Positions 1-64,000 of a DNA stretch of 64,000 nt are shown here, one piece after another (within the stretch, counting starts at the first letter, position 1; each line of letters opens with the position of its first letter). The position numbers and the translations under genes were made by a program. The notes beneath the pieces are model-generated. The model searched no databases. It had not been told where the DNA came from and saw only the letters and a program-made list of their open reading frames with translations. Origin of the DNA: Fulvivirga lutea (lineage in GTDB: Bacteria > Bacteroidota > Bacteroidia > Cytophagales > Cyclobacteriaceae). The stretch spans positions 1,221,488-1,285,487 of the forward strand of contig NZ_CP070608.1 in assembly GCF_017068455.1 (NCBI RefSeq), read 5' to 3'.

Positions 1-1
1 A

Positions 2-3000
2 GCTGAGGGGGCTGGTTATTCTGATGCAGCTTTATTTAATAATAGAGGGAAGGCCAAGGCAACACTTAAAGATTATGCAGCTGCTGTTACTGATTATGAC
101 AAAGCATTACAAAAAGATGCGGGTTACGACAAGGCTGTTGAAAACAGAGCTGAAGCACACTTTGAGCTTAAAAACTGGGAAAAGGCTGCAGCAGATTATG
201 ATGCCATTATCAAAAAAGGACTGGTAGATGCTGAAAATTATGCACGCAAAGGAATTGCAGAGTATAATGCCGGCCAAACAGAAGAAGCCATTAAGAGCAT
301 GGAAAGTGCCGTGCAAAGAGGCAGCAAAAACGACCAGTTAAAATTACTTTTAGGGGAAGCTTATTTTGCAAAGGAAGATTACAAAAAAGCCGCTATTTAT
401 TTCGATCAGGCTGTGAGGGCAAATCTTGAAGTAAAAACCTCTGCAGCTAAACTAGGTAAAGCCTATTACTTTTCTAAGAATTATGCGAGTACAGAAACAG
501 CCTTTACAGAAGCTATTAACAGTGGGAATAATGAAACGGAAACTTTCCTTTATCGAGGCCTCGCAAGAATAGAATTGAAGAATGAAGAAGGCGCAGCCAC
601 TGACTTGAAATTGGCTATTCAAAAAGGCGCAAAGAACTACGAGGCCTTTTATAATTATGGAAACATACTTTTCAAGAAGGAAGATTACGAAGGAGCGGTC
701 AGCGCATACAATCAGGCGGCTTTAATGAAGCAAGATGATGCAGTACTATTTAATAATCGAGGCAAGGCACAGTATAATTTAGGCAAAGTGTTTGAGGCTG
801 TGGCTGATTATTCCAAGGCATTGGAATTAAAAGCGGATTATGATAAGGCATTGGCCAATAGAGCAGAGGCTTATTTCGAAATGAAAGAATGGCAAAAAGC
901 CAAAGAAGATTACGATAGGGTGATAGCCACAGGTGGTGTAGATGCTGAAGTATTTGCTAATAAAGGGGTTGCTGAGTACAACTTAGAAATGTATGATGAA
1001 GCTGCCAAGGATATGGAAAGCGCTGTGCAAAGAGGCTCAAAAAATAGTCTGCTTAAATACTATTTAGGCAATATCTATTCATCGAAAGATGACTATAAAA
1101 AGGCCGCTATATATTTTGAACAGGCTCAAAGAGAAGGAGTAACGGAGGCTGATTTACCAGCTAAATTAGGTGCGGCTTATTATTTCAATAAGAATTATGC
1201 AGCTGCAGAAACCACACTTTCAACGGCTATAGAAGGAGGAAGAGGTTCGAATGAATTATTCCTCTACAGAGGTATGTCACGCATCGAATTAAAGAAGGAT
1301 GCGGAAGCCAAATCCGATTTGGAAAAGGCCGTAGCAGGTGGTATAACAGATTACAATGCCTTCTACCACTTGGGTAATATGCAATTTAAGGATGCCGAAT
1401 ATCAAAAGGCTATTGGCAGCTATGATCAGGCGGTTAGTTTGAAGTCCGATGATGAAGTGGTGTATAATAATCGAGGGAAGGCCAAATCAAACCTTGAGCA
1501 GTACTCTGCAGCTATTACTGATTTTAATAAGGCTTTAGAACTCAAACCTGATTATACCAAAGCTTTAGAGAATCGTGCAGAAGCACATTACTTCAATAAA
1601 AACTGGACAGAGGCCATTGTTGATTATGAAAGAATAAAAAGTAGTGGCAATAATGATGCGCTGATATACGAGCGTATTGGTTTGTCGAAGTTTAATGCTG
1701 GAGATTTTTCAGGAGCAGTAACAGATTTAAAATCGGCCTTACAGAGAGGTTCAGAAAACCCTGAATTGAATGAAAAATTAGGGATTGCATTATACAAAGC
1801 TGAAAATTACAAAGAAGCGTATCCTTATTTATTAAAGGCTTCTGAGTCCACCACTCCAACTGTCCCACTTGCTGAGATGACAGGTGTAACTGCCTATCAA
1901 ACTAAAAATTATGGTAAGGCTGCTGAGTTTTTAACTGTGGCGATTGATGGAGCATCTCCTAACAAAGAACTATTCACGTATCGAGGTATTGCAAGAATTA
2001 ATACGGGTGATGAGGCAGGTGCTTTCGAGGATTTGAAAAAGGCTTCAGCGAATGGAAGTCAGGAATATGAAGTGTATGAAAAGCTAGGCGACATTTATTT
2101 CACCAAACAGGAGTATCAGAATGCAATAGGCGCCTATGACAAAGGTGTGGCTATTAAATCTGATAACCCGGTAGTGTTTAACAACCGTGGCAAAGCAAAA
2201 ATGATGTTGGAAAACTATTCTGCTGCTGTGGCTGATTTTGATCAAGCGTTGGCGCTCAAACCCGATTATGGCAGAGCATTGCTCAATAGAGGAACCGCCA
2301 AATATCAGATCAATGATTATAATGGAGCCGTTACCGATCTTGAAAAAGCTAAAGAATCTTCTGGTGAAGACAAAGGCATTGTAAAGATGTTGGCCCTTTC
2401 CTACTATCAAATTGGTAAAAAGACAGAGGCCAAAACCTATTTAGATAAGGCAATTTCTGCAGGGGTAAATGATGGAAAAGTATTCTTATACCGGGGTTTG
2501 ATTGCGTATGATGAAAAGGATTATGGAAATGCTGCGTCTAACCTGGATAATGCTGAAAAAGCAGGAGAAGCAACTGCTGAAGTATACGAAAAACGCGGTT
2601 TGGCAAAGTTTGAACTGCAGGATTATGCAAAAGCATTGGCAGACCTAAATAAAGCCAACCTGGCAGGTGTCGATAATGCTAACTTATACGCTAAAATTGG
2701 TATCAGTCAGTATGAAATCAAGAGCTATAATGAGGCCATAGAATCTTTAAACAAAGCTATAACTAAAGGTTCCAATGATAAGGAAGTGTTTTATAATCTC
2801 GGTAATGCCCAGTTTAGAACAGAAGATTATGCAGCTTCCATTAAAGCGTATGATCAGGCCATTACTACCGGAGCAAATGACGAATTGGTGTATAACAATC
2901 GCGGAAAAGCAAAACTACTGCTTGGACAAGCAAAAGAATCCATAGCGGATTTCGATAAGGCTCTTCAGATTAAGCCAGACTTTCAGGTAGCTCAAAGAAA

Positions 3001-4447
3001 CAGAGGTGCAGCGAAGTATGAAATCGCTGATTATGCTGGAGCAATTTCCGATTTGAACAAGATTGTGGCATCAGGAAAGGCAGAAAAAGAAGAGTATTTG
3101 TATCTGGGTGTATCGAAATATAAGACCAATGACTTTACAGGTGCATTGGCAGATTTAGAGCAAGCCAAAGCATTAGGTTCGCAAGATAAATTGTTGTACT
3201 ACGGCATTGGTAATGCGCAATATCAAGCTGCTGATTATGAGAAGGCCATTGAAAATTTACAAAAAGCTGTGCAGATGGATGCCGCTGATGCAGAAACCTT
3301 TTGGCATTTGGGTGATGCACAGTACAGGTTAGAGCAATATGGCAGTGCGGCTAATAATATTCAGCGTGCTGTGGATATGGGTGTTTCTGAAGCTGACGCT
3401 TATCACAACTTAGGTCATGCGTTGTATGAAGGAAATAATTTTGACGGAGCCATCAGTGCTTTGGATAAAGCCATTGCTGCTAATAGTTCTTATGGTTCAG
3501 CCTATTTCCATCGAGGAAATTCCAAATTCAGATTAAAGAATTATCAGGAAGCCATCAAAGATTATGACGCTGCCATAAACAATGGCATTAAAAACCCTAT
3601 TGTTTATAACAATCGAGGTAAGGCTCATCAACTATTAGAAAACTATGGCGTGGCTATAGCGGATTTCGGTAAAGCCATAGAGGCTGATCCGCAATACGCA
3701 CGAGCTTATCAAAACAGAGGTGAAACACTGTTTAAAATGGAGAAGTATGAGGAAGCAGTACGTGATCTTTCTATGGTAGATAAATTAGTAGATGAGGCTG
3801 ATCCTGATGTTATTTATTTTTTGGCAGAGTCTTATTATGGAATGGAAGAGTACTTACGTTCGCTTTCATATTATGATCGTGCCATTGAAGGAGGTAAAAA
3901 AGATGGCATAACCTATCAGCATAGGGGCAGAGCGTTAATTGCCGCTGAAAATTATTCAGATGCCATTGTTGATATCGACTTGGCCATTAAAGCGGGGATA
4001 AAGGATGCCTCTATTTATATTGATAGATCGAGAGCTAACTTATATTTAGGTAATACCCGTGGTGCTTTAGCTGATCTGGATGACGCCATAAAAACGGATC
4101 CGAATAACCCAGATGCTTATTACAATAGAGCATACTTGCATGAGGAGGCCGAGAATTGGGAGCAAGCAATTACCGATTACAACCATGTGATAAAATTGAG
4201 TCCAGAAGATGCTGAAGCTTATTATAGCTTAGCCAATGCTCGTGTTTCACAGGAGAATATTGGCGGTGCTATGGAACCTATCAATAAAGCAATTGAATTA
4301 AACCCTAAAAAACCTGATTACCATAAAGTAAAGGGTAATATTTTCTATCGTTTAGAAAATACAAAAGGAGCTTGCGATGCTTGGAACAAAGCCAAAGAAT
4401 TGGGTGATAAAAAGGTGGACTTTTTTATAAAGCAGTATTGTAATTAA
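2..4447 (+). CDS. Giant tetratricopeptide-repeat protein, C-terminal part (5' end outside window)
   Basis: The frame is open from base 2 with no start, so the gene begins upstream; 1481 codons are visible, ending in TAA. It is almost wholly 34-residue TPR units (about 43), with the usual A-Y-NRG-A / YEEAI-DYDKAI pattern. An Asn-Asn-Arg-Gly-Lys-Ala motif recurs at 38, 752, 1466, 2180, 2894 and 3608, exactly 714 bp (238 residues, seven TPRs) apart, so a seven-TPR block was duplicated repeatedly and kept in register without indels. The last unit departs from consensus (GACDAWNKAKELG) and caps the array. TPR solenoids are protein-binding scaffolds; no partner can be named. Because the N-terminus is missing, export cannot be judged. 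A methionine at 299 is internal, since the repeat pattern continues upstream of it. Confidence 0.93.
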   Translation, partial: AEGAGYSDAALFNNRGKAKATLKDYAAAVTDYDKALQKDAGYDKAVENRAEAHFELKNWEKAAADYDAIIKKGLVDAENYARKGIAEYNAGQTEEAIKSMESAVQRGSKNDQLKLLLGEAYFAKEDYKKAAIYFDQAVRANLEVKTSAAKLGKAYYFSKNYASTETAFTEAINSGNNETETFLYRGLARIELKNEEGAATDLKLAIQKGAKNYEAFYNYGNILFKKEDYEGAVSAYNQAALMKQDDAVLFNNRGKAQYNLGKVFEAVADYSKALELKADYDKALANRAEAYFEMKEWQKAKEDYDRVIATGGVDAEVFANKGVAEYNLEMYDEAAKDMESAVQRGSKNSLLKYYLGNIYSSKDDYKKAAIYFEQAQREGVTEADLPAKLGAAYYFNKNYAAAETTLSTAIEGGRGSNELFLYRGMSRIELKKDAEAKSDLEKAVAGGITDYNAFYHLGNMQFKDAEYQKAIGSYDQAVSLKSDDEVVYNNRGKAKSNLEQYSAAITDFNKALELKPDYTKALENRAEAHYFNKNWTEAIVDYERIKSSGNNDALIYERIGLSKFNAGDFSGAVTDLKSALQRGSENPELNEKLGIALYKAENYKEAYPYLLKASESTTPTVPLAEMTGVTAYQTKNYGKAAEFLTVAIDGASPNKELFTYRGIARINTGDEAGAFEDLKKASANGSQEYEVYEKLGDIYFTKQEYQNAIGAYDKGVAIKSDNPVVFNNRGKAKMMLENYSAAVADFDQALALKPDYGRALLNRGTAKYQINDYNGAVTDLEKAKESSGEDKGIVKMLALSYYQIGKKTEAKTYLDKAISAGVNDGKVFLYRGLIAYDEKDYGNAASNLDNAEKAGEATAEVYEKRGLAKFELQDYAKALADLNKANLAGVDNANLYAKIGISQYEIKSYNEAIESLNKAITKGSNDKEVFYNLGNAQFRTEDYAASIKAYDQAITTGANDELVYNNRGKAKLLLGQAKESIADFDKALQIKPDFQVAQRNRGAAKYEIADYAGAISDLNKIVASGKAEKEEYLYLGVSKYKTNDFTGALADLEQAKALGSQDKLLYYGIGNAQYQAADYEKAIENLQKAVQMDAADAETFWHLGDAQYRLEQYGSAANNIQRAVDMGVSEADAYHNLGHALYEGNNFDGAISALDKAIAANSSYGSAYFHRGNSKFRLKNYQEAIKDYDAAINNGIKNPIVYNNRGKAHQLLENYGVAIADFGKAIEADPQYARAYQNRGETLFKMEKYEEAVRDLSMVDKLVDEADPDVIYFLAESYYGMEEYLRSLSYYDRAIEGGKKDGITYQHRGRALIAAENYSDAIVDIDLAIKAGIKDASIYIDRSRANLYLGNTRGALADLDDAIKTDPNNPDAYYNRAYLHEEAENWEQAITDYNHVIKLSPEDAEAYYSLANARVSQENIGGAMEPINKAIELNPKKPDYHKVKGNIFYRLENTKGACDAWNKAKELGDKKVDFFIKQYCN

Positions 4448-4470
4448 GATTTGTTTCTACAGCCCATAAC

Positions 4471-4540
4471 CCTTCGACAGGCTCTGGATTACATACGCGC
4501 ATAATCCAGTTGCTACCCAGAATCCTTCGACAAGCTCAGG
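4471..4540. repeat. Two direct copies of a short dispersed repeat (CCTTCGACAAGCTCAGG type)
   Basis: A 17-mer of the CCTTCGACAAGCTCAGG type lies at 4524-4540, with a diverged copy (CCTTCGACAGGCTCTGG) at 4471-4487. Both have the orientation of the right-hand end of the GIY-YIG unit that follows. The 4524 copy is preceded by TACCCAGAAT, resembling the TACCC...TAAT stretch inside the right end at 4941-4974, so these are probably solo ends. I noticed this family nowhere else in the window. Confidence 0.75.
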
Positions 4541-4591
4541 GGTGCAATGACGTTTGTGTATTGATAAAAGAAAAGCAAGAGCACTGGCCAT

Positions 4592-4625
4592 CCTGAGCTT
4601 GTCGAAGGGTCAGCGGAGGGTAATT
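4592..4625 (+). repeat. Left terminal inverted repeat of the first GIY-YIG unit
   Basis: These 34 bp begin CCTGAGCTTGTCGAAGG and end GGAGGGTAATT. They match the reverse complement of 4941-4974 at 30 of 34 positions without gaps; the mismatches are at repeat positions 14, 18, 20 and 23. The GIY-YIG start codon is 11 bp beyond the inner edge. Confidence 0.85.
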
Positions 4626-4636
4626 TGGATAATTAA

Positions 4637-4933
4637 ATGAGCATTCTAAAAAACTATACGGTTTATATCCTTCAATGTGCAGATGACTCTTATTATGTTG
4701 GCATGACAAATGACATCGATAGGAGGCTAGCGGAACATCAACAAGGCTTAAATAGGGGCTATACTAACTCTAGGCGGCCGGTCAAATTAGTTTTCACCGA
4801 ACATTTTAGTGATGTTAATCATGCGTTTGAGTTTGAGAAGCAAATAAAAGGTTGGAGAAGAGCCAAAAAAGAAGCTTTAATTAAAGGAGAATGGGATTTG
4901 TTGCCTGAATTGTCTAAGGCTTATAAGAAATAG
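4637..4933 (+). CDS. Small GIY-YIG nuclease-superfamily protein (first copy)
   Basis: The 98-aa protein is essentially one GIY-YIG domain of the stand-alone (UvrC N-domain-like, COG2827) type. The GIY-like strand is TVYIL (8-12), the YIG-like strand YYVGMT (19-24), the helix Arg is at 29-30 with His34, and the metal-binding Glu67 lies in EKQIKG. Family members cut DNA through a single metal; the substrate of these small versions is unknown. The gene is enclosed by 34-bp inverted repeats (4592-4625 and 4941-4974), with start and stop 11 and 7 bp from them. A second copy at 9426-9725 shares the same motifs and sits in a comparable repeat frame, so this is probably a repeat-associated gene and not a housekeeping one. 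No operon partners are seen. Confidence 0.9.
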   Translation: MSILKNYTVYILQCADDSYYVGMTNDIDRRLAEHQQGLNRGYTNSRRPVKLVFTEHFSDVNHAFEFEKQIKGWRRAKKEALIKGEWDLLPELSKAYKK

Positions 4934-4940
4934 ACTGACT

Positions 4941-4974
4941 AATTACCCTCCCCTAATCCTCCGACAAGCTCAGG
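4941..4974 (-). repeat. Right terminal inverted repeat of the first GIY-YIG unit
   Basis: This is the inverted partner of 4592-4625. The inner edge AATTACCCTCC starts 7 bp after the GIY-YIG stop codon, and the outer edge is CCTCCGACAAGCTCAGG. With its partner it bounds a 383-bp unit. No target-site duplication is obvious outside the pair. Confidence 0.83.
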
Positions 4975-5012
4975 ATTGCTTACTTGGGTGTTATAAATAA
5001 AAAACGATTGTC

Positions 5013-5055
5013 ATGCCGGACTTCCTGCCCGTCCGGTCAGGCGGGGATCCGGCAT
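5013..5055. repeat. Palindromic intergenic repeat (REP-like hairpin)
   Basis: ATGCCGGA at 5013-5020 pairs perfectly with TCCGGCAT at 5048-5055. An inner GC-rich imperfect stem (CCTGCC against GGCGGG) is separated by GTCCGGTCA. The GC content is far above the surroundings, typical of a dispersed palindromic unit. The rest of the gap between the GIY-YIG unit and the next gene (5056-5174) shows no further structure. Confidence 0.65.
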
Positions 5056-5174
5056 CTCTACTTTCTACCATTTTTAGTAAAACCTTACATCTGTTTGATT
5101 ATCAGTGACTACGACTTAATCTATCGCTTTCCTTTCGCGTTACTTCCGTATTTAAGTATGAGAAAAGAAATCAA

Positions 5175-5672
5175 ATGATAAGAAGAGTTAGTACCGTTTT
5201 ATTTTCGCTGATCACTGTTATCGCAAGCGCTCAAACCTATGATCAGGATTTTACTGGTAAGGTGGTAAATGTAATAGATGGGAATACCATAGAGGTAGAG
5301 AATGAAAACGATGAGGTGATTAAATTCATACTAAGCGAGGTTGATTGCCCTGAGCCGGGTCAGACGTTAAGTGAAGAAGCCAAGGCATTTACTGAAGATT
5401 TAATTCTAAAGAAAAAAGTGCAAGTAGAGTTAAAAGGTAAAGATTGGTTGGGTAACCGACTTGCTGTCATCACATTAAAGAATGGTACGGTTTTACACGA
5501 AGAATTATTAAAAGAAGGCTTGGCTTGGGCTGATAGAAAAGCATCATCTACTTCAAGTAACCTTGAGGCTAGCGCCAAGGCCAAAAAAATAGGCTTATGG
5601 ACCGAAAACGAGCCTACACCGCCATGGATTTATCGCAGACAGCAAACCATGATGCAGGCCAAGAGCCGCTAG
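5175..5672 (+). CDS. Exported staphylococcal-nuclease-fold protein, probably degenerate
   Basis: The 165-aa protein has a Sec signal peptide (residues 1-20, cleavage near ASA-Q). It is followed by an SNase-type OB fold: FTGKVVNVIDGNTIEV, a CPE loop at 58-60, LGNRLAVI and KKIGLW. Active members (thermonuclease) hydrolyse DNA and RNA in the periplasm or outside the cell using two Arg and one Glu. Aligned by eye, the Glu is kept (E67/E68). The first Arg, expected two residues after the strand start before L-x-x-x-D-x-P-E, is Ile52, and the second, expected in YGR, is Asn94, with Arg95 beside it. The calcium-site Asp36 is present. It may therefore bind nucleic acid without cutting it well. ATG at 5175 directly precedes the signal peptide. 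Confidence 0.8.
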   Translation: MIRRVSTVLFSLITVIASAQTYDQDFTGKVVNVIDGNTIEVENENDEVIKFILSEVDCPEPGQTLSEEAKAFTEDLILKKKVQVELKGKDWLGNRLAVITLKNGTVLHEELLKEGLAWADRKASSTSSNLEASAKAKKIGLWTENEPTPPWIYRRQQTMMQAKSR

Positions 5673-5687
5673 TCTTTCACAATAAAA

Positions 5688-6095
5688 ATGGTATTTTCGA
5701 GTTACATGAATATGTTAACTCGATTTTTATTTATAATCTTTTCTTTCGTTTTGTTATCGTGCACCGCCACGTTGGCACAGTCTAAAGAGCCTAAAAATGA
5801 AAAGCGTGATAACTCTTTCGCACCGATGGAGGAGGAGCAGAGTGCTATCCAGAAAAAGGACATGAAGAAAAAAGGTAAGAAGTCTTACCGTGCCATGTTC
5901 AATAAAAAAATGGATAAAAAAATTCGAGAGTATGAAGCGCGAATGGAGGCTAATGCTATGGAAGATAAAAAGCAGCGCAGACTTATGAAGAAACCTCAAT
6001 ATTCAGATCCCATGTATTTTGGGCACAAGAAAAAGCCAAAAAAGCGACCGCCAGGCAAAAGAAAATTTTGTAAAGAATGCCACATCTGGCACTAA
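5688..6095 (+). CDS. Small Lys-rich putative lipoprotein, unknown function
   Basis: The longest frame is 135 aa; ATGs at 5706 or 5712 would give a tighter signal peptide. The leader ends in VLLSC, a good lipobox, although SPI cleavage after TLA-Q is an alternative. The mature part is strongly basic (KKMKKKGKK-like runs) and helical. It ends in a Cys-Lys-Glu-Cys-x-x-x-His tail after a PPGKRK stretch, which could bind metal or haem-like ligands, though this is speculative. I do not recognise the family. It follows the nuclease-fold gene by 15 bp on the same strand and may be co-transcribed with it. Confidence 0.6.
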   Translation: MVFSSYMNMLTRFLFIIFSFVLLSCTATLAQSKEPKNEKRDNSFAPMEEEQSAIQKKDMKKKGKKSYRAMFNKKMDKKIREYEARMEANAMEDKKQRRLMKKPQYSDPMYFGHKKKPKKRPPGKRKFCKECHIWH

Positions 6096-6214
6096 ATATT
6101 TTTTAGCCATGTTTTTGGCCCTATTATTTCATTAAATCGATTGCAGAAAACATAGCAGTAGTGTAAGGCTCATTTTCACCTGATTTTCACGTTTTCTTTT
6201 AGTAAATTGCTCTA

Positions 6215-6874
6215 ATGAATAATCTCAATCGTTTCATTGAGCACACCAATTTAAAGCCTACAATCACAGGCAAAGATGTCGATACGCTTATTAAAGAAGC
6301 CAAAGAATTTGGTTTTGTGGGTGCATGTGTACCACCGTTTTGGGTGAAGCGTGCCAGTCGCGAAATTGGTGATGCCGATGTGCAATTAGTTACAGTTATT
6401 GGGTTTCCGTTGGGTTACAATATGACAGAAACCAAAGTGGAAGAAATGAAACTGGCCATGAGAGATGGTGCTGACGAGTTGGATTTAGTGATGAATGTAT
6501 CGGCAATAAAGGATGGGATGCCCTGGCCGAAAATTGAATTTGCCAAGTGTAGCAAATTGGCTCATGAAGAAGGTAAAATACTCAAGGTAATTATTGAAAC
6601 GGCCTATTTGAATGATGACGAAATCAAGATCGCTTGTAAGCTTTGTGCTGATGCAGGTGTCGATTATGTGAAAACATCTACAGGATTTGCTGGAGAAGGT
6701 GCAAAAGAAGATCACGTTAAATTAATGCGTAGTGTTTTGCCTTCCAGCGTAGGCATTAAAGCTTCTGGGGGTATAAAAACGCTGGATCAAACCCTTGCCC
6801 TTATCAAAGCAGGTGCAGATCGAATTGGCACATCGAGCGGTGTGGACATTATGCAAGAATTAAAAAACAACTAA
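6215..6874 (+). CDS. deoC: Deoxyribose-phosphate aldolase
   Basis: The 219-aa class I aldolase cleaves 2-deoxyribose 5-phosphate to glyceraldehyde 3-phosphate and acetaldehyde in deoxynucleoside breakdown. The TIM-barrel signatures are complete: FIEHTNLKP at the N-terminus, TVIGFPLG, DELDLVMN with Asp90, the Schiff-base Lys153 in YVKTSTGF, and Lys182 in IKASGGI. Length and ends fit the family. The stop overlaps the start of the aldehyde dehydrogenase gene (TAATG), so translation is probably coupled, and that partner could oxidise one of the two aldehyde products. The 119 bp upstream hold no clear promoter. Confidence 0.95.
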   Translation: MNNLNRFIEHTNLKPTITGKDVDTLIKEAKEFGFVGACVPPFWVKRASREIGDADVQLVTVIGFPLGYNMTETKVEEMKLAMRDGADELDLVMNVSAIKDGMPWPKIEFAKCSKLAHEEGKILKVIIETAYLNDDEIKIACKLCADAGVDYVKTSTGFAGEGAKEDHVKLMRSVLPSSVGIKASGGIKTLDQTLALIKAGADRIGTSSGVDIMQELKNN

Positions 6875-8490
6875 TGAATACTTTAGAATCAATTTTTAAA
6901 TCAGAATCTGAAATTCCATCGGAGTTTCTTCCTGAGAAGAATATTGTGCAGAGAGAATATCTTGTTAATGGCAAGCTCCTTACCTGGGATGGTCCATTAA
7001 ATGAGGTAAAGAGCCCAGTGTTTGTCAAAGAGTCTGATGGATTAAAGCAGAGGGTTTTAGGTTCTACACCATTACTTACCGAAAATGAATCATTGCAAGC
7101 TCTGGATGCTGCCGTAAAAGCTTATGATTTAGGACATGGTGCATGGCCTACCATGTCGGTAGCTGCCAGAATAGCTCATGTTCAGACCTTTCTTAAAAAA
7201 ATGAAGGAAAAGCGTGATGAGGTGGTTAACCTTTTAATGTGGGAGATAGGCAAAAACCTGAAAGACTCACAAAAAGAATTTGACCGTACCTGCGACTACA
7301 TGCACGATACTATTGAGGGCTTGAAGGAGCTGGATCGCAAGTCTTCAAGTTTTGAAGTAGAGCAGGGAATTATAGGACAAATTAGAAGAGTGCCTCTTGG
7401 TGTCGCTTTATGTATGGGGCCATACAACTATCCATTAAATGAGACCTTCACTACGCTAATTCCTGCTTTGATAATGGGAAATACTGTAGTATTTAAGCCT
7501 GCAAAGTTCGGTGTGTTGTTGATCAAACCTTTACTAGAGGCGTTTAAAGATAGTTTTCCTCCTGGGGTAATCAACATTATTTATGGTAGAGGTAGAGATA
7601 CAGTAGGTGCTTTGATGGCATCCGGAAAGATTGATGTATTAGCCTTTATTGGTACTAACAAAGGAGCGAATGACCTTAAAAGATTGCACCCAAAACCACA
7701 TAGACTAAGATCAGTTTTAGGTCTTGATGCTAAAAACCCAGGTATAGTATTGAAGGATGCTGATATTGATGTGGCTGTTGATGAATGCATTGCGGGATCA
7801 TTATCTTTTAATGGACAACGTTGTACAGCATTGAAGTTGATTTTTGTACACTCCAGTATTGTTGATGAGTTTAATAAAAAGTTTGTTGCTAAGGTATCTG
7901 AGTTAAAAGCCGGGCTTCCTTGGGAAGATGGAGTTTCTCTTACTCCATTACCAGAGCCCGGTAAAGTTGATTATTTGAAAGATTTAGTCGAAGATGCAGG
8001 AAACCATGGTGCCAGTATCATCAACGAAGGTGGAGGAGAATCAAATGAGACCTTTTTCTTTCCTGCTGTTTTGTATCCTGTGAACTCAAAAATGAAAGTT
8101 TATAATGAGGAACAGTTTGGTCCTGTAGTGCCAATCGTTCCTTTTGACGATGAGAAGGAAGCGATAAACTATGTCGTGAATTCAAACTTTGGTCAGCAAC
8201 TGAGTATATTCAGTCAAGATTCTAAATCTATAGGGCGCATGGTCGATTTGTTTGCCAATCAAGTAGGTAGGATTAACATCAATGCACAATGTCAGCGCGG
8301 GCCGGATACTTTTCCATTTAATGGAAGAAAGGATTCAGCAGAAGGAACACTTTCAGTTTCAGATGCATTGAGAGCTTTTAGTATAAGAATAATTGTGGCT
8401 GCTAAGTATAATGATCCAAACAAAAAGATTATTAATGATATTGTAAGTAATGGCGAGTCTGCGTTTTTGACTAGGGATTATATATTTTAG
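6874..8490 (+). CDS. GapN-like (ALDH11-type) aldehyde dehydrogenase
   Basis: This is a 538-aa ALDH-superfamily protein, closest in motifs to non-phosphorylating NADP glyceraldehyde-3-phosphate dehydrogenase: GPYNYPLNE with the oxyanion Asn185, FIGTNKG, NGQRC with nucleophile Cys317, and RGPDTFPFNGRKDS near the C-terminus. Such enzymes oxidise glyceraldehyde 3-phosphate directly to 3-phosphoglycerate. One anomaly stands out: where the family has ELGGK, this protein reads GLDAK (283-287), so the usual general-base Glu is Gly283. Translational coupling to deoC suggests its substrate is one of the aldolase products; acetaldehyde is the alternative. The start ATG overlaps the deoC stop by one base. 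Confidence 0.88.
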   Translation: MNTLESIFKSESEIPSEFLPEKNIVQREYLVNGKLLTWDGPLNEVKSPVFVKESDGLKQRVLGSTPLLTENESLQALDAAVKAYDLGHGAWPTMSVAARIAHVQTFLKKMKEKRDEVVNLLMWEIGKNLKDSQKEFDRTCDYMHDTIEGLKELDRKSSSFEVEQGIIGQIRRVPLGVALCMGPYNYPLNETFTTLIPALIMGNTVVFKPAKFGVLLIKPLLEAFKDSFPPGVINIIYGRGRDTVGALMASGKIDVLAFIGTNKGANDLKRLHPKPHRLRSVLGLDAKNPGIVLKDADIDVAVDECIAGSLSFNGQRCTALKLIFVHSSIVDEFNKKFVAKVSELKAGLPWEDGVSLTPLPEPGKVDYLKDLVEDAGNHGASIINEGGGESNETFFFPAVLYPVNSKMKVYNEEQFGPVVPIVPFDDEKEAINYVVNSNFGQQLSIFSQDSKSIGRMVDLFANQVGRININAQCQRGPDTFPFNGRKDSAEGTLSVSDALRAFSIRIIVAAKYNDPNKKIINDIVSNGESAFLTRDYIF

Positions 8491-8493
8491 TAT

Positions 8494-8922
8494 ATGAAAT
8501 TTATTATTTCCGGTCTATTGCTAGTGTCATTATGGGGTCTCTATTCATGCTGTGCCAACGATGACTGTGGGGGAAATGAGTTATACTTATCTCTTCGATT
8601 TGAAGATGCCAACGGAAATAACTTGATCGCTGACAGCACCCTGAGTCCCGATTCGATTAATGTTTTAAATATATACGAAACATCACAGAGTCAATCCCCA
8701 ATAGGTTATGTTGATGAAGAGTCTAATGTTTTGATCAATTTATTATTTTCTACAGATAGTATAAAAATCATCATAGAGGATAAAGTAGTAGGGAATTTTA
8801 ATGTTGACCTTACTAATTATCGAGACAAAGGTTGTTGTGATGAATACGAAAATTTTAATGTCTATTACGACAATGAATTTTGTGGAGATTGTAGAGGAAC
8901 ACCTATCGTAATCACATTATGA
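8494..8922 (+). CDS. Hypothetical lipoprotein with Cys-rich mature region
   Basis: The 142-aa protein has a lipoprotein signal ending in GLYSC (Cys19, next to Cys20). The mature part contains further cysteines (NDDCGG, GCCDE, FCGDC) that could form disulfides, and an IYETSQSQ-type beta-rich region. I do not recognise the family. It starts 3 bp after the aldehyde dehydrogenase and overlaps acylphosphatase by 4 bp (ATGA), so it belongs to the same transcript. Confidence 0.75.
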   Translation: MKFIISGLLLVSLWGLYSCCANDDCGGNELYLSLRFEDANGNNLIADSTLSPDSINVLNIYETSQSQSPIGYVDEESNVLINLLFSTDSIKIIIEDKVVGNFNVDLTNYRDKGCCDEYENFNVYYDNEFCGDCRGTPIVITL

Positions 8923-9191
8923 TTAAACACTTCAATATCACAGTTTCTGGCAAAGTACAAGGCGTTTTTTACCGTGCTTCCACCAAACATAAGGCTGAGG
9001 ATTTAGGCATTGTGGGCTTTGTGAAAAATATGCCTGATGGCTCTGTATATATAGAAGCCGAAGGTAAAATGGAGCAGTTGAGCAGCTTAATTGACTGGTG
9101 TAAAATAGGTCCAACCCACGCCAGAGTAGAAAATGTTCATTTTGTGCCAGGAGATGTGATGGATTTTACAGGGTTTGATATTAGGTATTAA
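8919..9191 (+). CDS. acyP: Acylphosphatase
   Basis: The 90-aa enzyme hydrolyses acyl phosphates such as acetyl phosphate or 1,3-bisphosphoglycerate. The catalytic Arg19 lies in GKVQGVFYRAS, and Asn37 in GFVKNMPDG. Length and the C-terminal GFDIRY strand are standard. It overlaps the preceding lipoprotein gene by ATGA and ends the deoC transcript before the repeat cluster. It may deal with acyl-phosphate side products of the neighbouring aldehyde metabolism, but that is only contextual. Confidence 0.95.
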   Translation: MIKHFNITVSGKVQGVFYRASTKHKAEDLGIVGFVKNMPDGSVYIEAEGKMEQLSSLIDWCKIGPTHARVENVHFVPGDVMDFTGFDIRY

Positions 9192-9195
9192 GTAT

Positions 9196-9374
9196 CGTCA
9201 CTGCGAGGACGGAGGACGAAGCAGTCTCTTGCCAATTGCTAGGAAACTTCATTTAACTAATTATTTCCTTCTCTAAAGTAACAGGATAACAACTCTAATT
9301 TAAAGTCTTTTTTCAAAGCATGTCCAACTTACTAATATAAAGATTACTTCAGTCGTGCCTCCTTCGCAATGACG
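9196..9374. repeat. Gene-less inverted-repeat unit of the second repeat family
   Basis: The left end at 9196-9228 (33 bp, starting CGTCACTGCGAGGACGGAGG) is identical to the left end at 9390-9422. The right end at 9342-9374 (GATTACTTCAGTCG...TTCGCAATGACG) is its imperfect inverse. Between them lie 113 bp of AT-rich sequence without a reading frame. The unit looks like a MITE- or REPIN-style derivative of the adjacent GIY-YIG unit. Together with that unit it fills the whole gap between acyP and the minus-strand genes. Confidence 0.75.
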
Positions 9375-9389
9375 AAACTAACTTATATT

Positions 9390-9428
9390 CGTCACTGCGA
9401 GGACGGAGGACGAAGCAGTCTCAAACTA
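9390..9428 (+). repeat. Left terminal inverted repeat of the second GIY-YIG unit
   Basis: A 33-bp core (9390-9422) is identical to 9196-9228. The extension CAAACTA brings the match with the opposite end to 39 bp. The reverse-strand stop codon of the GIY-YIG gene (9426-9428) lies inside this extension. Confidence 0.82.
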
Positions 9429-9725
9429 CCAACTTGCTACTTCATCAAAAAGATCTCTCCAATCTGGATTTGATGAATCGATTAAATCAACCTTCTTTTT
9501 ACGAGAACCTCCTTTTAATTGCTTTTCTCGATCGATAGCCTCTTCTATAGAATGAAAAGACTCAAAATAGACAAGCTTATTTAAGTTATATCTTGATGTA
9601 AAGCTCGTAGAGTATTTCTTTTCTTTGTGCTCGATTAATCTAGAATACAAATCAGAAGTCACACCTACATACAATGTGGTATTGTTCATATTGGTAAGAA
9701 TGTAGATACTGCCTCCTTTAGTCAT
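9426..9725 (-). CDS. Small GIY-YIG nuclease-superfamily protein (second copy)
   Basis: The 99-aa stand-alone GIY-YIG domain has SIYIL (6-10), LYVGVT (18-23), Arg29, His33 and catalytic-type Glu67 in EKQLKG, followed by a basic SRKKK segment. It is a diverged paralogue of the protein at 4637-4933: YIL, YVG-T, RL-EH, KLV, EKQ-KG and the final Leu-Ile align by eye. The gene fills a 388-bp unit bounded by imperfect inverted repeats (9390-9428 and 9736-9777). The start is 10 bp from the inner edge of one and the stop lies inside the other. DNA cleavage is likely from the family; the target and role are unknown. Confidence 0.9.
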   Translation of the reverse strand: MTKGGSIYILTNMNNTTLYVGVTSDLYSRLIEHKEKKYSTSFTSRYNLNKLVYFESFHSIEEAIDREKQLKGGSRKKKVDLIDSSNPDWRDLFDEVASW

Positions 9726-9735
9726 TTTGCATAAT

Positions 9736-9777
9736 TAGTTAAAGATTGCTTCAGTCGTTACCTCCTTCGCAATGACG
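9736..9777 (-). repeat. Right terminal inverted repeat of the second GIY-YIG unit
   Basis: Read on the minus strand it starts CGTCATTGCGAAGGAGG and ends GAAGCAATCTTTAACTA. It matches 9390-9428 apart from a few gaps and substitutions. It lies 10 bp upstream of the start codon of the minus-strand GIY-YIG gene and may carry its promoter. Confidence 0.8.
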
Positions 9778-9812
9778 CAATCAAGTATATTGCAATATCA
9801 ATAAAATGATTA

Positions 9813-10064
9813 TTAGGAGGAGGAAAGTGTTCCTGTAATTAATTTATATATGAATACAATTATTATATAAATAACAAAGATAGAAAGAAATGCAGCACCC
9901 AGCATGGCAATAGCACTTAACATCATGTCTCCTCCTGCCGCTGAATATGAACCATTATAGTTTTCTTCAACAAATGCCTTGGCTTTAGTCAAATTTCTAA
10001 ATCTTATTAAAACATAAACCCAACCAAGAAACCCAAAAAGTATATCACTAAATATTGATTCCAT
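9813..10064 (-). CDS. Small two-segment membrane protein, unknown
   Basis: The 83-aa protein has an N-terminal hydrophobic segment (about 5-22), a polar middle (RNLTKAKAFVEENYNG) and a second long hydrophobic helix (about 48-75). I recognise no family. It lies between two repeat ends of the second family (9736-9777 and 10079-10110), with flanks of 35 and 14 bp, so it may be cargo of the repeat cluster or a local gene. Its reading frame looks real by composition, but there is no other support. Confidence 0.6.
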   Translation of the reverse strand: MESIFSDILFGFLGWVYVLIRFRNLTKAKAFVEENYNGSYSAAGGDMMLSAIAMLGAAFLSIFVIYIIIVFIYKLITGTLSSS

Positions 10065-10078
10065 TATTCTAAACTAAA

Positions 10079-10110
10079 GATTACTTCGTCCTTTCGTCCT
10101 CGTAATGACG
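10079..10110 (-). repeat. Solo right-end copy of the second repeat family
   Basis: GATTACTTCGTCC...CCTCGTAATGACG has the same orientation as the right ends at 9342-9374 and 9744-9777. No left partner is present on its far side, where the decarboxylase gene ends 22 bp away. Confidence 0.65.
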
Positions 10111-10132
10111 GTTAATTTATGCATCCCCAATC

Positions 10133-11359
10133 TTACTTCGCATCCAACTCCATCAAAAACTTATCGATCAGCCCTTGAGTAACGTGATCCATTACCACAA
10201 TCTTATACCAGTTGGCCACGCCATCATGTGATTCAGGAACTAGTAGATACTTCTCAGCCAAAGACTCCGGAATGTATTTACCCTTTATGGTAACAATATT
10301 CATTTTCGGATTACGGAAATACTCAATTCCTCTTTCATCCAGGCTATCGCACAACCTATCTGTTTTTTTAAGAAGGCCTTTTATTTTATTGACCCAACCT
10401 TCACTGCCATAGGTACGCATGATCATCCAAACGGCAATGGCATTAGCACCAGATCTACTTCCGATAAGTGTATAATCTTTTCCTTTTACGTAATTGGCTT
10501 CTTCCGTAAGGGCATGGTGCATGTAGCCCTTTCTTACCAGATAAATCCCTGTACCGTAAGGAGATTGGAGCATTTTATGACCGTCAAGACTGAACGAAAA
10601 AACCTTTGGATTCTTAAATGTATAGTCGGCATTATCTGTAACAAACGGATAGATATAACCACCATAAGCACCATCCACATGTACTCTGTATTCTATCGCT
10701 AATTCATCCAGCCAACCCGTTATTTCATTGATATCATCTACTGAGCCAAACATAGTAGTAGACATATTAGCAACAACGATAAAGTATTTAGCACCTTGTA
10801 TTTTAGCTTCATTAATAGCTTCAATCGTACTTTCCTTAGTTACTCTTCTTGTTTCTTCTTCCACTTTGGTTACTACCTTTTTAAGGCTGAGTAATGAAGC
10901 TCCTTTCGGCATGGAGTAATGGGCATCTTCGGAATAAACCAAAGCAATTTCTTCAGGCTTGGCGCTTAGTTCATTGATGAAATAGTTTTTTAATATCCAC
11001 ATTCCCTGAATGTTAGCTTCAGTACCTCCCGAAGCTACATAGCCGTCAAACTCATCCTCACCGCCTTCAAATATCTCCTTTGCACAAAGGTCAATAAGCT
11101 CTTTTTCAATTTTGTGTGTACCTCTAAATGCTGCTTCAGATGCTGTGAGCGTATGACAGCCGATATGATTTGGATTAGCGATTAATGTAGAAAGATAGGG
11201 TGCATCTTTTAAGAAAGGGGCATCATCATAAAACACCTCCGGATCAAGGTAAGAAGCCGGCAAACCTAAAACAGGCTTTTCTCTGTAATCAAGATTTTGC
11301 TCCAAAGCACCAAAGATGATTTCCTTCATTTTGGCGTGCGAATAACTTTCCCAGTACAT
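10133..11359 (-). CDS. PLP-dependent group II amino-acid decarboxylase
   Basis: The 408-aa fold-type I enzyme of the glutamate/tyrosine/histidine decarboxylase superfamily has cofactor-stacking His147 (DAHYS), Asp229 in HVDGAYGG binding the pyridine N, and Lys262 in DGHKM forming the Schiff base. It is shorter than GadB-type enzymes and resembles MfnA-like or Bacteroidota group II decarboxylases. The substrate cannot be read from sequence; aspartate, glutamate and aromatic amino acids are all possible. It is monocistronic, between the repeat cluster and a 150-bp gap. Confidence 0.85.
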   Translation of the reverse strand: MYWESYSHAKMKEIIFGALEQNLDYREKPVLGLPASYLDPEVFYDDAPFLKDAPYLSTLIANPNHIGCHTLTASEAAFRGTHKIEKELIDLCAKEIFEGGEDEFDGYVASGGTEANIQGMWILKNYFINELSAKPEEIALVYSEDAHYSMPKGASLLSLKKVVTKVEEETRRVTKESTIEAINEAKIQGAKYFIVVANMSTTMFGSVDDINEITGWLDELAIEYRVHVDGAYGGYIYPFVTDNADYTFKNPKVFSFSLDGHKMLQSPYGTGIYLVRKGYMHHALTEEANYVKGKDYTLIGSRSGANAIAVWMIMRTYGSEGWVNKIKGLLKKTDRLCDSLDERGIEYFRNPKMNIVTIKGKYIPESLAEKYLLVPESHDGVANWYKIVVMDHVTQGLIDKFLMELDAK

Positions 11360-11384
11360 AGGTATGTTGTTTTAGTTGCCGCGA

Positions 11385-11440
11385 ATATAGGAAAATGAGT
11401 AGTTAGTAGGGAGTATTTAGTAGTTGGTATTGAGTCGTAA
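11385..11440. repeat. Low-complexity TAGTAG/GAGTA tract
   Basis: The gap between the decarboxylase start and the next gene holds a degenerate run of GAGTAG, TAGTAGG, GAGTATT and TAGTAGT units on the plus strand. It is a slipped-strand type tract with no visible coding content. The remainder of the 150-bp gap shows nothing else. Confidence 0.45.
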
Positions 11441-11509
11441 GATTAAATGTAACAGTCGGCAATTACGTTTTAAGAAATACTTGAAACTTGTGGCTTTTAG
11501 CTAACAGCT

Positions 11510-12010
11510 CTAAGCTAATTTCCGCACAATACCTCTGTACTTGTAAATCTTAAGCTCGAAGTGCTGATTGATGAAGGTTTTCATTCTGTTTTCAGCTAAC
11601 TCAGCTTTTTTACCTTCAGGATAGAAGACAGTTAACTCCAATACTGCTCGCAAAAAGTTAGGCTTCATACAAAATGATACTAGCCATTTTTTAAACGTGC
11701 CAGCCCAATCTTGAACGTACTTCGTATAATGGTCATCGCCATCAAACAAGAATTCCAGCTGATTTTGTCCGAATTTAAAACGATAAACAGCAGCTAAATT
11801 TCTGTAAAACTCTTCCAGCCGATCGGTGTATTGAGTTTCATGTGATTGGATACTTTTAATGGTCCCATCAACAATACCCAACGGGTTGTATTGAGATAAA
11901 TAAAACTCTTTGCTAAACTGTATCAAATAGGTGATTAACTCCTCCTGCTGATCTAGCTGAGCTTTTTCAAGGATGTAATTTTTATCTAAAGGGAAGTACT
12001 TCTGGATCAT
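11510..12010 (-). CDS. Conserved-looking hypothetical protein
   Basis: This 166-aa soluble, mostly helical protein has no signal peptide or membrane segment. It has a Tyr/Phe-rich N-terminal half (YFPLDKNYI, YLIQFSKEFY) and a DGDDHYTKYVQDW segment. The C-terminal part (PNFLRAVLELTVFYPEG, INQHFELKIYKYRG) looks like a packed helix-strand region. I do not recognise the family. A TATATTTG box lies at 12031-12038 in reverse orientation, 20 bp upstream of the ATG, without a clear -33 partner. Confidence 0.7.
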   Translation of the reverse strand: MIQKYFPLDKNYILEKAQLDQQEELITYLIQFSKEFYLSQYNPLGIVDGTIKSIQSHETQYTDRLEEFYRNLAAVYRFKFGQNQLEFLFDGDDHYTKYVQDWAGTFKKWLVSFCMKPNFLRAVLELTVFYPEGKKAELAENRMKTFINQHFELKIYKYRGIVRKLA

Positions 12011-12070
12011 CCTAACTTAAAAGGGTTTTGCAAATATAATTATTTTCTGGGTTTGCGAACTTGGCTCAGT

Positions 12071-12877
12071 CTATTTAAATGGCGAGTTTTCCTCTTTGGC
12101 CATTACATTGTAAACCATTTTATCCATCAACCCGGGAAACCATTTGTTCAGAAAAACGGTCATTTTTCCCTGTGCTGTCATGATGATGTATTTCTTCCTT
12201 TTTACAGTAGCCTTATAAATTCTGACAGCACATTCTTCAGCAGTCATCATTTTTTCTTCTTTTCTTGGCGATTCACCTTGTGCGGTACCATCTGCGGTTA
12301 AAGAAGTTTTACGAATATTTGATGCCGTAAATCCAGGGCAGGCAGTAAGCACGTGCACACCGGTTTTAAGTAGTTCAGTTCTTAAAGATTCAAGAAAACC
12401 TTGCAAAGCAAACTTGGAAGAAGAATAACCTACTCTTCCCGGCAGTCCCCTAAACCCTGCGATAGAAGAAATACCAATTACTGAGCCTTTGTTTTTAATA
12501 ATTTCGGGCAGACAATACTTTGTAGCGTAAATGGCACCCCAGTAGTTGATGTCCATTACTTTGCGAATTACATCTAAGTCCACATCATTAAATGGAGCTC
12601 GCATAGATATACCTGCGTTGTTAATGAGTATATCTATTTTTCCAAAGGCTTCCACTGTTTCCTTGGCCATGATAGCATTGTCTTCCTCTTTGCTCACATC
12701 ACCTTGAATGGCTATAGCCTCTATGCCCTGAGATTTTAATGAGGTCAATGCTTCATCTAATGCTTCCTTTTTTCTTCCTGTAATTACGATTTTAGAACCT
12801 TTCTTACCGAACTCCTCCGCTAATGCTTTTCCAATTCCCGATGATCCGCCAGTAATTACTACTACCTTATCTTTCAT
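12071..12877 (-). CDS. Short-chain dehydrogenase/reductase
   Basis: This 268-aa classical SDR has the NAD(P)-binding GGSSGIGKA (10-18), NNAG (86-89), catalytic Ser137/138, Tyr151 and Lys155 in YSSSK, and an Arg35-containing VITGRKK stretch that favours NADP. The substrate is unknown; the hydrophobic C-terminal tail (MTVFLNKWFPGLMDKMVYNVM) resembles membrane-associated SDRs acting on lipids or retinol-like compounds. It is divergent from the acyltransferase gene 74 bp away. Confidence 0.87.
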   Translation of the reverse strand: MKDKVVVITGGSSGIGKALAEEFGKKGSKIVITGRKKEALDEALTSLKSQGIEAIAIQGDVSKEEDNAIMAKETVEAFGKIDILINNAGISMRAPFNDVDLDVIRKVMDINYWGAIYATKYCLPEIIKNKGSVIGISSIAGFRGLPGRVGYSSSKFALQGFLESLRTELLKTGVHVLTACPGFTASNIRKTSLTADGTAQGESPRKEEKMMTAEECAVRIYKATVKRKKYIIMTAQGKMTVFLNKWFPGLMDKMVYNVMAKEENSPFK

Positions 12878-12928
12878 GAGTACTCAATTAATAAAGTGCC
12901 AAAACTAACCATTTTCAATAGATACTTT

Positions 12929-12936
12929 TATTTTTG
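12929..12936 (+). promoter_or_regulatory. Possible -7 box (TATTTTTG) for the acyltransferase gene
   Basis: TATTTTTG fits the Bacteroidota TAnnTTTG box 15 bp before the ATG at 12952. No TTG is seen at the expected -33 distance, so support is weak. Confidence 0.35.
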
Positions 12937-12951
12937 AATGCTTAGTAAATT

Positions 12952-13800
12952 ATGATTTTCCTAAAACTACTTTCAAGGCTTCCGTTGCCAGTTCTTTACC
13001 TGATTACAGATACATTGTATGTGATCATTTACTATGTGGTAGGCTATCGAAAAAAAGTGGTGAAGAACAATTTAGTCAACTCTTTTCCTAATAAAAGTGA
13101 CACAGAGATTAACAAGATAAGAAAGGAGTTTTATGTGCGGTTTAGCGAATATATCGCTGAAACAATAAAGGCACTTACCATTTCTGAAAAGGAAATGAAA
13201 AGTCGTGTGACTTTTACCAATGTGCCTGTTGTAGAGCCTTATGCTCAGGCCAACCAATCTATTATTCTTGCAGGATCACATCAATTTAATTGGGAGTGGG
13301 CGCTTTTAACAGGTTGTTTGGTTTTGCCATTTCCGGTTGATGCGGTGTATAAAAAACTTTCGAATAAAGCTTTTGATGAGCTTATGTTAAAAACCAGAGC
13401 CAAATTTGGCGGCCAACCTATAGAAAGCAAAAGTATTATCAGAAGCTTAATAAGATCAAAAGAGCGGACTAAAGCGGTGGCCATTATGGCTGATCAGTCA
13501 CCAAAAAAGAGTGATGTAAAATACTGGACGAAGTTCATGAATCAGGATACGGCATTTTTTACTGGGCCAGAGCAAATTGCAGCAGCACTAAAATATCCAG
13601 TATTCTTCTATCGTATGGAGCGTAAAAAACGAGGGCATTACACAGTGGAATTGATAAAACTTACTGAACCGCCATATGAAAAGGACAGCCATGAAATTTT
13701 AGAGTTGTATGTAAAGTATTGCCAAAAATTAATTGAGGACGACCCTGCCGGGTATTTATGGTCGCATAAAAGATGGAAGCTTAAGAAGGAATCAGATTAA
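12952..13800 (+). CDS. LpxL/HtrB-type lysophospholipid or lipid A acyltransferase
   Basis: The 282-aa membrane-anchored acyltransferase belongs to the bacterial lipid A secondary acyltransferase family. An N-terminal hydrophobic helix (about 11-32) precedes the HX4E catalytic pair His110 and Glu115 in SHQFNWE, and a DQSP motif follows near 180. Members add the secondary acyl chain to lipid A or a related lipid at the inner membrane. It converges on the DHFR-like gene with a 4-bp overlap of the stops. Confidence 0.88.
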   Translation: MIFLKLLSRLPLPVLYLITDTLYVIIYYVVGYRKKVVKNNLVNSFPNKSDTEINKIRKEFYVRFSEYIAETIKALTISEKEMKSRVTFTNVPVVEPYAQANQSIILAGSHQFNWEWALLTGCLVLPFPVDAVYKKLSNKAFDELMLKTRAKFGGQPIESKSIIRSLIRSKERTKAVAIMADQSPKKSDVKYWTKFMNQDTAFFTGPEQIAAALKYPVFFYRMERKKRGHYTVELIKLTEPPYEKDSHEILELYVKYCQKLIEDDPAGYLWSHKRWKLKKESD

Positions 13801-14333
13801 CGTTTTCTCACATAATGGTTTTGGACAAGTCCGGTTTCATAACCTTTTGAAGAAACCAACTCGATATTTAAAGGTAAAGTGCCTCCAAGAAAAAGACGTT
13901 TACCGTTGCCTAATATAGTTGGGATGATTGAAATGATGTATTCATCAATCAAATCATGCTTCATTAACTCGTGAACTACCTGCCCACCACCATCGCAGTA
14001 AATGTTTTTGCCACCTTTTTTCTTGAGCGATTCGATTAACTCTGGAATGTCACCATTATAAAATGTAACACCATCTTCTTTTCCACTTTTACTTCTGGAA
14101 AGTACGTAGCAATCGTACTGCTTTGATTGTGGAAATTCACCAATAAGATTTTTAACCACTTTATAAGTGGTATGTCCTACCAGGTATTTGTCTATGTTTT
14201 TCGTGAAAGCTGCGTAGCTGTAATCCTCACCTTCTTTGCCCATAGCATCCAACCATGAGATGTCATCGTTTTCACCAGCCAGATAGCCATCAAGGCTCAT
14301 TGAAATGTAAAGCAATACATTAACGTCATTCAT
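13797..14333 (-). CDS. RibD C-terminal / dihydrofolate-reductase-family protein
   Basis: The 178-aa DHFR-fold protein has MSLDGYLAG at the N-terminus, WLDAMG, and a GGGQVVHELMKHDLIDEY nucleotide-binding region. Stand-alone members (YwjB/YyaP type) are NADPH reductases of uncertain substrate and are not the folate DHFR. Its ATG overlaps the stop of the upstream SNF2 gene by one base (TAATG), so it is translated with the helicase. Confidence 0.87.
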   Translation of the reverse strand: MNDVNVLLYISMSLDGYLAGENDDISWLDAMGKEGEDYSYAAFTKNIDKYLVGHTTYKVVKNLIGEFPQSKQYDCYVLSRSKSGKEDGVTFYNGDIPELIESLKKKGGKNIYCDGGGQVVHELMKHDLIDEYIISIIPTILGNGKRLFLGGTLPLNIELVSSKGYETGLVQNHYVRKR

Positions 14334-17260
14334 TAGCTTAATAATGACTCAATATCTTCCTTAGATAAGCTCTTAACAAAGCTCGATTCAGTAGTAATTA
14401 AATCACTGGCTAGTTTGCGCTTGTGTTGCTGTAGCGCTAAAATCTTCTCTTCAACGGTATTTCTTGTAATAAACTTATAGGTAAATACTCTATTCTCCTG
14501 CCCAATTCTATGTGCTCTATCCACGGCCTGAGCTTCTGCCGCAGGGTTCCACCATGGGTCTAGAATAAACACATAATCGGCCTTTGTAAGGTTAAGACCT
14601 AAACCACCTGCTTTAAGCGATATTAAGAATACTTTTAATTTTTCATCATTCTGAAAGCGTTCTACTTGCTCCTGACGGTCTTTAGTAGATCCATCCAAAT
14701 AAGCATAATCGATTTTCATCGTTTTCAAGTGGTCGCCAATAATCGATAAATGCTTCACAAACTGGCTGAATACCAAGATTTTATGACCTTCAGTGATGGC
14801 ATTGTCCAACATGAAAGATACATCCCATAACTTGCCTGATGTACCTTCATAACCTTCATCAACCATTTTTGGATGATTGGCTATTTGTCTCAGCTTAGTT
14901 AATCCTTGCAATAAAATCATCTGAGATTTATTCAGGCCTTTCGCCTCAATATTCTCTAGAATTTCATTTCTATAGTAATTCTTCACCTTTTCATACTCCG
15001 CTTCCTGGTCTGGTAGCATTGCTGAATACTGAATATTCTCAGTTTTTTCAGGTAATTCTGTGGCTACCTGCGACTTATGCCTGCGAAGAATGAATGGTTT
15101 AATAATAGAATATAGCTTCTTTGTTTTCTCCTGATCTCCCTGCTTTTCAATAGGGTTTAAGAACTCATTCTTAAAGAAACTCTGTGTACCCAATAAGCCA
15201 GGGTTAATAAAATTCATCTGAGACCACAAATCGAGCGTACTGTTTTCCAGTGGCGTACCTGTTAATATCAGTCGGTTTCTGGAATTTAATTCTCGAACAG
15301 CTTTGGCAATATTCGAAGTAGGATTTTTTATAGCTTGTGATTCATCTAATATTACATAGTTGAATCGATAGGTTTTTAATAAATCAATGTCCAACCTAAC
15401 AATCCCATAAGAAGTGATAATCACATCATACTTGGCGAATTTCTCAGGATTCTTCTCTCTGTTCGTACCAGTGTAGGTAAACGTTTTGAGCTTCGGAGTA
15501 AATTTTTTAGCCTCCATCTCCCAGTTATATACTAATGAAGTAGGCATCACTAACAATGAGGCACCAGTAGCGCCTTCTTCTTTCTGCGATTGTAGCAAAG
15601 CCAAGGTCTGAACAGTTTTACCAAGACCCATATCATCGGCCAGACAACCACCAAATTTGAACTTGTTCAAAAATTGCATCCACTCGAATCCGGCTTTTTG
15701 GTAAGGTCTCAATTCGCCTTTAAAGCTTTTGGGAGCTGGTATTTCATCAATACCTTCAAAAGCCCTTAACCCTTCTAACTTATTACTAATGGTAACTTTA
15801 GCCAGATTGCCCTCTTCTAAATCTTTGACTAATGAAAGGTGATGTTTTTTAAGCCTTGGCTCACCACTTTCATCCTCTTCAGAGAAAGCGAATAGCTCAG
15901 AGTATTCTGCTAACCAGGAATCAGGAATTACTGCTATTTCTCCATTTGGTAAGGCGAATTCCATCTTCTTTTTTAAGATCAGTTTTCTGATTTCCTTAAA
16001 ACTGATTTCATATTCCCCAAATTTTATGACAGCATGGATATCAAACCAATCGATATTCTCTTTTACTTCAACGGTTATTTTATACTCGCCTATAAAGTAT
16101 TTCTTTTCAGATTTTCCTTTTTGATTGATCTCAAACTTACGTTTGATGAGTTCATCTCTATAGGTATCTAACCAGCCAAAAGCTGTTGATTTAGGAATGG
16201 CCGCTTTAGAATTTTTAAGAGGCAGGTTATTATCAGTTAGAAAAGATAAAATGGATTTCTCTTCTTCTAGTTTTCTTCTAACTCTATGAAAAACGTAAGA
16301 CTCATCTTTTTTGTCAACTGTTACACTTACAGGACTTAGGTGATCTGCCTTGAAATTAAATGTTCCGTATTTAAAGGAAAGCTCAAACAGCATTTTTTCA
16401 TTATCAACTCCATTACCATTAGAACCTTTTTCAAATAAATTGCCATTGGACGAGCCCATAAGCTCACTTATGGTCAGTACTGGCTGCGGGTCAAAATGCT
16501 CCGTGTTGATTTCAAAACCTTTGGCATATACATCAAAAGATGCGATCAACGGTGCAACAAACTTGTTGTAATAGGTTTCCTCTACATTTTTTGGGATAAT
16601 GATAAACTTCTTGTTAAGAAAAGGCTGAAGCTTTTTACCATCAACATTCTTTTCAAAAGAATAAAGCTTACCACAACTCACCATCCAGGCAGGGTCTTTA
16701 CAAACCAGGTAAGATCCGCGGTATTGAAAATCTACTTTCTCACCATTGTATTTAATAGTAGGGAAGTAGTGGGTGTTGTCATCATTTCTTCTGAAATGGA
16801 AAAGTACAGTGGCTTTTTCTTCCAGCACTTCAATTTGTTTCCATGCCGGCTCCCCGTCATTACCCATTTCAAATACCATCTTGCCCTTCAGTCTTTCCAA
16901 AATCTGGGCCCGCTTTCTTTCCAGGTATCGCTCAATTTCTTGCTGAACCAATTCATTTCCTTTTTCCTTATCGTACATCTTCAGGAAAAAGTCGTCAGGC
17001 TTCATAGGGCCTTTGGTATTAAATTTCTTTACAACAGCATCCTGCTGCATAGAATCCATCAATTCTATGAGTTCATAATCGGTATCATCCAAACCTTTGG
17101 CAAATTCATCGGCATTTTTAGCTGAGATGTTTTGATGCTGGAGCGTAAGTTTTCCTTTATCATCCAAGTGAATCACAAACGATTCAAAAAGATAACCCAG
17201 GTACTCATGCTGATAAAGAGAGTAAACTATTTGAAAAGGCAGTGAAGCCGAAACTTTCAT
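14333..17260 (-). CDS. SNF2/SWI2-family helicase
   Basis: This 975-aa SNF2-type ATPase carries all the main motifs: LADDMGLGKT (Walker A), DESQ (motif II, in place of DEAH), LTGTP (III), and in the C-terminal lobe KAGGLGLNL, DPWWNP and QAVDRAHRIGQ (V-VI). The N-terminal 480 residues form the lineage-specific region that precedes the motor. These proteins translocate on duplex DNA and remodel protein-DNA complexes; the bacterial client, perhaps RNA polymerase as for RapA, is unknown. The start is the first ATG, 137 bp from the divergent side. A 13-bp palindrome (17303-17315) lies upstream. Confidence 0.92.
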   Translation of the reverse strand: MKVSASLPFQIVYSLYQHEYLGYLFESFVIHLDDKGKLTLQHQNISAKNADEFAKGLDDTDYELIELMDSMQQDAVVKKFNTKGPMKPDDFFLKMYDKEKGNELVQQEIERYLERKRAQILERLKGKMVFEMGNDGEPAWKQIEVLEEKATVLFHFRRNDDNTHYFPTIKYNGEKVDFQYRGSYLVCKDPAWMVSCGKLYSFEKNVDGKKLQPFLNKKFIIIPKNVEETYYNKFVAPLIASFDVYAKGFEINTEHFDPQPVLTISELMGSSNGNLFEKGSNGNGVDNEKMLFELSFKYGTFNFKADHLSPVSVTVDKKDESYVFHRVRRKLEEEKSILSFLTDNNLPLKNSKAAIPKSTAFGWLDTYRDELIKRKFEINQKGKSEKKYFIGEYKITVEVKENIDWFDIHAVIKFGEYEISFKEIRKLILKKKMEFALPNGEIAVIPDSWLAEYSELFAFSEEDESGEPRLKKHHLSLVKDLEEGNLAKVTISNKLEGLRAFEGIDEIPAPKSFKGELRPYQKAGFEWMQFLNKFKFGGCLADDMGLGKTVQTLALLQSQKEEGATGASLLVMPTSLVYNWEMEAKKFTPKLKTFTYTGTNREKNPEKFAKYDVIITSYGIVRLDIDLLKTYRFNYVILDESQAIKNPTSNIAKAVRELNSRNRLILTGTPLENSTLDLWSQMNFINPGLLGTQSFFKNEFLNPIEKQGDQEKTKKLYSIIKPFILRRHKSQVATELPEKTENIQYSAMLPDQEAEYEKVKNYYRNEILENIEAKGLNKSQMILLQGLTKLRQIANHPKMVDEGYEGTSGKLWDVSFMLDNAITEGHKILVFSQFVKHLSIIGDHLKTMKIDYAYLDGSTKDRQEQVERFQNDEKLKVFLISLKAGGLGLNLTKADYVFILDPWWNPAAEAQAVDRAHRIGQENRVFTYKFITRNTVEEKILALQQHKRKLASDLITTESSFVKSLSKEDIESLLS

Positions 17261-17302
17261 ACTTAAATCTTAAACAGAACCACCAAAATACAAAAAATAA
17301 TC

Positions 17303-17315
17303 TGACTTTAAGTCA
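17303..17315. promoter_or_regulatory. Perfect 13-bp palindrome upstream of the helicase gene
   Basis: TGACTT-T-AAGTCA lies 43 bp upstream of the helicase ATG, in the 137-bp gap before the permease gene end. It could be an operator. No factor can be assigned. Confidence 0.3.
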
Positions 17316-17397
17316 AAATAGACCGCTTTTATGCTCATTTAACCGATATTCAGTTGAACGGCAATATAATCGGATCAAAGTGGTTTAAGGTAAAAAA

Positions 17398-18621
17398 CTA
17401 CAGCTGGTTCACTGCACTGTAGCGAGTCGCAATGATAGCTGGCCGATACGAAATAAGCAAGGTAATCATTACTAAGCTTACAAAAGTATAAACGAAATCT
17501 AGCGGTTGTAATTGCACGGGGTAATTTTCTAATAAAGAAGTTTCCATACCCATAGAAACCAAACCAAAATTTTGTTGAAGCCAGCAGATAAATCCACCTA
17601 AAATCAATCCAATAAACGCACCGCCTAAGGATATGATTGCACCTTCAAAAAGAAATATTTTTCTTATGAGCTTATTGGTGGCACCCATACTGTATAAGAT
17701 GGATATGTCCTTCTTTTTATCGATGGCTAACATTGAAAGGGAGAAAAATATGTTGATAGAACCAACTAACAGAATGAATGAAAATGCGATGAATACAAAT
17801 AATTTTTCAAGGTTTAATAGTTTAAATAAATCTGCATGTTGCTCGTCATTATTTAACACTTTAAAACCATCACCTAGTAGCTCTTTTAGCTGCTGCTGAG
17901 TTTTCTGAATATTGGCACCATCTGCACACTTTATTTCGAGGGAAGTTCTTTTTTTATCATAATCTAATAGCTCCTGAGCAAATGAAAGCGGCACGAAAAT
18001 GTAGTTTTCATCATAGTTTTTTTCAATAGCGAATACGCTACCCACAAGAATATTTTTTTTGCTGTAAAGTTTACTAATATCTAACTGACCGGGCTTAACA
18101 TCTTTGGTATAATGAACTTGCAATGGATAAAGGTCATTGCCGGGCACGATGGATAATGTGTATTGTACCCCCTGTCCTATGATGGCATAATTTACAAGGC
18201 CTTCTTTCAGTTTTAAGTCACCAGCTATTATTGAATTGTCTATTCTGTGCTGATCAATAAAATTTTCAGAAACACCCTTAATGGTGACTACCATATTCGC
18301 CTCACGGTAGCGCACATAAGCATAATCTTCTATTACCTCGGTGACTACATCTATGCCTTCAATGGCTTTTATTTGGTTTAAAAACTCATCAGAAACTTCA
18401 AAAGTTTTACCCCTCGTAGCTTCAATTTTAAGCTCAGGATCAAATGTATTGTACATAGACCTAAGCAGGCCTTCCAATCCATTAAATACAGAAAGAACCA
18501 CAATTAAAGCTGCTGTACAAATAGCTACAATAGCCATTGAGATAATAGAAATCACATTGATGAAATTCCTTTTCTTACCTGAAAAGAAGTATTTACGCGC
18601 TATAAAAAAAGGAAGGTTCAA
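17398..18621 (-). CDS. LolC/FtsX-type ABC transporter permease
   Basis: This 407-aa MacB/FtsX-family permease has an N-terminal FFIARKYFFS segment and a first transmembrane helix near 22-48 (NVISIISMAIVAICTAALIVV). A large periplasmic domain (about 50-265) and three C-terminal helices follow. LolC/E-type subunits release lipoproteins from the inner membrane with a LolD ATPase. No ATPase gene is nearby, so it must pair with one encoded elsewhere. It follows rbfA by 4 bp and is probably in its operon. Confidence 0.88.
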   Translation of the reverse strand: MNLPFFIARKYFFSGKKRNFINVISIISMAIVAICTAALIVVLSVFNGLEGLLRSMYNTFDPELKIEATRGKTFEVSDEFLNQIKAIEGIDVVTEVIEDYAYVRYREANMVVTIKGVSENFIDQHRIDNSIIAGDLKLKEGLVNYAIIGQGVQYTLSIVPGNDLYPLQVHYTKDVKPGQLDISKLYSKKNILVGSVFAIEKNYDENYIFVPLSFAQELLDYDKKRTSLEIKCADGANIQKTQQQLKELLGDGFKVLNNDEQHADLFKLLNLEKLFVFIAFSFILLVGSINIFFSLSMLAIDKKKDISILYSMGATNKLIRKIFLFEGAIISLGGAFIGLILGGFICWLQQNFGLVSMGMETSLLENYPVQLQPLDFVYTFVSLVMITLLISYRPAIIATRYSAVNQL

Positions 18622-18625
18622 TAGT

Positions 18626-18997
18626 TTACTCTTCTTCGTCAGCAGGTGGTATATCCAGTGAATCGATAAGGCTATCTATTTTTGAAGCCTTTTCTTCTAC
18701 TTCATCTATAAAAAATAGCAGATCTGGTACTATACGTACTTGCTTACCTATTTTGTTACCAAGTATTTTTCGAATCTCGCTTTTATGAGATCGAATTTTT
18801 TCCAGTAACTCTTCTTTGTTAGGAACAAGCATCATAGAAAGATATATTTTGGCTATGCTCAGGTCGGGTGTAACCAAAACATCAGCGATGGTAACAAAGG
18901 CTTTACCAAATATTCCAATCTTATCTTTCTGAAAGATTTCACTTAGATCTTTCTGAATAAGTTTCGAGTACTTCTGTTGTCTGGTGCTTTCGTTCAT
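18626..18997 (-). CDS. rbfA: Ribosome-binding factor A
   Basis: The 123-aa KH-like factor assists 16S 5'-end maturation of the 30S subunit. The signatures are the N-terminal STRQQKYSKLIQKDLSEIF, VLVTPDLSIAKIYLS, and the conserved RIVPDLLFFID strand near the C-terminus. Its acidic tail (PPADEEE) is short. It is followed by the LolC-like permease gene 4 bp downstream, the arrangement I expect in Bacteroidota. Upstream on the minus strand there is a TTG, then 19 bp, then TATAATTTG, a plausible but imperfect promoter. Confidence 0.94.
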   Translation of the reverse strand: MNESTRQQKYSKLIQKDLSEIFQKDKIGIFGKAFVTIADVLVTPDLSIAKIYLSMMLVPNKEELLEKIRSHKSEIRKILGNKIGKQVRIVPDLLFFIDEVEEKASKIDSLIDSLDIPPADEEE

Positions 18998-19112
18998 GGT
19001 GCAAATATCCCAAATTATAAGGTTATATCACTAACTGCCAATTGTATATAAATTCTTAAGGTTATTGCACCCGATTGTCTATTTTCGTGGCTTAAGGTAA
19101 AATGAAAACCAA

Positions 19113-20516
19113 TTGCTAAGTTTTTTTAGAATAAACGATCCTTATCGCCTTTTGGTGATTTTCATCATAATGCTTGGTCTTAGGCTTCCTGCCATGATCA
19201 GTGATTCAATTCTAACATTACCTGAATTAAACTTTATGCTGGTAGGCGAGAAGATGACCAATGGAGCCGACCTTTATTCTGAAATTTGGGATGCTATTGG
19301 GCCACTCAGCGCACTGGTTTATTTTGTGATCGACTGGTTGTTTGGTCGCTCTCAACTAGCTTACCAGATAGTAGCTTTTTTTATATCCTGTTTTCAGGTT
19401 TACATTTTTAATAGGTTCATGCTATCGAGTAGGGCATTTTCTGAGAATACCTATGTGCCAGGTCTGATTTATGGAGTACTGTGTTCCCTCAGTTACGATA
19501 TGCTCACGCTCACACCTTTCCTCATGGGCCTTACATTCATTCTACTGTCGCTGGAAAAAATATTTAGCCATATTGAAGTGAGAGCAAAGCGTGATGAGGA
19601 TATATTAAATATAGGCTTGTATGTAGGCTTGGCTACAGTTATCTATTTGCCATTTTCAATTTTCGCACTGGGCATACTGGTTATTTTTATATTTTTCACT
19701 GGTACAGTAGGTAGAAGATATGCACTCATGACCTTCGGATTTGCCCTTCCTATGATGATTGCTGGGGGCTATTTTTATCTAACCGATAGGTTTACCGATT
19801 TTGTTTTTAGTTTCCTTTCTCCGTTTACTGAAATGGACAAAGTATGGTACCTTTCTTTGAAGCATACGCTGATATTGTTTGCAGTGCCTTTAGCTTTTTT
19901 ACTGCTGTCATTGGTTAGACTTATACAAGGCGCACGACTTACTAACTATCAAGCCCGACTTACCCAAACTATGTTTGTTTGGTTTTTATTTGGAGGGTTT
20001 TTTATTGTGCTGTCTGATTATAATGTTCCTTCGGCTTATATTGTATTAATACCAGCCATTACTTTTTACATAGCACATTACTACCTTGCCAAAAAGAGAG
20101 GCTTTTTTACTGAGTTTTCGTTCCTCTTTTTCATTTTGCTCATTGTGGCAACCAATGTGCTATCCTATTATTCGGAATATTTTGAAAAGTTTTATGATGA
20201 TTCAAATTATAAGGTTCAGTCATCTAATCAAACTAAAATTAAAAACAAACGAATTCTCGTCCTTGATGAAGATTTAAGGCCCTATAACACTAATAAATCA
20301 GCTACACCATTTTTAAGTTGGCAACTGGCAGAGCCGGTTTTCACCGATCTTAATTATTACGACAACCTAACGATCATTTATGAGGGCATTAAAAATGATC
20401 CTCCTGAAGTGATTATAGACCCTGATAATCATCTGACTGAAGTGTTAAATAAAGTGCCGTATCTGGCAGACAAATATTATAGGGCTTTTGATGGTAATTA
20501 TTACCTAAAAAACTAG
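19113..20516 (+). CDS. Polytopic membrane protein (DUF6427-like), unknown function
   Basis: The 467-aa protein has roughly ten or more hydrophobic helices through residue 350 and a soluble C-terminal tail (about 365-467) containing LDEDLRPY and EVIIDPDNH. The overall plan resembles the DUF6427 and mannosyltransferase-like membrane proteins of Bacteroidota, but I cannot name a reaction. The start is a TTG (M-LSFFRINDPYR); an ATG at 19102 is out of frame. It converges on rpiB with a 4-bp stop overlap. Confidence 0.75.
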   Translation: MLSFFRINDPYRLLVIFIIMLGLRLPAMISDSILTLPELNFMLVGEKMTNGADLYSEIWDAIGPLSALVYFVIDWLFGRSQLAYQIVAFFISCFQVYIFNRFMLSSRAFSENTYVPGLIYGVLCSLSYDMLTLTPFLMGLTFILLSLEKIFSHIEVRAKRDEDILNIGLYVGLATVIYLPFSIFALGILVIFIFFTGTVGRRYALMTFGFALPMMIAGGYFYLTDRFTDFVFSFLSPFTEMDKVWYLSLKHTLILFAVPLAFLLLSLVRLIQGARLTNYQARLTQTMFVWFLFGGFFIVLSDYNVPSAYIVLIPAITFYIAHYYLAKKRGFFTEFSFLFFILLIVATNVLSYYSEYFEKFYDDSNYKVQSSNQTKIKNKRILVLDEDLRPYNTNKSATPFLSWQLAEPVFTDLNYYDNLTIIYEGIKNDPPEVIIDPDNHLTEVLNKVPYLADKYYRAFDGNYYLKN

Positions 20517-20941
20517 CAACTAATTTTGTCTACGCGCCTTTCGTGTCTTCCACCTTCAAAGTCAGTAGTAAGAAATTTTTCTACAATAGCTTTCGTGTCT
20601 TCCTGGCTTATAAAACGGGCAGGTATGCATAGTATATTTGCATTATTATGCTGACGAGCCAATTCTGCAAGTTCTGCTGTCCAACATATTGCAGCTCGAA
20701 TTCCAGCATGTTTATTCGCAGTCATAGCTACTCCGTTTGCGCTACCACAAATAAGTATGCCAAGGTCGCTTTCTTTTTTCTCTACTGAGCTGGCTACAGG
20801 ATGAGCAAAATCAGGATAATCTACCGACTCAGCACTATGTGTGCCGAAATCTTCAATATCATTCCCGATTTCTTTAACTAACTTCTTAATTAAATCTTTG
20901 TATGCAAACCCTGCATGGTCTGCTCCAATGGCTATTTTCAT
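20513..20941 (-). CDS. rpiB: Ribose-5-phosphate isomerase B
   Basis: This 142-aa RpiB/LacAB-family enzyme interconverts ribose 5-phosphate and ribulose 5-phosphate in the pentose phosphate pathway. It has GADHAG at the N-terminus (His9), the catalytic base Cys65 in ICGSANG, and the HNNAN segment near 98. The length is typical. Its ATG overlaps the tatC stop by ATGA, so translation is coupled. Confidence 0.95.
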   Translation of the reverse strand: MKIAIGADHAGFAYKDLIKKLVKEIGNDIEDFGTHSAESVDYPDFAHPVASSVEKKESDLGILICGSANGVAMTANKHAGIRAAICWTAELAELARQHNNANILCIPARFISQEDTKAIVEKFLTTDFEGGRHERRVDKISC

Positions 20942-21789
20942 GATTTATTGAGATTTTTTTCTGCCTGTTTTCTTAGTTTTTTCTGAACCCTGGCCGAAAT
21001 AAAGATACTGAATTGATATAGGCCGAACAACGGCATGGCAATCAAAATCTGGCTAAATGGATCAGGTGGCGTAAATACTGCTCCTAAAATTAATATTACA
21101 ACAATGGCATGTCTTCTATAATTTCTCATCAATTCTGGAGTAACAATGCCAATTTTAGATAAGAAATAAACAACCATTGGCAATTGAAAAAGCATGCCAC
21201 TGCCTAAAACTAATGTTGAAAGCGTAGAAACATAAGAGGTAATATCAAATTCGTTATTCACAATGTCACTTACTTGATAACCAGCCAAAAAACTAACTGC
21301 TAATGGGGACATAATAAAATACCCGAATAGTACTCCTAAGGTGAAAAGAAATGTAACTGATGCCACTGCTCCACGCGAAACAGATCTTTCAGTCATTCGC
21401 AAGCCTGGACTAACAAATCGCCAGAACTCCCAAAATACATAGGGGAATGCGGCTATTATTCCAATAGCAAATGAGCTGGTTATATGCATGGTAAACTGCC
21501 CCGTCATCTGCCTACTTTGGATTTTAAAATCAAGTTTATCGATGCACAGGGCTGATGAATTAATCAGGTCTCCTAGTTTACAAAGCATTCTGAATGTCCA
21601 GAAATCAGTTTTAGCAGGACCAAACACAATCGTGTTAAACACAAAGTCAACAGAAATAAAAGCTGCTATGCTAAAAACAATAATAGCAATAACCGATCTA
21701 ATAAGGTGCCACCTTAACTCCTCGAGATGGTCCAAAAAGGACATCTCTTTTTCATCACCATTACCAATTTGATCTAAGGGAGTTGCCAC
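20938..21789 (-). CDS. tatC: Twin-arginine translocase subunit TatC
   Basis: The 283-aa six-helix inner-membrane receptor for twin-arginine signal peptides carries the cytoplasmic FLDHLEELRWHL motif near residue 18, with the conserved Glu pair, and YVFWEFWRFVSPGL. It starts with GTG, which overlaps the glyA stop by one base (TAGTG). No TatA/B gene is in the window, so the pore subunit is encoded elsewhere. The order glyA-tatC-rpiB is a tight minus-strand operon. Confidence 0.95.
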   Translation of the reverse strand: MATPLDQIGNGDEKEMSFLDHLEELRWHLIRSVIAIIVFSIAAFISVDFVFNTIVFGPAKTDFWTFRMLCKLGDLINSSALCIDKLDFKIQSRQMTGQFTMHITSSFAIGIIAAFPYVFWEFWRFVSPGLRMTERSVSRGAVASVTFLFTLGVLFGYFIMSPLAVSFLAGYQVSDIVNNEFDITSYVSTLSTLVLGSGMLFQLPMVVYFLSKIGIVTPELMRNYRRHAIVVILILGAVFTPPDPFSQILIAMPLFGLYQFSIFISARVQKKLRKQAEKNLNKS

Positions 21790-23060
21790 TATTGATAAAG
21801 AGGAAAGTTTTTCATCCAGATGTTCACTTCAGATTTTACCTCGGCAATAGTGTTTTCATCCTCATGGTTCATTAAAACTTTGTCAATCAAATCAACAATC
21901 TTCACCATGTCATCTTCTTTCATACCTCTTGTGGTGATGGCCGCTGTTCCCACTCTCATTCCTGAAGTCACGAAAGGAGACTGATCATCGAAAGGCACCA
22001 TATTCTTGTTAATTGTGATATCTGCTTTGATTAATGTGTTTTCAGCAATCTTACCTGTTAGGCCTTTCGATCTCAGGTCGATTAGCATTAAATGATTGTC
22101 AGTTCCACCTGATATAATTGAATAGCCCTTTTTAACAAAAGCATCAGCCATCACTTTCGCATTTTTCACTACTTGCAGAATGTACTTCATGTAATCATCC
22201 GTTAGTGCCTCGCCAAACGCTACAGCCTTAGCAGCAATTACGTGCTCAAGTGGTCCACCCTGCGTTCCAGGGAATACTCCTGAATCTAACAAAGATGATA
22301 TTTTTCTTATCTCACCTTTAGGTGTCTTTAACCCGAATGGATTATCAAAATTTTCACCTACCATGATCAATCCACCCCTTGGTCCTCTTAGTGTTTTGTG
22401 CGTGGTAGTAGTGATAATATGACAAAATTCCATTGGATCATTCAAAACACCTCTGGCTATCAACCCAGACGGGTGCGAAATATCAGCTAACAATAATGCA
22501 CCTACAGCATCAGCAGCTTCCCTTAATTTTTCATAATCCCAATCTCTACTGTAAGCTGATGCGCCACAAATGATTAATTTAGGTTTTTCCTTTTTGGCGG
22601 TTTTAATTACGCCATCCCAATCTATTAAACCTGTTTCTTTTTCTACTCCGTAAAAAGAAGGGTTATATAATTTGCCAGAGAAGTTAACTGTAGATCCATG
22701 TGTTAAATGCCCACCATGCGACAGGTCGAATCCTAATATTTTATCGCCAGGATTTAGTACTGCTAACATCACCGCAGCATTGGCCTGTGCTCCGGAATGT
22801 GGTTGAACGTTAGCCCAAGATGCTCCAAAAAGTTCTTTTGCCCTGTCGATAGCAATATTTTCAATTTCATCCACTACTTCGCATCCACCATAATATCTTT
22901 TGCCCGGTAGGCCTTCAGCATATTTATTGGTGAGAACAGAGCCCATACTTTCCATCACCTGTGGTGACGCAAAGTTTTCAGAAGCTATCAATTCAATTCC
23001 TTCTTGCTGTCTGTTTTTTTCTTTAGAAATAAGATCAAAAATGCGATTGTCTCTCTGCAT
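21789..23060 (-). CDS. glyA: Serine hydroxymethyltransferase
   Basis: The 423-aa PLP enzyme converts serine and tetrahydrofolate to glycine and methylene-tetrahydrofolate. Signatures are [16 protein letters not shown], the PLP-lysine motif [14 protein letters not shown], and [11 protein letters not shown]. An in-frame ATG at 23102 would add 14 hydrophobic residues, but the family begins at [11 protein letters not shown] and the promoter's -7 box (23085-23092) lies inside that extension, so 23060 is chosen. It is the first gene of glyA-tatC-rpiB. Confidence 0.96.
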
Positions 23061-23084
23061 AGTATGGATAGGTAAAATGAGCCG

Positions 23085-23115
23085 CAAAAATAGGTTAAGC
23101 ACTACATATAACCAA
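23085..23115 (-). promoter_or_regulatory. Bacteroidota-type promoter of glyA
   Basis: On the minus strand TTG (23115-23113) is followed after exactly 20 bp by TATTTTTG (23092-23085), a full match to the TTG-N19-21-TAnnTTTG consensus. The start point predicted near 23078 leaves a leader of about 18 nt to the ATG at 23060. Confidence 0.7.
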
Positions 23116-23126
23116 TATAATATTGG
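23112..23126. promoter_or_regulatory. 15-bp palindrome over the glyA -33 element
   Basis: CCAATAT-A-ATATTGG is a perfect inverted repeat that covers the TTG of the glyA promoter. Its position suits a repressor operator for one-carbon or purine control, but no binding factor can be named. Confidence 0.45.
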
Positions 23127-23142
23127 GTTGATGCATTATTAA

Positions 23143-23865
23143 TTACTTATAAAAACCTACTTCTTTCAAGTATCGCTGGATTGTATTCTCCAGACCCAGA
23201 TATAAAGCATCGCAAATAAGTGCATGGCCAATAGATACTTCATCAGTTTCTGGTATTTCGGTAATTAAGTAGTTGAGATTTTCTAGGTCTAAATCATGAC
23301 CGGCATTTACACCCAGGCCTAGTTCTGTAGCTTTTACTGCTGCTTTTTTATAAGGGCTGATCGCTTTTATTTTATCTTTAGAATATTGGGTTGCATAAGA
23401 TTCTGTGTACAATTCAATACGATCAGCTCCAACATCCTTTGCTCCAGTTACCATATCAATTACAGGATCGGTAAATAAAGACACACGAACCCCAAAATCT
23501 TTCAATTCCTTAACAACTTTTGTAAGAAACTCTTTATTTCTGATGGTGTCCCAACCAGCATTGGATGTTAATACATCCGGGCCATCCGGCACCAAGGTGG
23601 CCTGGGCTGGACGGATGTCTTTTATAATCTTCAAAAATCGCTGATCAGGATAACCTTCAATGTTAAACTCAGTAGTTACCACATCCTTTAAAGCGTAAAC
23701 ATCTTTCGTGGTTATGTGTCGCTCATCTGGTCTGGGGTGAATGGTAATTCCCTGAGCTCCAAATCTTTCACAATCCATGGCAGCTTTAATTACGTCAGGG
23801 TTATTACCGCCTCTGGCGTTTCTTAGTGAAGCGAATTTATTTATGTTAACACTTAATCGAGTCAT
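23143..23865 (-). CDS. pdxJ: Pyridoxine 5'-phosphate synthase
   Basis: This 240-aa TIM-barrel enzyme condenses 1-deoxyxylulose 5-phosphate with 3-amino-2-oxopropyl phosphate to form pyridoxine 5'-phosphate. It has [17 protein letters not shown] at the N-terminus, [12 protein letters not shown] with the active-site His/Arg set, Glu in RIELYTE, and the GVNAGHDL loop. It is monocistronic, divergent from yqeY across 84 bp. A TAACTTTG box lies at 23910-23917 in reverse orientation, but the nearest TTG is 24 bp away, longer than usual. Confidence 0.95.
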
Positions 23866-23884
23866 GGTATGTTTATGGAATAAT

Positions 23885-23917
23885 TATCTTTGTGTCTATT
23901 ATTGTGATACAAAGTTA
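23885..23917. promoter_or_regulatory. Back-to-back -7 boxes for yqeY and pdxJ
   Basis: TATCTTTG on the plus strand (23885-23892) points to yqeY, and TAACTTTG on the minus strand (23917-23910) points to pdxJ. Both match TAnnTTTG. Neither has a TTG at the standard spacing, so the divergent pair is tentative. Confidence 0.4.
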
Positions 23918-23949
23918 AACGAATAGATTAATTACATAATTCAATTATA

Positions 23950-24399
23950 ATGAGTCTTAAACAACAAATCGATTCCGATATTAAACAAGCCATGCTTCAA
24001 AAGAAAAAAGAGGAATTGACAGCTCTAAGAGCAATAAAATCTGCGATTCTTTTAGCCGAAACAGAAAAGGGAGGAGGCGATGGAATTAATGAAGAGGCTG
24101 AATTGAAGCTGTTAGCTAAACAAGCGAAGCAAAGAAAAGACTCAATGGAAATCTACGAAAAGGAGGGAAGAACGGATCTTGCCGAAAAAGAAAAATTTGA
24201 GATGGAGATCATCAATAGATACTTGCCAAAACAACTATCTGATGAAGAAATTACTGAAAAACTTAAATCGATAATTTCAGAAGTAGGGGCATCTGGTCCT
24301 CAGGACATGGGTAAAGTTATGGGTAGGGCCACGAAGGAAATGTCTGGACAGGCCGATGGTAAGAAAATTTCTGAATTAGTTCGTTCCTTACTGGCTTAA
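23950..24399 (+). CDS. GatB/YqeY domain protein
   Basis: The 149-aa YqeY-family protein has SLKQQIDSDIKQAMLQKK, RAIKSAILLAETEKG, and the C-terminal DMGKVMGRATKEMSGQADG that resembles the tRNA-binding tail domain of GatB. Members are thought to relate to tRNA amidation or tRNA binding, without a settled reaction. It heads a long plus-strand series and is followed by cvpA 6 bp later. Confidence 0.93.
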   Translation: MSLKQQIDSDIKQAMLQKKKEELTALRAIKSAILLAETEKGGGDGINEEAELKLLAKQAKQRKDSMEIYEKEGRTDLAEKEKFEMEIINRYLPKQLSDEEITEKLKSIISEVGASGPQDMGKVMGRATKEMSGQADGKKISELVRSLLA

Positions 24400-24405
24400 G
24401 TAAGA

Positions 24406-24942
24406 TTGAATAAACTGGACTTTATATTGTTGGCTCCCTTGCTCTTTGGTGCTTACCAAGGTTATAAGAAAGGCTTTGTGTTAGAAATTATAGCCATCAT
24501 TTCCTTTGTGCTCGCAATAATTGGAGGCTTTAAATTGATGCATTGGGGTATGAACCTATTAGATCAGTATTTTGACATCGGTGGTGACCTACTCCCTTAC
24601 TTGTCTTTTATTCTGATCTTCATAGGAATTATTTTGCTGGTGAATGTTATAGGTAAGGTATTTAAAAAAATTATTGATCTAACGCTCTTAGGGGCTGTTG
24701 ATAATATTGCAGGTGCCATGCTTTCTTTACTAAAATGGGCGTTTGGTATTAGTATCGTTTTATGGTTAAGTGCCTCCTTTGGTATGGAATTACCTTTGGA
24801 TTGGACAGAAGGCTCTTACTTTTATGAGCCGGTGTTATCTTTTGCGCCCGGGTTTATCGGCTTTATTACCGATTATATTCCTTTTGCACACGATTTGTTT
24901 GATCAGATAAAAGAATTGCTCAGCGGTGGTTCTTCTACTTGA
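24406..24942 (+). CDS. CvpA-family membrane protein
   Basis: The 178-aa protein has four hydrophobic helices and the CvpA signature LDFILLAPLLFGAYQGYKKG at the N-terminus. E. coli CvpA is linked to colicin V production and bile tolerance; its molecular role is unsettled. It starts at TTG 24406; no ATG gives the complete first helix. It overlaps the amidotransferase gene by 17 bp. Confidence 0.9.
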   Translation: MNKLDFILLAPLLFGAYQGYKKGFVLEIIAIISFVLAIIGGFKLMHWGMNLLDQYFDIGGDLLPYLSFILIFIGIILLVNVIGKVFKKIIDLTLLGAVDNIAGAMLSLLKWAFGISIVLWLSASFGMELPLDWTEGSYFYEPVLSFAPGFIGFITDYIPFAHDLFDQIKELLSGGSST

Positions 24943-25498
24943 TAATTTTGATTCATTCACATTTAATCTTGTTGACTACTTTGCTCAATTAGGAATCAAC
25001 TGTCATGTGCTTCGAAATGATACACCCATAGGTGAAATTTCTACTCTTGAAATTGAAGCCATTATTTTGTCTCCTGGTCCGGAAATTCCAACTAAGGCGG
25101 GAGTTTTATTGGAAGTGATTGATCATTACTATAATAAAGTACCAATTTTAGGTATATGTCTTGGGCATCAGGCCTTGGGTCAATTTTTTGGTATGAATTT
25201 GATAAAAGCACCAAAACCAAGGCATGGCAAAATCACTGCAATTCAATTAAATAAAAGTTCAATTTTTAGGGGCTTGCCACAAGCCATTAAAGTTGTGCAG
25301 TATAATTCACTCATCTTGGAATCTGGCCATTCTAGTGATATAGATGTAATTGCTATTTCAGAATATGGTCATATAATGGCAATTGCACATAAATCTTTGC
25401 CTATTTGGGGCTTACAATTCCACCCTGAAGCGGCATTAACGGAATATGGTATTGATATTCTTAAAAATTGGGTAGAAACTGTCCAGTTAAAAAGATAA
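24926..25498 (+). CDS. Class I glutamine amidotransferase (PabA/TrpG type)
   Basis: The 190-aa glutaminase subunit has LLLDNFDSFTFNL at the N-terminus, the oxyanion SPGP, nucleophile Cys in GICLGHQALG, and the His-Glu pair in QFHPEA. It supplies ammonia to anthranilate synthase or aminodeoxychorismate synthase. No TrpE or PabB gene is nearby, so the partner cannot be chosen. The GTG start lies inside cvpA (17-bp overlap) and fits the family N-terminus exactly. Confidence 0.9.
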   Translation: MVLLLDNFDSFTFNLVDYFAQLGINCHVLRNDTPIGEISTLEIEAIILSPGPEIPTKAGVLLEVIDHYYNKVPILGICLGHQALGQFFGMNLIKAPKPRHGKITAIQLNKSSIFRGLPQAIKVVQYNSLILESGHSSDIDVIAISEYGHIMAIAHKSLPIWGLQFHPEAALTEYGIDILKNWVETVQLKR

Positions 25499-25540
25499 TT
25501 CCACATTTTTGCTTACTTTGTATCAGGTAAAATTTTTTAG

Positions 25541-26305
25541 ATGGCGTTAGAAATAAAAGAAGAAAAAGAGTTTAAATACATCGATGAAGGTCAAGGTGAA
25601 GTGCTATTACTGCTTCATGGGTTGTTTGGTGCGCTCAGCAATTGGGAAGGTGTAGTAAACCATTTTAAATCCAATTACAGAGTTGTAATTCCATTACTTC
25701 CTATTTATGAAATGCCATTGAAGCAAGCCGGGCTCGAGGGTTTGCAAAAATTTGTTGAAGGTTTTGTCAACCTGAAAGGGTTAGATAATATGAACCTGGT
25801 AGGTAACTCACTAGGAGGTCATGTGGCATTGATGTATACATTGGCTAACCCTAAGAAAGTGAAAACAATGACTTTAACAGGTAGCTCCGGGTTATTCGAA
25901 AACTCAATGGGGGGATCTTTCCCTAAGCGAGGTAGTTACGAATATATCAAAGAACGAGTAGAATATACATTCTACAACCCTGAAACTGCTACAAAGGAGT
26001 TAGTTGATGAAGTATTTGAAACTACTAAAAGTATTCCTAAATGTCTTCGTATTGTAGCAATAGCTAAATCTGCACAAAGGCATAATATGGCAAAGGAAAT
26101 TACCAGAATAAAACACCCTACATTATTAGTTTGGGGGTTGAATGATACAATTACGCCACCGCATGTGGCACATGAATTTAATAAGTTGATCCCTAATTCG
26201 ACCTTACATTTTGTCGATAAATGCTGTCATGCCCCTATGATGGAGCATCCAGAGAAGTTTAATGTGTTGTTGAGTAAATTTTTACAGAATGGAAATGATA
26301 GCTGA
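25541..26305 (+). CDS. Alpha/beta-hydrolase
   Basis: The 254-aa hydrolase has the oxyanion HGLFGALSNW, nucleophile Ser in GNSLGGH, acid Asp in WGLNDTITPP and base His in CCHAPMMEHPE, a complete triad. The substrate is unknown; by similarity of pattern it could be an esterase or a C-C bond hydrolase. In Bacteroidota it commonly sits before the CBS-NAD kinase pair, as here. It overlaps the CBS gene by 17 bp. Confidence 0.88.
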   Translation: MALEIKEEKEFKYIDEGQGEVLLLLHGLFGALSNWEGVVNHFKSNYRVVIPLLPIYEMPLKQAGLEGLQKFVEGFVNLKGLDNMNLVGNSLGGHVALMYTLANPKKVKTMTLTGSSGLFENSMGGSFPKRGSYEYIKERVEYTFYNPETATKELVDEVFETTKSIPKCLRIVAIAKSAQRHNMAKEITRIKHPTLLVWGLNDTITPPHVAHEFNKLIPNSTLHFVDKCCHAPMMEHPEKFNVLLSKFLQNGNDS

Positions 26306-26960
26306 AGAATTAATTAATCATATGATCCCGCCACTGAAGCTGAAAGATGATGCCCACAAGGCAATGCTTTGGATGGAGGAATTAAGATCAAATGAATTAC
26401 CTGTTGTAGACCATGAGAAGTTTCTCGGAATCATTACTGAAGAAATGATTTTAGAGGTAAATGATGTAGATAAGCATATATCTGATTTTGAACTAAAATA
26501 TACTGCAAGTACAGTTTCTGGTAAGTCTCATTTTTATGAGGTACTAAAAGTATCTTCTGAACAGCAAACAAAAATGGTGGCTGTATTAAATGAGGAAAAT
26601 AAATATATAGGGGTAATTACAGTTCAGGATACGGTTACAGCACTGGCTCAATCTGCTGCAGTGCAAGTACCAGGGGGTATTCTTGTGCTTTCGATGAATT
26701 CCATAGATTATTCTCTGGCTGAAATTAGTCGGCTGGTAGAAGAAAACAATGCCAAAATATTAAGTAGCAGCATTAAAGAAGATGAGCTGGACAATTCAAA
26801 AGTTAGGCTTACCTTGAAAATCAACAAACTTGACCTAACAGCTGTAATTGCAACTTTAGAGCGATTCGAATATAAAATAATAGCCAGATTTCAAGAGACT
26901 AAAATTGATGATAATCAGCAAGATAGGCTCGATATGCTTCTAAAATATTTAGACATCTAG
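26289..26960 (+). CDS. CBS-domain protein with C-terminal ACT-like region
   Basis: The 223-aa protein begins with a CBS pair (about 1-130: LPVVDHEKFLGIITEE, then VAVLNEENKYIGVITVQDTV). A C-terminal ACT-like segment follows, with GGILVLSMNSIDYSLAEISRLVEENNA. Such proteins sense adenine nucleotides or other small ligands. The gene ends 1 bp before nadK, so it may modulate NAD kinase or simply share its transcript; that is inference from position only. ATG 26289 overlaps the hydrolase gene; a second in-frame ATG lies at 26295. Confidence 0.86.
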   Translation: MEMIAEELINHMIPPLKLKDDAHKAMLWMEELRSNELPVVDHEKFLGIITEEMILEVNDVDKHISDFELKYTASTVSGKSHFYEVLKVSSEQQTKMVAVLNEENKYIGVITVQDTVTALAQSAAVQVPGGILVLSMNSIDYSLAEISRLVEENNAKILSSSIKEDELDNSKVRLTLKINKLDLTAVIATLERFEYKIIARFQETKIDDNQQDRLDMLLKYLDI

Positions 26961-26961
26961 T

Positions 26962-27834
26962 ATGAAAGTTGCTATTCATGGTAAGAAGTTCGATGGCTCA
27001 GTCAAAGAAGTCATCCAATCATTATTTGATATATTAAAAAGCAAAGGAGTTGAGTTAACAGTTTCCAGTACATTTTCTGAGATTTTAGAGAAGAATAGGG
27101 TCTCTCATGACTCGGGAATGTACAAAAAAGGCGACAATTTAGGTGGCTTTGATGCTTTTATCACATTAGGTGGTGATGGGACTTTATTAGAAGCTGTTAC
27201 TCACATTGGTAAGACAGAAGTTCCAATTTTAGGTATTAATACTGGGCGCTTAGGCTTTTTAGCTACCATTGCTAAAGAATCAATTGAAGGCTCAATAAAT
27301 GAGCTACTGGAGCAAAATTATGGGTATGACGAGCGATCGTTGTTAACTTTAAATACTCAGGATAGGCTTTTTAATGGCTATAATTTTGCATTGAACGATT
27401 TTGCGATTTTGAAAAAGGATACTTCTTCAATGATTGTTGTTAATGCATATATCAATGGAGAGTTTTTAAATTCATATTGGGCAGATGGTGTGATTGTGGC
27501 AACTCCAACGGGTTCTACAGGTTATTCCATGAGTTGTGGAGGCCCACTAGTACTCCCACATTCCGAAAATTTTATTATTACACCTGTTAGCCCTCATAAT
27601 TTAACGGTAAGGCCTATTGTAGTGCCTGATAACTCCGAACTGTCATTTACAATTGAAGGCAGAACGAATAACTATTTAGTTGCATTAGACAGCAGGCTTG
27701 AAACGGTCGATGACACCATTACATTAAACATTAAAAAGGCTGATTTTAAAGCTCGTCTCATACAGCTATCCGACAATAACTACTTCAAAACGTTACGTCA
27801 AAAGCTAAATTGGGGTCTTGATGTAAGAAATTGA
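26962..27834 (+). CDS. nadK: NAD kinase
   Basis: This 290-aa kinase phosphorylates NAD to NADP. It has the GGDGT motif (catalytic Asp) in LGGDGTLLEAV, NTGRLGFLA, and ATPTGSTGYSMSCGGP. It follows the CBS gene with a 1-bp gap and precedes the DUF6089 barrel genes, as in other Bacteroidota. Length is typical. Confidence 0.96.
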   Translation: MKVAIHGKKFDGSVKEVIQSLFDILKSKGVELTVSSTFSEILEKNRVSHDSGMYKKGDNLGGFDAFITLGGDGTLLEAVTHIGKTEVPILGINTGRLGFLATIAKESIEGSINELLEQNYGYDERSLLTLNTQDRLFNGYNFALNDFAILKKDTSSMIVVNAYINGEFLNSYWADGVIVATPTGSTGYSMSCGGPLVLPHSENFIITPVSPHNLTVRPIVVPDNSELSFTIEGRTNNYLVALDSRLETVDDTITLNIKKADFKARLIQLSDNNYFKTLRQKLNWGLDVRN

Positions 27835-27858
27835 TTTTAAGTTTGAACAATTTATGTT

Positions 27859-27866
27859 TACTTTTG
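27859..27866 (+). promoter_or_regulatory. Possible -7 box (TACTTTTG) before the first DUF6089 gene
   Basis: TACTTTTG lies 47 bp upstream of the ATG at 27914. The nearest TTG elements are 13 and 25 bp away, outside the usual spacing, so this is weak. Confidence 0.3.
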
Positions 27867-27913
27867 ATCTTTAAAACGTATTGCAATACAAACGAACCTT
27901 ACTTGGCTTAGGT

Positions 27914-28999
27914 ATGTATAAAAGAAATATAATCCTGTCTCTGCTTGTTTTGGTACTTTCCTGTGCCGTAGTTGATTCATATGCTCAACTAAATAGAAAA
28001 GCAATTCGCAAGAATAACAAGCGAATGAGAAACTTTAAGGGCAAGAAAAATTATTTCACAAAGGATAAGAAATACAACTCGATTGGTATTACACTAAATG
28101 CTTTGAATTATTTTGGTGATTTATCTCCCAATTCCAATGTTGGGAGTACGGATATAGGCTTTACCAGACCTGGAATTGGTGTTGATTTTTCTCACAGGTT
28201 CGGCCCTAGATATACTTTAAGAGCATCATTTCTCTATGGTACAATTCGTGGTGATGATTTTGAATCGGCAGAGAAAGGAGATTCAGAGGCTAAGTATAGA
28301 TATGCAAGAAATTTAAGTTTTAGGAATAGAATTAAGGAGCTTACAGTTGTTGCGGTCTTTGATTTATTCAAAAATGAGGCTTCCTACATAAGTAGAGTAC
28401 AATGGACACCTTATACTTATATTGGTGCTACAATCTTCCATCATAACCCTCAGGCATATGTGGCAGATGATAGCGGACTCCCAGAGGCAGGTACTTGGGT
28501 GGATTTACAACCTTTAGGAACAGAAGGTCAAAATGCTGATTTAGAACCAACAGATGCTAACGCTGGAATTGAACCTTATAAACTCGTGCAATTTGCAATA
28601 CCTTTTGGAATAGGAGTAAGGTATCGCTTGAATCAGGTATTTGATCTTTCATTTGAAATGGGCATCAGATATACATTCACCGACTACTTAGACGATGTTA
28701 GTCAGAATTATGTAGATCTTGGTGTTTTCGGAGATGACGATTTAGCACGATACTTATCTGACAGATCTACTAATACTTCTGGTGCTGAAGGAGGGTCGAG
28801 AAATATTGAGGCCGAAGGATTTAATACCACTACGTATCAAGGGCGAGATGGAAATAATTATACTGTAGTTGCAGGTTTTGGGCAAGAATTTAGAGATAAT
28901 AATAGAGGTAATAAAGACAATAATGACGTTTATTTCGTTACATCGATAAGAGTAGCCTACATCATTGGCGCTACTTTTACACGTGCGAAATTTAGATAA
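27914..28999 (+). CDS. DUF6089-type outer-membrane beta-barrel protein (first of a pair)
   Basis: The 361-aa protein has a signal peptide MYKRNIILSLLVLVLSC...YAQ. A TTG 33 bp upstream would only add residues before the signal peptide, so 27914 is preferred. Alternating beta-strands follow, including YNSIGITLNALNYFGDLSP, GIGVDFSHRFGPRYTLR and MGIRYTFTDYLDDVS, a pattern typical of the DUF6089 family. It probably sits in the outer membrane with an unknown role. The downstream paralogue starts 1 bp after its stop, and both precede uppS-bamA. Confidence 0.85.
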   Translation: MYKRNIILSLLVLVLSCAVVDSYAQLNRKAIRKNNKRMRNFKGKKNYFTKDKKYNSIGITLNALNYFGDLSPNSNVGSTDIGFTRPGIGVDFSHRFGPRYTLRASFLYGTIRGDDFESAEKGDSEAKYRYARNLSFRNRIKELTVVAVFDLFKNEASYISRVQWTPYTYIGATIFHHNPQAYVADDSGLPEAGTWVDLQPLGTEGQNADLEPTDANAGIEPYKLVQFAIPFGIGVRYRLNQVFDLSFEMGIRYTFTDYLDDVSQNYVDLGVFGDDDLARYLSDRSTNTSGAEGGSRNIEAEGFNTTTYQGRDGNNYTVVAGFGQEFRDNNRGNKDNNDVYFVTSIRVAYIIGATFTRAKFR

Positions 29000-29000
29000 C

Positions 29001-29723
29001 ATGTCAAAATCTCAGCTATTTCGAGTTCTTAAGAAAGGTATTTTCAGCCTCACTGTATTTTTAATACCCTTTGTTACTCATGCCCAAGAAACAGAAATTG
29101 GATTTGGGTTTGGTGGATTCAAGTATTTTGGTGACATGTCCAGAGGAATAAGCTTAAATGGAATTAATCCTGCTGGTAATGCATTTTTCAGAACCAATCT
29201 AAACAAAGAATTGAGCTTTAGGCTTGGGCTGACCGCTGGCAAATTAGCAGGAAGTGATTCAAGAACGCCTATTGATCCATTTACAGATTTAAGGGATGCC
29301 AGTTTCAATATTTTTCTTTTTGAAGTATCAACGGTATTTGAATACCACTTTTTGAACTGGAGACAAGAAAATTCCATTATCCGATGGACTCCTTATTTAT
29401 TTGCAGGGATAGGAATTTTCGGTATTTCAGGGATGGATGATAAGCCCGTTGAGTACAGTAATATTCAGCCGGCCATTCCTTTCGGAACAGGTATTAAATA
29501 CATCTTAAATCCTAAGTGGTATGTTGGTGTTGAAGTTGGTTTCAGAAAAACATTCTTTGATTATCTGGATAATTTAGGCCCGGGCGATGGAGTTATTAAG
29601 AACTACGATTACTCTAACCGATTTGATAATGACCATTACGCATTTTTAGGAGTTTCTCTAACCTATTCTTTCTATAATATACCTTGTCCAACTAGCCCCT
29701 ATAAGAAAAATTACAGACGCTAG
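29001..29723 (+). CDS. DUF6089-type outer-membrane beta-barrel protein (second of a pair)
   Basis: This 240-aa paralogue of the preceding protein has a signal peptide ending THAQ, GGFKYFGDMSRG, then FFRTNLNKELSFRLGL and VEVGFRKTFFDYLDNLGPG, which aligns with the YTFTDYLDD strand of its neighbour. It is shorter because it lacks the Asp/Gly-rich insertion of the first copy. ATG 29001 is preferred over 28965, which overlaps the first gene and adds no signal-like sequence. Confidence 0.84.
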   Translation: MSKSQLFRVLKKGIFSLTVFLIPFVTHAQETEIGFGFGGFKYFGDMSRGISLNGINPAGNAFFRTNLNKELSFRLGLTAGKLAGSDSRTPIDPFTDLRDASFNIFLFEVSTVFEYHFLNWRQENSIIRWTPYLFAGIGIFGISGMDDKPVEYSNIQPAIPFGTGIKYILNPKWYVGVEVGFRKTFFDYLDNLGPGDGVIKNYDYSNRFDNDHYAFLGVSLTYSFYNIPCPTSPYKKNYRR

Positions 29724-29741
29724 AATTATAGTAAATCAGGC

Positions 29742-29770
29742 GATTTTTTAGCTTAAAAAATCTAATTTTG
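29742..29770 (+). promoter_or_regulatory. AT-rich inverted repeat abutting a -7 box before uppS
   Basis: GATTTTTTA (29742-29750) and TAAAAAATC (29754-29762) form a perfect 9-bp inverted repeat with a GCT loop. It runs directly into TAATTTTG (29763-29770), a TAnnTTTG box 10 bp before the uppS ATG. It could be an operator or a weak attenuating hairpin at an internal promoter; there is no TTG at -33. Confidence 0.4.
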
Positions 29771-29780
29771 CAACTTCGTT

Positions 29781-30521
29781 ATGAACCCTACAATAAATAT
29801 TGATAAGGACAACCTGCCTACACACATTGCCGTAATAATGGACGGTAATGGAAGATGGGCTAAAGGGAAAGGTGCAGCAAGGATTTTTGGACACAAAAAT
29901 GCTATTGAAGCTGTACGAGATGTAACGGAAGGTTGTGCAGAGTTAGGGGTAAAGTATCTTACACTATACGCATTTTCTACTGAGAATTGGGCTAGACCTA
30001 AAACGGAAGTGAAAGGTTTAATGCAATTATTAGTGCATACAATTAAAGCTGAGATAGGCACATTGCAGAAGAATGATGTAAAACTTAATGCGATTGGTGA
30101 TTTATCTTCTTTACCAAATAACTGTCAAAACGAATTGGCGGAGGCTATTGAGCTAACCAAACAGAATAAGGGTTTGGTATTGACTTTAGCGTTGAGTTAT
30201 AGTGGCAGGTGGGAGATTTTAGAGGCAACTAAGTCAATTGCCAAGGCAGTACAATCAGGAGAAATTCAAATTGATGAAATAGATACTGAATTATTTCGTT
30301 CGAATTTAATGTCAAAGAATATACCGGATCCGGAACTATTAATCAGAACAAGTGGTGAGATGCGAATTAGTAACTTTTTACTTTGGCAACTTGCCTATAC
30401 CGAAATATATATAACACAAAAATTGTGGCCTGACTTCAGAAAAAATGACCTAAATGAGGCGATTTTAGCTTATCAGAGGAGAGAAAGAAGATTTGGTCAA
30501 ATAAGTGAACAAGTGAACTAG
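29781..30521 (+). CDS. uppS: Isoprenyl (undecaprenyl) diphosphate synthase
   Basis: The 246-aa cis-prenyltransferase makes the undecaprenyl carrier for peptidoglycan and O-antigen. It has catalytic Asp21 in IMDGNGRWA, FGHKNAIEAVRD, YAFSTENWARP and RTSGEMRISNFLLWQ. It ends 4 bp before bamA, linking carrier-lipid supply to outer-membrane assembly in one transcript. Confidence 0.96.
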   Translation: MNPTINIDKDNLPTHIAVIMDGNGRWAKGKGAARIFGHKNAIEAVRDVTEGCAELGVKYLTLYAFSTENWARPKTEVKGLMQLLVHTIKAEIGTLQKNDVKLNAIGDLSSLPNNCQNELAEAIELTKQNKGLVLTLALSYSGRWEILEATKSIAKAVQSGEIQIDEIDTELFRSNLMSKNIPDPELLIRTSGEMRISNFLLWQLAYTEIYITQKLWPDFRKNDLNEAILAYQRRERRFGQISEQVN

Positions 30522-30525
30522 ATTG

Positions 30526-33390
30526 ATGAAGAGAGTAATAGTATTCCTGATTTTTGTAGTACTGATAGGTGAAGTGAATGGGCAGTTTCGAAGAAGAAAT
30601 AATACTCCCGAGCCATCTTCTGGACAATTAAATTATTCCAGACCTCAAGAGTACACGCTTGCAGGCATTAAAGTAACTGGTTTAAATATTTTAGATGAAA
30701 ATGCGCTTATTTCACTTACAGGTTTAAAGATAGGTGATCAGATTAGCGTACCAGGTGATGAAATTTCAGGTGCTATTAAAAAATTGTGGAAGCACGGCCT
30801 GGTTGGTGATGTATCTATTTCTATCGATAAAATTGAAGTTGATAAGATTTACCTCAATATTCAGCTGGCTGAAAGACCAAGGCTGACTGGTTTTGAATTT
30901 CAAGGTGTTAAGAAAGGTCAGGAATCCCAAATACGAGAAGACTTAAACTTAATTCGTGGAAGAATATTAACTGACGCCATAATTCGAAATACTGAGATTG
31001 CTGTAAGAAATCATTATGTGAATAAAGGTTTTTTAAATGCCGAAGTTAAGATCGTTCAGCAGGAAGATACATTAAATAATGATGGCGTTAAATTAAAGAT
31101 TCTTGTCGATCCCAAAGCGAAGGTCAGGATTAATAAAATCTATTTTTCCGGGAACGAGAACATAAAATCGAATAAGCTAAAATCTAAGATGAAGAATACG
31201 AACGAAAATGTTCGAATTGGCTTATTTAAACGTGTGGCTGAATTAATTGCAGGTTTTAAACCGAAAAAAGTACCCGAATTTTTTGATTCTACCTATGAAG
31301 TGAGCGGATCAGATATAAAGGAATTTATCAATGATAATATTAAGTTAAATTTCTTCAAGTCGTCAAAGTTTGTCAAATCTGATTATGAAGAAGATAAATT
31401 AGCAATTATTAATTTTTATAATTCTAAAGGGTTTAGAGATGCTGAGATTGTTGAAGATACAATTTATGATTATAATGACAGATCAATAAATATAGGTCTG
31501 AAGATTAATGAAGGTCGCAAATACTACTTTAGAAATATTGAATGGACTGGAAATTATATACATAAAGACGAAACATTAGATAAGATTCTAGCCATTGAAA
31601 AAGGGGATGTTTACAACAAAGAACTCATCGATCAGAAGCTAACATTCAACCCTAAAGGTCCAGACATAAGTGGCCTTTATATGGATGATGGATATTTATT
31701 CTTTAGTGTTAAACCTATTGAAGTGGCCGTTGAAGGTGACTCGATAGATATTGAGATGAGAATCTATGAAGGTGAGCAGGCTACGATTAAGAATGTTATT
31801 GTTTCAGGTAATGAACGCACAAGAGACCATGTGGTGAGGCGTGAGCTTAGAACAATCCCTGGGGAGAAATTCAGTAGATCAGATATTATTCAGACCCAAC
31901 AGCGATTATCACAATTGGGTTATTTTGATCCGCAACAAATCACACCAACGCCAATGCCTAATCCGGCAGATGGAACGGTTGATATTGAGTGGGAAGTAGT
32001 AGAGAGATCGAATGACCAGATAGAACTATCCGGAGGTTGGGGTGGAGCCTTTGGATTTGTTGGAACGTTAGGACTTAGCCTAAACAACTTCTCAGTAAGA
32101 AATATGTTGAGAGGTAAATTTAACCCAATACCCACTGGTGATGGGCAGAGACTTTCAATTAGAGCACAAGCAAATGGTAGACAATTCCAGAGTTATTCTG
32201 CCTCATTTACAGAGCCATGGTTAGGCGGCAAAAAGCCTAACTCATTTAGTGTAAGTTATAGTTACTCTATTCAAAGAGCACGTTTTGGGACAGATAGAGA
32301 TGGCAATGGTATAAATGATAACTTTCCTTCGATTAGGGATTTTGACGCCTCATTAAAAGTTCAAAGTATTACTCTAGGTTTAGGTAGAAGGTTGGAATGG
32401 CCAGATAGCTATTTTACGCTAACAAACTCAGTTTCATACCTTGTTTATTCATTAGAAAATTACCTGGGAGGAGGTCTTGGGTTTTCAAATGGTAATTCAA
32501 ATAGCTTAGTTTTTAATTCAACGCTTTCAAGAAATAGCATAGACAATCCAATGTTCCCTACTAGTGGTGCATCAATCTCTTTAAGTGTTGCACTTACACC
32601 GCCATGGTCTAAATTTAGGGAAGATAATTTCTGGGAGATAAAGAACTCTGAGATAGAAGCTGTAGGAGCTGACGTAGATAACAAATTTAAATATGAACAA
32701 AATAGTGACGGAGTTTATGTTCTAACAGATATCCCATTAAGTCAGAGAAATCCAGAGAATTACGAAGATAGATTACGAGATGAAATTCGTGATCGAGAGA
32801 ACGCTGAAAGATATAAATTACTTGAGTATCATAAATGGATGCTCGATGCAACTTACTATACTAAGTTGGTAGGAAAGCTGGTTTTAGAAACCAGAGCCCA
32901 TTTTGGTTTTATCGGTTCATATTCGTCAAATCTTGGCATAGGTCCTTTTGAACGATTCAGCCTTGGAGGAGATGGTTTAGCCGGTCAGAATTTCTTGTTG
33001 GGTAATGATGTAATTGGTTTAAGAGGCTACGACAATAACTCCATCACTCCGCCAAATTATGGAGGACCAACTACGGCAGTTACATCAAATCAGCTTAGAG
33101 GTGGTATTGTATACAATAAATATACTGCAGAGCTTAGATACCCAGTTACAACAGGTCAATCTGCAACTATTTACGGACTAGTATTTGCCGAGGCAGGTAA
33201 TAACTGGGGTGACTACGATTTGTTTAATCCGTTTGATGTTTACAGATCGGCAGGTTTTGGAGCGAGAATATTTATGCCAGCATTCGGATTGATTGGTCTG
33301 AACTGGGGTTACGGGTTTGATACCCTTCCCGGAAGATCTCAAAGAGCTGGTGGACAATTCCATTTCACAATTGGTCAACAAATAAGATAA
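30526..33390 (+). CDS. bamA: Outer-membrane assembly factor BamA
   Basis: The 954-aa Omp85 protein has a signal peptide (MKRVIVFLIFVVLIGEVNGQ). Several POTRA domains span about 45-450 (each with a G-x-L-x-D/A and FxGN pattern, for example YFSGNENIKSNKL and VSGNERTRDHVVRREL), and a 16-strand barrel follows, including SFTEPWLGGKKPNS and the VRGY-like LRGYDNNS. It folds beta-barrel proteins into the outer membrane. The TTG-ATG start favours the ATG at 30526, which begins the signal peptide. Confidence 0.95.
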   Translation: MKRVIVFLIFVVLIGEVNGQFRRRNNTPEPSSGQLNYSRPQEYTLAGIKVTGLNILDENALISLTGLKIGDQISVPGDEISGAIKKLWKHGLVGDVSISIDKIEVDKIYLNIQLAERPRLTGFEFQGVKKGQESQIREDLNLIRGRILTDAIIRNTEIAVRNHYVNKGFLNAEVKIVQQEDTLNNDGVKLKILVDPKAKVRINKIYFSGNENIKSNKLKSKMKNTNENVRIGLFKRVAELIAGFKPKKVPEFFDSTYEVSGSDIKEFINDNIKLNFFKSSKFVKSDYEEDKLAIINFYNSKGFRDAEIVEDTIYDYNDRSINIGLKINEGRKYYFRNIEWTGNYIHKDETLDKILAIEKGDVYNKELIDQKLTFNPKGPDISGLYMDDGYLFFSVKPIEVAVEGDSIDIEMRIYEGEQATIKNVIVSGNERTRDHVVRRELRTIPGEKFSRSDIIQTQQRLSQLGYFDPQQITPTPMPNPADGTVDIEWEVVERSNDQIELSGGWGGAFGFVGTLGLSLNNFSVRNMLRGKFNPIPTGDGQRLSIRAQANGRQFQSYSASFTEPWLGGKKPNSFSVSYSYSIQRARFGTDRDGNGINDNFPSIRDFDASLKVQSITLGLGRRLEWPDSYFTLTNSVSYLVYSLENYLGGGLGFSNGNSNSLVFNSTLSRNSIDNPMFPTSGASISLSVALTPPWSKFREDNFWEIKNSEIEAVGADVDNKFKYEQNSDGVYVLTDIPLSQRNPENYEDRLRDEIRDRENAERYKLLEYHKWMLDATYYTKLVGKLVLETRAHFGFIGSYSSNLGIGPFERFSLGGDGLAGQNFLLGNDVIGLRGYDNNSITPPNYGGPTTAVTSNQLRGGIVYNKYTAELRYPVTTGQSATIYGLVFAEAGNNWGDYDLFNPFDVYRSAGFGARIFMPAFGLIGLNWGYGFDTLPGRSQRAGGQFHFTIGQQIR

Positions 33391-33392
33391 GC

Positions 33393-33923
33393 ATGAAAAA
33401 GATCCTTTTTCTATTTTTGGCATCATTTTCGTTTATCCAACTTCAGGCACAGAAGTTTGGCTATATAGATACAGACTATGTATTGAGTAAAATGCCTGAA
33501 TATAAGGAGGCTCAGGCCGAAATTGACAAACTGTCACAGGGTTGGCAGGATGAAATAAAGGAGATGTCTCGAAATATTGGCTCAATGTATGACGAACTTC
33601 AGGCAGAAGAAGTACTTTTGACGGCTGATATGAAAAATGAGCGATTAGAGCTCATTAGGACTAAAGAGCAAGAGTTAAAGGAATATCAAAAGAAGATATT
33701 CGGTTTTGAAGGGCTTTTCTTTTTGAAGAAAAAAGAATTAGTAAAGCCTGTTCAAGATAAAATTTTTGATGCGGTGGAAGTAGTGTGTAAGGAGCAGAGA
33801 TTGGCCATAATGTTTGATAAGGCTGGTGATTTAGTGATGATTTACACAGACCCACGACATGATTATACGGATTATGTGTTGGACGAACTAGGTCTGGGTG
33901 ACCCGAATGATGTAATAAAATAG
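33393..33923 (+). CDS. OmpH/Skp-family periplasmic chaperone (first copy)
   Basis: The 176-aa protein has a signal peptide ending LQAQ. It then carries the Skp N-terminal strand FGYIDTDYVLSKMPEYKEA, a long coiled-coil hairpin (about 40-125), and a C-terminal VLDELG strand. Skp-type trimers hold unfolded barrel proteins on the way to BamA, whose gene ends 2 bp upstream. The coiled coil is charged and carries an insert, EGLFFLKKKELV, different from the second copy. Confidence 0.9.
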   Translation: MKKILFLFLASFSFIQLQAQKFGYIDTDYVLSKMPEYKEAQAEIDKLSQGWQDEIKEMSRNIGSMYDELQAEEVLLTADMKNERLELIRTKEQELKEYQKKIFGFEGLFFLKKKELVKPVQDKIFDAVEVVCKEQRLAIMFDKAGDLVMIYTDPRHDYTDYVLDELGLGDPNDVIK

Positions 33924-33949
33924 TAAGTACAGATAATAAAAATAGAAAG

Positions 33950-34480
33950 ATGAAAAACAAACTAGTATTAGCAATAGCAGCAATTTTATTTATTGGAACT
34001 GCAGCAACTGCACAAACAATGAAAATAGGCTACGCTGATGTAGACTATATTTTAAGTGAAATGCCTGAGTCAAAACAAGTGGAGTCGGAGCTTCAAGCGC
34101 ATAACACTCAATTACAAAACCAATTACAAGCAAAGTATCAGGAGTATCAGCAAAAGGCCCAGGCCTATCAACAAAGTGCTGCTACAATGGTTGACGCTGT
34201 AAGAAGTGAAAAGGAGACTGAATTAGCTCAGTTGGAACAAAGAATTCAAAAGTTTCAGCAAGACGCTCAGACTTCAATGCAGAAAAAATCTGCTACACTT
34301 ATGGAACCTCTTTATGCTAAAATTGGCTCTAATATTGAAGCTGTAGCAAAGGAGAATGGTTACACACATATTTTAAACGGACAAGTAGGTGGTATTGACG
34401 TAGTTCTTTTTGCTGATGAGAAGTTCGATATTTCGGACTTGGTTCTAAAGAAAATGGGCATTACACCATCATCTAACTAA
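33950..34480 (+). CDS. OmpH/Skp-family periplasmic chaperone (second copy)
   Basis: This 176-aa paralogue of the previous gene has a signal peptide ending ATAQ and IGYADVDYILSEMPESKQV. Its coiled coil is unusually rich in Gln and Ala (QLQNQLQAKYQEYQQKAQAY). It ends in DISDLVLKKMGI. It starts 26 bp after the first copy and closes the uppS-bamA series before a strong terminator. Confidence 0.9.
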   Translation: MKNKLVLAIAAILFIGTAATAQTMKIGYADVDYILSEMPESKQVESELQAHNTQLQNQLQAKYQEYQQKAQAYQQSAATMVDAVRSEKETELAQLEQRIQKFQQDAQTSMQKKSATLMEPLYAKIGSNIEAVAKENGYTHILNGQVGGIDVVLFADEKFDISDLVLKKMGITPSSN

Positions 34481-34502
34481 GAGATAAATTAAATTATAAG
34501 TT

Positions 34503-34530
34503 AAAGGCTTCCACATAGGAAGCCTTTTTT
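34503..34530 (+). terminator. Rho-independent terminator of the uppS-bamA-skp series
   Basis: A perfect 10-bp stem (AAAGGCTTCC 34503-34512 with GGAAGCCTTT 34518-34527) has a 5-nt ACATA loop and is followed by a T run to 34530. It lies 22 bp after the second skp stop codon. Confidence 0.88.
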
Positions 34531-34543
34531 ATTTCTTTACACT

Positions 34544-35437
34544 ATGCAGCGTCCACCACAGTTACTTGCGGGAGATAAGGTAGTGATTGTTTCACCTTCT
34601 CGCCAGATAGAATCATCACAATTAGATCAGGCACTAAAAACCTTTCAAAACTGGGGGCTGGAACCTAAAGTTGCAGAGCACGCACTTAGCAAACATGGTT
34701 ATTTTGCTGGCAACGATGGAGAGCGTTTGTCTGACCTGCAGCTAGTGTTAGATGACCCTGAAGTTAAAGCAGTTTTTTGTGCAAGAGGCGGATATGGGAT
34801 GACTCGAATTATTGATGAAGTTGATTTGAGTACTTTTATTAAAAACCCTAAATGGGTTATTGGGTTTAGCGATATCACTGCTCTTCATCTGTTAATTAAT
34901 AAAAATAATATTGAAAGTATTCACGGTCTTATGCCGGTTCAATTTGAATATGATGGTATTGAGAAGTCTTCTTATTCTCTCAAAAAAATATTGTTTGAAG
35001 GGGAACTTAATTATAACTGGAAGGGTCACTCACGCAACCTAAAGGGTGTGGCAAAAGGCCAAATAATTGGCGGTAATTTGTCTTTACTTGTAGATAGTAT
35101 TGGTACAAAAAATGAAATTAATACAGATGGTAAAATCCTTTTTATAGAAGAAATTGATGAATACTACTACAAGATTGATCGGATGCTTACTCAGCTGAAG
35201 AGGGCAGGTAAATTTGATACTATTGCTGGGTTAATCGTTGGTCAATTTTCAGATTTAAAGGACACACAAATTAAATTCGGTAGTGGTTTACAGGATATAG
35301 TGTTGGATAAAGTGAAAAGTTCAGTTCCTGTTTGTTTCAATGCACCGATTGGGCATGAAATGCCAAACCTAGCTATACCATGTGGACGAGAGGTGAATTT
35401 ATCAGTGAGTGAGTCACAGGTAAATCTATTGGGGTAA
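34544..35437 (+). CDS. LD-carboxypeptidase (S66 family)
   Basis: The 297-aa serine peptidase of the LdcA/MccF family trims the terminal D-Ala from tetrapeptide muropeptides during peptidoglycan recycling. Signatures are CARGGYG, the nucleophile Ser in GFSDITALH, Glu in FIEEIDEYYYKIDRML, and the His-containing GHEMPNLAIPCG. There is no signal peptide, so it acts in the cytoplasm. It starts just after the terminator and its 3' end overlaps the convergent oxoprolinase gene by 12 bp. Confidence 0.9.
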   Translation: MQRPPQLLAGDKVVIVSPSRQIESSQLDQALKTFQNWGLEPKVAEHALSKHGYFAGNDGERLSDLQLVLDDPEVKAVFCARGGYGMTRIIDEVDLSTFIKNPKWVIGFSDITALHLLINKNNIESIHGLMPVQFEYDGIEKSSYSLKKILFEGELNYNWKGHSRNLKGVAKGQIIGGNLSLLVDSIGTKNEINTDGKILFIEEIDEYYYKIDRMLTQLKRAGKFDTIAGLIVGQFSDLKDTQIKFGSGLQDIVLDKVKSSVPVCFNAPIGHEMPNLAIPCGREVNLSVSESQVNLLG

Positions 35438-38400
35438 ACCAAAGCCACCTCCTCCAGGAGTTTTGATAATTAGTTGATCTCCATCCTCAATTTCTTGTTC
35501 ATCTGAACTACTCAACTCAATTTTCTCACCATTTTTCTTAATTAAAAATTGTTGCCCCTTTTTTCCTGAGTGCCCTCCATTCAGCCCATAAGGAGCTATA
35601 ACCCTATGTTGACTCAAAATGGTTAGAGTAAGATTATCCAAAAATGTGAATGAACGACAAACTCCATTACCGCCTCGGTACTTTCCTTTCCCTCCAGACT
35701 CTTCTCGAATTTGAAAATAATTGAGTCTCACCGGATATTTTAATTCTAATATTTCAGGGTCAGTTATTTTGGTATTGGTCATGTGCTGATGAATAGCATC
35801 ATGGCCATTGAAATTAGGTCCGGCACCTGTTCCGCCACAGATTGTTTCATAGTAACCGAAAGTATCTTTTCCGAACAGTAAATTGTTCATCGTTCCCTGA
35901 CTACATGCTGCTAGGCCTAAGGCTTTTAAAATAGTATCAGTCAATCTCTGACTTACTTCAGTATTTCCTCCCACCACAGCAGGTTGATGATTGTCAAAAT
36001 TGGGATTCAGCAAACACTCAGGTAGATCTATTTTTACATGTTGCATTAGGCCTTCGTTCAAAGGAATATCTTCATCAACCAGAATTCTGAGCACGTATAG
36101 GATAACGCTTTGAACTATTGCTGGATTCGCATTAAGATTACCCGAATGAACATCTGAAGTGCCATTAAAATCAAGCTCAATTAAATCTTTCGATATCTTA
36201 ATTTTTACAGACAGTTTAGAACCGTCATCCAGCTCTTCTTTTGCCTCGTAATCTCCATGATGAAGTTGCTTTAGCTTTGATTTTAATAGCGAGGCTGAAT
36301 ACTTTTTAATGGAGAAAAGGTTTTCAACAACCGTATTTGATTCAAATTGCTTACAAAGTTTTTTTAATTCTCTGATGCCTAGCTGAATTGATGCCAAAGC
36401 TCCATTAATATCAGCCATATTTTCATTAACAGATCGTGTTGGAAACTCAGCCTTACTCAATAACTCTTTAATCTCCTTAATACGTGATTCCCCGGATTTT
36501 ATTAGATACATCGGTGGAATTATTACTCCTTCTTCATTCAGGCTTTTGGCATTAACTGGCATAGAGCCGGGTGTCCTTCCGCCTATTTCAGAATGATGGG
36601 CTCTATTAGCGACAAAGCCAATAAGCTTATGATTATAAAATACGCCACTTATTAAAGTGACATCCGGTAAATGAGAGCCTCCATACTTTGGATGATTTGT
36701 GATTACCACATCGCCCTCTTCTATTTCAAGTTGATCAAGAACTTTTTTAACACAAACACCTAAACTGCCTAAATGAACGGGAATATGCGGAGCATTAATA
36801 ATTAGGTCACCTTCAGAGTCTAAAATTGCACATGAAAAATCTAAACGTTCTTTAATATTTACAGAAAATGAAGTTCTTTCAAGCATGGCACCCATCTCTA
36901 AGGCTACACCCATAAATCGGTTTTGAAATAACGTTCTTGAGGCACTTTCTGACAATTGAATATCTTCATAGTTCGAAGCCATTCTTTTCAAAACCGAAGA
37001 ATTCCATTCGTCAATTTCAAGCTGCCAATGAGGTTTAATATAAATGGTTGTACTATTACTGGTAATTATTGCTGGCCCTTTGATTACATTACCGGGAGAT
37101 AACTGATCTCGACTGTAAACAGGTGTGTCCAAATAGTTTCCGTTACATAGGCTTTTTGTTCGTGAATTTGGTTTTGGGGTTGTTGTAGATACTCTTGATT
37201 TTTTCCCAAACTCAGTATTATTAGTGGCAACACTCATGACAACCTTTACAGATTCAACCTCAATTTCTTTATTGTCTATCCAATGATTATAAATTTTAAT
37301 GTACTGATCTCTGAATGCTTCTAAAAGATCGGAAATACCGATATTGTCTATCTCAATTGTAGATTCCTGACCTTCAAATCTTAAATAACAATATACATGT
37401 TTAGTAATTACGTCTTCTTCGGTATATCCAGATTGTTCAAAATCCGCTAAAATTTGTTTTTTTATTGACTTTAAGATTCCAGCTTTTTCGGAAGTAAATG
37501 AATTAAGCTCCAGAAGAACCAACTGCTCTTTTATCTTATCCATATCGGCCAAACCAATGCCTAGTGCACTAAGAATACCTGCATCATAAGGTATTAGCAC
37601 TTCAGATACATGTAGTATTTCAGCAATATCGCATGCGTGTTGTCCACCAGCACCACCAAAAGTGACAAGGCACATACCCTCTAATGAGGCCCCCTTTCTT
37701 GTGGCTATCTTCTTAATGGCGGATGCCATATTTTCATTAGTAACTCTAAGAAATGATTCTATCAAATCTTCTGTAGATGTTTTCTCGTCTAAACCATTTG
37801 AAACTTCTTGTAGTGCTCTTTCCGAATCAGCCTGTTTCAATGGAATAGCAAACTCGTCAGTTACGACCCGCCCAGCTAATAAATTTAAATCGGCAATGGT
37901 TAATGGGCCATTATTACCATAGCAAGCTGGCCCGGGACTGGCTCCTGCACTTTCTGGCCCTACTTCGTACATTCCGTTTCTTACAGAACAGATTGATCCC
38001 CCACCGGCAGCTATTGTGTCAATGTCCACGCAAGGGCTTTGGATGGTTGCATCACCTACTTTTGTTTGATAAGCATAGGTTATGTCATTTTCAATGATGG
38101 AAACATCTGTGCTTGTACCGCCCATATCAAAGGTAATGATTCGGTTAAACCCCGATTGACGAGAAGAATGATAGGCACCTAGTATTCCACCGGCAGGTCC
38201 GCTCAAAAGCCCATCTTTAGGAAGGTATTCCGTGCTATCAACAATGGCTCCGGCACTTGAAATAATTCTCAGCTGCTTTTCCGGTAGCTTTTCCTTGATT
38301 TCTTTAAAATACTTACCTAAAACAGGCTCCAAATAGGCATTAACAACTGTTGTTTCTGCCCTGTGAACAATTCTTATATTAGATGAAACTTGATGTGATG

Positions 38401-39157
38401 CACTGGTATACTTATACCCATTATTTTTCAGTTGCTCCAAGGTAATAGATTCATGAGCATGGTTTTTATAGCTATTTAGATAGGCAATGGCTATGGATGA
38501 ATCTTTTGGAATACTATCAATCTCGTCATTTAATAAGTTAATTGGTTGCCAAATTGAACCATCAGATGTAATTCTTTCATCGACTTCAATAACTCTTGAG
38601 TAGAGTGGAGGAGGAGTTTGAATGTTAAGCTCAAAGAGCTTTGGTCTCTGCTGCGTACCAATTTTTAAAAGGTCTTTGAATCCTTTGGTGATTAGAAGAG
38701 TAACGTCACTTCCTTTTTTTTCTAGAAGAGCATTAGTTCCTTTTGTGGTGCCTAGCCGCATTTCCATTTTAGGCAAGCTTGCCTGTAAAGCTGTAGAAGT
38801 TAAAATTCTTGCAGCCAATATTGGCACCGGCTCTAAAGCTGTGATCTCGTACCCACCGGATAAATCAAATGTGTCAGCCAAAGTTTCAGACAGCTTCAAC
38901 AATTGATTTTCGGATTCGTAACCCTCTATTTCAATTGATTTGCCTGATTTTGATTCTATCAGTTGATAGTTGGAAAGGATGTTACTATTTATAGGAGGAT
39001 TAAGCGAAACTTTTAGTGTAGTATCATCTAGTTTTTGTTTGATGTAGCATTTAATGATACCACTGCTTAGAAGTTTGAGTCTATGCTGATGGAACTCAGG
39101 ATCAATGGCAATGCAGTCTGTGAAAGTTCCGCCTGTATCTATCCAAATTTTCCACAT
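35426..39157 (-). CDS. Fused 5-oxoprolinase (HyuA-HyuB type)
   Basis: This 1243-aa single-chain enzyme joins hydantoinase A and B halves. The N-terminal half (about 1-700) begins IWIDTGGTFTD and has the ATPase-like FDMGGTSTDVS and AAGGGSI; the C-terminal half (about 715-1243) has GSHLPDVTLI, NPAIVQSV and GGNGVCRSF. The family hydrolyses 5-oxoproline to glutamate using ATP, or opens hydantoins. Fusion matches the eukaryotic and some bacterial 5-oxoprolinases, whereas many bacteria use separate subunits. The family N-terminus MWKIWIDTGG fixes ATG 39157; an ATG 24 bp upstream only adds residues. Confidence 0.92.
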   Translation of the reverse strand: MWKIWIDTGGTFTDCIAIDPEFHQHRLKLLSSGIIKCYIKQKLDDTTLKVSLNPPINSNILSNYQLIESKSGKSIEIEGYESENQLLKLSETLADTFDLSGGYEITALEPVPILAARILTSTALQASLPKMEMRLGTTKGTNALLEKKGSDVTLLITKGFKDLLKIGTQQRPKLFELNIQTPPPLYSRVIEVDERITSDGSIWQPINLLNDEIDSIPKDSSIAIAYLNSYKNHAHESITLEQLKNNGYKYTSASHQVSSNIRIVHRAETTVVNAYLEPVLGKYFKEIKEKLPEKQLRIISSAGAIVDSTEYLPKDGLLSGPAGGILGAYHSSRQSGFNRIITFDMGGTSTDVSIIENDITYAYQTKVGDATIQSPCVDIDTIAAGGGSICSVRNGMYEVGPESAGASPGPACYGNNGPLTIADLNLLAGRVVTDEFAIPLKQADSERALQEVSNGLDEKTSTEDLIESFLRVTNENMASAIKKIATRKGASLEGMCLVTFGGAGGQHACDIAEILHVSEVLIPYDAGILSALGIGLADMDKIKEQLVLLELNSFTSEKAGILKSIKKQILADFEQSGYTEEDVITKHVYCYLRFEGQESTIEIDNIGISDLLEAFRDQYIKIYNHWIDNKEIEVESVKVVMSVATNNTEFGKKSRVSTTTPKPNSRTKSLCNGNYLDTPVYSRDQLSPGNVIKGPAIITSNSTTIYIKPHWQLEIDEWNSSVLKRMASNYEDIQLSESASRTLFQNRFMGVALEMGAMLERTSFSVNIKERLDFSCAILDSEGDLIINAPHIPVHLGSLGVCVKKVLDQLEIEEGDVVITNHPKYGGSHLPDVTLISGVFYNHKLIGFVANRAHHSEIGGRTPGSMPVNAKSLNEEGVIIPPMYLIKSGESRIKEIKELLSKAEFPTRSVNENMADINGALASIQLGIRELKKLCKQFESNTVVENLFSIKKYSASLLKSKLKQLHHGDYEAKEELDDGSKLSVKIKISKDLIELDFNGTSDVHSGNLNANPAIVQSVILYVLRILVDEDIPLNEGLMQHVKIDLPECLLNPNFDNHQPAVVGGNTEVSQRLTDTILKALGLAACSQGTMNNLLFGKDTFGYYETICGGTGAGPNFNGHDAIHQHMTNTKITDPEILELKYPVRLNYFQIREESGGKGKYRGGNGVCRSFTFLDNLTLTILSQHRVIAPYGLNGGHSGKKGQQFLIKKNGEKIELSSSDEQEIEDGDQLIIKTPGGGGFGLPQ

Positions 39158-39176
39158 GAAATGAAAGTTACAGAAC

Positions 39177-39192
39177 AGCATTATTTAATGCT
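39177..39192. promoter_or_regulatory. Inverted repeat between the divergent oxoprolinase and DUF4230 genes
   Basis: AGCATTA (39177-39183) and TAATGCT (39186-39192) are perfect inverted arms around TT, 19 bp upstream of the oxoprolinase ATG. A TAACTTTC box (39170-39163) lies between it and the ATG. The position suits an operator. Confidence 0.35.
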
Positions 39193-39233
39193 ATGAATAA
39201 TCTTTAAATTGAAAATATTATTACGTGCAACTT

Positions 39234-39857
39234 ATGAGATCAGTAGTGAAAATTTTACAGATATTACCATGGATTGGGCTTTTGGCTATTGTAATCTATT
39301 TGTGGCAGACTCAGGAAATTAAAGAGAAACCAATTGAGATAACTAATTCAAGTATTTTAAGAGAAGTGGAATCTTTAGGTAAGCTTGAATTGGTTAGGTA
39401 TAATTTTAAAGAAATTACCGAATTGAAGAAGGTAAGTCCTGAGTTTTGGAAAATATTCAAGCTGGGACCCGACAGTAAAATTGCTTTGATATCTGAAGGT
39501 TCAGCTGTAGGATGCATTGATCTTTCTAAGCTGTCAGAGGAAAATATTTACCATTCTACCGATACTATTTATATCAACTTACCAAAGCCAGAACTTTGTT
39601 ACTATAAGCTAGATATGTCTAAAACGCGTATTTACTCGATGCAAACCAACCCATTGGAAGACGAAAAAGAGTTTATCAGAAGGGCATATCAGGCAGCAGA
39701 AGATGAAATAAAACAGTCAGCAATAAACTCTGGTATTATGGAAAATACATTGAGAAATGCAGAGATTATGCTCAAACCTATCATTGAAAAACTAACAAAT
39801 AAACAGGTGGTGTTTACATTGAAACCTGATGTAACTCAATTAAACATCAATAAGTAG
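39234..39857 (+). CDS. DUF4230-like membrane-anchored protein
   Basis: The 207-aa protein has one N-terminal transmembrane helix (about 5-24) and an extracytoplasmic domain with SLGKLELVRYNFKEI, IALISEGSAVGCIDL and LPKPELCYYKLD. This is the general plan of DUF4230 proteins, whose function is unknown. The GTG at 39225 would add three residues; ATG 39234 is preferred. It converges on the LysE gene with an 18-bp overlap. Confidence 0.78.
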   Translation: MRSVVKILQILPWIGLLAIVIYLWQTQEIKEKPIEITNSSILREVESLGKLELVRYNFKEITELKKVSPEFWKIFKLGPDSKIALISEGSAVGCIDLSKLSEENIYHSTDTIYINLPKPELCYYKLDMSKTRIYSMQTNPLEDEKEFIRRAYQAAEDEIKQSAINSGIMENTLRNAEIMLKPIIEKLTNKQVVFTLKPDVTQLNINK

Positions 39858-40451
39858 CTGCCAAATTCCATAAAATCCCAAAATGAAGAATACAACGGCT
39901 GGAATAAGCTTTGTGAGTTTCTGATTTTTGATCTCCAGGTTAATTCGAGTCGAAAAATTGATCAATGCAAATAGTAAGGCAAAAGTACCTGCTGACACTC
40001 CCAGTGCATAAGTAAGTAGCTGACTGTTATTATCTATACTCATCCAACCTTGGTTGGACAAATACGCAGTTATGCCAACCCAAAATGGAATAGCCAATGG
40101 GTTAAAAATGCTAACTATCATTCCTCTTCTAAATCCGCCTTTATTAGTTAAGGGTTTTGGGGTGTCATTCTTAAAGTATTGATAGGTGTTAATAAACGCT
40201 AATAATAGTATCACCGAAGTGGATAAAAGTTTGATGTTGTTCATCACAATCTCAGTTGAAAGCAGCCAATCACTAAAAATCACTGCGATGATAACATAGG
40301 GGAATTCTATTATAGCAGACGCGAGACTGAATCTGATGGCAGCTCTACTTTTATTTTCAATAGCGAGTTGAAGCACACTTATATTTATGGCTCCGGGAGG
40401 AATAGAGCCTATAAAACTAAAGAGAAAGGCAAATAAGAAAACTGTTATCAT
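39840..40451 (-). CDS. LysE-family exporter
   Basis: The 203-aa inner-membrane protein has six hydrophobic helices and the LysE N-terminal signature FSFIGSIPPGAINISVLQL. The family exports amino acids (Lys, Arg, homoserine, Thr) or similar small molecules. The true start is the ATG at 40451, which overlaps the ATP-grasp stop as ATGA; a longer in-frame start at 40487 precedes the transmembrane helix with a charged stretch and lies in that gene. Coupling to the ATP-grasp gene suggests it may export that enzyme's product. Confidence 0.85.
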   Translation of the reverse strand: MITVFLFAFLFSFIGSIPPGAINISVLQLAIENKSRAAIRFSLASAIIEFPYVIIAVIFSDWLLSTEIVMNNIKLLSTSVILLLAFINTYQYFKNDTPKPLTNKGGFRRGMIVSIFNPLAIPFWVGITAYLSNQGWMSIDNNSQLLTYALGVSAGTFALLFALINFSTRINLEIKNQKLTKLIPAVVFFILGFYGIWQLLIDV

Positions 40452-41473
40452 GTGCCTACTGCTCTTGTTTTTTTGTACTCGCGCCATGCCTCTTTCAAGG
40501 TCATAAATGGAATTCCTTTTTTGTGATTTTCCATGCTAATCTCAAATAACACTTTCCAATGATGGAAAATTACTTTATAAGCGTTCCATAGACTGTAACC
40601 GGGGTTATAAATATGTGCTGGTTCAGATCCTGCTCCGTTCAATTCCATTATTTTTAATTTACCTTGATAAAGGTCTTCAATGGAATGGACTTTGATGTCA
40701 AATCGCCCGAAGTAGAACCCATTAATGTTACGCGCTATATCATCAAATAATTGCACTAACTCACTATTAATTAGATGGTTAGCATCTAAAAATTTAGTTC
40801 CTCTGGAGTGATTTCCGATGTAAACCAGATGAATTGATTCACCTTCTTTCACTATTTCATTTAAACGATTCTTATATCTGAGCTCTAATGTTTTACATTG
40901 CAATTTGGCTCTGTCATATTTCGATATTAGCTCCTTGAGAGTAGATTTTCCATCTCCTTTTAAGGTTAACATCTCCTTAGCCACGATTGAACTAATAACC
41001 CCTGATTTTTGAGATGGATATCTGTAATAAAAAATACCTAGTTCAATTTCCTCCGTTAAATATTCCTGAATCAGGTAATCAACAGTAATCTCTTCGTGAT
41101 AATTGATTAATTCTTCAGCATTATTAATTTTTTCAACCTTCCAACCTCTTTCTCCAATATCTGGCTTGCATATCACGGGGAAAATAAGTGTGGCAATCAC
41201 TTCGCTTAGTGATTTATCTTCATGCTTTATGTATGTAGTTTGTGGGATTAGTTTAGAAGGCAAACTATCCAAAATCTTTATTTTTGATTCGCCTAACATT
41301 CCACCATTTTCAATTCCAGGGTTGGATGCAGAAAAGTAGAAAAATGATCTTGCTTTAGCAGCCAGATAGAACCAATAAATAAATACAGGCCAATAGACGA
41401 CCAAAAAAGGCCAATATTCCCAATTACGGAGCCTAATTAAAAAGTTACTCCTCCAAATGGATTCAAAAAACAT
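40448..41473 (-). CDS. ATP-grasp ligase-like protein with N-terminal membrane helix
   Basis: The 341-aa protein has a hydrophobic segment at about 20-40 and then a conserved SASNPGIENGGMLGESK region. An ATP-grasp fold follows, with VICKPDIGERGWKV, YLIQEYLTE, GRFDIKV and a metal-binding KIMELNGAGSEPAH. ATP-grasp enzymes join an acyl phosphate to an amine; D-Ala-D-Ala ligase is the usual annotation but specificity is unknown. It starts 5 bp after the DinB gene and overlaps the LysE gene by ATGA, forming a three-gene operon. Confidence 0.82.
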   Translation of the reverse strand: MFFESIWRSNFLIRLRNWEYWPFLVVYWPVFIYWFYLAAKARSFFYFSASNPGIENGGMLGESKIKILDSLPSKLIPQTTYIKHEDKSLSEVIATLIFPVICKPDIGERGWKVEKINNAEELINYHEEITVDYLIQEYLTEEIELGIFYYRYPSQKSGVISSIVAKEMLTLKGDGKSTLKELISKYDRAKLQCKTLELRYKNRLNEIVKEGESIHLVYIGNHSRGTKFLDANHLINSELVQLFDDIARNINGFYFGRFDIKVHSIEDLYQGKLKIMELNGAGSEPAHIYNPGYSLWNAYKVIFHHWKVLFEISMENHKKGIPFMTLKEAWREYKKTRAVGT

Positions 41474-41478
41474 TGGAT

Positions 41479-41991
41479 TTATTTGGCTACTTGTGCCTGT
41501 TGAAATTTAATGGTAGATACAGCGACACCAAAATTACTAGGAAGAGAAATATAAGATGCTATTTCTTTCAGACCCACTTTAATTAGTGCCATATGATGTA
41601 TGGCGTGTTCTATGTTATAGGCAAGTTCACGATAAAGGTTAGTTTCGATAGCGGTATTCTCCTCATCATAAAGGTTATAATTAGCCACCAGTGTCAACTG
41701 AATATTGGAAGGTGCATCATCAAGAAAATTTATGATATCCGCAATTACAGCTTCTGCAACAGTTCTGTCTTGTTCTATTACTGCGTCATGATCTCTTTTG
41801 TCGTAGTTAACTGCACCGTTTTTACAGCTGCTGATCAGACAAGTGAAAAACTCCAAAGTATGCCTAACATGCTGGCCTATGGTTGAATTGTTAAGTGAAG
41901 GGATGGGCTTAGCAAAATCCTCATCTTTTATGCTATTAATAACAGAATCTAACTGTTTTAATATTTCCTTACACGCTTCCGTTAATTTCAT
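41479..41991 (-). CDS. DinB-like four-helix metal protein
   Basis: The 170-aa DinB/YfiT-type helical bundle has TIGQHVRHTLEF and ELAYNIEHAIHHMALIKVGL, providing the three-His metal site. Some family members are thiol S-transferases (bacillithiol or mycothiol type). It begins the DinB/ATP-grasp/LysE operon. The function is not determined. Confidence 0.82.
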   Translation of the reverse strand: MKLTEACKEILKQLDSVINSIKDEDFAKPIPSLNNSTIGQHVRHTLEFFTCLISSCKNGAVNYDKRDHDAVIEQDRTVAEAVIADIINFLDDAPSNIQLTLVANYNLYDEENTAIETNLYRELAYNIEHAIHHMALIKVGLKEIASYISLPSNFGVAVSTIKFQQAQVAK

Positions 41992-42030
41992 CCGAGCAAA
42001 TATAATTAAAAAGTGATTTTGGAGAATTAA

Positions 42031-42468
42031 CTAATTGTTTTTTAGCTTATCCCAATTTTTATCGGCTTGAGATTTTAGTTTTTTCTCATTCTCATTCCAC
42101 GGCTCCAGCGTATTGTTACCCCAAAAGTTATAGAAGAGATATAACTTACCATCTAATATTTTATACGTTTCAGGATCTATTTTTACCTTTTCTCCAGTTT
42201 CGCCCATGGCATAAGCACACCAGCCACCATAAGCAGGAATGTATTTATCTGGTGATTTTTTAAAGGCTTCTAAATTCTTTTCAGAATTAAAATAGTAGGT
42301 AATTCCCTGATGTTGAGATTGATATGATTCTTTTCCTTCTTTAGGCTCCCCATTAAAATAGCTTACAACATCATAGCCTTCAACAGCTAAACCTTTTTTT
42401 GCATTGATAGTTGTCTGACCTAAACAAAAGTGCGATACCAAGACAAGCAGGATGATTCTTATCAGCAT
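42031..42468 (-). CDS. Exported YHS-domain protein
   Basis: The 145-aa protein has a short signal peptide ending CLGQ. A YHS-like domain follows (about 25-100): VEGYDVVSYFNG, GITYYFNSEKNLEAFKKSPDKYIPAYGGWCAYAMG. YHS domains are linked to metal, often copper or heavy-metal, handling; the single Cys in GGWCAYA is the main candidate ligand. The tail ends WDKLKNN. It is separated from its neighbours by 39 and 85 bp. Confidence 0.83.
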   Translation of the reverse strand: MLIRIILLVLVSHFCLGQTTINAKKGLAVEGYDVVSYFNGEPKEGKESYQSQHQGITYYFNSEKNLEAFKKSPDKYIPAYGGWCAYAMGETGEKVKIDPETYKILDGKLYLFYNFWGNNTLEPWNENEKKLKSQADKNWDKLKNN

Positions 42469-42553
42469 AAAATTTTCTTTATTGATAAGGTTCTATACTC
42501 CATTTCGATTAAAAGGTTGGTGTGAAAAATGCTATTGTCAGCTAGAATACAAG

Positions 42554-43042
42554 TTAATCCTCGTTTTTTAAGGCATCCCAAACAAGGGTTGGTTCATAAC
42601 CCTTCTGTATAAGGTAAGCAGCTACTTTTCTATTTTTTGTAAAGCTATCTTTAGCAGTGACTTTGCTCTTTTTACTTGCAATGAGTTCGAGAAGAGTGTT
42701 TTGGTAGTCCTCTTCATCAATTTCTTCCATAGCCTTTTTAATACAATAATTGCTTACTCGATGTTGATTAAGGCCTTGCAGGATTTTATTTCGGCCCCAT
42801 TTTTTGATACGAAACTTTCCGCCCGCATAAGCCTTGGCAAATCGCTCTTCATTGATGAAGTTTTCAGTGATAAGTTCACTTAGAATTTGCTCTACATCAT
42901 CGCTATATAAGCCATAAGTGTAAAGCTTATCTCTTACCTGTTGTTGCGATCGTTCCTGATAAGCGCAAAAGTCAGCGGCCTTTAGTTTCGCTTCTTTTGG
43001 GTTGAGTTTCCTTTTGGGTTTTTCGTATTCCTCCGAAAACAT
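42554..43042 (-). CDS. recX: RecX-family regulatory protein
   Basis: This 162-aa RecX-like protein consists of three-helix repeats, with LKAADFCAYQERSQQQVRDKL, LITENFINEERFAKAYAGGK and KKWGRNKILQGLNQHRVS. RecX restrains RecA filaments. No recA is adjacent. Its ATG overlaps the upstream membrane gene stop (TAATG). Length matches other Bacteroidota RecX proteins. Confidence 0.88.
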   Translation of the reverse strand: MFSEEYEKPKRKLNPKEAKLKAADFCAYQERSQQQVRDKLYTYGLYSDDVEQILSELITENFINEERFAKAYAGGKFRIKKWGRNKILQGLNQHRVSNYCIKKAMEEIDEEDYQNTLLELIASKKSKVTAKDSFTKNRKVAAYLIQKGYEPTLVWDALKNED

Positions 43043-43515
43043 TATTTAATTAAGCCCTTACGCTTCATAATGCTCTCTACAAATTTACGCTCGTTATCCG
43101 TGTTGAAAATCTTGAATGGTAAGTGAATTAGCTGTGCTTTATTAACAACCAAAAGCAGGTGATTTTTCCCAACACTTCCTCTTTTTATTTGCTCCCACTT
43201 TAGCGGCATTCCTTGCTTATTGTTGAGCTTAATTAATATTTGCTGGCTAGTGATTTCATAAGCGAGCTTTTCAAAAAGCATTTTGGTTTGATCGAGTTGA
43301 GTAACCCCGGCAAATTGTATTAGCCAGAATAAAATATATAATACAAGCCCGATTCCTGCTCCTATAAACCACCAGATATTAGGTATCCAGAAGTAGCCTG
43401 CGCAAATAGCCAGCACAATTAAGGATACCCACCACTGTTGTTTCAATACGCTAATAAGCGCTAGTTTAATGTAGGTTCCGCTTTCGAGTTTATACTTTTT
43501 GGTTTTAACAATCAT
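43042..43515 (-). CDS. YcxB-like membrane protein
   Basis: The 157-aa protein has two hydrophobic segments (about 30-70) and a C-terminal YcxB-like region (YEITSQQILIKLNNKQG, PLKWEQIKRGSVGKNHLLL). The function is unknown. It is upstream of recX and coupled to it by TAATG. A TAAGTTTG box lies on the minus strand upstream, without a matching TTG. Confidence 0.75.
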   Translation of the reverse strand: MIVKTKKYKLESGTYIKLALISVLKQQWWVSLIVLAICAGYFWIPNIWWFIGAGIGLVLYILFWLIQFAGVTQLDQTKMLFEKLAYEITSQQILIKLNNKQGMPLKWEQIKRGSVGKNHLLLVVNKAQLIHLPFKIFNTDNERKFVESIMKRKGLIK

Positions 43516-43608
43516 CTCTTCTAATATTTACTCCACTTCTTCAAATGAGGTGCAAACTTAATTCATTAGAATAATAATTGTTTGATTGGCGAGTTCTTTT
43601 TTGGAAGC

Positions 43609-44466
43609 TTAAAATGCCTTAAGGCTCAGGTCTTTACTTTTTACTGAATGTGTTAACGCTCCTATTGATATAAAGTCTACTCCGCACTCTGCCACTTCAG
43701 CAATATTCATTTCAGTAATGCCACCACTGGCTTCAATTTTACATTGGCCATTAATAAGCTTAACAGCCTCACGCATGGTTGAAGGCATCATATTATCCAA
43801 CATTATTACATCTACACCACCAACAGATAGCGCTTCTTTCACCTCATCAAGGTTTCTTGTTTCCACCTCTATGGCGAGTTGCTTTCCTTTTTCCTTCAAA
43901 TATTTTTGCGTGGATTGCACTGCTTTTGTGATACTTCCTGCATAATCGATATGATTATCTTTTAACATGATCATATCATATAGCCCAAATCTGTGGTTTT
44001 TACCACCGCCAATTGCCACTGCCCACTTTTCTGCAATTCTGAAATTCGGGGTGGTCTTTCGCGTATCAAGAATTTTGGCTTTTGTGCTTTTTATTAAAGA
44101 GCACATATGATGAGTATATGTAGCAATGCCACTCATGCGCTGCATACAATTAAGCACTAACCTTTCTGCAGTTAATATAGACCTCGCGCTTCCTGAAACT
44201 TCAAAGGCAATATCTCCTGACTGCATTGTATCACCATCTTTCATCAAAATGTTGAGCTCAAGTTCAGGGTCTACCTCTTTAAAAATCTTATGGGCCAAAT
44301 CAACACCGGCAAGAATACCATCGTCTTTTACTAGAAGTCGTGCTCTACTCTTATGCTTTTGTGGAATAGACGATAATGAGGAGTGATCGCCATCGCCAAT
44401 ATCCTCTGCCAGGGCAGATTTAATAAATTGCTTGATGGATTTATCAGATAAATAAGCCAACGACAT
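43609..44466 (-). CDS. nadC: Nicotinate-nucleotide pyrophosphorylase (carboxylating)
   Basis: This 285-aa enzyme makes nicotinate mononucleotide from quinolinate and PRPP in NAD synthesis. Motifs are EDIGDGDHSS, RMSGIAT, DTRKTTPNFR, GGGKNHRFGL, KDNHI and EASGGI. It follows DUF4783 by 15 bp, an association seen in other Bacteroidota, so they probably share a transcript. Confidence 0.96.
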   Translation of the reverse strand: MSLAYLSDKSIKQFIKSALAEDIGDGDHSSLSSIPQKHKSRARLLVKDDGILAGVDLAHKIFKEVDPELELNILMKDGDTMQSGDIAFEVSGSARSILTAERLVLNCMQRMSGIATYTHHMCSLIKSTKAKILDTRKTTPNFRIAEKWAVAIGGGKNHRFGLYDMIMLKDNHIDYAGSITKAVQSTQKYLKEKGKQLAIEVETRNLDEVKEALSVGGVDVIMLDNMMPSTMREAVKLINGQCKIEASGGITEMNIAEVAECGVDFISIGALTHSVKSKDLSLKAF

Positions 44467-44481
44467 AATAGAAAATCAGTT

Positions 44482-44877
44482 TTATTCCTTTATAAAGGAA
44501 ATTTCATTGATTAGGTAGCGCTCTCCTGAGCTCTTTATTCTCATCCAAACTCTAAATGTTTGTCCGTTACTAATGTATTGGCCAATAGCGTAAGGCAAGC
44601 CTCCTTTAGACGATCCCTGATGTACTATAGTAAAACTTGTAGGTGGATTATTTTTGAAGAAGTCCTTAAAAACATATTCAGCCTGTATTTTGCTATAAGT
44701 TTGAATATCTGAGTCAATAGTGACATCAACATTAGCATCAAAATGCTTAGAAACCTCTTTTGAGCTACCTGACTTAATGGCATTTTTTACATCATCAATA
44801 GTTTCTTTTTGTGCGTGAGTCTCACTAAAAAAAACAAGCGATAGACAAAAAAGTAATATGTATTTAAGCGATTTCAT
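44482..44877 (-). CDS. Exported DUF4783 protein
   Basis: The 131-aa protein has a signal peptide ending THAQ and an NTF2-like/DUF4783 fold (DDVKNAIKSGSSKEVSKHFD, YVFKDFFKNNPPTSFTIVHQG, YLINEISFIKE). It is presumably periplasmic with unknown function. It lies directly upstream of nadC. Confidence 0.85.
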   Translation of the reverse strand: MKSLKYILLFCLSLVFFSETHAQKETIDDVKNAIKSGSSKEVSKHFDANVDVTIDSDIQTYSKIQAEYVFKDFFKNNPPTSFTIVHQGSSKGGLPYAIGQYISNGQTFRVWMRIKSSGERYLINEISFIKE

Positions 44878-44971
44878 GATAAATTAATTCTAGCGAAGAT
44901 AGTCCAAAACTGTGCCAAAATATCTTTAATTATTGAAATTACAATTATAATCAGTCAGTTCCAATCTAATA

Positions 44972-47545
44972 CTATCTGTTAGCCGACCTATCTACCAACT
45001 TACCAAAGAAAATGGCATTTAAAAACGTTTTGTTGGTTCCATACCAAAATGCCCTAAAATTTAAGTCATCGGTAAACCCAATAACCTTGCCTTGTCCATA
45101 AGATGAAATACCCACACCTGAACTATTTTTGAGCATTTCAAGGTTTTCTTCAGAGATATAACCGCTCAATAAAGGATTCTCAGTATACATCATTGGATTA
45201 GAATATGCACCTGTTGATGGAGGTAGGAAATCTTCAGAATTCCTAAAAACAGGTAAATACTCTTTTTGATAACCATAAAATAATGGATGAGTTAAATCTA
45301 TTCGTGTATTAAAAATGGCACCGCCTATTTCCTGGGCGCCTTCAAATGCATCGATATCGGAATATTTTCTGTACTTAGAGGAGTCAGATTTAGCGGATTT
45401 CTTCATCTCAAATTTTCCCAGACCTATTTTATTCAGGTATTTCAATGCACCTTGTGAGCCTACTATTAAGCCTCCATTCTTCACCCATTCTTTTAATTTT
45501 TCAGCATCGTTAATGTTTAAAGCTGAATAATAACCATCAACCATTACAATGACATTATATCGATCTAACGAAACTCTACTAAATCTATCAACTGGTAATA
45601 GAGTTGCCTCCATATCCATTCTTTGGTCGAATAAATGCCATACTTCACCAGCATCATAGGATCGGACTGACTCGCCCACTAAAATAGCAATAGAAGGTAT
45701 ACTTATTGTCTCGAACGAAGGACTTCCAAGGCTCACTGTTTCATAATTAAGTCCAGATTTTAATGCATGAATGTCTATTCCAACATCTTCACTTAAAAAT
45801 TTCAGTGTGCTATGTATCTCTCCCTTTGTTTTAAGTTGAATTCCGACCGGAATTAAGATAGTTCCTACCTCAAAATTCTTATCCCCGGATGTGAAGTTTT
45901 GGGTGGCTACTTTTAATTTAAAACCATTTTTAAGCAAGTAGTATAATGCTTTTGGTGAGTAGTAATCATTCCATTCAAAGACATAGGCATAATCAGAATT
46001 ATCACCTACTATTTTACCCTTAGGTTGAAGAATAGGTGAAAATGGTTGACCTAACATATTCGCATTGAAGCTTCTTCCATTAACCGTTTCATAGTCAATG
46101 TTAAATGCCATTGGCAATGTCCATGCAGAAACATCATAAAACAAACTGTCCTGAAAGTTAGTAGTGACATCAAACATGGCTTTAATAAGCCTGTAATTCG
46201 AATTATTTAAAGGAACCACATAAGATTCATCAACTTCATAGGATTGCCCGGATATCTTAGTTTTAGATTTACTCTGATAAACTGAAATTCCATGTCTGTT
46301 CATCAGTTCAGCAAGGTGGTAATTCCTCCATTTATCTTTTGAACCAAATACGATAGCTGCCTGGCCGGATTTTGTAGCCTCGTTATAAGCGTCTTTAAAA
46401 TAGCTTCTCTGATAATTGAGAAAAGCATCTCTATTTTGATTCAGGCCTTTTAATGATGAAAGCGCTGTATTAAATTGATTTCTGATAGTAAAAGGGAAGG
46501 TTAATACACCATTTTCTGTTTCCCTTGCATGACCTCGCGAACTTGCTTGTTCAAAGAGAATACCTATACCTCCGTTAATGTCAGGGTAGGTTGAGCCTTT
46601 CCCATAATAAAAGTCGTCATAACTTTCTTGCGTGTAATAGAGCGAGCCGATGCTATCCAAAGCCTGTGCATGAAACCTGCCTAATTCAGCAGTTAACTCA
46701 AATACTTTTGCAGGAGTTTTTGGGTTGTTTCTTGAAGGGATGCCTGGTTGAAAGAAAAAAGTGTTATTACTTCCCATTTCATGATGATCCGTTAAAAGGT
46801 TTGGTTTCCACTTATGAAATTGGGCTATTCTTGCTTGAGATTCAGGTAATTGAGTAACAAGCCAGTCTCTATTCAGATCAAACCAATAATGATTAGTCCT
46901 TCCGCCTGGCCAGGGCTCGTTCAGTTCTCGGTTATTTGGATCATCATATGTGTTAGAACTTTTATTAGCATTGACATAATTGGCAAACCGGTTTAGGCCG
47001 TCAGGGTTAAAACTCGGATCTAAAAGAATGATAGTCTCATCGAGAATTTTATCAATGTAACTTCCTTGCGCAGCTGCAAGGTAGTAGGCGACTAATAACG
47101 AAGTATTGCTTCCGCTGGGTTCGTTTCCATGTATACTATAACCCATATAAAATACGGCAGGCATATTTTCAATTGCCAGTTGAGATGACTTGCTGGGATC
47201 AGTGAGTGTGATATGCTCATTTTGCAGATTTTCAAGATTTTGATGATTGGATGGTGAGGTGATGATAAGGTTAATTAACGGCCTCCCTTCGTAGGTTTTA
47301 CCAATTACTTCTAATGTAATTCTGTCAGAAGCAGTGTCAAGGGCTCGCATGTATTCAACCAGCTTATCATGACTCACATGCCACTCGCCAACTTCGTGTC
47401 CAAGTACATCAGAGGGCTCAGGTATGTCTGACTTATATGTTACCCCACTTGGTAAATAATAGGATAGATCTGCCTGAGAAAAAGAGATGGAATTTGTGGT
47501 TAATAAGATTATTAGAATAAAAAATCGCATGTATTTGAGTTTCAT
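44972..47545 (-). CDS. Secreted M14 zinc carboxypeptidase with C-terminal amidotransferase-like domain
   Basis: The 857-aa protein has a signal peptide (MKLKYMRFFILIILLTTNSISFSQ). The M14 domain spans about 55-380, with zinc ligands His and Glu in GYSIHGNEPSG, the third His in TDHHEMGSN, and a catalytic Glu region GIGILFEQASSRGH. A long beta-rich middle follows, then a GATase1/DJ-1-like domain (about 600-720: AILVGESVRSYDAGEVW, WVKNGGLIVGSQGAL). It probably degrades peptides outside the cell or in the periplasm. This fused architecture is recurrent in Bacteroidota. ATG 47545 gives the complete signal peptide; 47530 is a possible alternative. Confidence 0.88.
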   Translation of the reverse strand: MKLKYMRFFILIILLTTNSISFSQADLSYYLPSGVTYKSDIPEPSDVLGHEVGEWHVSHDKLVEYMRALDTASDRITLEVIGKTYEGRPLINLIITSPSNHQNLENLQNEHITLTDPSKSSQLAIENMPAVFYMGYSIHGNEPSGSNTSLLVAYYLAAAQGSYIDKILDETIILLDPSFNPDGLNRFANYVNANKSSNTYDDPNNRELNEPWPGGRTNHYWFDLNRDWLVTQLPESQARIAQFHKWKPNLLTDHHEMGSNNTFFFQPGIPSRNNPKTPAKVFELTAELGRFHAQALDSIGSLYYTQESYDDFYYGKGSTYPDINGGIGILFEQASSRGHARETENGVLTFPFTIRNQFNTALSSLKGLNQNRDAFLNYQRSYFKDAYNEATKSGQAAIVFGSKDKWRNYHLAELMNRHGISVYQSKSKTKISGQSYEVDESYVVPLNNSNYRLIKAMFDVTTNFQDSLFYDVSAWTLPMAFNIDYETVNGRSFNANMLGQPFSPILQPKGKIVGDNSDYAYVFEWNDYYSPKALYYLLKNGFKLKVATQNFTSGDKNFEVGTILIPVGIQLKTKGEIHSTLKFLSEDVGIDIHALKSGLNYETVSLGSPSFETISIPSIAILVGESVRSYDAGEVWHLFDQRMDMEATLLPVDRFSRVSLDRYNVIVMVDGYYSALNINDAEKLKEWVKNGGLIVGSQGALKYLNKIGLGKFEMKKSAKSDSSKYRKYSDIDAFEGAQEIGGAIFNTRIDLTHPLFYGYQKEYLPVFRNSEDFLPPSTGAYSNPMMYTENPLLSGYISEENLEMLKNSSGVGISSYGQGKVIGFTDDLNFRAFWYGTNKTFLNAIFFGKLVDRSANR

Positions 47546-47689
47546 TAATTCTTAACAATTAGATAAACTTTTAGGAGGGTGTAAGAAACATACCACCGTT
47601 TAATTTGCAAGGATTTAAAATTGAATAAATGTCTGTTTTAATCCTAAATAATTGCATAAATTAAAAATCAATCACTATTATTTTAAGCT

Positions 47690-50600
47690 ATGAAACAAAT
47701 TTTACATCGACTACTTGTTATTCCATTTCTGATAGGAGTAAGCTTTGTTGCTTATTCTCAGGGGGTAACATCATCAAGTATGAATGGTAGAGTAACTGAT
47801 AATTCAGGTGAACCTCTCCCAGGAGCAAACATTGTGGCGGTTCATACACCTTCAGGAACCACTTATGGAACCATCTCCAATATTGATGGGTATTACACAT
47901 TGGCCAACATGAGAACAGGTGGGCCTTATAAAGTTACGGTATCTTTCGTAGGATATGATACGCAAGTGATAGAAGGAATAAATTTGGTTCTCGGTGAAAA
48001 GAGAAACTTGAATTTCACTTTGAATGATAATGCTGAAACTTTAGCTGAAGTCGTAATTACGGCACAAACTGATGAAGTTATAAACTCAGGTAGGACTGGT
48101 GCTGCTACCAACGTTAGCACTGAAACTATAAACCAAAACCCTTCAATTAATAGATCAATTGAGGATTTCGTGAGGTTGACTCCGCAAGCTGCTTCAGGAG
48201 TTGGTAATGGTGGAGTTTCAATTGCCGGAAGTAATAGTAGGTACAACAACATTACAATAGATGGTGCAGTTAATAACGATGCATTCGGATTGAATTCTGA
48301 TGGATTACCAGGAAGTAGTTCAGGTGCTGAACCAATTTCACTGGATGCAATTGAAGAAATATCCATTTTAGTTGCCCCTTATGATGTTACAAAAGGGTCA
48401 TTTACGGGAGGTGGTATAAATGCTGTAACTAGGTCAGGTACAAATGATATAGAAGGTTCAGCGTACTACTTTGTGAGAAACGAAAATCTTGCTGGTAAAA
48501 CAATAGGAGATGACCCCCAGAAACAATCCCCATTTTTTAATAGGCAATATGGAGCAAGAATTGGAGGACCAATAATTAAGGATAAGCTATTCTATTTCGT
48601 AAATGTGGAAAGAGAGGTAGCAGAAACACCAAATCAAATTAGGCTTGTTTCACAATCAGAACTGGATGCCTTTGGTGGAGATGTTCCTGCTAACGTATCA
48701 AATATTAGTATTGAAGACGCTCAGTCAGTGCGTAATTACCTACAAAATAATTTTGGTTATGACCCAGGAGGTTTTGGTTCTTTAGTTCCAGAACGACAGA
48801 ATACTAAGATATTTGGAAAGTTAGATTACAACATCAACAAAGATCATCAAATATCATTTAGACATAGTTATTTAAAGGCTACTGATGAAAATATCAGTAG
48901 GTCTCAAAATTCTTTAGAATTTGAAAATAATGGGTACTTAAATGATGTTGTGAGCAATTCATCGATTTTAGAGTTGAGATCTAGACTTTCTGATAATGCT
49001 TCAAATAACCTGATTATCGGTTATACTAGCATTAATAGAGAAAGAAATCTAGACGATTACGGGCCATTATTTCCGATGGTAGAGATAGATACAGATAATG
49101 GTACTACATTAATAGCAGGTTCTCAAAGAAGCTCAGTTGGTAACGAATTAAGGCAAGGAATCGCACAGCTTACTAACAATTTTACTTTATTTAAAAATAA
49201 GCACACGTTTACGTTTGGAACTCATAACGAAATGTTTGATATATTTAATTCATTTGTGAATCGTTATCCAGGTCATTATGAATACGATGGACTAGATAAT
49301 TTCCTTAATAACGATTTAGGTCCAAATGGAAGATTTAGAGTAAGATATTCATTGGATTATTTTAATGACCGTTTTCAGCCTGTTGATCTAAGGTTTTTAC
49401 AGACAGGATGGTACGTACAAGACGAGTTTCAAGCAACTGAAAAGTTAAGGCTAACGGCTGGTCTTAGAGTTGATATTCCATTATTCTTAGATGAACCAAA
49501 TGCCAACCCTCTTTTTGCGCAGGAGTTTGGTAGAAATGTACAGGATGTGCCGAGTGGTCAATTACTTTGGTCTCCTAGGTTCGGATTTAATTATGATGTA
49601 AATGGTGATCAATCACTTCAGGTAAGAGGTGGATTAGGAATATTCACAGGCCGTGTTCCTTTTGTTTGGATATCTAATGCATACACTAACTCGGGAGCTA
49701 CAACCTCATTAGTGGATGTGCGAATAAATCGTGGAGGTGATAATGTTCCTTTATATCCAGATGGTAACAGAACATATGAATACTTTATTGCGGATCAATT
49801 AGGAGTTGATGTAAATGATCCAGCTGTTAGACAAGAGATTGAGAGTAGACAGTCAAATGCACCAACTTCTCAAATTGATGTATTGGATGAAGATCTGAAA
49901 TTACCTCAAAATTTTAGAATGAACCTTGCGGTAGATACTAAATTACCATGGGGATTAACAGCTACTTTCGAAGCAATTTATTCTAAAACTATCAATGCAA
50001 TTCAGTATCAGAATTTACAGCTGGGTACACCTGACGGGTCTATTCCTACAGAGGCTGGAAGGCCAACGTTTTCTAATAATCAAATCAATGATAATTTTAG
50101 AGACGTCTTCTTACTGACTAACACAAATGAAGGGCACCAATACAGCTTTACCGGACAGTTGAACAAATCATGGTCTAACAACTTATCAGCTATGTTAGCT
50201 TACACCTACGGTGTTTCAAAAGATGCCAATGGTGGAACACATACTACAGCCAATTCTGGTTGGGAATTTAATCCTACTCCAGGCAACCCTAATACCGTTG
50301 ATTTGAGTTATTCTGTGTGGGATTTGAGACATAGAATTGTAGGTAATGTTAATTACAGGAAAGAATATGCCAATTTTGCTGCAACATCAATTGGTGTTTT
50401 CTTTAGTGCTCAATCAGGCTCTCCGTTCACTTTTATGGTAAATGGTGACTTAAACGGTGATGGTTCTTTTGGTAACGACCAAGCTTATATTCCAAGAGAC
50501 CAGAGTGAGATTCTTTTTGGATCAGGAGGCGTGCCAGCTGATGCAGCAACTCAGGCACAACAATGGGCAGAACTTAATGCCTTTATTGAAAGAGATGATT

Positions 50601-50944
50601 ATTTAAAGGAGAATAGAGGTAAAATAGCTGAGAGAAATGGTGCGAGAACACCATGGACAGCATTAATTGATTTAAGATTAATGCAGGAGTTCAAAGTATT
50701 GGATAAGAATAGACTACAGTTTACAATGGATATTGAAAATGTGGCGAACTTCTTAAATAATGAATGGGGAAGACAGTATGATGTAAGATTTAATACGTAT
50801 AACCTATTACAATTTACGGGCTTTGATTCTGCGTCAGGACGTCCAGTTTATAATTATTCTGATAGACCAGAAGCATGGACAATTAACAATGCACCTTCAA
50901 TTTGGAGAATGCAACTTGGCGTTAGATATATTTTTGGCAACTAA
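47690..50944 (+). CDS. Oar-like TonB-dependent receptor
   Basis: The 1084-aa outer-membrane protein has a signal peptide ending AYSQ and a carboxypeptidase-regulatory-like beta-sandwich (about 30-115: GRVTDNSGEPLPGANIVA, GYYTLANM). A TonB plug (about 120-255, with NITIDGAVNNDAFGL) and a large barrel follow. It resembles Oar proteins. No SusD gene follows, so it is not a classical glycan-uptake pair; the ligand may be a peptide or siderophore. It is monocistronic, with its own terminator, and divergent from the M14 peptidase across 144 bp, hinting at peptide uptake. Confidence 0.9.
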   Translation: MKQILHRLLVIPFLIGVSFVAYSQGVTSSSMNGRVTDNSGEPLPGANIVAVHTPSGTTYGTISNIDGYYTLANMRTGGPYKVTVSFVGYDTQVIEGINLVLGEKRNLNFTLNDNAETLAEVVITAQTDEVINSGRTGAATNVSTETINQNPSINRSIEDFVRLTPQAASGVGNGGVSIAGSNSRYNNITIDGAVNNDAFGLNSDGLPGSSSGAEPISLDAIEEISILVAPYDVTKGSFTGGGINAVTRSGTNDIEGSAYYFVRNENLAGKTIGDDPQKQSPFFNRQYGARIGGPIIKDKLFYFVNVEREVAETPNQIRLVSQSELDAFGGDVPANVSNISIEDAQSVRNYLQNNFGYDPGGFGSLVPERQNTKIFGKLDYNINKDHQISFRHSYLKATDENISRSQNSLEFENNGYLNDVVSNSSILELRSRLSDNASNNLIIGYTSINRERNLDDYGPLFPMVEIDTDNGTTLIAGSQRSSVGNELRQGIAQLTNNFTLFKNKHTFTFGTHNEMFDIFNSFVNRYPGHYEYDGLDNFLNNDLGPNGRFRVRYSLDYFNDRFQPVDLRFLQTGWYVQDEFQATEKLRLTAGLRVDIPLFLDEPNANPLFAQEFGRNVQDVPSGQLLWSPRFGFNYDVNGDQSLQVRGGLGIFTGRVPFVWISNAYTNSGATTSLVDVRINRGGDNVPLYPDGNRTYEYFIADQLGVDVNDPAVRQEIESRQSNAPTSQIDVLDEDLKLPQNFRMNLAVDTKLPWGLTATFEAIYSKTINAIQYQNLQLGTPDGSIPTEAGRPTFSNNQINDNFRDVFLLTNTNEGHQYSFTGQLNKSWSNNLSAMLAYTYGVSKDANGGTHTTANSGWEFNPTPGNPNTVDLSYSVWDLRHRIVGNVNYRKEYANFAATSIGVFFSAQSGSPFTFMVNGDLNGDGSFGNDQAYIPRDQSEILFGSGGVPADAATQAQQWAELNAFIERDDYLKENRGKIAERNGARTPWTALIDLRLMQEFKVLDKNRLQFTMDIENVANFLNNEWGRQYDVRFNTYNLLQFTGFDSASGRPVYNYSDRPEAWTINNAPSIWRMQLGVRYIFGN

Positions 50945-50975
50945 TAGTTCAAATATTATATCAACTATTTAAAAT

Positions 50976-51000
50976 AAAGAGGCTCGCTAGAGCCTCTTTT
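50976..51000 (+). terminator. Rho-independent terminator of the TonB-receptor gene
   Basis: A 10-bp stem (AAAGAGGCTC 50976-50985 with GAGCCTCTTT 50990-50999), a GCTA loop and a following T-rich tract lie 31 bp after the receptor stop. Confidence 0.87.
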
Positions 51001-51011
51001 GTTTTAATAAT

Positions 51012-53057
51012 ATGGCTAATATGGATTATAAATTTTTCGATCGAGACCTCTCGTGGCTTTCATTTAATAAACGCATTTTAATGGAAGCTGCCGATGATTC
51101 ATTACCCATTTATGATAGAATAAAGTTCCTTGCTATCTATTCGTCTAATCTGGATGAATTTTTTAGAGTACGGGTAGCGGCTATTCGAAGTATTGTAGAA
51201 ATCGATAAAAAGAAAATTAATTCGAAATTAAATAAGAGTCCAAAGAAGGTACTTAAAAAGCTGCTCAATGAAGTACATGAACAGCAGGAAGAATTTGGTA
51301 GGATAAAGCGTGATGAAATCATACCTGAATTAAAGAGAAACAACATTATATTTTACAGGGATGAGCCTATAAATGATAATCATAGACCATTTCTTAAGAA
51401 ATACTTTCGTTCACGAATACTTTCTTACCTACAACCTATCATTCTTACAAAAGGGGAAAAGAGCGATATTTTTCTTGAGAACAGGAAACTCTATTTCATT
51501 ATTGATTTAAAATCAGATCAGGGCACGCAGGAAGTAGCTTTGCTAAATATACCATCCGACAATTTATCAAGGTATGTGGAGTTGCCAAGAATAGAAGGAC
51601 AGTATTTCTATATTGCTATTGATGATATTATAAGAGAGAATTTATCTTTCCTGTTTCCTAAATATAAAATTGACGGCTGCTACTCTATTAAAATTAATAG
51701 GGATGCTGATTTGTATATTGATGATGAGTACTCTGGAGATTTAGTTGATAAGATTAAGAAGCAGATCGCAAAACGAAATTTAGGTGTACCTTCTCGGTTC
51801 CTGTACGATCAATCTATGCCTAAAAGTATATTGGAATACCTCACTAGTAGATTGGATCTGAATGAAGATGATTTGGTTCCTGGCGGTAGGTATCATAATA
51901 TGCATGATCTGTTTTCTCTGCCAAATCCACTAAAGCCGGAATTAGAATCTAAGGAATTTGAAACCTTAGTTAAGTATGAACTTGAACATTCAGATTCAAT
52001 ATTTGACGCTATTGATAAAAAGGATGTGATGCTCCATTTCCCTTATCAGTCGTACGACTATGTTCTTCGTTTTTTTAATGAGGCGGCCTTGGATCCTGAT
52101 GTTGAAGAGATTAAAGCCACATTTTATAGAATTGCTCCAGAGTCATTCATATGCAATGCCCTGATAAGCGCTGCTCACAATGGTAAGAAAGTAACAGTAT
52201 TCGTTGAAATTAAAGCCCGCTTTGATGAGCAAAATAATTTGCAATGGGCCGAAAGGATGCAAAAGGCTGGTATCACTATCATCTACAGTATGCCAGGTCT
52301 TAAGGTTCATGCTAAAGTAGCACTCGTTAGAAAAAAACAGGGCTCTAAAAACCGAAATTATGGTTACTACGGTACAGGAAATTTCAATGAAAAAACAGCA
52401 GAAATATATGCTGATCAGGCCATCTTCTCTACTAATGAATCAATGAATAAAGACTTAAGTCATTTGTTTCAATTTTTAGAGAACAATGAAAAAAATACAC
52501 CAAAGTTTAATTCTTTACTGGTATCTCAATTTAACCTGATTGAAGCTTTTGAATTACTCATTGAGCAGGAAATTAAGAATGTGGAAAGTGGGGGCAAGGG
52601 CCATATAATAATAAAGCTAAACAATCTTCAGGATACCAGAATGATTAGTAAACTGTACGATGCCAGTAATGCGGGAGTGAAGATTGAAATGATTGTGCGA
52701 TCTATTTGTTGCCTAATTCCTAACGTTTCAGGCCAAAGTGAAAATATTACAGTTCGTAGAATAGTAGATACATACTTAGAGCACTCCAGAGCGTTTTACT
52801 TTTACAATAATGGCCAACCAAAAATTTATCAGGGTTCAGCCGACTGGATGGTAAGAAATCTTGATAGACGGTTTGAGGTAGTTTTCCCTGTGCTGGAAGA
52901 AGATCATAAAGAGGAGATTACTAAAATGCTCGAACTGCAATTAAATGATACAGTGAAGGGAGTTGTTCTAACTAGTAAGTTAGAAAACAAGAAATCTCAA
53001 AAATCAGGAAGTATTAGAAGTCAACGAGAATTTTATAATTATCTGAGCTCCAGATAA
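51012..53057 (+). CDS. ppk1: Polyphosphate kinase 1
   Basis: The 681-aa enzyme forms polyphosphate from ATP. The N-terminal FFDRDLSWLSFNKRIL, IYSSNLDEFFRVRVA and GGRYHNMHDL are family signatures. Phosphohistidine His433 lies in LKVHAKVALV, with YYGTGNFNEKTA and the second His motif LEHSRAFYF downstream. It starts 12 bp after the upstream terminator and its stop is 1 bp from the end of the convergent HD-PycTM gene. Confidence 0.96.
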   Translation: MANMDYKFFDRDLSWLSFNKRILMEAADDSLPIYDRIKFLAIYSSNLDEFFRVRVAAIRSIVEIDKKKINSKLNKSPKKVLKKLLNEVHEQQEEFGRIKRDEIIPELKRNNIIFYRDEPINDNHRPFLKKYFRSRILSYLQPIILTKGEKSDIFLENRKLYFIIDLKSDQGTQEVALLNIPSDNLSRYVELPRIEGQYFYIAIDDIIRENLSFLFPKYKIDGCYSIKINRDADLYIDDEYSGDLVDKIKKQIAKRNLGVPSRFLYDQSMPKSILEYLTSRLDLNEDDLVPGGRYHNMHDLFSLPNPLKPELESKEFETLVKYELEHSDSIFDAIDKKDVMLHFPYQSYDYVLRFFNEAALDPDVEEIKATFYRIAPESFICNALISAAHNGKKVTVFVEIKARFDEQNNLQWAERMQKAGITIIYSMPGLKVHAKVALVRKKQGSKNRNYGYYGTGNFNEKTAEIYADQAIFSTNESMNKDLSHLFQFLENNEKNTPKFNSLLVSQFNLIEAFELLIEQEIKNVESGGKGHIIIKLNNLQDTRMISKLYDASNAGVKIEMIVRSICCLIPNVSGQSENITVRRIVDTYLEHSRAFYFYNNGQPKIYQGSADWMVRNLDRRFEVVFPVLEEDHKEEITKMLELQLNDTVKGVVLTSKLENKKSQKSGSIRSQREFYNYLSSR

Positions 53058-53058
53058 G

Positions 53059-54261
53059 TTAGGCGCTGTTTGGGTAAAGTAACAATGCTATGACAAAACT
53101 CATAATGGCTATGATAAAGCCAAACATGAATACATTATAAGATTTTCTAAGCATCTTATATTTTTTACCCAATACTATTCCTAAAAAATAGATGTCTTTA
53201 ATCAAGCTTCCATAGAGAAAATCGGCATCTTTCATCATCTCTTTCATTCCCCACATGTAGTTGTCTAACTCCATACCATGGAAGTTGCCAAAGAATAAAA
53301 GGTTGGTTTTTTTCTCACGAATTTCCTCACGTGTAAATTTACCCGAGGAGATGTTTGGTCTGGTTGCCAATACGGCAAAAACGATAGTCGTTAAACAAAC
53401 AATTACTAATATCAATGCGGGAATTATTAACTGTGGGTAGTCTTCAAATTTTCTGAACAAGACAGATACCAGCACTGATAAAATAATGGAATTAATGGAG
53501 ATCATTATATTGGCCTTAGTATCAGCCATTGCGCTAAGCTGCAAATGATTTTTTGAGGTAACTCTAAACATCGTTTCTATACCTCGGTCTGGCTTTTGTG
53601 TTTTAGCCTTCACAAGTTTAGCCTCTAATTTTTCTATTTTGGCCTCAAGCTTTTTTACTGACTTGGCTTCTTTATTAATCTTTTTTTTTAACAGATCGAG
53701 GTTTTCTTGTTTTCGAGGTTCTAAAATGTTCTTCCCATAGTTAGTGAAATAGGTGTGCGACTCAATAAAAGAAAGCGTTTTTTGTGCCCATTCATTGGAA
53801 GACATTTGGTGATTGCAAACATTGCAGAGCTCTTCCCGCAAATGCTCACTTTTCATTTGAAATGCATCTGTAGATAGGTGAAAGAGATCAGCATCACAAA
53901 TTATTTTAGAAAGCTCATCCTGTGGCTGTTGAGGCATCTTCGTACTTTGGATGAGTCTGGAAACTTGCTCAATTGTTTTGCTTTCTGCACCCCACTCTTC
54001 AAGTTTATCACGCATTAAATTTATGCTGGCTTCTTCATGGTTATTTTCATCACAGTTATACCCTAAGTCATGAAACCAGGCGGCAATTTTTAAGGCTTCT
54101 AACTCCTCACCATTTACTGATTCTTCTTTGGCAATAAGCTCTACCGCTTCAACTACTTCCTGAGTATGTTTCAAATCGTGATACGTAAAATCCTGCGGAA
54201 GCTTCGAAAGAGTTTTTTCTGCAAAAGCTTTGGACTTTGAGAGTAGGTCAGGTTGCGCCAT
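53059..54261 (-). CDS. HD-domain phosphohydrolase fused to a Pycsar-type transmembrane effector domain
   Basis: The 400-aa protein begins with an HD domain (about 5-175) with all metal ligands visible: His28/His32 in YHDLKHT, His64-Asp65 in FHDLGY, His75 in NHEEAS, and Asp123/Asp125 in CDADL. A Lys/Glu coiled coil follows (about 185-222). The C-terminal half (227-400) matches the PycTM/DUF5706 pattern: TMFRVTSKNHLQLSAMADTK, helices at about 250-268 and 275-297, and a final helix near 375-397. PycTM proteins in Pycsar defence respond to cyclic pyrimidines and disrupt the membrane. No cyclase is present within the window, so an orphan effector, a housekeeping cyclic-nucleotide protein or a self-limiting enzyme-effector are all possible. 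Confidence 0.85.
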   Translation of the reverse strand: MAQPDLLSKSKAFAEKTLSKLPQDFTYHDLKHTQEVVEAVELIAKEESVNGEELEALKIAAWFHDLGYNCDENNHEEASINLMRDKLEEWGAESKTIEQVSRLIQSTKMPQQPQDELSKIICDADLFHLSTDAFQMKSEHLREELCNVCNHQMSSNEWAQKTLSFIESHTYFTNYGKNILEPRKQENLDLLKKKINKEAKSVKKLEAKIEKLEAKLVKAKTQKPDRGIETMFRVTSKNHLQLSAMADTKANIMISINSIILSVLVSVLFRKFEDYPQLIIPALILVIVCLTTIVFAVLATRPNISSGKFTREEIREKKTNLLFFGNFHGMELDNYMWGMKEMMKDADFLYGSLIKDIYFLGIVLGKKYKMLRKSYNVFMFGFIIAIMSFVIALLLYPNSA

Positions 54262-54267
54262 AAAGAA

Positions 54268-54299
54268 TAAAAATAGCCAATTTTATTGAGTTGATACAA
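54268..54299 (-). promoter_or_regulatory. Candidate promoter of the HD-PycTM gene
   Basis: On the minus strand TTG (54299-54297), 21 bp, then TATTTTTA (54275-54268) matches the Bacteroidota consensus except for the last base. The start point would fall at or next to the ATG (54261), implying a very short leader or none. Confidence 0.4.
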
Positions 54300-54323
54300 T
54301 AACGCCTACGCTATGAGAATCGT

Positions 54324-55538
54324 TTATTTTCCATCCACATAATTTTGCAGGTATTGGAAACGATCTGTTAGCTTACCATCCTTAGCAATAGTCGCACGTT
54401 CAATTACACCTTCGGAATCCTTATTAAATAAATGAGGAAGCACATTGTTCAGAAGTTCTTTCCCAAAATCAACAGAAGCATCTCTAGGTAACTCGCAAGG
54501 TAAATTGTCGACAGCCATTACTGTAATGTTACTCTCGTCCTTTAAAGCAGCCTCTATTTTGTCCTCAGATGGATTATAATCATAGATAGGATCATCTATT
54601 GTGCTTGGTTTCTTGGTTGAAGGTATAGAGCCCTCAATATCACAAGTTATATCCGCAATTACCTTGATTTTAAAGTTCGGCTCAAGAATATCTTCTCTTT
54701 TAAATAACACGGGTGCTGCAGGATCCCAGTAAGCTCCAGCAATTAATAAATCGGTGACTTCCGAGAATTGAGCAAAATCGCTTTCGTACAAATGTGGTGA
54801 TTCATAAAAATCACCTCTATTGAACTCTGTGCCGTCTTTAGCCTTGTTATAATCACGAGAGTTTAGTTGCGTGTATACAGGCTCATCATACAATTCATTG
54901 ATATAATCAGCAGGTGTCACTTTTCTTATTCGCATACCATCTAGCACTTCCATTGCTCCACGTGATACACGCCCACCACCGGTTACTGCTATTTTGATGG
55001 CGGGAAGGTTTACCTTCTCATATTCAGTTTTTAAATCTTCTAAATCGAAACACTTATGTGCTGGCCTTATGTTGAATAGATTGTATCGTTTACCATAAGT
55101 TAGAATCCCATTATACGCACCAACAAGCCCTGCATATCTGCCAAAAGCTACTACTCTTGTTCCTTCACTATCTGTTAAAAGTTCGTAATCTATTAACCTG
55201 ATTTTCTTAGATAATATCTCTCTTAACAAATCTCTGTTATATGATTGTTCTTTAATGGTGTGTGAAAAAAACAAGTATGTTTTTCCTTCGATTAAATTTT
55301 TAATGGGCACTTCTTTTACGCCCATCAAAATATCACAATCATCTACGTTATCAACTACCTCAATTTTTTCATTAAGGTAGTCGTCATCTTTATAGCATCT
55401 AATATCACTTTTCTGAGCAACAACCTTAACGTTTGGAAAGGTGTTTACAATCTCTCTTGCCTGAAATGGAACTAGTGGAACACGTCTATCGACAGGTATT
55501 TTACCTTCTTTTAAGATGCCAACTTTAAGATTATTCAT
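54324..55538 (-). CDS. Alanine dehydrogenase / saccharopine dehydrogenase-type oxidoreductase
   Basis: The 404-aa protein has an AlaDH/PNT-like N-terminal domain (GILKEGKIPVDRRVPLVPFQ, with the catalytic-type Lys and Arg) and a Rossmann domain with IKIAVTGGGRVSRGAMEVL. The long C-terminal part (PCELPRDASVDFGKELL) fits the lysine-forming saccharopine dehydrogenase or the LKR half of AASS better than alanine dehydrogenase. The substrate is therefore undecided. It is monocistronic with a good promoter. Confidence 0.82.
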   Translation of the reverse strand: MNNLKVGILKEGKIPVDRRVPLVPFQAREIVNTFPNVKVVAQKSDIRCYKDDDYLNEKIEVVDNVDDCDILMGVKEVPIKNLIEGKTYLFFSHTIKEQSYNRDLLREILSKKIRLIDYELLTDSEGTRVVAFGRYAGLVGAYNGILTYGKRYNLFNIRPAHKCFDLEDLKTEYEKVNLPAIKIAVTGGGRVSRGAMEVLDGMRIRKVTPADYINELYDEPVYTQLNSRDYNKAKDGTEFNRGDFYESPHLYESDFAQFSEVTDLLIAGAYWDPAAPVLFKREDILEPNFKIKVIADITCDIEGSIPSTKKPSTIDDPIYDYNPSEDKIEAALKDESNITVMAVDNLPCELPRDASVDFGKELLNNVLPHLFNKDSEGVIERATIAKDGKLTDRFQYLQNYVDGK

Positions 55539-55562
55539 GGATTATCTAATTAGTGATTCCGG

Positions 55563-55594
55563 CAAAGATAGTGTTAAACAACTCATAACTCCAA
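55563..55594 (-). promoter_or_regulatory. Bacteroidota-type promoter of the dehydrogenase gene
   Basis: On the minus strand TTG (55594-55592), 21 bp, then TATCTTTG (55570-55563). The predicted leader is about 18 nt to the ATG at 55538. Confidence 0.6.
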
Positions 55595-55671
55595 TGAGCA
55601 TTGAAGTATGTTTGGGAGGAAAAAACAGGGTATAAATCGGTGATTATTAAAAGTGTGAAGTGAAGCAAGGA

Positions 55672-55905
55672 TTATTCTTCCTCATCACTTTTTCCAGACT
55701 TTAGTTCTTCGTAGTCTTCTCTATCAACAAGCTTTTTATCTTCAACATTCTTGTTTAAAAACTCATTGATTTTATCAATATTATAACTTGTTTTGAGTTC
55801 ACCGAATGAATCAATCTCCACATTAAAACCCTCTAAATCCTTGTTTACAGTGGGTTTATCCTTCTTTTTTTCTTCGTCCTTATTTTTTTTCTTTTTCTTA
55901 GACAT
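55672..55905 (-). CDS. Small highly charged protein downstream of gltX
   Basis: The 77-aa protein has a Lys-rich start (MSKKKKKNKDEEKKKDK), a short conserved-looking core (VEIDSFGELKTSYNIDKINEFLN) and an acidic end (KSGKSDEEE). Its start overlaps the gltX 3' end by 8 bp. The family is unrecognised. The ordered core and the tight overlap argue that it is real and translated after gltX. Confidence 0.72.
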   Translation of the reverse strand: MSKKKKKNKDEEKKKDKPTVNKDLEGFNVEIDSFGELKTSYNIDKINEFLNKNVEDKKLVDREDYEELKSGKSDEEE

Positions 55906-57442
55906 CTATTTGAATATTATTTATTGCAGTAGCAATTCTTTCAGCAGACTCTTTAGCACCGAGGATTTCAATTACCTGCATTAAATCAGGTCCACTTCCT
56001 TGACCTGTAAGTGCTACACGTAAACTTTGCATTACCATGCCCATTTTAACACCTTGCCTTTCCAGCACTTCATTAAGTAGTAATTTAGCAGATTCTGAGT
56101 CTAAATCAGTTTTTTCAACTAGTTTATCTTTATATTCATTCAGAACCTCAACAACAGTTTCATTCCATTTCTTACTGATTACTTTCTCATCATAGCTCTC
56201 TGGCTTAACAAAGAAAATTTGCGCCTCGTTCCATAAGTCTTGAGGGAACTCTACGCGCTCTTTTAATGCATTACAAATTTTCTCTAATGAAGAATTACTA
56301 TATTGAATGTGATCTGGCTCTACTTTTTCACTAATGTAATTCACTAATTCGTTAGTAGGTTTCGCTTTCAGGTATTGTTGGTTATACCATTTAGCTTTTT
56401 CGATATCGAATTTTGCACCTGATTTACCAATTCGTTCAATAGTGAAACTCTCTACTAATTCGCTCAATGAAAAAATCTCTTGCTCAGTGCCCGGGTTCCA
56501 TCCTAAGAAGGCTAAAAAGTTGATGAAAGCATCTGGTAAGTATCCTGCTTCTCTAAAACCAGAGTATTTTTCTGGTTTTCCATCTTTATCAGGGAATTGG
56601 CCAGTAATAGGAAATACAGGAAAGCCTAATTTATCTCCATCTCTCTTGCTCAATTTGCCATTTCCATCAGGTTTAAGCAATAATGGTAGATGAGCAAATT
56701 CGGGCATTGTATCTTCCCATCCTAAATACTTGTAAAGTAGCACGTGCAGTGGTGCTGATGGCAACCATTCTTCCCCCCTAATCACATTACTTATTTTCAT
56801 TAAATGGTCATCCACCACGTTTGCCAGATGATAAGTCGGCATTCCGTCAGATTTCATCAGTACTTTATCGTCTATGGCTGAGGAATGTACCATTACCCAA
56901 CCTCTGACCATATCATTTAGCCTTACCTCTTCTTTTCTAGGCACTTTAAGTCTTATAACATAAGGCTCCCCAGCAGAAAGCTTCTCCTTTACCTCATCTT
57001 CAGATAGAGTTAAAGAATTCTTCATTTGCATTCTGGTAACGCTATTATAGGTGAGGGATTCAACTTTAGCAGCCTTCAGTCGTTCACGCATTGCATCAAG
57101 CTCTTCCGAAGTATCAAAAGCGTAATATGCATGCCCATTGTCTAAGAGTTGTTGGGCATATTCTTTATATATAGACTTTCTTTCTGATTGTCTGTAGGGA
57201 CCATAAGAACCTCCGGCATTAGGTCCTTCGTCAGGGTTGATCCCAGCCCACTTTAAGGATTCAAAAATGTACTCTTCCGCGCCTTCAACAAATCTAGTTT
57301 GGTCGGTATCCTCTATTCTAAGAATGAATTTACCTTTATTTTTCTTGGCGAAAAGATAATTATATAATGCAGTTCTAACTCCACCTACATGCAATGCTCC
57401 TGTTGGACTGGGAGCGAATCTAACTCTTACTTCTTTAGTCAT
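55898..57442 (-). CDS. gltX: Glutamyl-tRNA synthetase
   Basis: The 514-aa class I synthetase has the HIGH-like motif in RFAPSPTGALHVGGVRTAL and the KMSKS-like GKLSKRDGDKLGFPV. The Rossmann, connective and C-terminal helical domains are complete. It charges tRNA-Glu; whether it also charges tRNA-Gln cannot be read here. A TAATTTTG box (57470-57463, reverse) lies 21 bp upstream of the ATG without a clear TTG. The small charged gene overlaps its end. Confidence 0.96.
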   Translation of the reverse strand: MTKEVRVRFAPSPTGALHVGGVRTALYNYLFAKKNKGKFILRIEDTDQTRFVEGAEEYIFESLKWAGINPDEGPNAGGSYGPYRQSERKSIYKEYAQQLLDNGHAYYAFDTSEELDAMRERLKAAKVESLTYNSVTRMQMKNSLTLSEDEVKEKLSAGEPYVIRLKVPRKEEVRLNDMVRGWVMVHSSAIDDKVLMKSDGMPTYHLANVVDDHLMKISNVIRGEEWLPSAPLHVLLYKYLGWEDTMPEFAHLPLLLKPDGNGKLSKRDGDKLGFPVFPITGQFPDKDGKPEKYSGFREAGYLPDAFINFLAFLGWNPGTEQEIFSLSELVESFTIERIGKSGAKFDIEKAKWYNQQYLKAKPTNELVNYISEKVEPDHIQYSNSSLEKICNALKERVEFPQDLWNEAQIFFVKPESYDEKVISKKWNETVVEVLNEYKDKLVEKTDLDSESAKLLLNEVLERQGVKMGMVMQSLRVALTGQGSGPDLMQVIEILGAKESAERIATAINNIQIDV

Positions 57443-57462
57443 ACCTTAATGAAATTGGGGTG

Positions 57463-57470
57463 CAAAATTA
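57463..57470 (-). promoter_or_regulatory. -7-like box before gltX
   Basis: TAATTTTG on the minus strand fits TAnnTTTG and sits in the 66-bp ridA-gltX gap. No TTG lies at the expected distance. Confidence 0.4.
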
Positions 57471-57508
57471 CAAAATGGTCTATTGAAAAGCACCCTGGAT
57501 TTACTTTA

Positions 57509-57886
57509 TTACCGAACGGCTATACAGGAAATCTCTACATTCACATTTTTTGGCAGTTTACTCACTTCTACAGTTTCTCTGGCAGGTGGTAATTCTTTAA
57601 AATATTCACCATATACTTCATTAATGGACCCAAAGTCTTCCATATTTTTGATGAAGATTGAACACTTTACAATATTGGAATAAGACATTTTAGCCTCTGC
57701 AAGCACATGTCCCAGATTTTCCATTACTTTCTTCGTTTCGGCCTTAATGCTATCTTGAACAAGCTCACCCGAAGCTCTATCAATTGCTATTTGACCCGAA
57801 ACGTACAAAGTGTCACCAGCCATTACTGCTTGGCTATAAGGACCAATGGGCTCGGGAGCCTTGTTACTATTCACTATCTTCTTCAT
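57509..57886 (-). CDS. RidA-family enamine/imine deaminase
   Basis: This 125-aa YjgF/RidA protein has PIGPYSQAV, the catalytic-type SGQI region and Arg in PPARETVEVSKLP, plus the C-terminal VEISCIAVR with the conserved Glu. RidA proteins hydrolyse reactive enamines from PLP enzymes. It is upstream of gltX. Confidence 0.93.
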   Translation of the reverse strand: MKKIVNSNKAPEPIGPYSQAVMAGDTLYVSGQIAIDRASGELVQDSIKAETKKVMENLGHVLAEAKMSYSNIVKCSIFIKNMEDFGSINEVYGEYFKELPPARETVEVSKLPKNVNVEISCIAVR

Positions 57887-57945
57887 TTCTATATCGTTGT
57901 GGTTAATTTAATTACTTTTGAAACGGGTTACTAATATAATAATTG

Positions 57946-58596
57946 ATGATAAATGTTCTTGCTGTTGGTAACGACAGATGCATTAAGGAATTAGAAGATA
58001 AATTGGGTGATTCGGTTCAACTTCGGACTACTTATGAATTGAGTGAAGTAACTGATTTATCAAAATTCGATGTCATATTTGATTTTGAAATAGCTGACAA
58101 TCCGGAAAATTATCTTGAGTATAAAGAGCTGAAGGGAACGATTGTTTTGCTTAATACAGTGAAAATAACCCTATCTGAATTAGCCTTTACTTTCGGGAAT
58201 GGAAGTGCGGATTTATACGGGTTCAATGGCTTACCATCATTTATTAATAGAGAGGTATTGGAAGTGTCTGCATTAACTGAAGAAGTTTCAGAAAATTTCA
58301 ATAAACTTAATTGGGATTATCAGCTTGTGGATGATAGAGTAGGGCTTGTCACACCGAGAATTGTCTTGATGATTATAAACGAAGCTTTTTATACCGTTCA
58401 GGAAGGTACGGCCACCAAAGAGGACATCGATTTGGGGATGAAATTAGGCACCAACTACCCTTACGGACCTTTTGAATGGTTAAATCTTATTGGTATTGAA
58501 GAGGTTTATGAAACCCTTGAAGCTATTTATGAGGATACAAAAGAAGAGCGCTATAAAATAGCGCCCTTTTTAAAAAAAGAATATTTAAAAAGCTAG
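57946..58596 (+). CDS. Half-length 3-hydroxyacyl-CoA dehydrogenase-like protein
   Basis: The 216-aa protein has a C-terminal 3HCDH helical domain that is well preserved (about 125-216: GLVTPRIVLMIINEAFYTVQEG, KLGTNYPYGPFEWLN). The N-terminal part is a degenerate Rossmann-like region without the Gly-x-Gly-x-x-Gly motif (VLAVGNDRCIKELEDKLG). NAD binding and dehydrogenase activity are therefore doubtful, and it may be a structural or regulatory relative in beta-oxidation. ATG 57946 is preferred over TTG 57943. It converges on glmS with adjacent ends. Confidence 0.82.
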   Translation: MINVLAVGNDRCIKELEDKLGDSVQLRTTYELSEVTDLSKFDVIFDFEIADNPENYLEYKELKGTIVLLNTVKITLSELAFTFGNGSADLYGFNGLPSFINREVLEVSALTEEVSENFNKLNWDYQLVDDRVGLVTPRIVLMIINEAFYTVQEGTATKEDIDLGMKLGTNYPYGPFEWLNLIGIEEVYETLEAIYEDTKEERYKIAPFLKKEYLKS

Positions 58597-60432
58597 TTAC
58601 TCTACAGTAACAGATTTAGCTAAGTTTCTTGGCTGATCTACATTACATCCTCTGAGCACGGCAATGTGATAAGAAAGCAATTGAAGTGGTATAACAGAAA
58701 CCATAGGCATTAATGCTTCATCAGTTTTTGGTACTTCGATAACAAACTCGGCCATTTTAGGTATGAGTACATCACCTTCAGTTACAACTGCAATTACTTT
58801 TCCTTTTCTAGCTTTTACTTCTTGTATGTTTGACACCACCTTATCGTATGAGCTGTCTCTTGTTGCAATAAACACTACAGGCATTTCCTCATCAATTAAG
58901 GCGATAGGGCCATGTTTCATTTCAGCCGCAGGATAGCCTTCAGCATGAATATAAGAGATCTCTTTTAGTTTAAGAGCACCTTCAAGAGCTACCGGGAAGT
59001 TGAAGCCTCTACCTAAATAAAGAAAGTTTCTGGCATCTTTAAACAGCTCAGCTATTTCCTTTATTATAGGCTCAAGCTTTAAAGCTTTTTCTACTTTCGT
59101 AGGAATATTTTCAAGCTCTACTAATAACTCATGATACCTTCTTTCTGAAATTGTACCTTTCTTATGAGCCACTCTTAAGGCTATCATATTTAGCACTGTC
59201 AATTGAGCGGTAAAGGCCTTTGTACTTGCCACACCAATTTCAGGACCTGCATGGGTATAAGCGCCTTCGTGAGATGTTCTTGCAATGGAAGACCCTACAA
59301 CATTACAAACACCAAAAATAATGGCACCCTTAGATTTTGCTAATTCTATAGCTGCCAATGTATCAGCAGTTTCCCCGGATTGAGATATGGCAATAACAAC
59401 GTCACCCTCGTTAATAATAGGGTTACGATACCTGAATTCAGATGCATATTCTACTTCAACGGGAATTCTACAGAATTCTTCAAAGAAATATTCTGCCACC
59501 AAACCTGCATGCCAGGATGTTCCACAAGCAACAATTACAATTCTGTCTGCATTAACTAGTTTGTTGGCATATTCTCTAATTCCACCAAGCACTAAACGCC
59601 CGGCATTAGCATCTAGCCTTCCCCTCATACAATCACTGATTGACTTCGGCTGCTCGAAGATTTCTTTTAGCATGAAATGCTCATATCCGCCCTTTTCAAT
59701 GGCTTCAAGCTCCATATCTAAGGTTTGTATATAAGGAGTTAATGGAACGTCTTGAGTATTTTTGATCTTTAACTCTCCGCCATCAATCACCGCAATTTCA
59801 TGTTCATTTAAGTACACTACTTCATTTGTATATTCTATAATAGGGGTTGCGTCAGAAGCTAAGAAAAATTCATCTTTCCCAACGCCTATTACAAGTGGAC
59901 TGCCTTTTCTAGCGGCAATTAATTGATCAGGATTGTCTTTTGACATGATTACAATAGCATATGCTCCAACCACTTTAGTAAGTGCTAATCGCACTGCCTC
60001 GTCCAAAGAACAATTGTTATTTACCTGAATATCTTCAATGAAATGAATGAAAACTTCTGAGTCTGTCTCGCTATGGAACTCATGACCTTTGTTCAAAAGT
60101 TCTTGCTTAAGAGAACTGTAATTTTCAATTATTCCGTTATGGATAATTGCAAGGTTTTTGGAATGTGAATAATGTGGGTGAGCATTAATGTCGTTTGGTT
60201 CTCCATGTGTTGCCCATCTTGTGTGGCCTATTCCAATTGTACTAGACAGCTCAATTCCTTTAACATATTCCTCCAGCTCTGAAACCTTACCTTTCTTCTT
60301 ATAAACATTTAATCCACCATTAAGTAAGGCAATGCCTGCACTATCATAACCTCTATATTCCAGTCTCTTGAGTCCTTTAATGATAACATCATGAGCTTCA
60401 CGATGACCAACATATGCTACAATTCCACACAT
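58597..60432 (-). CDS. glmS: Glutamine-fructose-6-phosphate aminotransferase (isomerizing)
   Basis: The 611-aa enzyme makes glucosamine 6-phosphate for peptidoglycan and LPS. The N-terminal glutaminase starts with nucleophile Cys2 (MCGIVAYVG), with GHTRWATHG and HNGIIENY. Two SIS domains follow (ACGTSWHAG, ISQSGETADT), and the C-terminus ends PRNLAKSVTVE. It starts 2 bp after DUF4270. No glmS ribozyme-like region is possible in this spacing. Confidence 0.97.
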   Translation of the reverse strand: MCGIVAYVGHREAHDVIIKGLKRLEYRGYDSAGIALLNGGLNVYKKKGKVSELEEYVKGIELSSTIGIGHTRWATHGEPNDINAHPHYSHSKNLAIIHNGIIENYSSLKQELLNKGHEFHSETDSEVFIHFIEDIQVNNNCSLDEAVRLALTKVVGAYAIVIMSKDNPDQLIAARKGSPLVIGVGKDEFFLASDATPIIEYTNEVVYLNEHEIAVIDGGELKIKNTQDVPLTPYIQTLDMELEAIEKGGYEHFMLKEIFEQPKSISDCMRGRLDANAGRLVLGGIREYANKLVNADRIVIVACGTSWHAGLVAEYFFEEFCRIPVEVEYASEFRYRNPIINEGDVVIAISQSGETADTLAAIELAKSKGAIIFGVCNVVGSSIARTSHEGAYTHAGPEIGVASTKAFTAQLTVLNMIALRVAHKKGTISERRYHELLVELENIPTKVEKALKLEPIIKEIAELFKDARNFLYLGRGFNFPVALEGALKLKEISYIHAEGYPAAEMKHGPIALIDEEMPVVFIATRDSSYDKVVSNIQEVKARKGKVIAVVTEGDVLIPKMAEFVIEVPKTDEALMPMVSVIPLQLLSYHIAVLRGCNVDQPRNLAKSVTVE

Positions 60433-60434
60433 AT

Positions 60435-61877
60435 TTAGTTTGTTACAGAGTAATAATACTTAATTTTTATATCTTCTTTCTTAACCACAAAGCTCCTAAC
60501 ACTTAAATCTCGGGCTAGGGTATTTAGACCAACAATTATTTTGTCGTATGGGTTTTCATTATCAACAATACCTTGTAAGTACAATGGAATTTCTACGTTG
60601 TACGCCTCACTGTCGCTATTGAAATTGATAAGATTTGGTAGGTCAGAAAGTAATGTGCCATCTGCATTATTACTTAATATCCCTTCACTTAACTCTTCAT
60701 CATTAGTCATTAAAAAACTTAAACTTGTTGGATTATCAATTCTAGCTTGGGGATTGATCAAGTTTTCAATTGAAAGTACCGCACGCTGAATAATGATATT
60801 TGGAATACTGTCTCTTAAATCTCTGAACTCTGATACATCTACAGAAAAATACATATTGGTACCAGCCTGAAAATATACCTGATCATCATTTGAGGGAAAT
60901 AATTCACCCGTTTCAGAAACTCCATCAAAAATGCCACCCGACCAAGGATTGTCTTCATTGGGTGAGAAGTTTGTGAAGGATTTTAAAGAATTTAAGACGA
61001 ATATACCGTTTTCATCTATCCTTGAACCAAGAACATTTTCGACTGTATAGTCTAGATCAAAATTTGTGTTAGGGTCAAGCAAATCAAAACCAATAACAGC
61101 AGTATTTTCTTGGCTCGGTACAATAGCCAAACCCTTTAATTTTTGGTCTAACAAATTGGCGCGAGTCGTTGAGTTTATTGTGAAGGTCGTATCATTAACA
61201 GCTCCTGAAGAATCAATTGAAAGGACTTCCACGGCATCGACAGTTGAAGTTATAAACGCATCGAAAAACTCTTGCTTAAATTCCTCCGATAAGCTGAAGT
61301 TGATTGTGTATATATAAATCCCATTGGCGTCATATAATAGCCGATCTTCTTCACTTACATTCTCTGGGATTTCCAGATTTATGGAGTCAGGGTAGAGTGC
61401 AAACTCAATATCTCCAATTTTTTCACCTAAATCTAAAACAGTTGAGCTTGTTAGTGCTTCCTCGTCATTAATCGGCTCTGCTAATTGAAATAGTTCAAAC
61501 TTCTGAATATCAATTGAAGTGTAAGTTCCGGTAGCCTCGCGAATACGAAGATTTAATGCCAGGTCGACATATTCAGCTGATGAAATTAAAAATGGATCAG
61601 TTCTTACAGAGCCTATGGATATATCACAATATCCTGTTGCGTCAATATTTCCAAAATTTGGATCTACGTAATGACCTGCAAACAACCTTCCCTGAAAGGA
61701 GGAAGGGGAACTTCCCACCCATAGTTGCTCTATGTCATCTGCAACTGATTGTTCTGCAAAAAAAATCCCCAAATTATTCTCTGGGGTTATGTTTAGTTGT
61801 CCAACTTCCTCATCACACGCGAAGAATGTTAGGGCTGCTATTAAAAACAGCCCCAATTTCTTATCCCACAAGTTCAT
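60435..61877 (-). CDS. DUF4270 lipoprotein
   Basis: The 480-aa exported lipoprotein has a signal ending LTFFAC and a mature start DEEVGQLNI, followed by beta-rich sequence with LFAGHYVDPNFGNIDATGYC and a C-terminal VVKKEDIKIKYYYSVT. It is typical of DUF4270, found between the glycogen-synthase-like gene and glmS in Bacteroidota; its role is unknown. The ATG at 61877 begins the signal peptide. A start at 61922 would add a hydrophobic stretch before it. Confidence 0.88.
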   Translation of the reverse strand: MNLWDKKLGLFLIAALTFFACDEEVGQLNITPENNLGIFFAEQSVADDIEQLWVGSSPSSFQGRLFAGHYVDPNFGNIDATGYCDISIGSVRTDPFLISSAEYVDLALNLRIREATGTYTSIDIQKFELFQLAEPINDEEALTSSTVLDLGEKIGDIEFALYPDSINLEIPENVSEEDRLLYDANGIYIYTINFSLSEEFKQEFFDAFITSTVDAVEVLSIDSSGAVNDTTFTINSTTRANLLDQKLKGLAIVPSQENTAVIGFDLLDPNTNFDLDYTVENVLGSRIDENGIFVLNSLKSFTNFSPNEDNPWSGGIFDGVSETGELFPSNDDQVYFQAGTNMYFSVDVSEFRDLRDSIPNIIIQRAVLSIENLINPQARIDNPTSLSFLMTNDEELSEGILSNNADGTLLSDLPNLINFNSDSEAYNVEIPLYLQGIVDNENPYDKIIVGLNTLARDLSVRSFVVKKEDIKIKYYYSVTN

Positions 61878-62667
61878 TATATAAGTTATAATAAGATTCT
61901 GAAAAATTATCGTCTTGTTCAATTACTTCTAATTTCTTCTCTTCCTTTGCTTGTTTGATTAAATCGTCAAGCGATTTATCATTTTCCGGACTGATTACTA
62001 AGTCAGAAAATTCCATGCCTAATTTGATGAAACCATTGTAGTCAGCACTTTCTAAATTAGAAAGCATGCTATCTTCAATATCCATCATCTTCACTTTTTC
62101 AATAAGATCTCCTCCAAACTTATGAGAAAAACTATTGTTATGTATATTGAAAACGGACTTTGTCTCCTTAAATAACGGATCATTTTTGTAAGTCGTTTTC
62201 AAATAAAGTGGAATTAAGCTGGTCATCCAGTCATTACAATGAACTACATCTGGAGCCCATCCTAATTTCTTTACAGTCTCTATAACGCCCTTGCAGAAAA
62301 ATATTGCACGTTCGTCATTATCTTCATAAAATTTATTTTCCTTATCGTGGAAAACAGACTTTCTATGAAAATAATCTTCATTATCTATGAAGTAAACCTG
62401 AAGCTTAGCATTTGGAATTGATGCTACCTTTATTACCAATGGCTTCTCTTCATCACCCACTGAAATATTGATTCCTGAAAGCCTAACAACCTCGTGGAGC
62501 CTGTTTTTTCTTTCATTAATCAATCCAAACCTTGGTACCAGTATTCTTATTTCCATTCCCTTTTCTTGCATAGCCTGAGGCAGCTTTCTTACGAAATCTG
62601 CAACCTCTGATGTTTGTAAGAACGGATTTATTTCACTGGCAACATAAAGAATGCGTAGATTTGACAT
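61861..62667 (-). CDS. Headless glycogen/starch synthase-like protein (GT5 N-domain only)
   Basis: The 268-aa protein matches only the N-terminal Rossmann domain of GT5 glycogen synthase: RILYVASEINPF, DNEDYF, DERAIFFCKGVIET, PDVVHCNDWMTSLIP, FNIHNN. The C-terminal catalytic half is absent, and the ADP-glucose-binding Lys-Thr-Gly-Gly-Leu motif is replaced by QTSEVAD (18-24), so glycogen synthesis is unlikely. The same short form is common beside panC-panD in Bacteroidota, suggesting a different, perhaps regulatory, role. ATG 62667 fits the family start, and the promoter rules out 62715. Confidence 0.87.
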   Translation of the reverse strand: MSNLRILYVASEINPFLQTSEVADFVRKLPQAMQEKGMEIRILVPRFGLINERKNRLHEVVRLSGINISVGDEEKPLVIKVASIPNAKLQVYFIDNEDYFHRKSVFHDKENKFYEDNDERAIFFCKGVIETVKKLGWAPDVVHCNDWMTSLIPLYLKTTYKNDPLFKETKSVFNIHNNSFSHKFGGDLIEKVKMMDIEDSMLSNLESADYNGFIKLGMEFSDLVISPENDKSLDDLIKQAKEEKKLEVIEQDDNFSESYYNLYNELVG

Positions 62668-62704
62668 ATATGTATTGATTTGATTAGTATGCAGAACGAA
62701 AGCA

Positions 62705-62734
62705 CAAAAGTACAAAATTTTCTCCTTAATTCAA
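62705..62734 (-). promoter_or_regulatory. Bacteroidota-type promoter of the GT5-DUF4270-glmS operon
   Basis: On the minus strand TTG (62734-62732), 19 bp, then TACTTTTG (62712-62705). The start point predicted near 62698 gives a leader of about 30 nt to the ATG at 62667. Confidence 0.65.
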
Positions 62735-62755
62735 GATTTTATATTTTGAAAAACT

Positions 62756-62763
62756 TAAGTTTG
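62756..62763 (+). promoter_or_regulatory. -7-like box for panC
   Basis: TAAGTTTG, 20 bp before the panC ATG, matches TAnnTTTG. No TTG is seen at -33, so it is tentative. It lies back-to-back with the divergent GT5 promoter. Confidence 0.4.
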
Positions 62764-62783
62764 CGACCTTTTAAAAAAATCTG

Positions 62784-63623
62784 ATGAAGGTTTTTAGTAA
62801 GATTTCAGAGCTACAGCATTATGTATTAGAACAAAAGTTCTTAAGAAAATCTATAGGGTTTGTGCCTACGATGGGAGCCTTGCATTCTGGTCATTCAGAA
62901 TTGTTGAAACGTGCTAGAGAGCAATCAGATGTAGTTGTATGTAGCATTTTTGTCAACCCTGCACAATTTAACAATCAAGAAGACCTAACAAATTATCCCA
63001 GAACAGCAGAGCGGGATATCGAACTATTAAAAAGTGTTGGTTGTGACGCATTATTTATGCCACATGCAGATGAAGTTTACCGAGAATCAACTTTATTAAA
63101 ATTTAATTTCGGGGAACTTGAATCTGTAATGGAGGGTGTACATAGGCCTGGCCATTTTAATGGCGTAGCACTTATTGTTTCTAAGCTGTTTCATTTAGTT
63201 AATCCTGACTTTGCTTACTTCGGACAAAAGGATTTACAGCAACTTACCATAATCAAACAATTGGTTAAAGACTTGTCTTTTCCTGTTCAAATTGTGAGTG
63301 TTCCCACGGTTAGAGAAGAATCCGGATTGGCAAAGTCATCTAGAAATGAACGGCTGAGTGAGGATGGAAAAAATGTAGCGGCTCAAATCAATAAAAGGCT
63401 GAAAGAGCTAGAAAATCAGATTTTAGAAGGAAGTGATTTTGATGAATGCAGGCCTGAATCAATAGATTTCCTTAATGGTAAAGGCATTGAGGTCGAATAT
63501 TTAGAATTGGTTGATTCAGAAACTATGAAAGCTGTGCCGAACAAATTAAATGGTAAATCTGTTGCATTGTGCATAGCAGCAATAGTTGAAGGCGTAAGAC
63601 TTATAGATAACAGGATTTTTTAG
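62784..63623 (+). CDS. panC: Pantoate-beta-alanine ligase
   Basis: The 279-aa enzyme adenylates pantoate and joins it to beta-alanine to form pantothenate. Signatures are [12 protein letters not shown] (HIGH-like), [17 protein letters not shown] and the KSSRNERLS loop. It is followed by panD 13 bp later, which supplies the beta-alanine. Confidence 0.96.
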
Positions 63624-63636
63624 CAACTTTGCAGTC

Positions 63637-63984
63637 GTGAATATAGAAGTACTCAAATCAAAGATACACCGCGTTAAGGTTACTCAAGCAGAATTACATT
63701 ATGTTGGCAGTATTACAATAGATGAAGATCTATTGGAGGCAGCTAATATGATTGAAGGAGAAAAAGTGCAGATTGTAAACATTAATAACGGTGAACGCAT
63801 AGAAACTTACACCATTAAAGGGGAACGAGGAAGTGGAATGGTTTGTCTGAATGGTCCGGCTGCGAGAAGAGTTCAAGTAGGTGATATCATTATTATTATA
63901 TCATATGCTTCTATGGATTTTGAAGAAGCAAAAACATTTAAGCCGTCAATAATTTTCCCTGACGCTGATAATAACCTTCCTTAA
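63637..63984 (+). CDS. panD: Aspartate 1-decarboxylase
   Basis: The 115-aa pyruvoyl enzyme makes beta-alanine from aspartate. The proenzyme is self-cleaved at Gly24-Ser25 in HYVGSITID; Lys9 and the [16 protein letters not shown] and NGPAARRV stretches are conserved. The GTG start fits the family N-terminus. It is complete, ending 16 bp before the window end, and is co-transcribed with panC. Confidence 0.96.
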
Positions 63985-64000
63985 TTCCATTGATGGGAAA

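Follow-up and report, generated by a model that had tools for sequence, protein, structure and literature searches.

Two subfamilies of small GIY-YIG proteins are each statistically tied to a dispersed repeat of their own, across genera, across phyla, within genomes that carry both nucleases and at the level of repeat copy number. The recurrence of the same enzyme-repeat pairing over many bacterial phyla suggests that each enzyme probably recognises its own repeat type, of the CGTC format, and it may help to maintain or spread these repeats. One member of each subfamily lies in the window, the 64,000-nucleotide stretch of Fulvivirga lutea DNA analysed here, and the best overall explanation, which we consider highly likely, is that each of the two loci is a minimal nuclease unit set between copies of the hairpin that its subfamily recognises.

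Two nuclease genes and their flanking repeats

Nuclease 1 (4637-4933, + strand; 98 aa; S type) and nuclease 2 (9426-9725, − strand; 99 aa; Q type) are single-domain proteins, assigned by their relatives and by matches to the Pfam GIY-YIG domain (PF01541; 70.1 bits, 2e-19 and 58.5 bits, 8.1e-16, respectively; gathering cut-off 22.6) that place both in the GIY-YIG nuclease superfamily. At an E-value of 0.001, GIY-YIG and T5orf172 were the sole Pfam matches of either protein and no HUH tyrosine transposase was matched; a match to TIGR01453, weighed as a sign of a homing endonuclease, scored 26.3 bits, under its cut-off of 56.05. Homing endonucleases are marked by a group I intron or intein setting, or by cutting an allele that lacks the gene. 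The relatives of nuclease 1 (49-61% identity) come from other genomes of the same phylum, and those of nuclease 2 are spread over many phyla. Catalysis by GIY-YIG nucleases involves a conserved Tyr, a Tyr-x-Gly, an Arg and a Glu. An alignment of 173 nuclease proteins retains Y, Y-x-G, R, H, E and K, with Y9 at 99%, Y20 at 100%, and G22, R30 and E68 each at 99% (alignment numbering), and 21 of its columns set S proteins apart from Q proteins.

The gene for nuclease 1 lies between inverted arms (4587-4625 and 4941-4979; complementarity 87%) that, by inverted-arm and pattern search, carry the S-type repeat CCTGAGCTTGTCGAAGG upstream (4592-4608, +) and a copy with one mismatch downstream (4958-4974, −), giving a unit of 383 bp from core to core (4592-4974). 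Further out are an exact core recovered by the genome-wide pattern search (4524-4540, −) and a degenerate copy with two mismatches to CCTTCGACAAGCTCAGG (4471-4487, −; S core at 4474, −). A repeat of a third type is also found near nuclease 1 (5010-5056, +); the hairpin scan and a comparison of flanks identify it as a CGTC-format hairpin, with stem ATGCC and a second palindrome breaking up its loop, that resembles the repeats flanking the nuclease of locus L002. The unit of nuclease 2 (9390-9777, 388 bp) has Q-type repeats at its ends, one from the pattern search (9390-9421, +) and the other at 9743-9777 (−; hairpin 9744-9776). The pattern search placed a further copy, CGTCACTGCGAGG...CGAAGCAGTCT, at 9196-9227 (+), which is faced by an imperfect one read in the sequence at 9344-9378 (−; Q core at 9364, −), and the hairpin scan added a related hairpin with stem ATTAC at 10079-10109 (−). 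The first-pass annotation had described two GIY-YIG paralogues of one design, and both spans, together with start codons 11 bp (nuclease 1) and 10 bp (nuclease 2) inside the arms, are confirmed.

Throughout the 4.14-Mb genome, near-exact copies of either repeat are found solely beside their own nuclease. With at most one mismatch, CCTTCGACAAGCTCAGG occurs at three sites, none of them more than 115 bp from the gene for nuclease 1; two mismatches add one site at nuclease 1 and three elsewhere. The 32-nt repeat 2, with up to three mismatches, has two sites, both at nuclease 2, and backwards-read control patterns of the two repeats gave no match in the whole genome. The earlier claim that each repeat stands only beside its own nuclease thus holds for near-exact copies and fails for the shorter cores, since four of the six genomic copies of the S core (TGAGCN{2,3}GTCGAAG) and four of the six of the Q core (GTCAYTGCGAGG) are solo copies away from a nuclease. 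Two additional small GIY-YIG genes in this genome adjoin a third and a fourth repeat type. Chance pairing is ruled out by these genome-wide counts together with the far-flank controls.

Repeat type follows nuclease subfamily

The tie between subfamily and repeat type is borne out by a survey of other genomes. The S repeat accompanies 21 of 29 nuclease-1-like loci and none of 24 nuclease-2-like loci, and the Q repeat accompanies none of the former and 16 of the latter; on a tree of the 173 proteins, the S and Q labels require two changes over 120 labelled rows, as against a mean of 23.2 and a minimum of 20 in 200 shuffles. Around 98 strong homologues, S motifs number 77 within 250 bp and 9 beyond 600 bp (29-fold per kb), and Q motifs 70 and 7 (34-fold per kb). 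The supposed generality of the pairing likewise stands, across genera and phyla: 81 nuclease-2-type genes, picked by protein alone from public genomes of many phyla, have a matching Q repeat in 70 cases and hairpins on both sides in 56, and a same-format hairpin lies within 300 bp at 9 of 10 loci from a plasmid collection. A generic inverted-repeat test, noisier than the motif tests, reached a score of at least 12 in 38 of 81 genes, 3 of 94 control ORFs and 67 of 2000 mismatched flank pairs.

At the level of copy number (296 genomes), at least three Q copies occur in 25 of the 32 genomes where a strong Q nuclease is encoded and in 42 of the 264 others; when the genomes are sorted by the S nuclease instead, the figures are only 14 of 47 with it and 53 of 249 without. 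Several observations run against a strict dependence. The short cores, present here as six Q and six S copies, reach 578 Q and 216 S (794 in all) in genome G099, which has no partner nuclease and whose only match, a distant one, lies in a 460-aa frame, and another genome (G290) has 10 Q copies and no match. At the search thresholds, a Q-like match is absent from five genomes with at least 10 Q copies and an S-like match from 13 with at least 20 S copies, and exact Q copies number below two in 5 of the 32 genomes whose Q nuclease is a strong match. Among the 173 genes, 25 carry no repeat label. In Neisseria and Photobacterium, hairpins fill the entire stretch read, so nearness to the gene carries little weight there, and p-values from these comparisons overstate independence because genomes and loci are kin by descent.

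A common hairpin format

The two window repeats had been thought to share no sequence, and although their letters do differ, both are variants of one hairpin format, GTC-stem-GA...GA-stem-C. In it a GTC tag that stays unpaired adjoins a ~5-bp stem with letters that vary by type; above the stem stand GA (5') and GA or GAA (3'), the sequence of the loop is free, and a C closes the element. By sequence, the repeats fit the CGTC REP superfamily, which the survey by Di Nocera et al. (2013; PMC3733652) describes as having a CGTC or TGTC tag that stays unpaired, a stem with AT at its base and a short tail, and as known from Bacteroidetes, alphaproteobacteria, Neisseria and others. The system can thus no longer be called undescribed on the side of its repeats. 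The published elements have stems of 8-9 bp and loops of 4-5 nt (PMC3733652), whereas many repeats found here combine a 5-bp stem with opposed GA steps and longer loops: 245 of 247 Q-stem hairpins and 96 of 120 other-stem hairpins have 5-bp stems and, with their longer loops, fall outside those dimensions. Rhizobial and Neisseria examples match the 8-9 bp stem and 4-5 nt loop by eye. In 454 near-nuclease hairpins the base before GTC is C in 43% and T in 44%; the hairpin grammar itself demands the A that follows GTC, which is thus not independent evidence.

Hairpins with the GTC tag are present at 47 of the 98 strong-homologue loci, the other 51 having none under the strict grammar, and number 130 within 250 bp and 25 beyond 600 bp (16.8-fold). 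Control tags in the same comparison gave 1.3-fold (CTG), 2.1-fold (GAC), 1.2-fold (GTAG), 3.9-fold (TCG) and 9.2-fold (CAG), with 16 of 18 TCG and 34 of 37 CAG hairpins overlapping a GTC hairpin or an S or Q core. RAYT-type REPs were discarded as candidates, their GTAG tag being without enrichment. The grammar was defined after the data were seen, and stem pairing is not independent evidence because a paired stem is its selection criterion. DNA folding of six single repeats gave a z-score of −4.3 for one and −1.6 to +0.7 for the other five, and with folding weak in most repeats tested, a stable hairpin for the S and Q types stays putative.

Proposed mechanism and alternatives

The minimal unit would comprise one small GIY-YIG nuclease gene flanked by copies of a hairpin recognised by its subfamily. 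Each nuclease probably binds its own repeat, a reading well supported by the pairing, the type being told by the stem in Q repeats and by the GAGC..GTCGA core in S repeats. Less securely, it may cut or nick single-stranded or folded DNA close to the repeat; we infer this preference because a strand would have to fold before its opposed GA steps could pair as tandem sheared G-A. If the break were then repaired from a further copy, repeats, and at times the nuclease unit as well, would be maintained, copied or exchanged, so that unit and repeats would travel together as selfish DNA.

A tenable if somewhat doubtful reading, compatible with this mechanism rather than opposed to it, is that the repeats serve as tags at which the nuclease cleaves single-stranded DNA, whether incoming or replicating, and in this way tune transformation and recombination, the unit being kept as useful. 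Ssn and its NTS repeats are said, in a 2025 study, to have such a genome-policing role in Neisseria, and an N. gonorrhoeae homologue 46% identical to nuclease 2 lies inside a dense array of GTCATTCCC...GGGAATC hairpins (ATTCCC...GGGAAT). Retention of catalytic-looking residues in the 173 proteins agrees with this role, as does the result that nuclease 2 has no match at E 1e-8 in 50,697 phage records, but the broad scatter over phyla and the unrelated contexts resemble a mobile element more. A phage origin was itself discarded, on that result and on the single weak match of nuclease 1 to PHROG.

At murG-murC the nuclease unit is present or absent between direct copies of the repeat, with L243 and L245 occupied and L244 (a repeat dimer) and L247 (a single repeat) empty, as would be produced by homing, in which the nuclease cuts a gene-less repeat or dimer and the unit is then copied in from an occupied site. 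PADLOC, whose matches were all weak, gave nuclease 2 one to a model of a homing endonuclease (E 0.0065), which points the same way. Against homing, L262 (MurC identity 90%) is occupied, while the nearer L246, L248 and L249 (97-99%) are empty and without any repeat, which suggests old presence and repeated loss, and loss between direct repeats fits this locus equally well as gain. Homing is held to be unlikely. In the empty-site search at nuclease 2, relatives of its acylphosphatase neighbour reached at most 61% protein identity.

Less likely again is a true transposon, with the repeats as terminal inverted repeats and the GIY-YIG protein as the transposase of the ~390-bp unit and of short non-autonomous repeat dimers. 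Units of ~390 bp are indeed bounded by inverted repeats, sister species differ at one locus in whether they carry repeat dimers, and L045 and L050 (87% identical) occupy different contexts in one genome. Deletion between direct copies would also explain presence and absence, no target-site duplication was seen at these units, solo repeats exist, and orientation around the gene is variable (+/− 49, −/− 19, −/+ 16, +/+ 10 at 94 loci with hairpins on both sides). Passive linkage, whereby the nuclease genes came to lie at an early date in intergenic DNA rich in repeats and were inherited or transferred with their neighbourhood without recognition, is highly improbable, for although 19 of 94 close nuclease pairs (at least 72% identical) have a common gene context, 63 are in unrelated context on both sides, 52 of the 57 doubly labelled ones keep their repeat class, S and Q density drops about 30-fold beyond 600 bp and the two nucleases never have a repeat type in common in the six genomes that hold both, each standing beside its own.

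Comparison with known systems

The minimal nuclease unit finds its nearest likeness in the site-specific single-stranded GIY-YIG nucleases (Ssn), which a 2025 study reportedly paired with cognate dispersed NTS repeats and whose homologues are said to have target sequences of their own; a small GIY-YIG protein with a cognate repeat near its gene is likewise found here, which further tempers the view of the system as undescribed. By sequence, the closest solved structures are the UPF0213 GIY-YIG proteins BH0048 (1zg2; 1.9e-08) and EF2693 (1ywl; 0.0033). None of the papers among the matches listed ties GIY-YIG genes to REPs in its title or the start of its abstract.

CGTC REPs are widespread short intergenic repeats for which the 2013 survey reports no accompanying transposase gene (PMC3733652), leaving a partner enzyme missing. 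The one-to-one pairing of nuclease and repeat makes their origin testable with proteins of ~100 aa and 30-nt oligonucleotides, and it offers many natural nuclease-target pairs from which the reading of a folded strand by a one-domain nuclease can be learned. What makes the window pair useful is that its two types are separated by 4.5 kb and that the genome contains few further copies. The parallel with REPs and RAYTs drawn in the first-pass annotation is right as an analogy. In GTAG REP/RAYT systems (REPtrons), as described in PMC3733652, the repeat that the enzyme presumably handles lies on either side of its gene, and several enzyme and repeat types occur per genome; both features recur here, the difference being that RAYTs are HUH tyrosine enzymes and the window enzymes are GIY-YIG. 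Tentatively, the small GIY-YIG nucleases could be the dedicated enzymes that the CGTC REP superfamily as a whole, across Bacteria, has seemed to lack, each subfamily reading a folded single strand by its GTC tag, its own stem and the opposed GA steps, cutting it, and mobilising or copying the REPs and its own gene, as a separately evolved counterpart of the RAYT/REP system.

A pair of nuclease-repeat units in Fulvivirga lutea

The window carries two single-domain GIY-YIG genes, identified by domain match, that lie 4.5 kb apart and whose products share 34% identity: nuclease 1 (98 aa; 4637-4933, forward strand), of the S type, and nuclease 2 (99 aa; 9426-9725, reverse strand), of the Q type. 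Each gene and the inverted copies of its own repeat on either side make up a unit, of 383 bp for nuclease 1 and 388 bp for nuclease 2. The first-pass annotation found each repeat family, as far as it reached, solely beside its own nuclease, and across this genome (G000; a single contig of 4,137,993 bases) this stands for near-exact copies, with all three sites of repeat 1 (at most one mismatch) at nuclease 1 and both sites of the 32-nt repeat 2 (at most three mismatches) at nuclease 2. It does not extend to the short cores, since four of the six copies of the S core TGAGCN{2,3}GTCGAAG, and likewise four of the six of the Q core GTCAYTGCGAGG, lie away from the corresponding nuclease. A short ORF adjoining nuclease 1 (5175-5672) is thermonuclease-like by eye.

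Seven GIY-YIG matches are present in the genome, including the window pair. Two further small genes adjoin further repeat types: L002 is flanked on both sides (GTCATTGCGGACTTGATCCGCAATC and GTCATGCCGGACTTGATCCGGCATC), and L004 has repeats GTCATGCCGACAGAGGAGGCATC and GTCATCCTGACGAAGGAAGGATC upstream of the gene. The L002-flanking type also occurs in the window at 5010-5056, its loop broken by another palindrome (CCTGCCCGTCCGGTCAGGCGGG). Two large matches have open frames 605 and 458 aa long, and a weak match, L005, is of another type; it has no S core nearby, its sole features of this kind being a Q core at some distance and one hairpin that has a long loop and is chance-like. A perfect palindrome adjoining this match (GTCCCGATAGCTATCGGGAC; L005 1407-1426) is without the layout of the nuclease-linked repeats.

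Co-segregation of repeat and nuclease type

Nuclease matches were found in 42 of 98 genomes of the order; at phylum level, with 296 genomes searched twice, 103 and 126 genomes had matches. From these, 98 genes from loci L001-L137, less seven duplicates, passed the strong cut. Repeat type co-segregates with nuclease type. The S repeat accompanies 21 of 29 nuclease-1-like loci (L079-L107) and the Q repeat none, and the Q repeat accompanies 16 of 24 nuclease-2-like loci (L110-L137, less duplicates and one gene below the cut) and the S repeat none. Six genomes (G000, G144, G197, G235, G298 and G352) hold both nucleases, each beside its own repeat. On a tree of 173 proteins, built on few columns (99) with many forks open, and with the 25 rows lacking a repeat label excluded from the counts, S versus Q changes twice over 120 rows (shuffled mean 23.2, minimum 20 of 200 shuffles). 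The same number of changes is seen in the 54 rows from L001-L137 only (shuffled mean 18.1, minimum 12), and the three states S, Q and other give 16 changes over 148 rows (shuffled mean 48.5, minimum 44). One 32-row clade (SH-aLRT 100, quick method) comprises 24 S, no Q, two other and six unlabelled rows. A set of 21 alignment columns distinguishes the two protein types (24 S rows, L033 excluded), among them N13/C, Y47/R, L49/P, N87/F or W, and W90/L (nuclease 2 numbering with one residue added in front); these are candidate specificity positions, confounded with descent.

The association extends to whole-genome counts over the 296 genomes, kinship being ignored. Of the 32 genomes that have a strong Q nuclease, 25 carry at least three Q copies, versus 42 of the 264 that lack one (odds 18.9), and the cross test against the S nuclease gives 14 of 47 versus 53 of 249 (odds 1.6, p 0.14). 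Of the 47 genomes with a strong S nuclease, 25 reach at least ten S copies, versus 33 of the 249 others (odds 7.4), a less clean pattern because the cross test against the Q nuclease gives odds of 2.4 (11 of 32 versus 47 of 264; p 0.028). Counting against the link are G099, a 3.9 Mb genome of the same class with 578 Q cores and 216 S cores in which no close partner nuclease was found, five genomes with at least ten Q copies and no Q-like match at first thresholds, and 13 with at least 20 S copies and no S-like match at those thresholds.

Another GIY-YIG type is often located just 3′ of tRNA genes, as at L077 (G035:C2:234372-235274), L070 and G078:C1:2899253-2900425. A tRNA ends within 200 bp upstream of 14 of 37 weaker GIY-YIG ORF matches (29 loci) versus 0 of 98 strong ones. 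Some of these genes stand in tandem arrays with a unit of ~320-345 bp; that of L077 has 3.2 copies at 97% matches, with an apparent tRNA 3′ end within.

Hairpin format of the repeats

The two repeats had been described at first as without sequence in common, a view that gives way to a single hairpin layout common to both types and to other dissimilar-looking repeats: (C/T)GTC, a stem starting with A, GA, a loop, GA or GAA, the other stem arm, and C. Around the 98 strong homologues, the density of such GTC hairpins is 16.8-fold higher within 250 bp of the gene than beyond 600 bp (130 versus 25), and a hairpin of the strict form of this pattern is present at 47 of the 98 loci. Control tags gave near-to-far ratios of 1.3 (CTG), 2.1 (GAC), 3.9 (TCG), 9.2 (CAG) and 1.2 (GTAG); the CAG and TCG rises reflect the same repeats, most of these hairpins (34 of 37 for CAG, 16 of 18 for TCG) overlapping either a GTC hairpin or a core of S or Q type. 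GA flanks both sides above the Q stem in 185 of 247 hairpins near nucleases versus 8 of 16 far from them, and above other stems in 78 of 120 versus 13 of 39. The stem measures 5 bp in 341 of 367 hairpins near nucleases.

Possible movement, and presence or absence of the unit

Among 94 nuclease pairs of at least 72% identity, the context is shared in 19, the flanks are unrelated on either side in 63, and in 12 the flanks are too short to judge; repeat class is kept in 52 of the 57 unrelated-context pairs labelled on both sides. The murG-murC interval was compared within one genus (40 genomes with a match; 30 loci examined). The nuclease is present there in L243, L245 and L262, and the same place holds a repeat dimer alone in L244 and a single repeat alone in L247; other loci have no repeat, an other-type dimer or other inserted sequence. 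In L243/L244 and L245/L247 the unit is present versus absent between direct repeat copies. Recombinational loss is no less likely than gain, because L262 (90% MurC identity) carries the unit and closer relatives lack it. Also between murG and murC, among species of one genus, a repeat dimer with an ATTCT stem is present versus absent between L250, L251, L261 and L270 and L253 and L255-L257; no obvious target duplication was seen at these sites.

Occurrence beyond Bacteroidota

A public-genome scan with nuclease-2-type proteins gave a best 80 loci at 60-76% identity, whose record titles name Cyanobacteria, Chloroflexi, Nitrospirae, WOR-3, Patescibacteria-type candidates, Omnitrophota, proteobacteria, Spirochaetes, Planctomycetes and others. 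Across 78 loci of this set, which bear 81 genes, a Q core lies within 250 bp of 70 genes, a GTC hairpin accompanies 74, hairpins on both sides 56, and S cores 2; Q cores number 217 near the genes (42.4 kb) versus 26 far from them (88.6 kb).

Of 32 plasmid records with a nuclease relative, ten were studied from the 15 listed, picked for host variety with flanks unseen. A hairpin of GTC format lies within 300 bp of the nuclease in nine (Neisseria gonorrhoeae, Sinorhizobium meliloti, Azospirillum lipoferum, Rhizobium, Shinella, Neorhizobium, Spirosoma, Photobacterium and Planktothrix), and none was found within that distance in Sinorhizobium sp. K101. For Neisseria and Photobacterium nearness to the gene proves little, because hairpins occur throughout the stretch examined. 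Those at the Neisseria locus read GTCATTCCC...GGGAATC; CGTC-1 of Neisseria and dRS3 are treated as one and the same in the CGTC REP study of Di Nocera et al. (2013; PMC3733652). Two N. gonorrhoeae records of ~2.17 Mb (compare L273; NZ_CP119140.1) are filed as PLSDB plasmids, but their size suggests chromosomes. In A. lipoferum (L275) the unit sits inside the suf operon, in the sufB / sufC gap, and in Planktothrix (L281) it is flanked by an MmeI-type restriction enzyme and DISARM drmA.

Proposed activity and relation to known systems

The linkage of nuclease to repeat, the common hairpin format and the co-segregation of types are established by these data, and recognition of the cognate repeat by each nuclease is a supported inference. 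More tentatively, the strand-specific tag and opposed GA steps suggest that the enzymes may act on folded single strands, which computed folding energies by themselves do not demonstrate. Active spreading of the repeats by the nuclease is the most speculative proposal of the three.

The Ssn family, reportedly described in Nature Communications in 2025, is said to consist of single-strand-specific GIY-YIG nucleases, with NTS as the repeat at which the N. meningitidis enzyme acts, and thousands of homologues having cognate sequences. If that account holds, the central concept has been published before and the window genes add new members to the family. Among the literature matches listed, none links such nucleases to the CGTC REP superfamily as its partner enzymes, reports that one genome can hold several nuclease types with a separate REP for each, or reports presence and absence of a nuclease-repeat unit. 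The CGTC REPs (Di Nocera et al. 2013; PMC3733652) have a format close to that of the nuclease-linked hairpins, but with stems of 8-9 bp compared to the shorter, mostly 5-bp stems found here.
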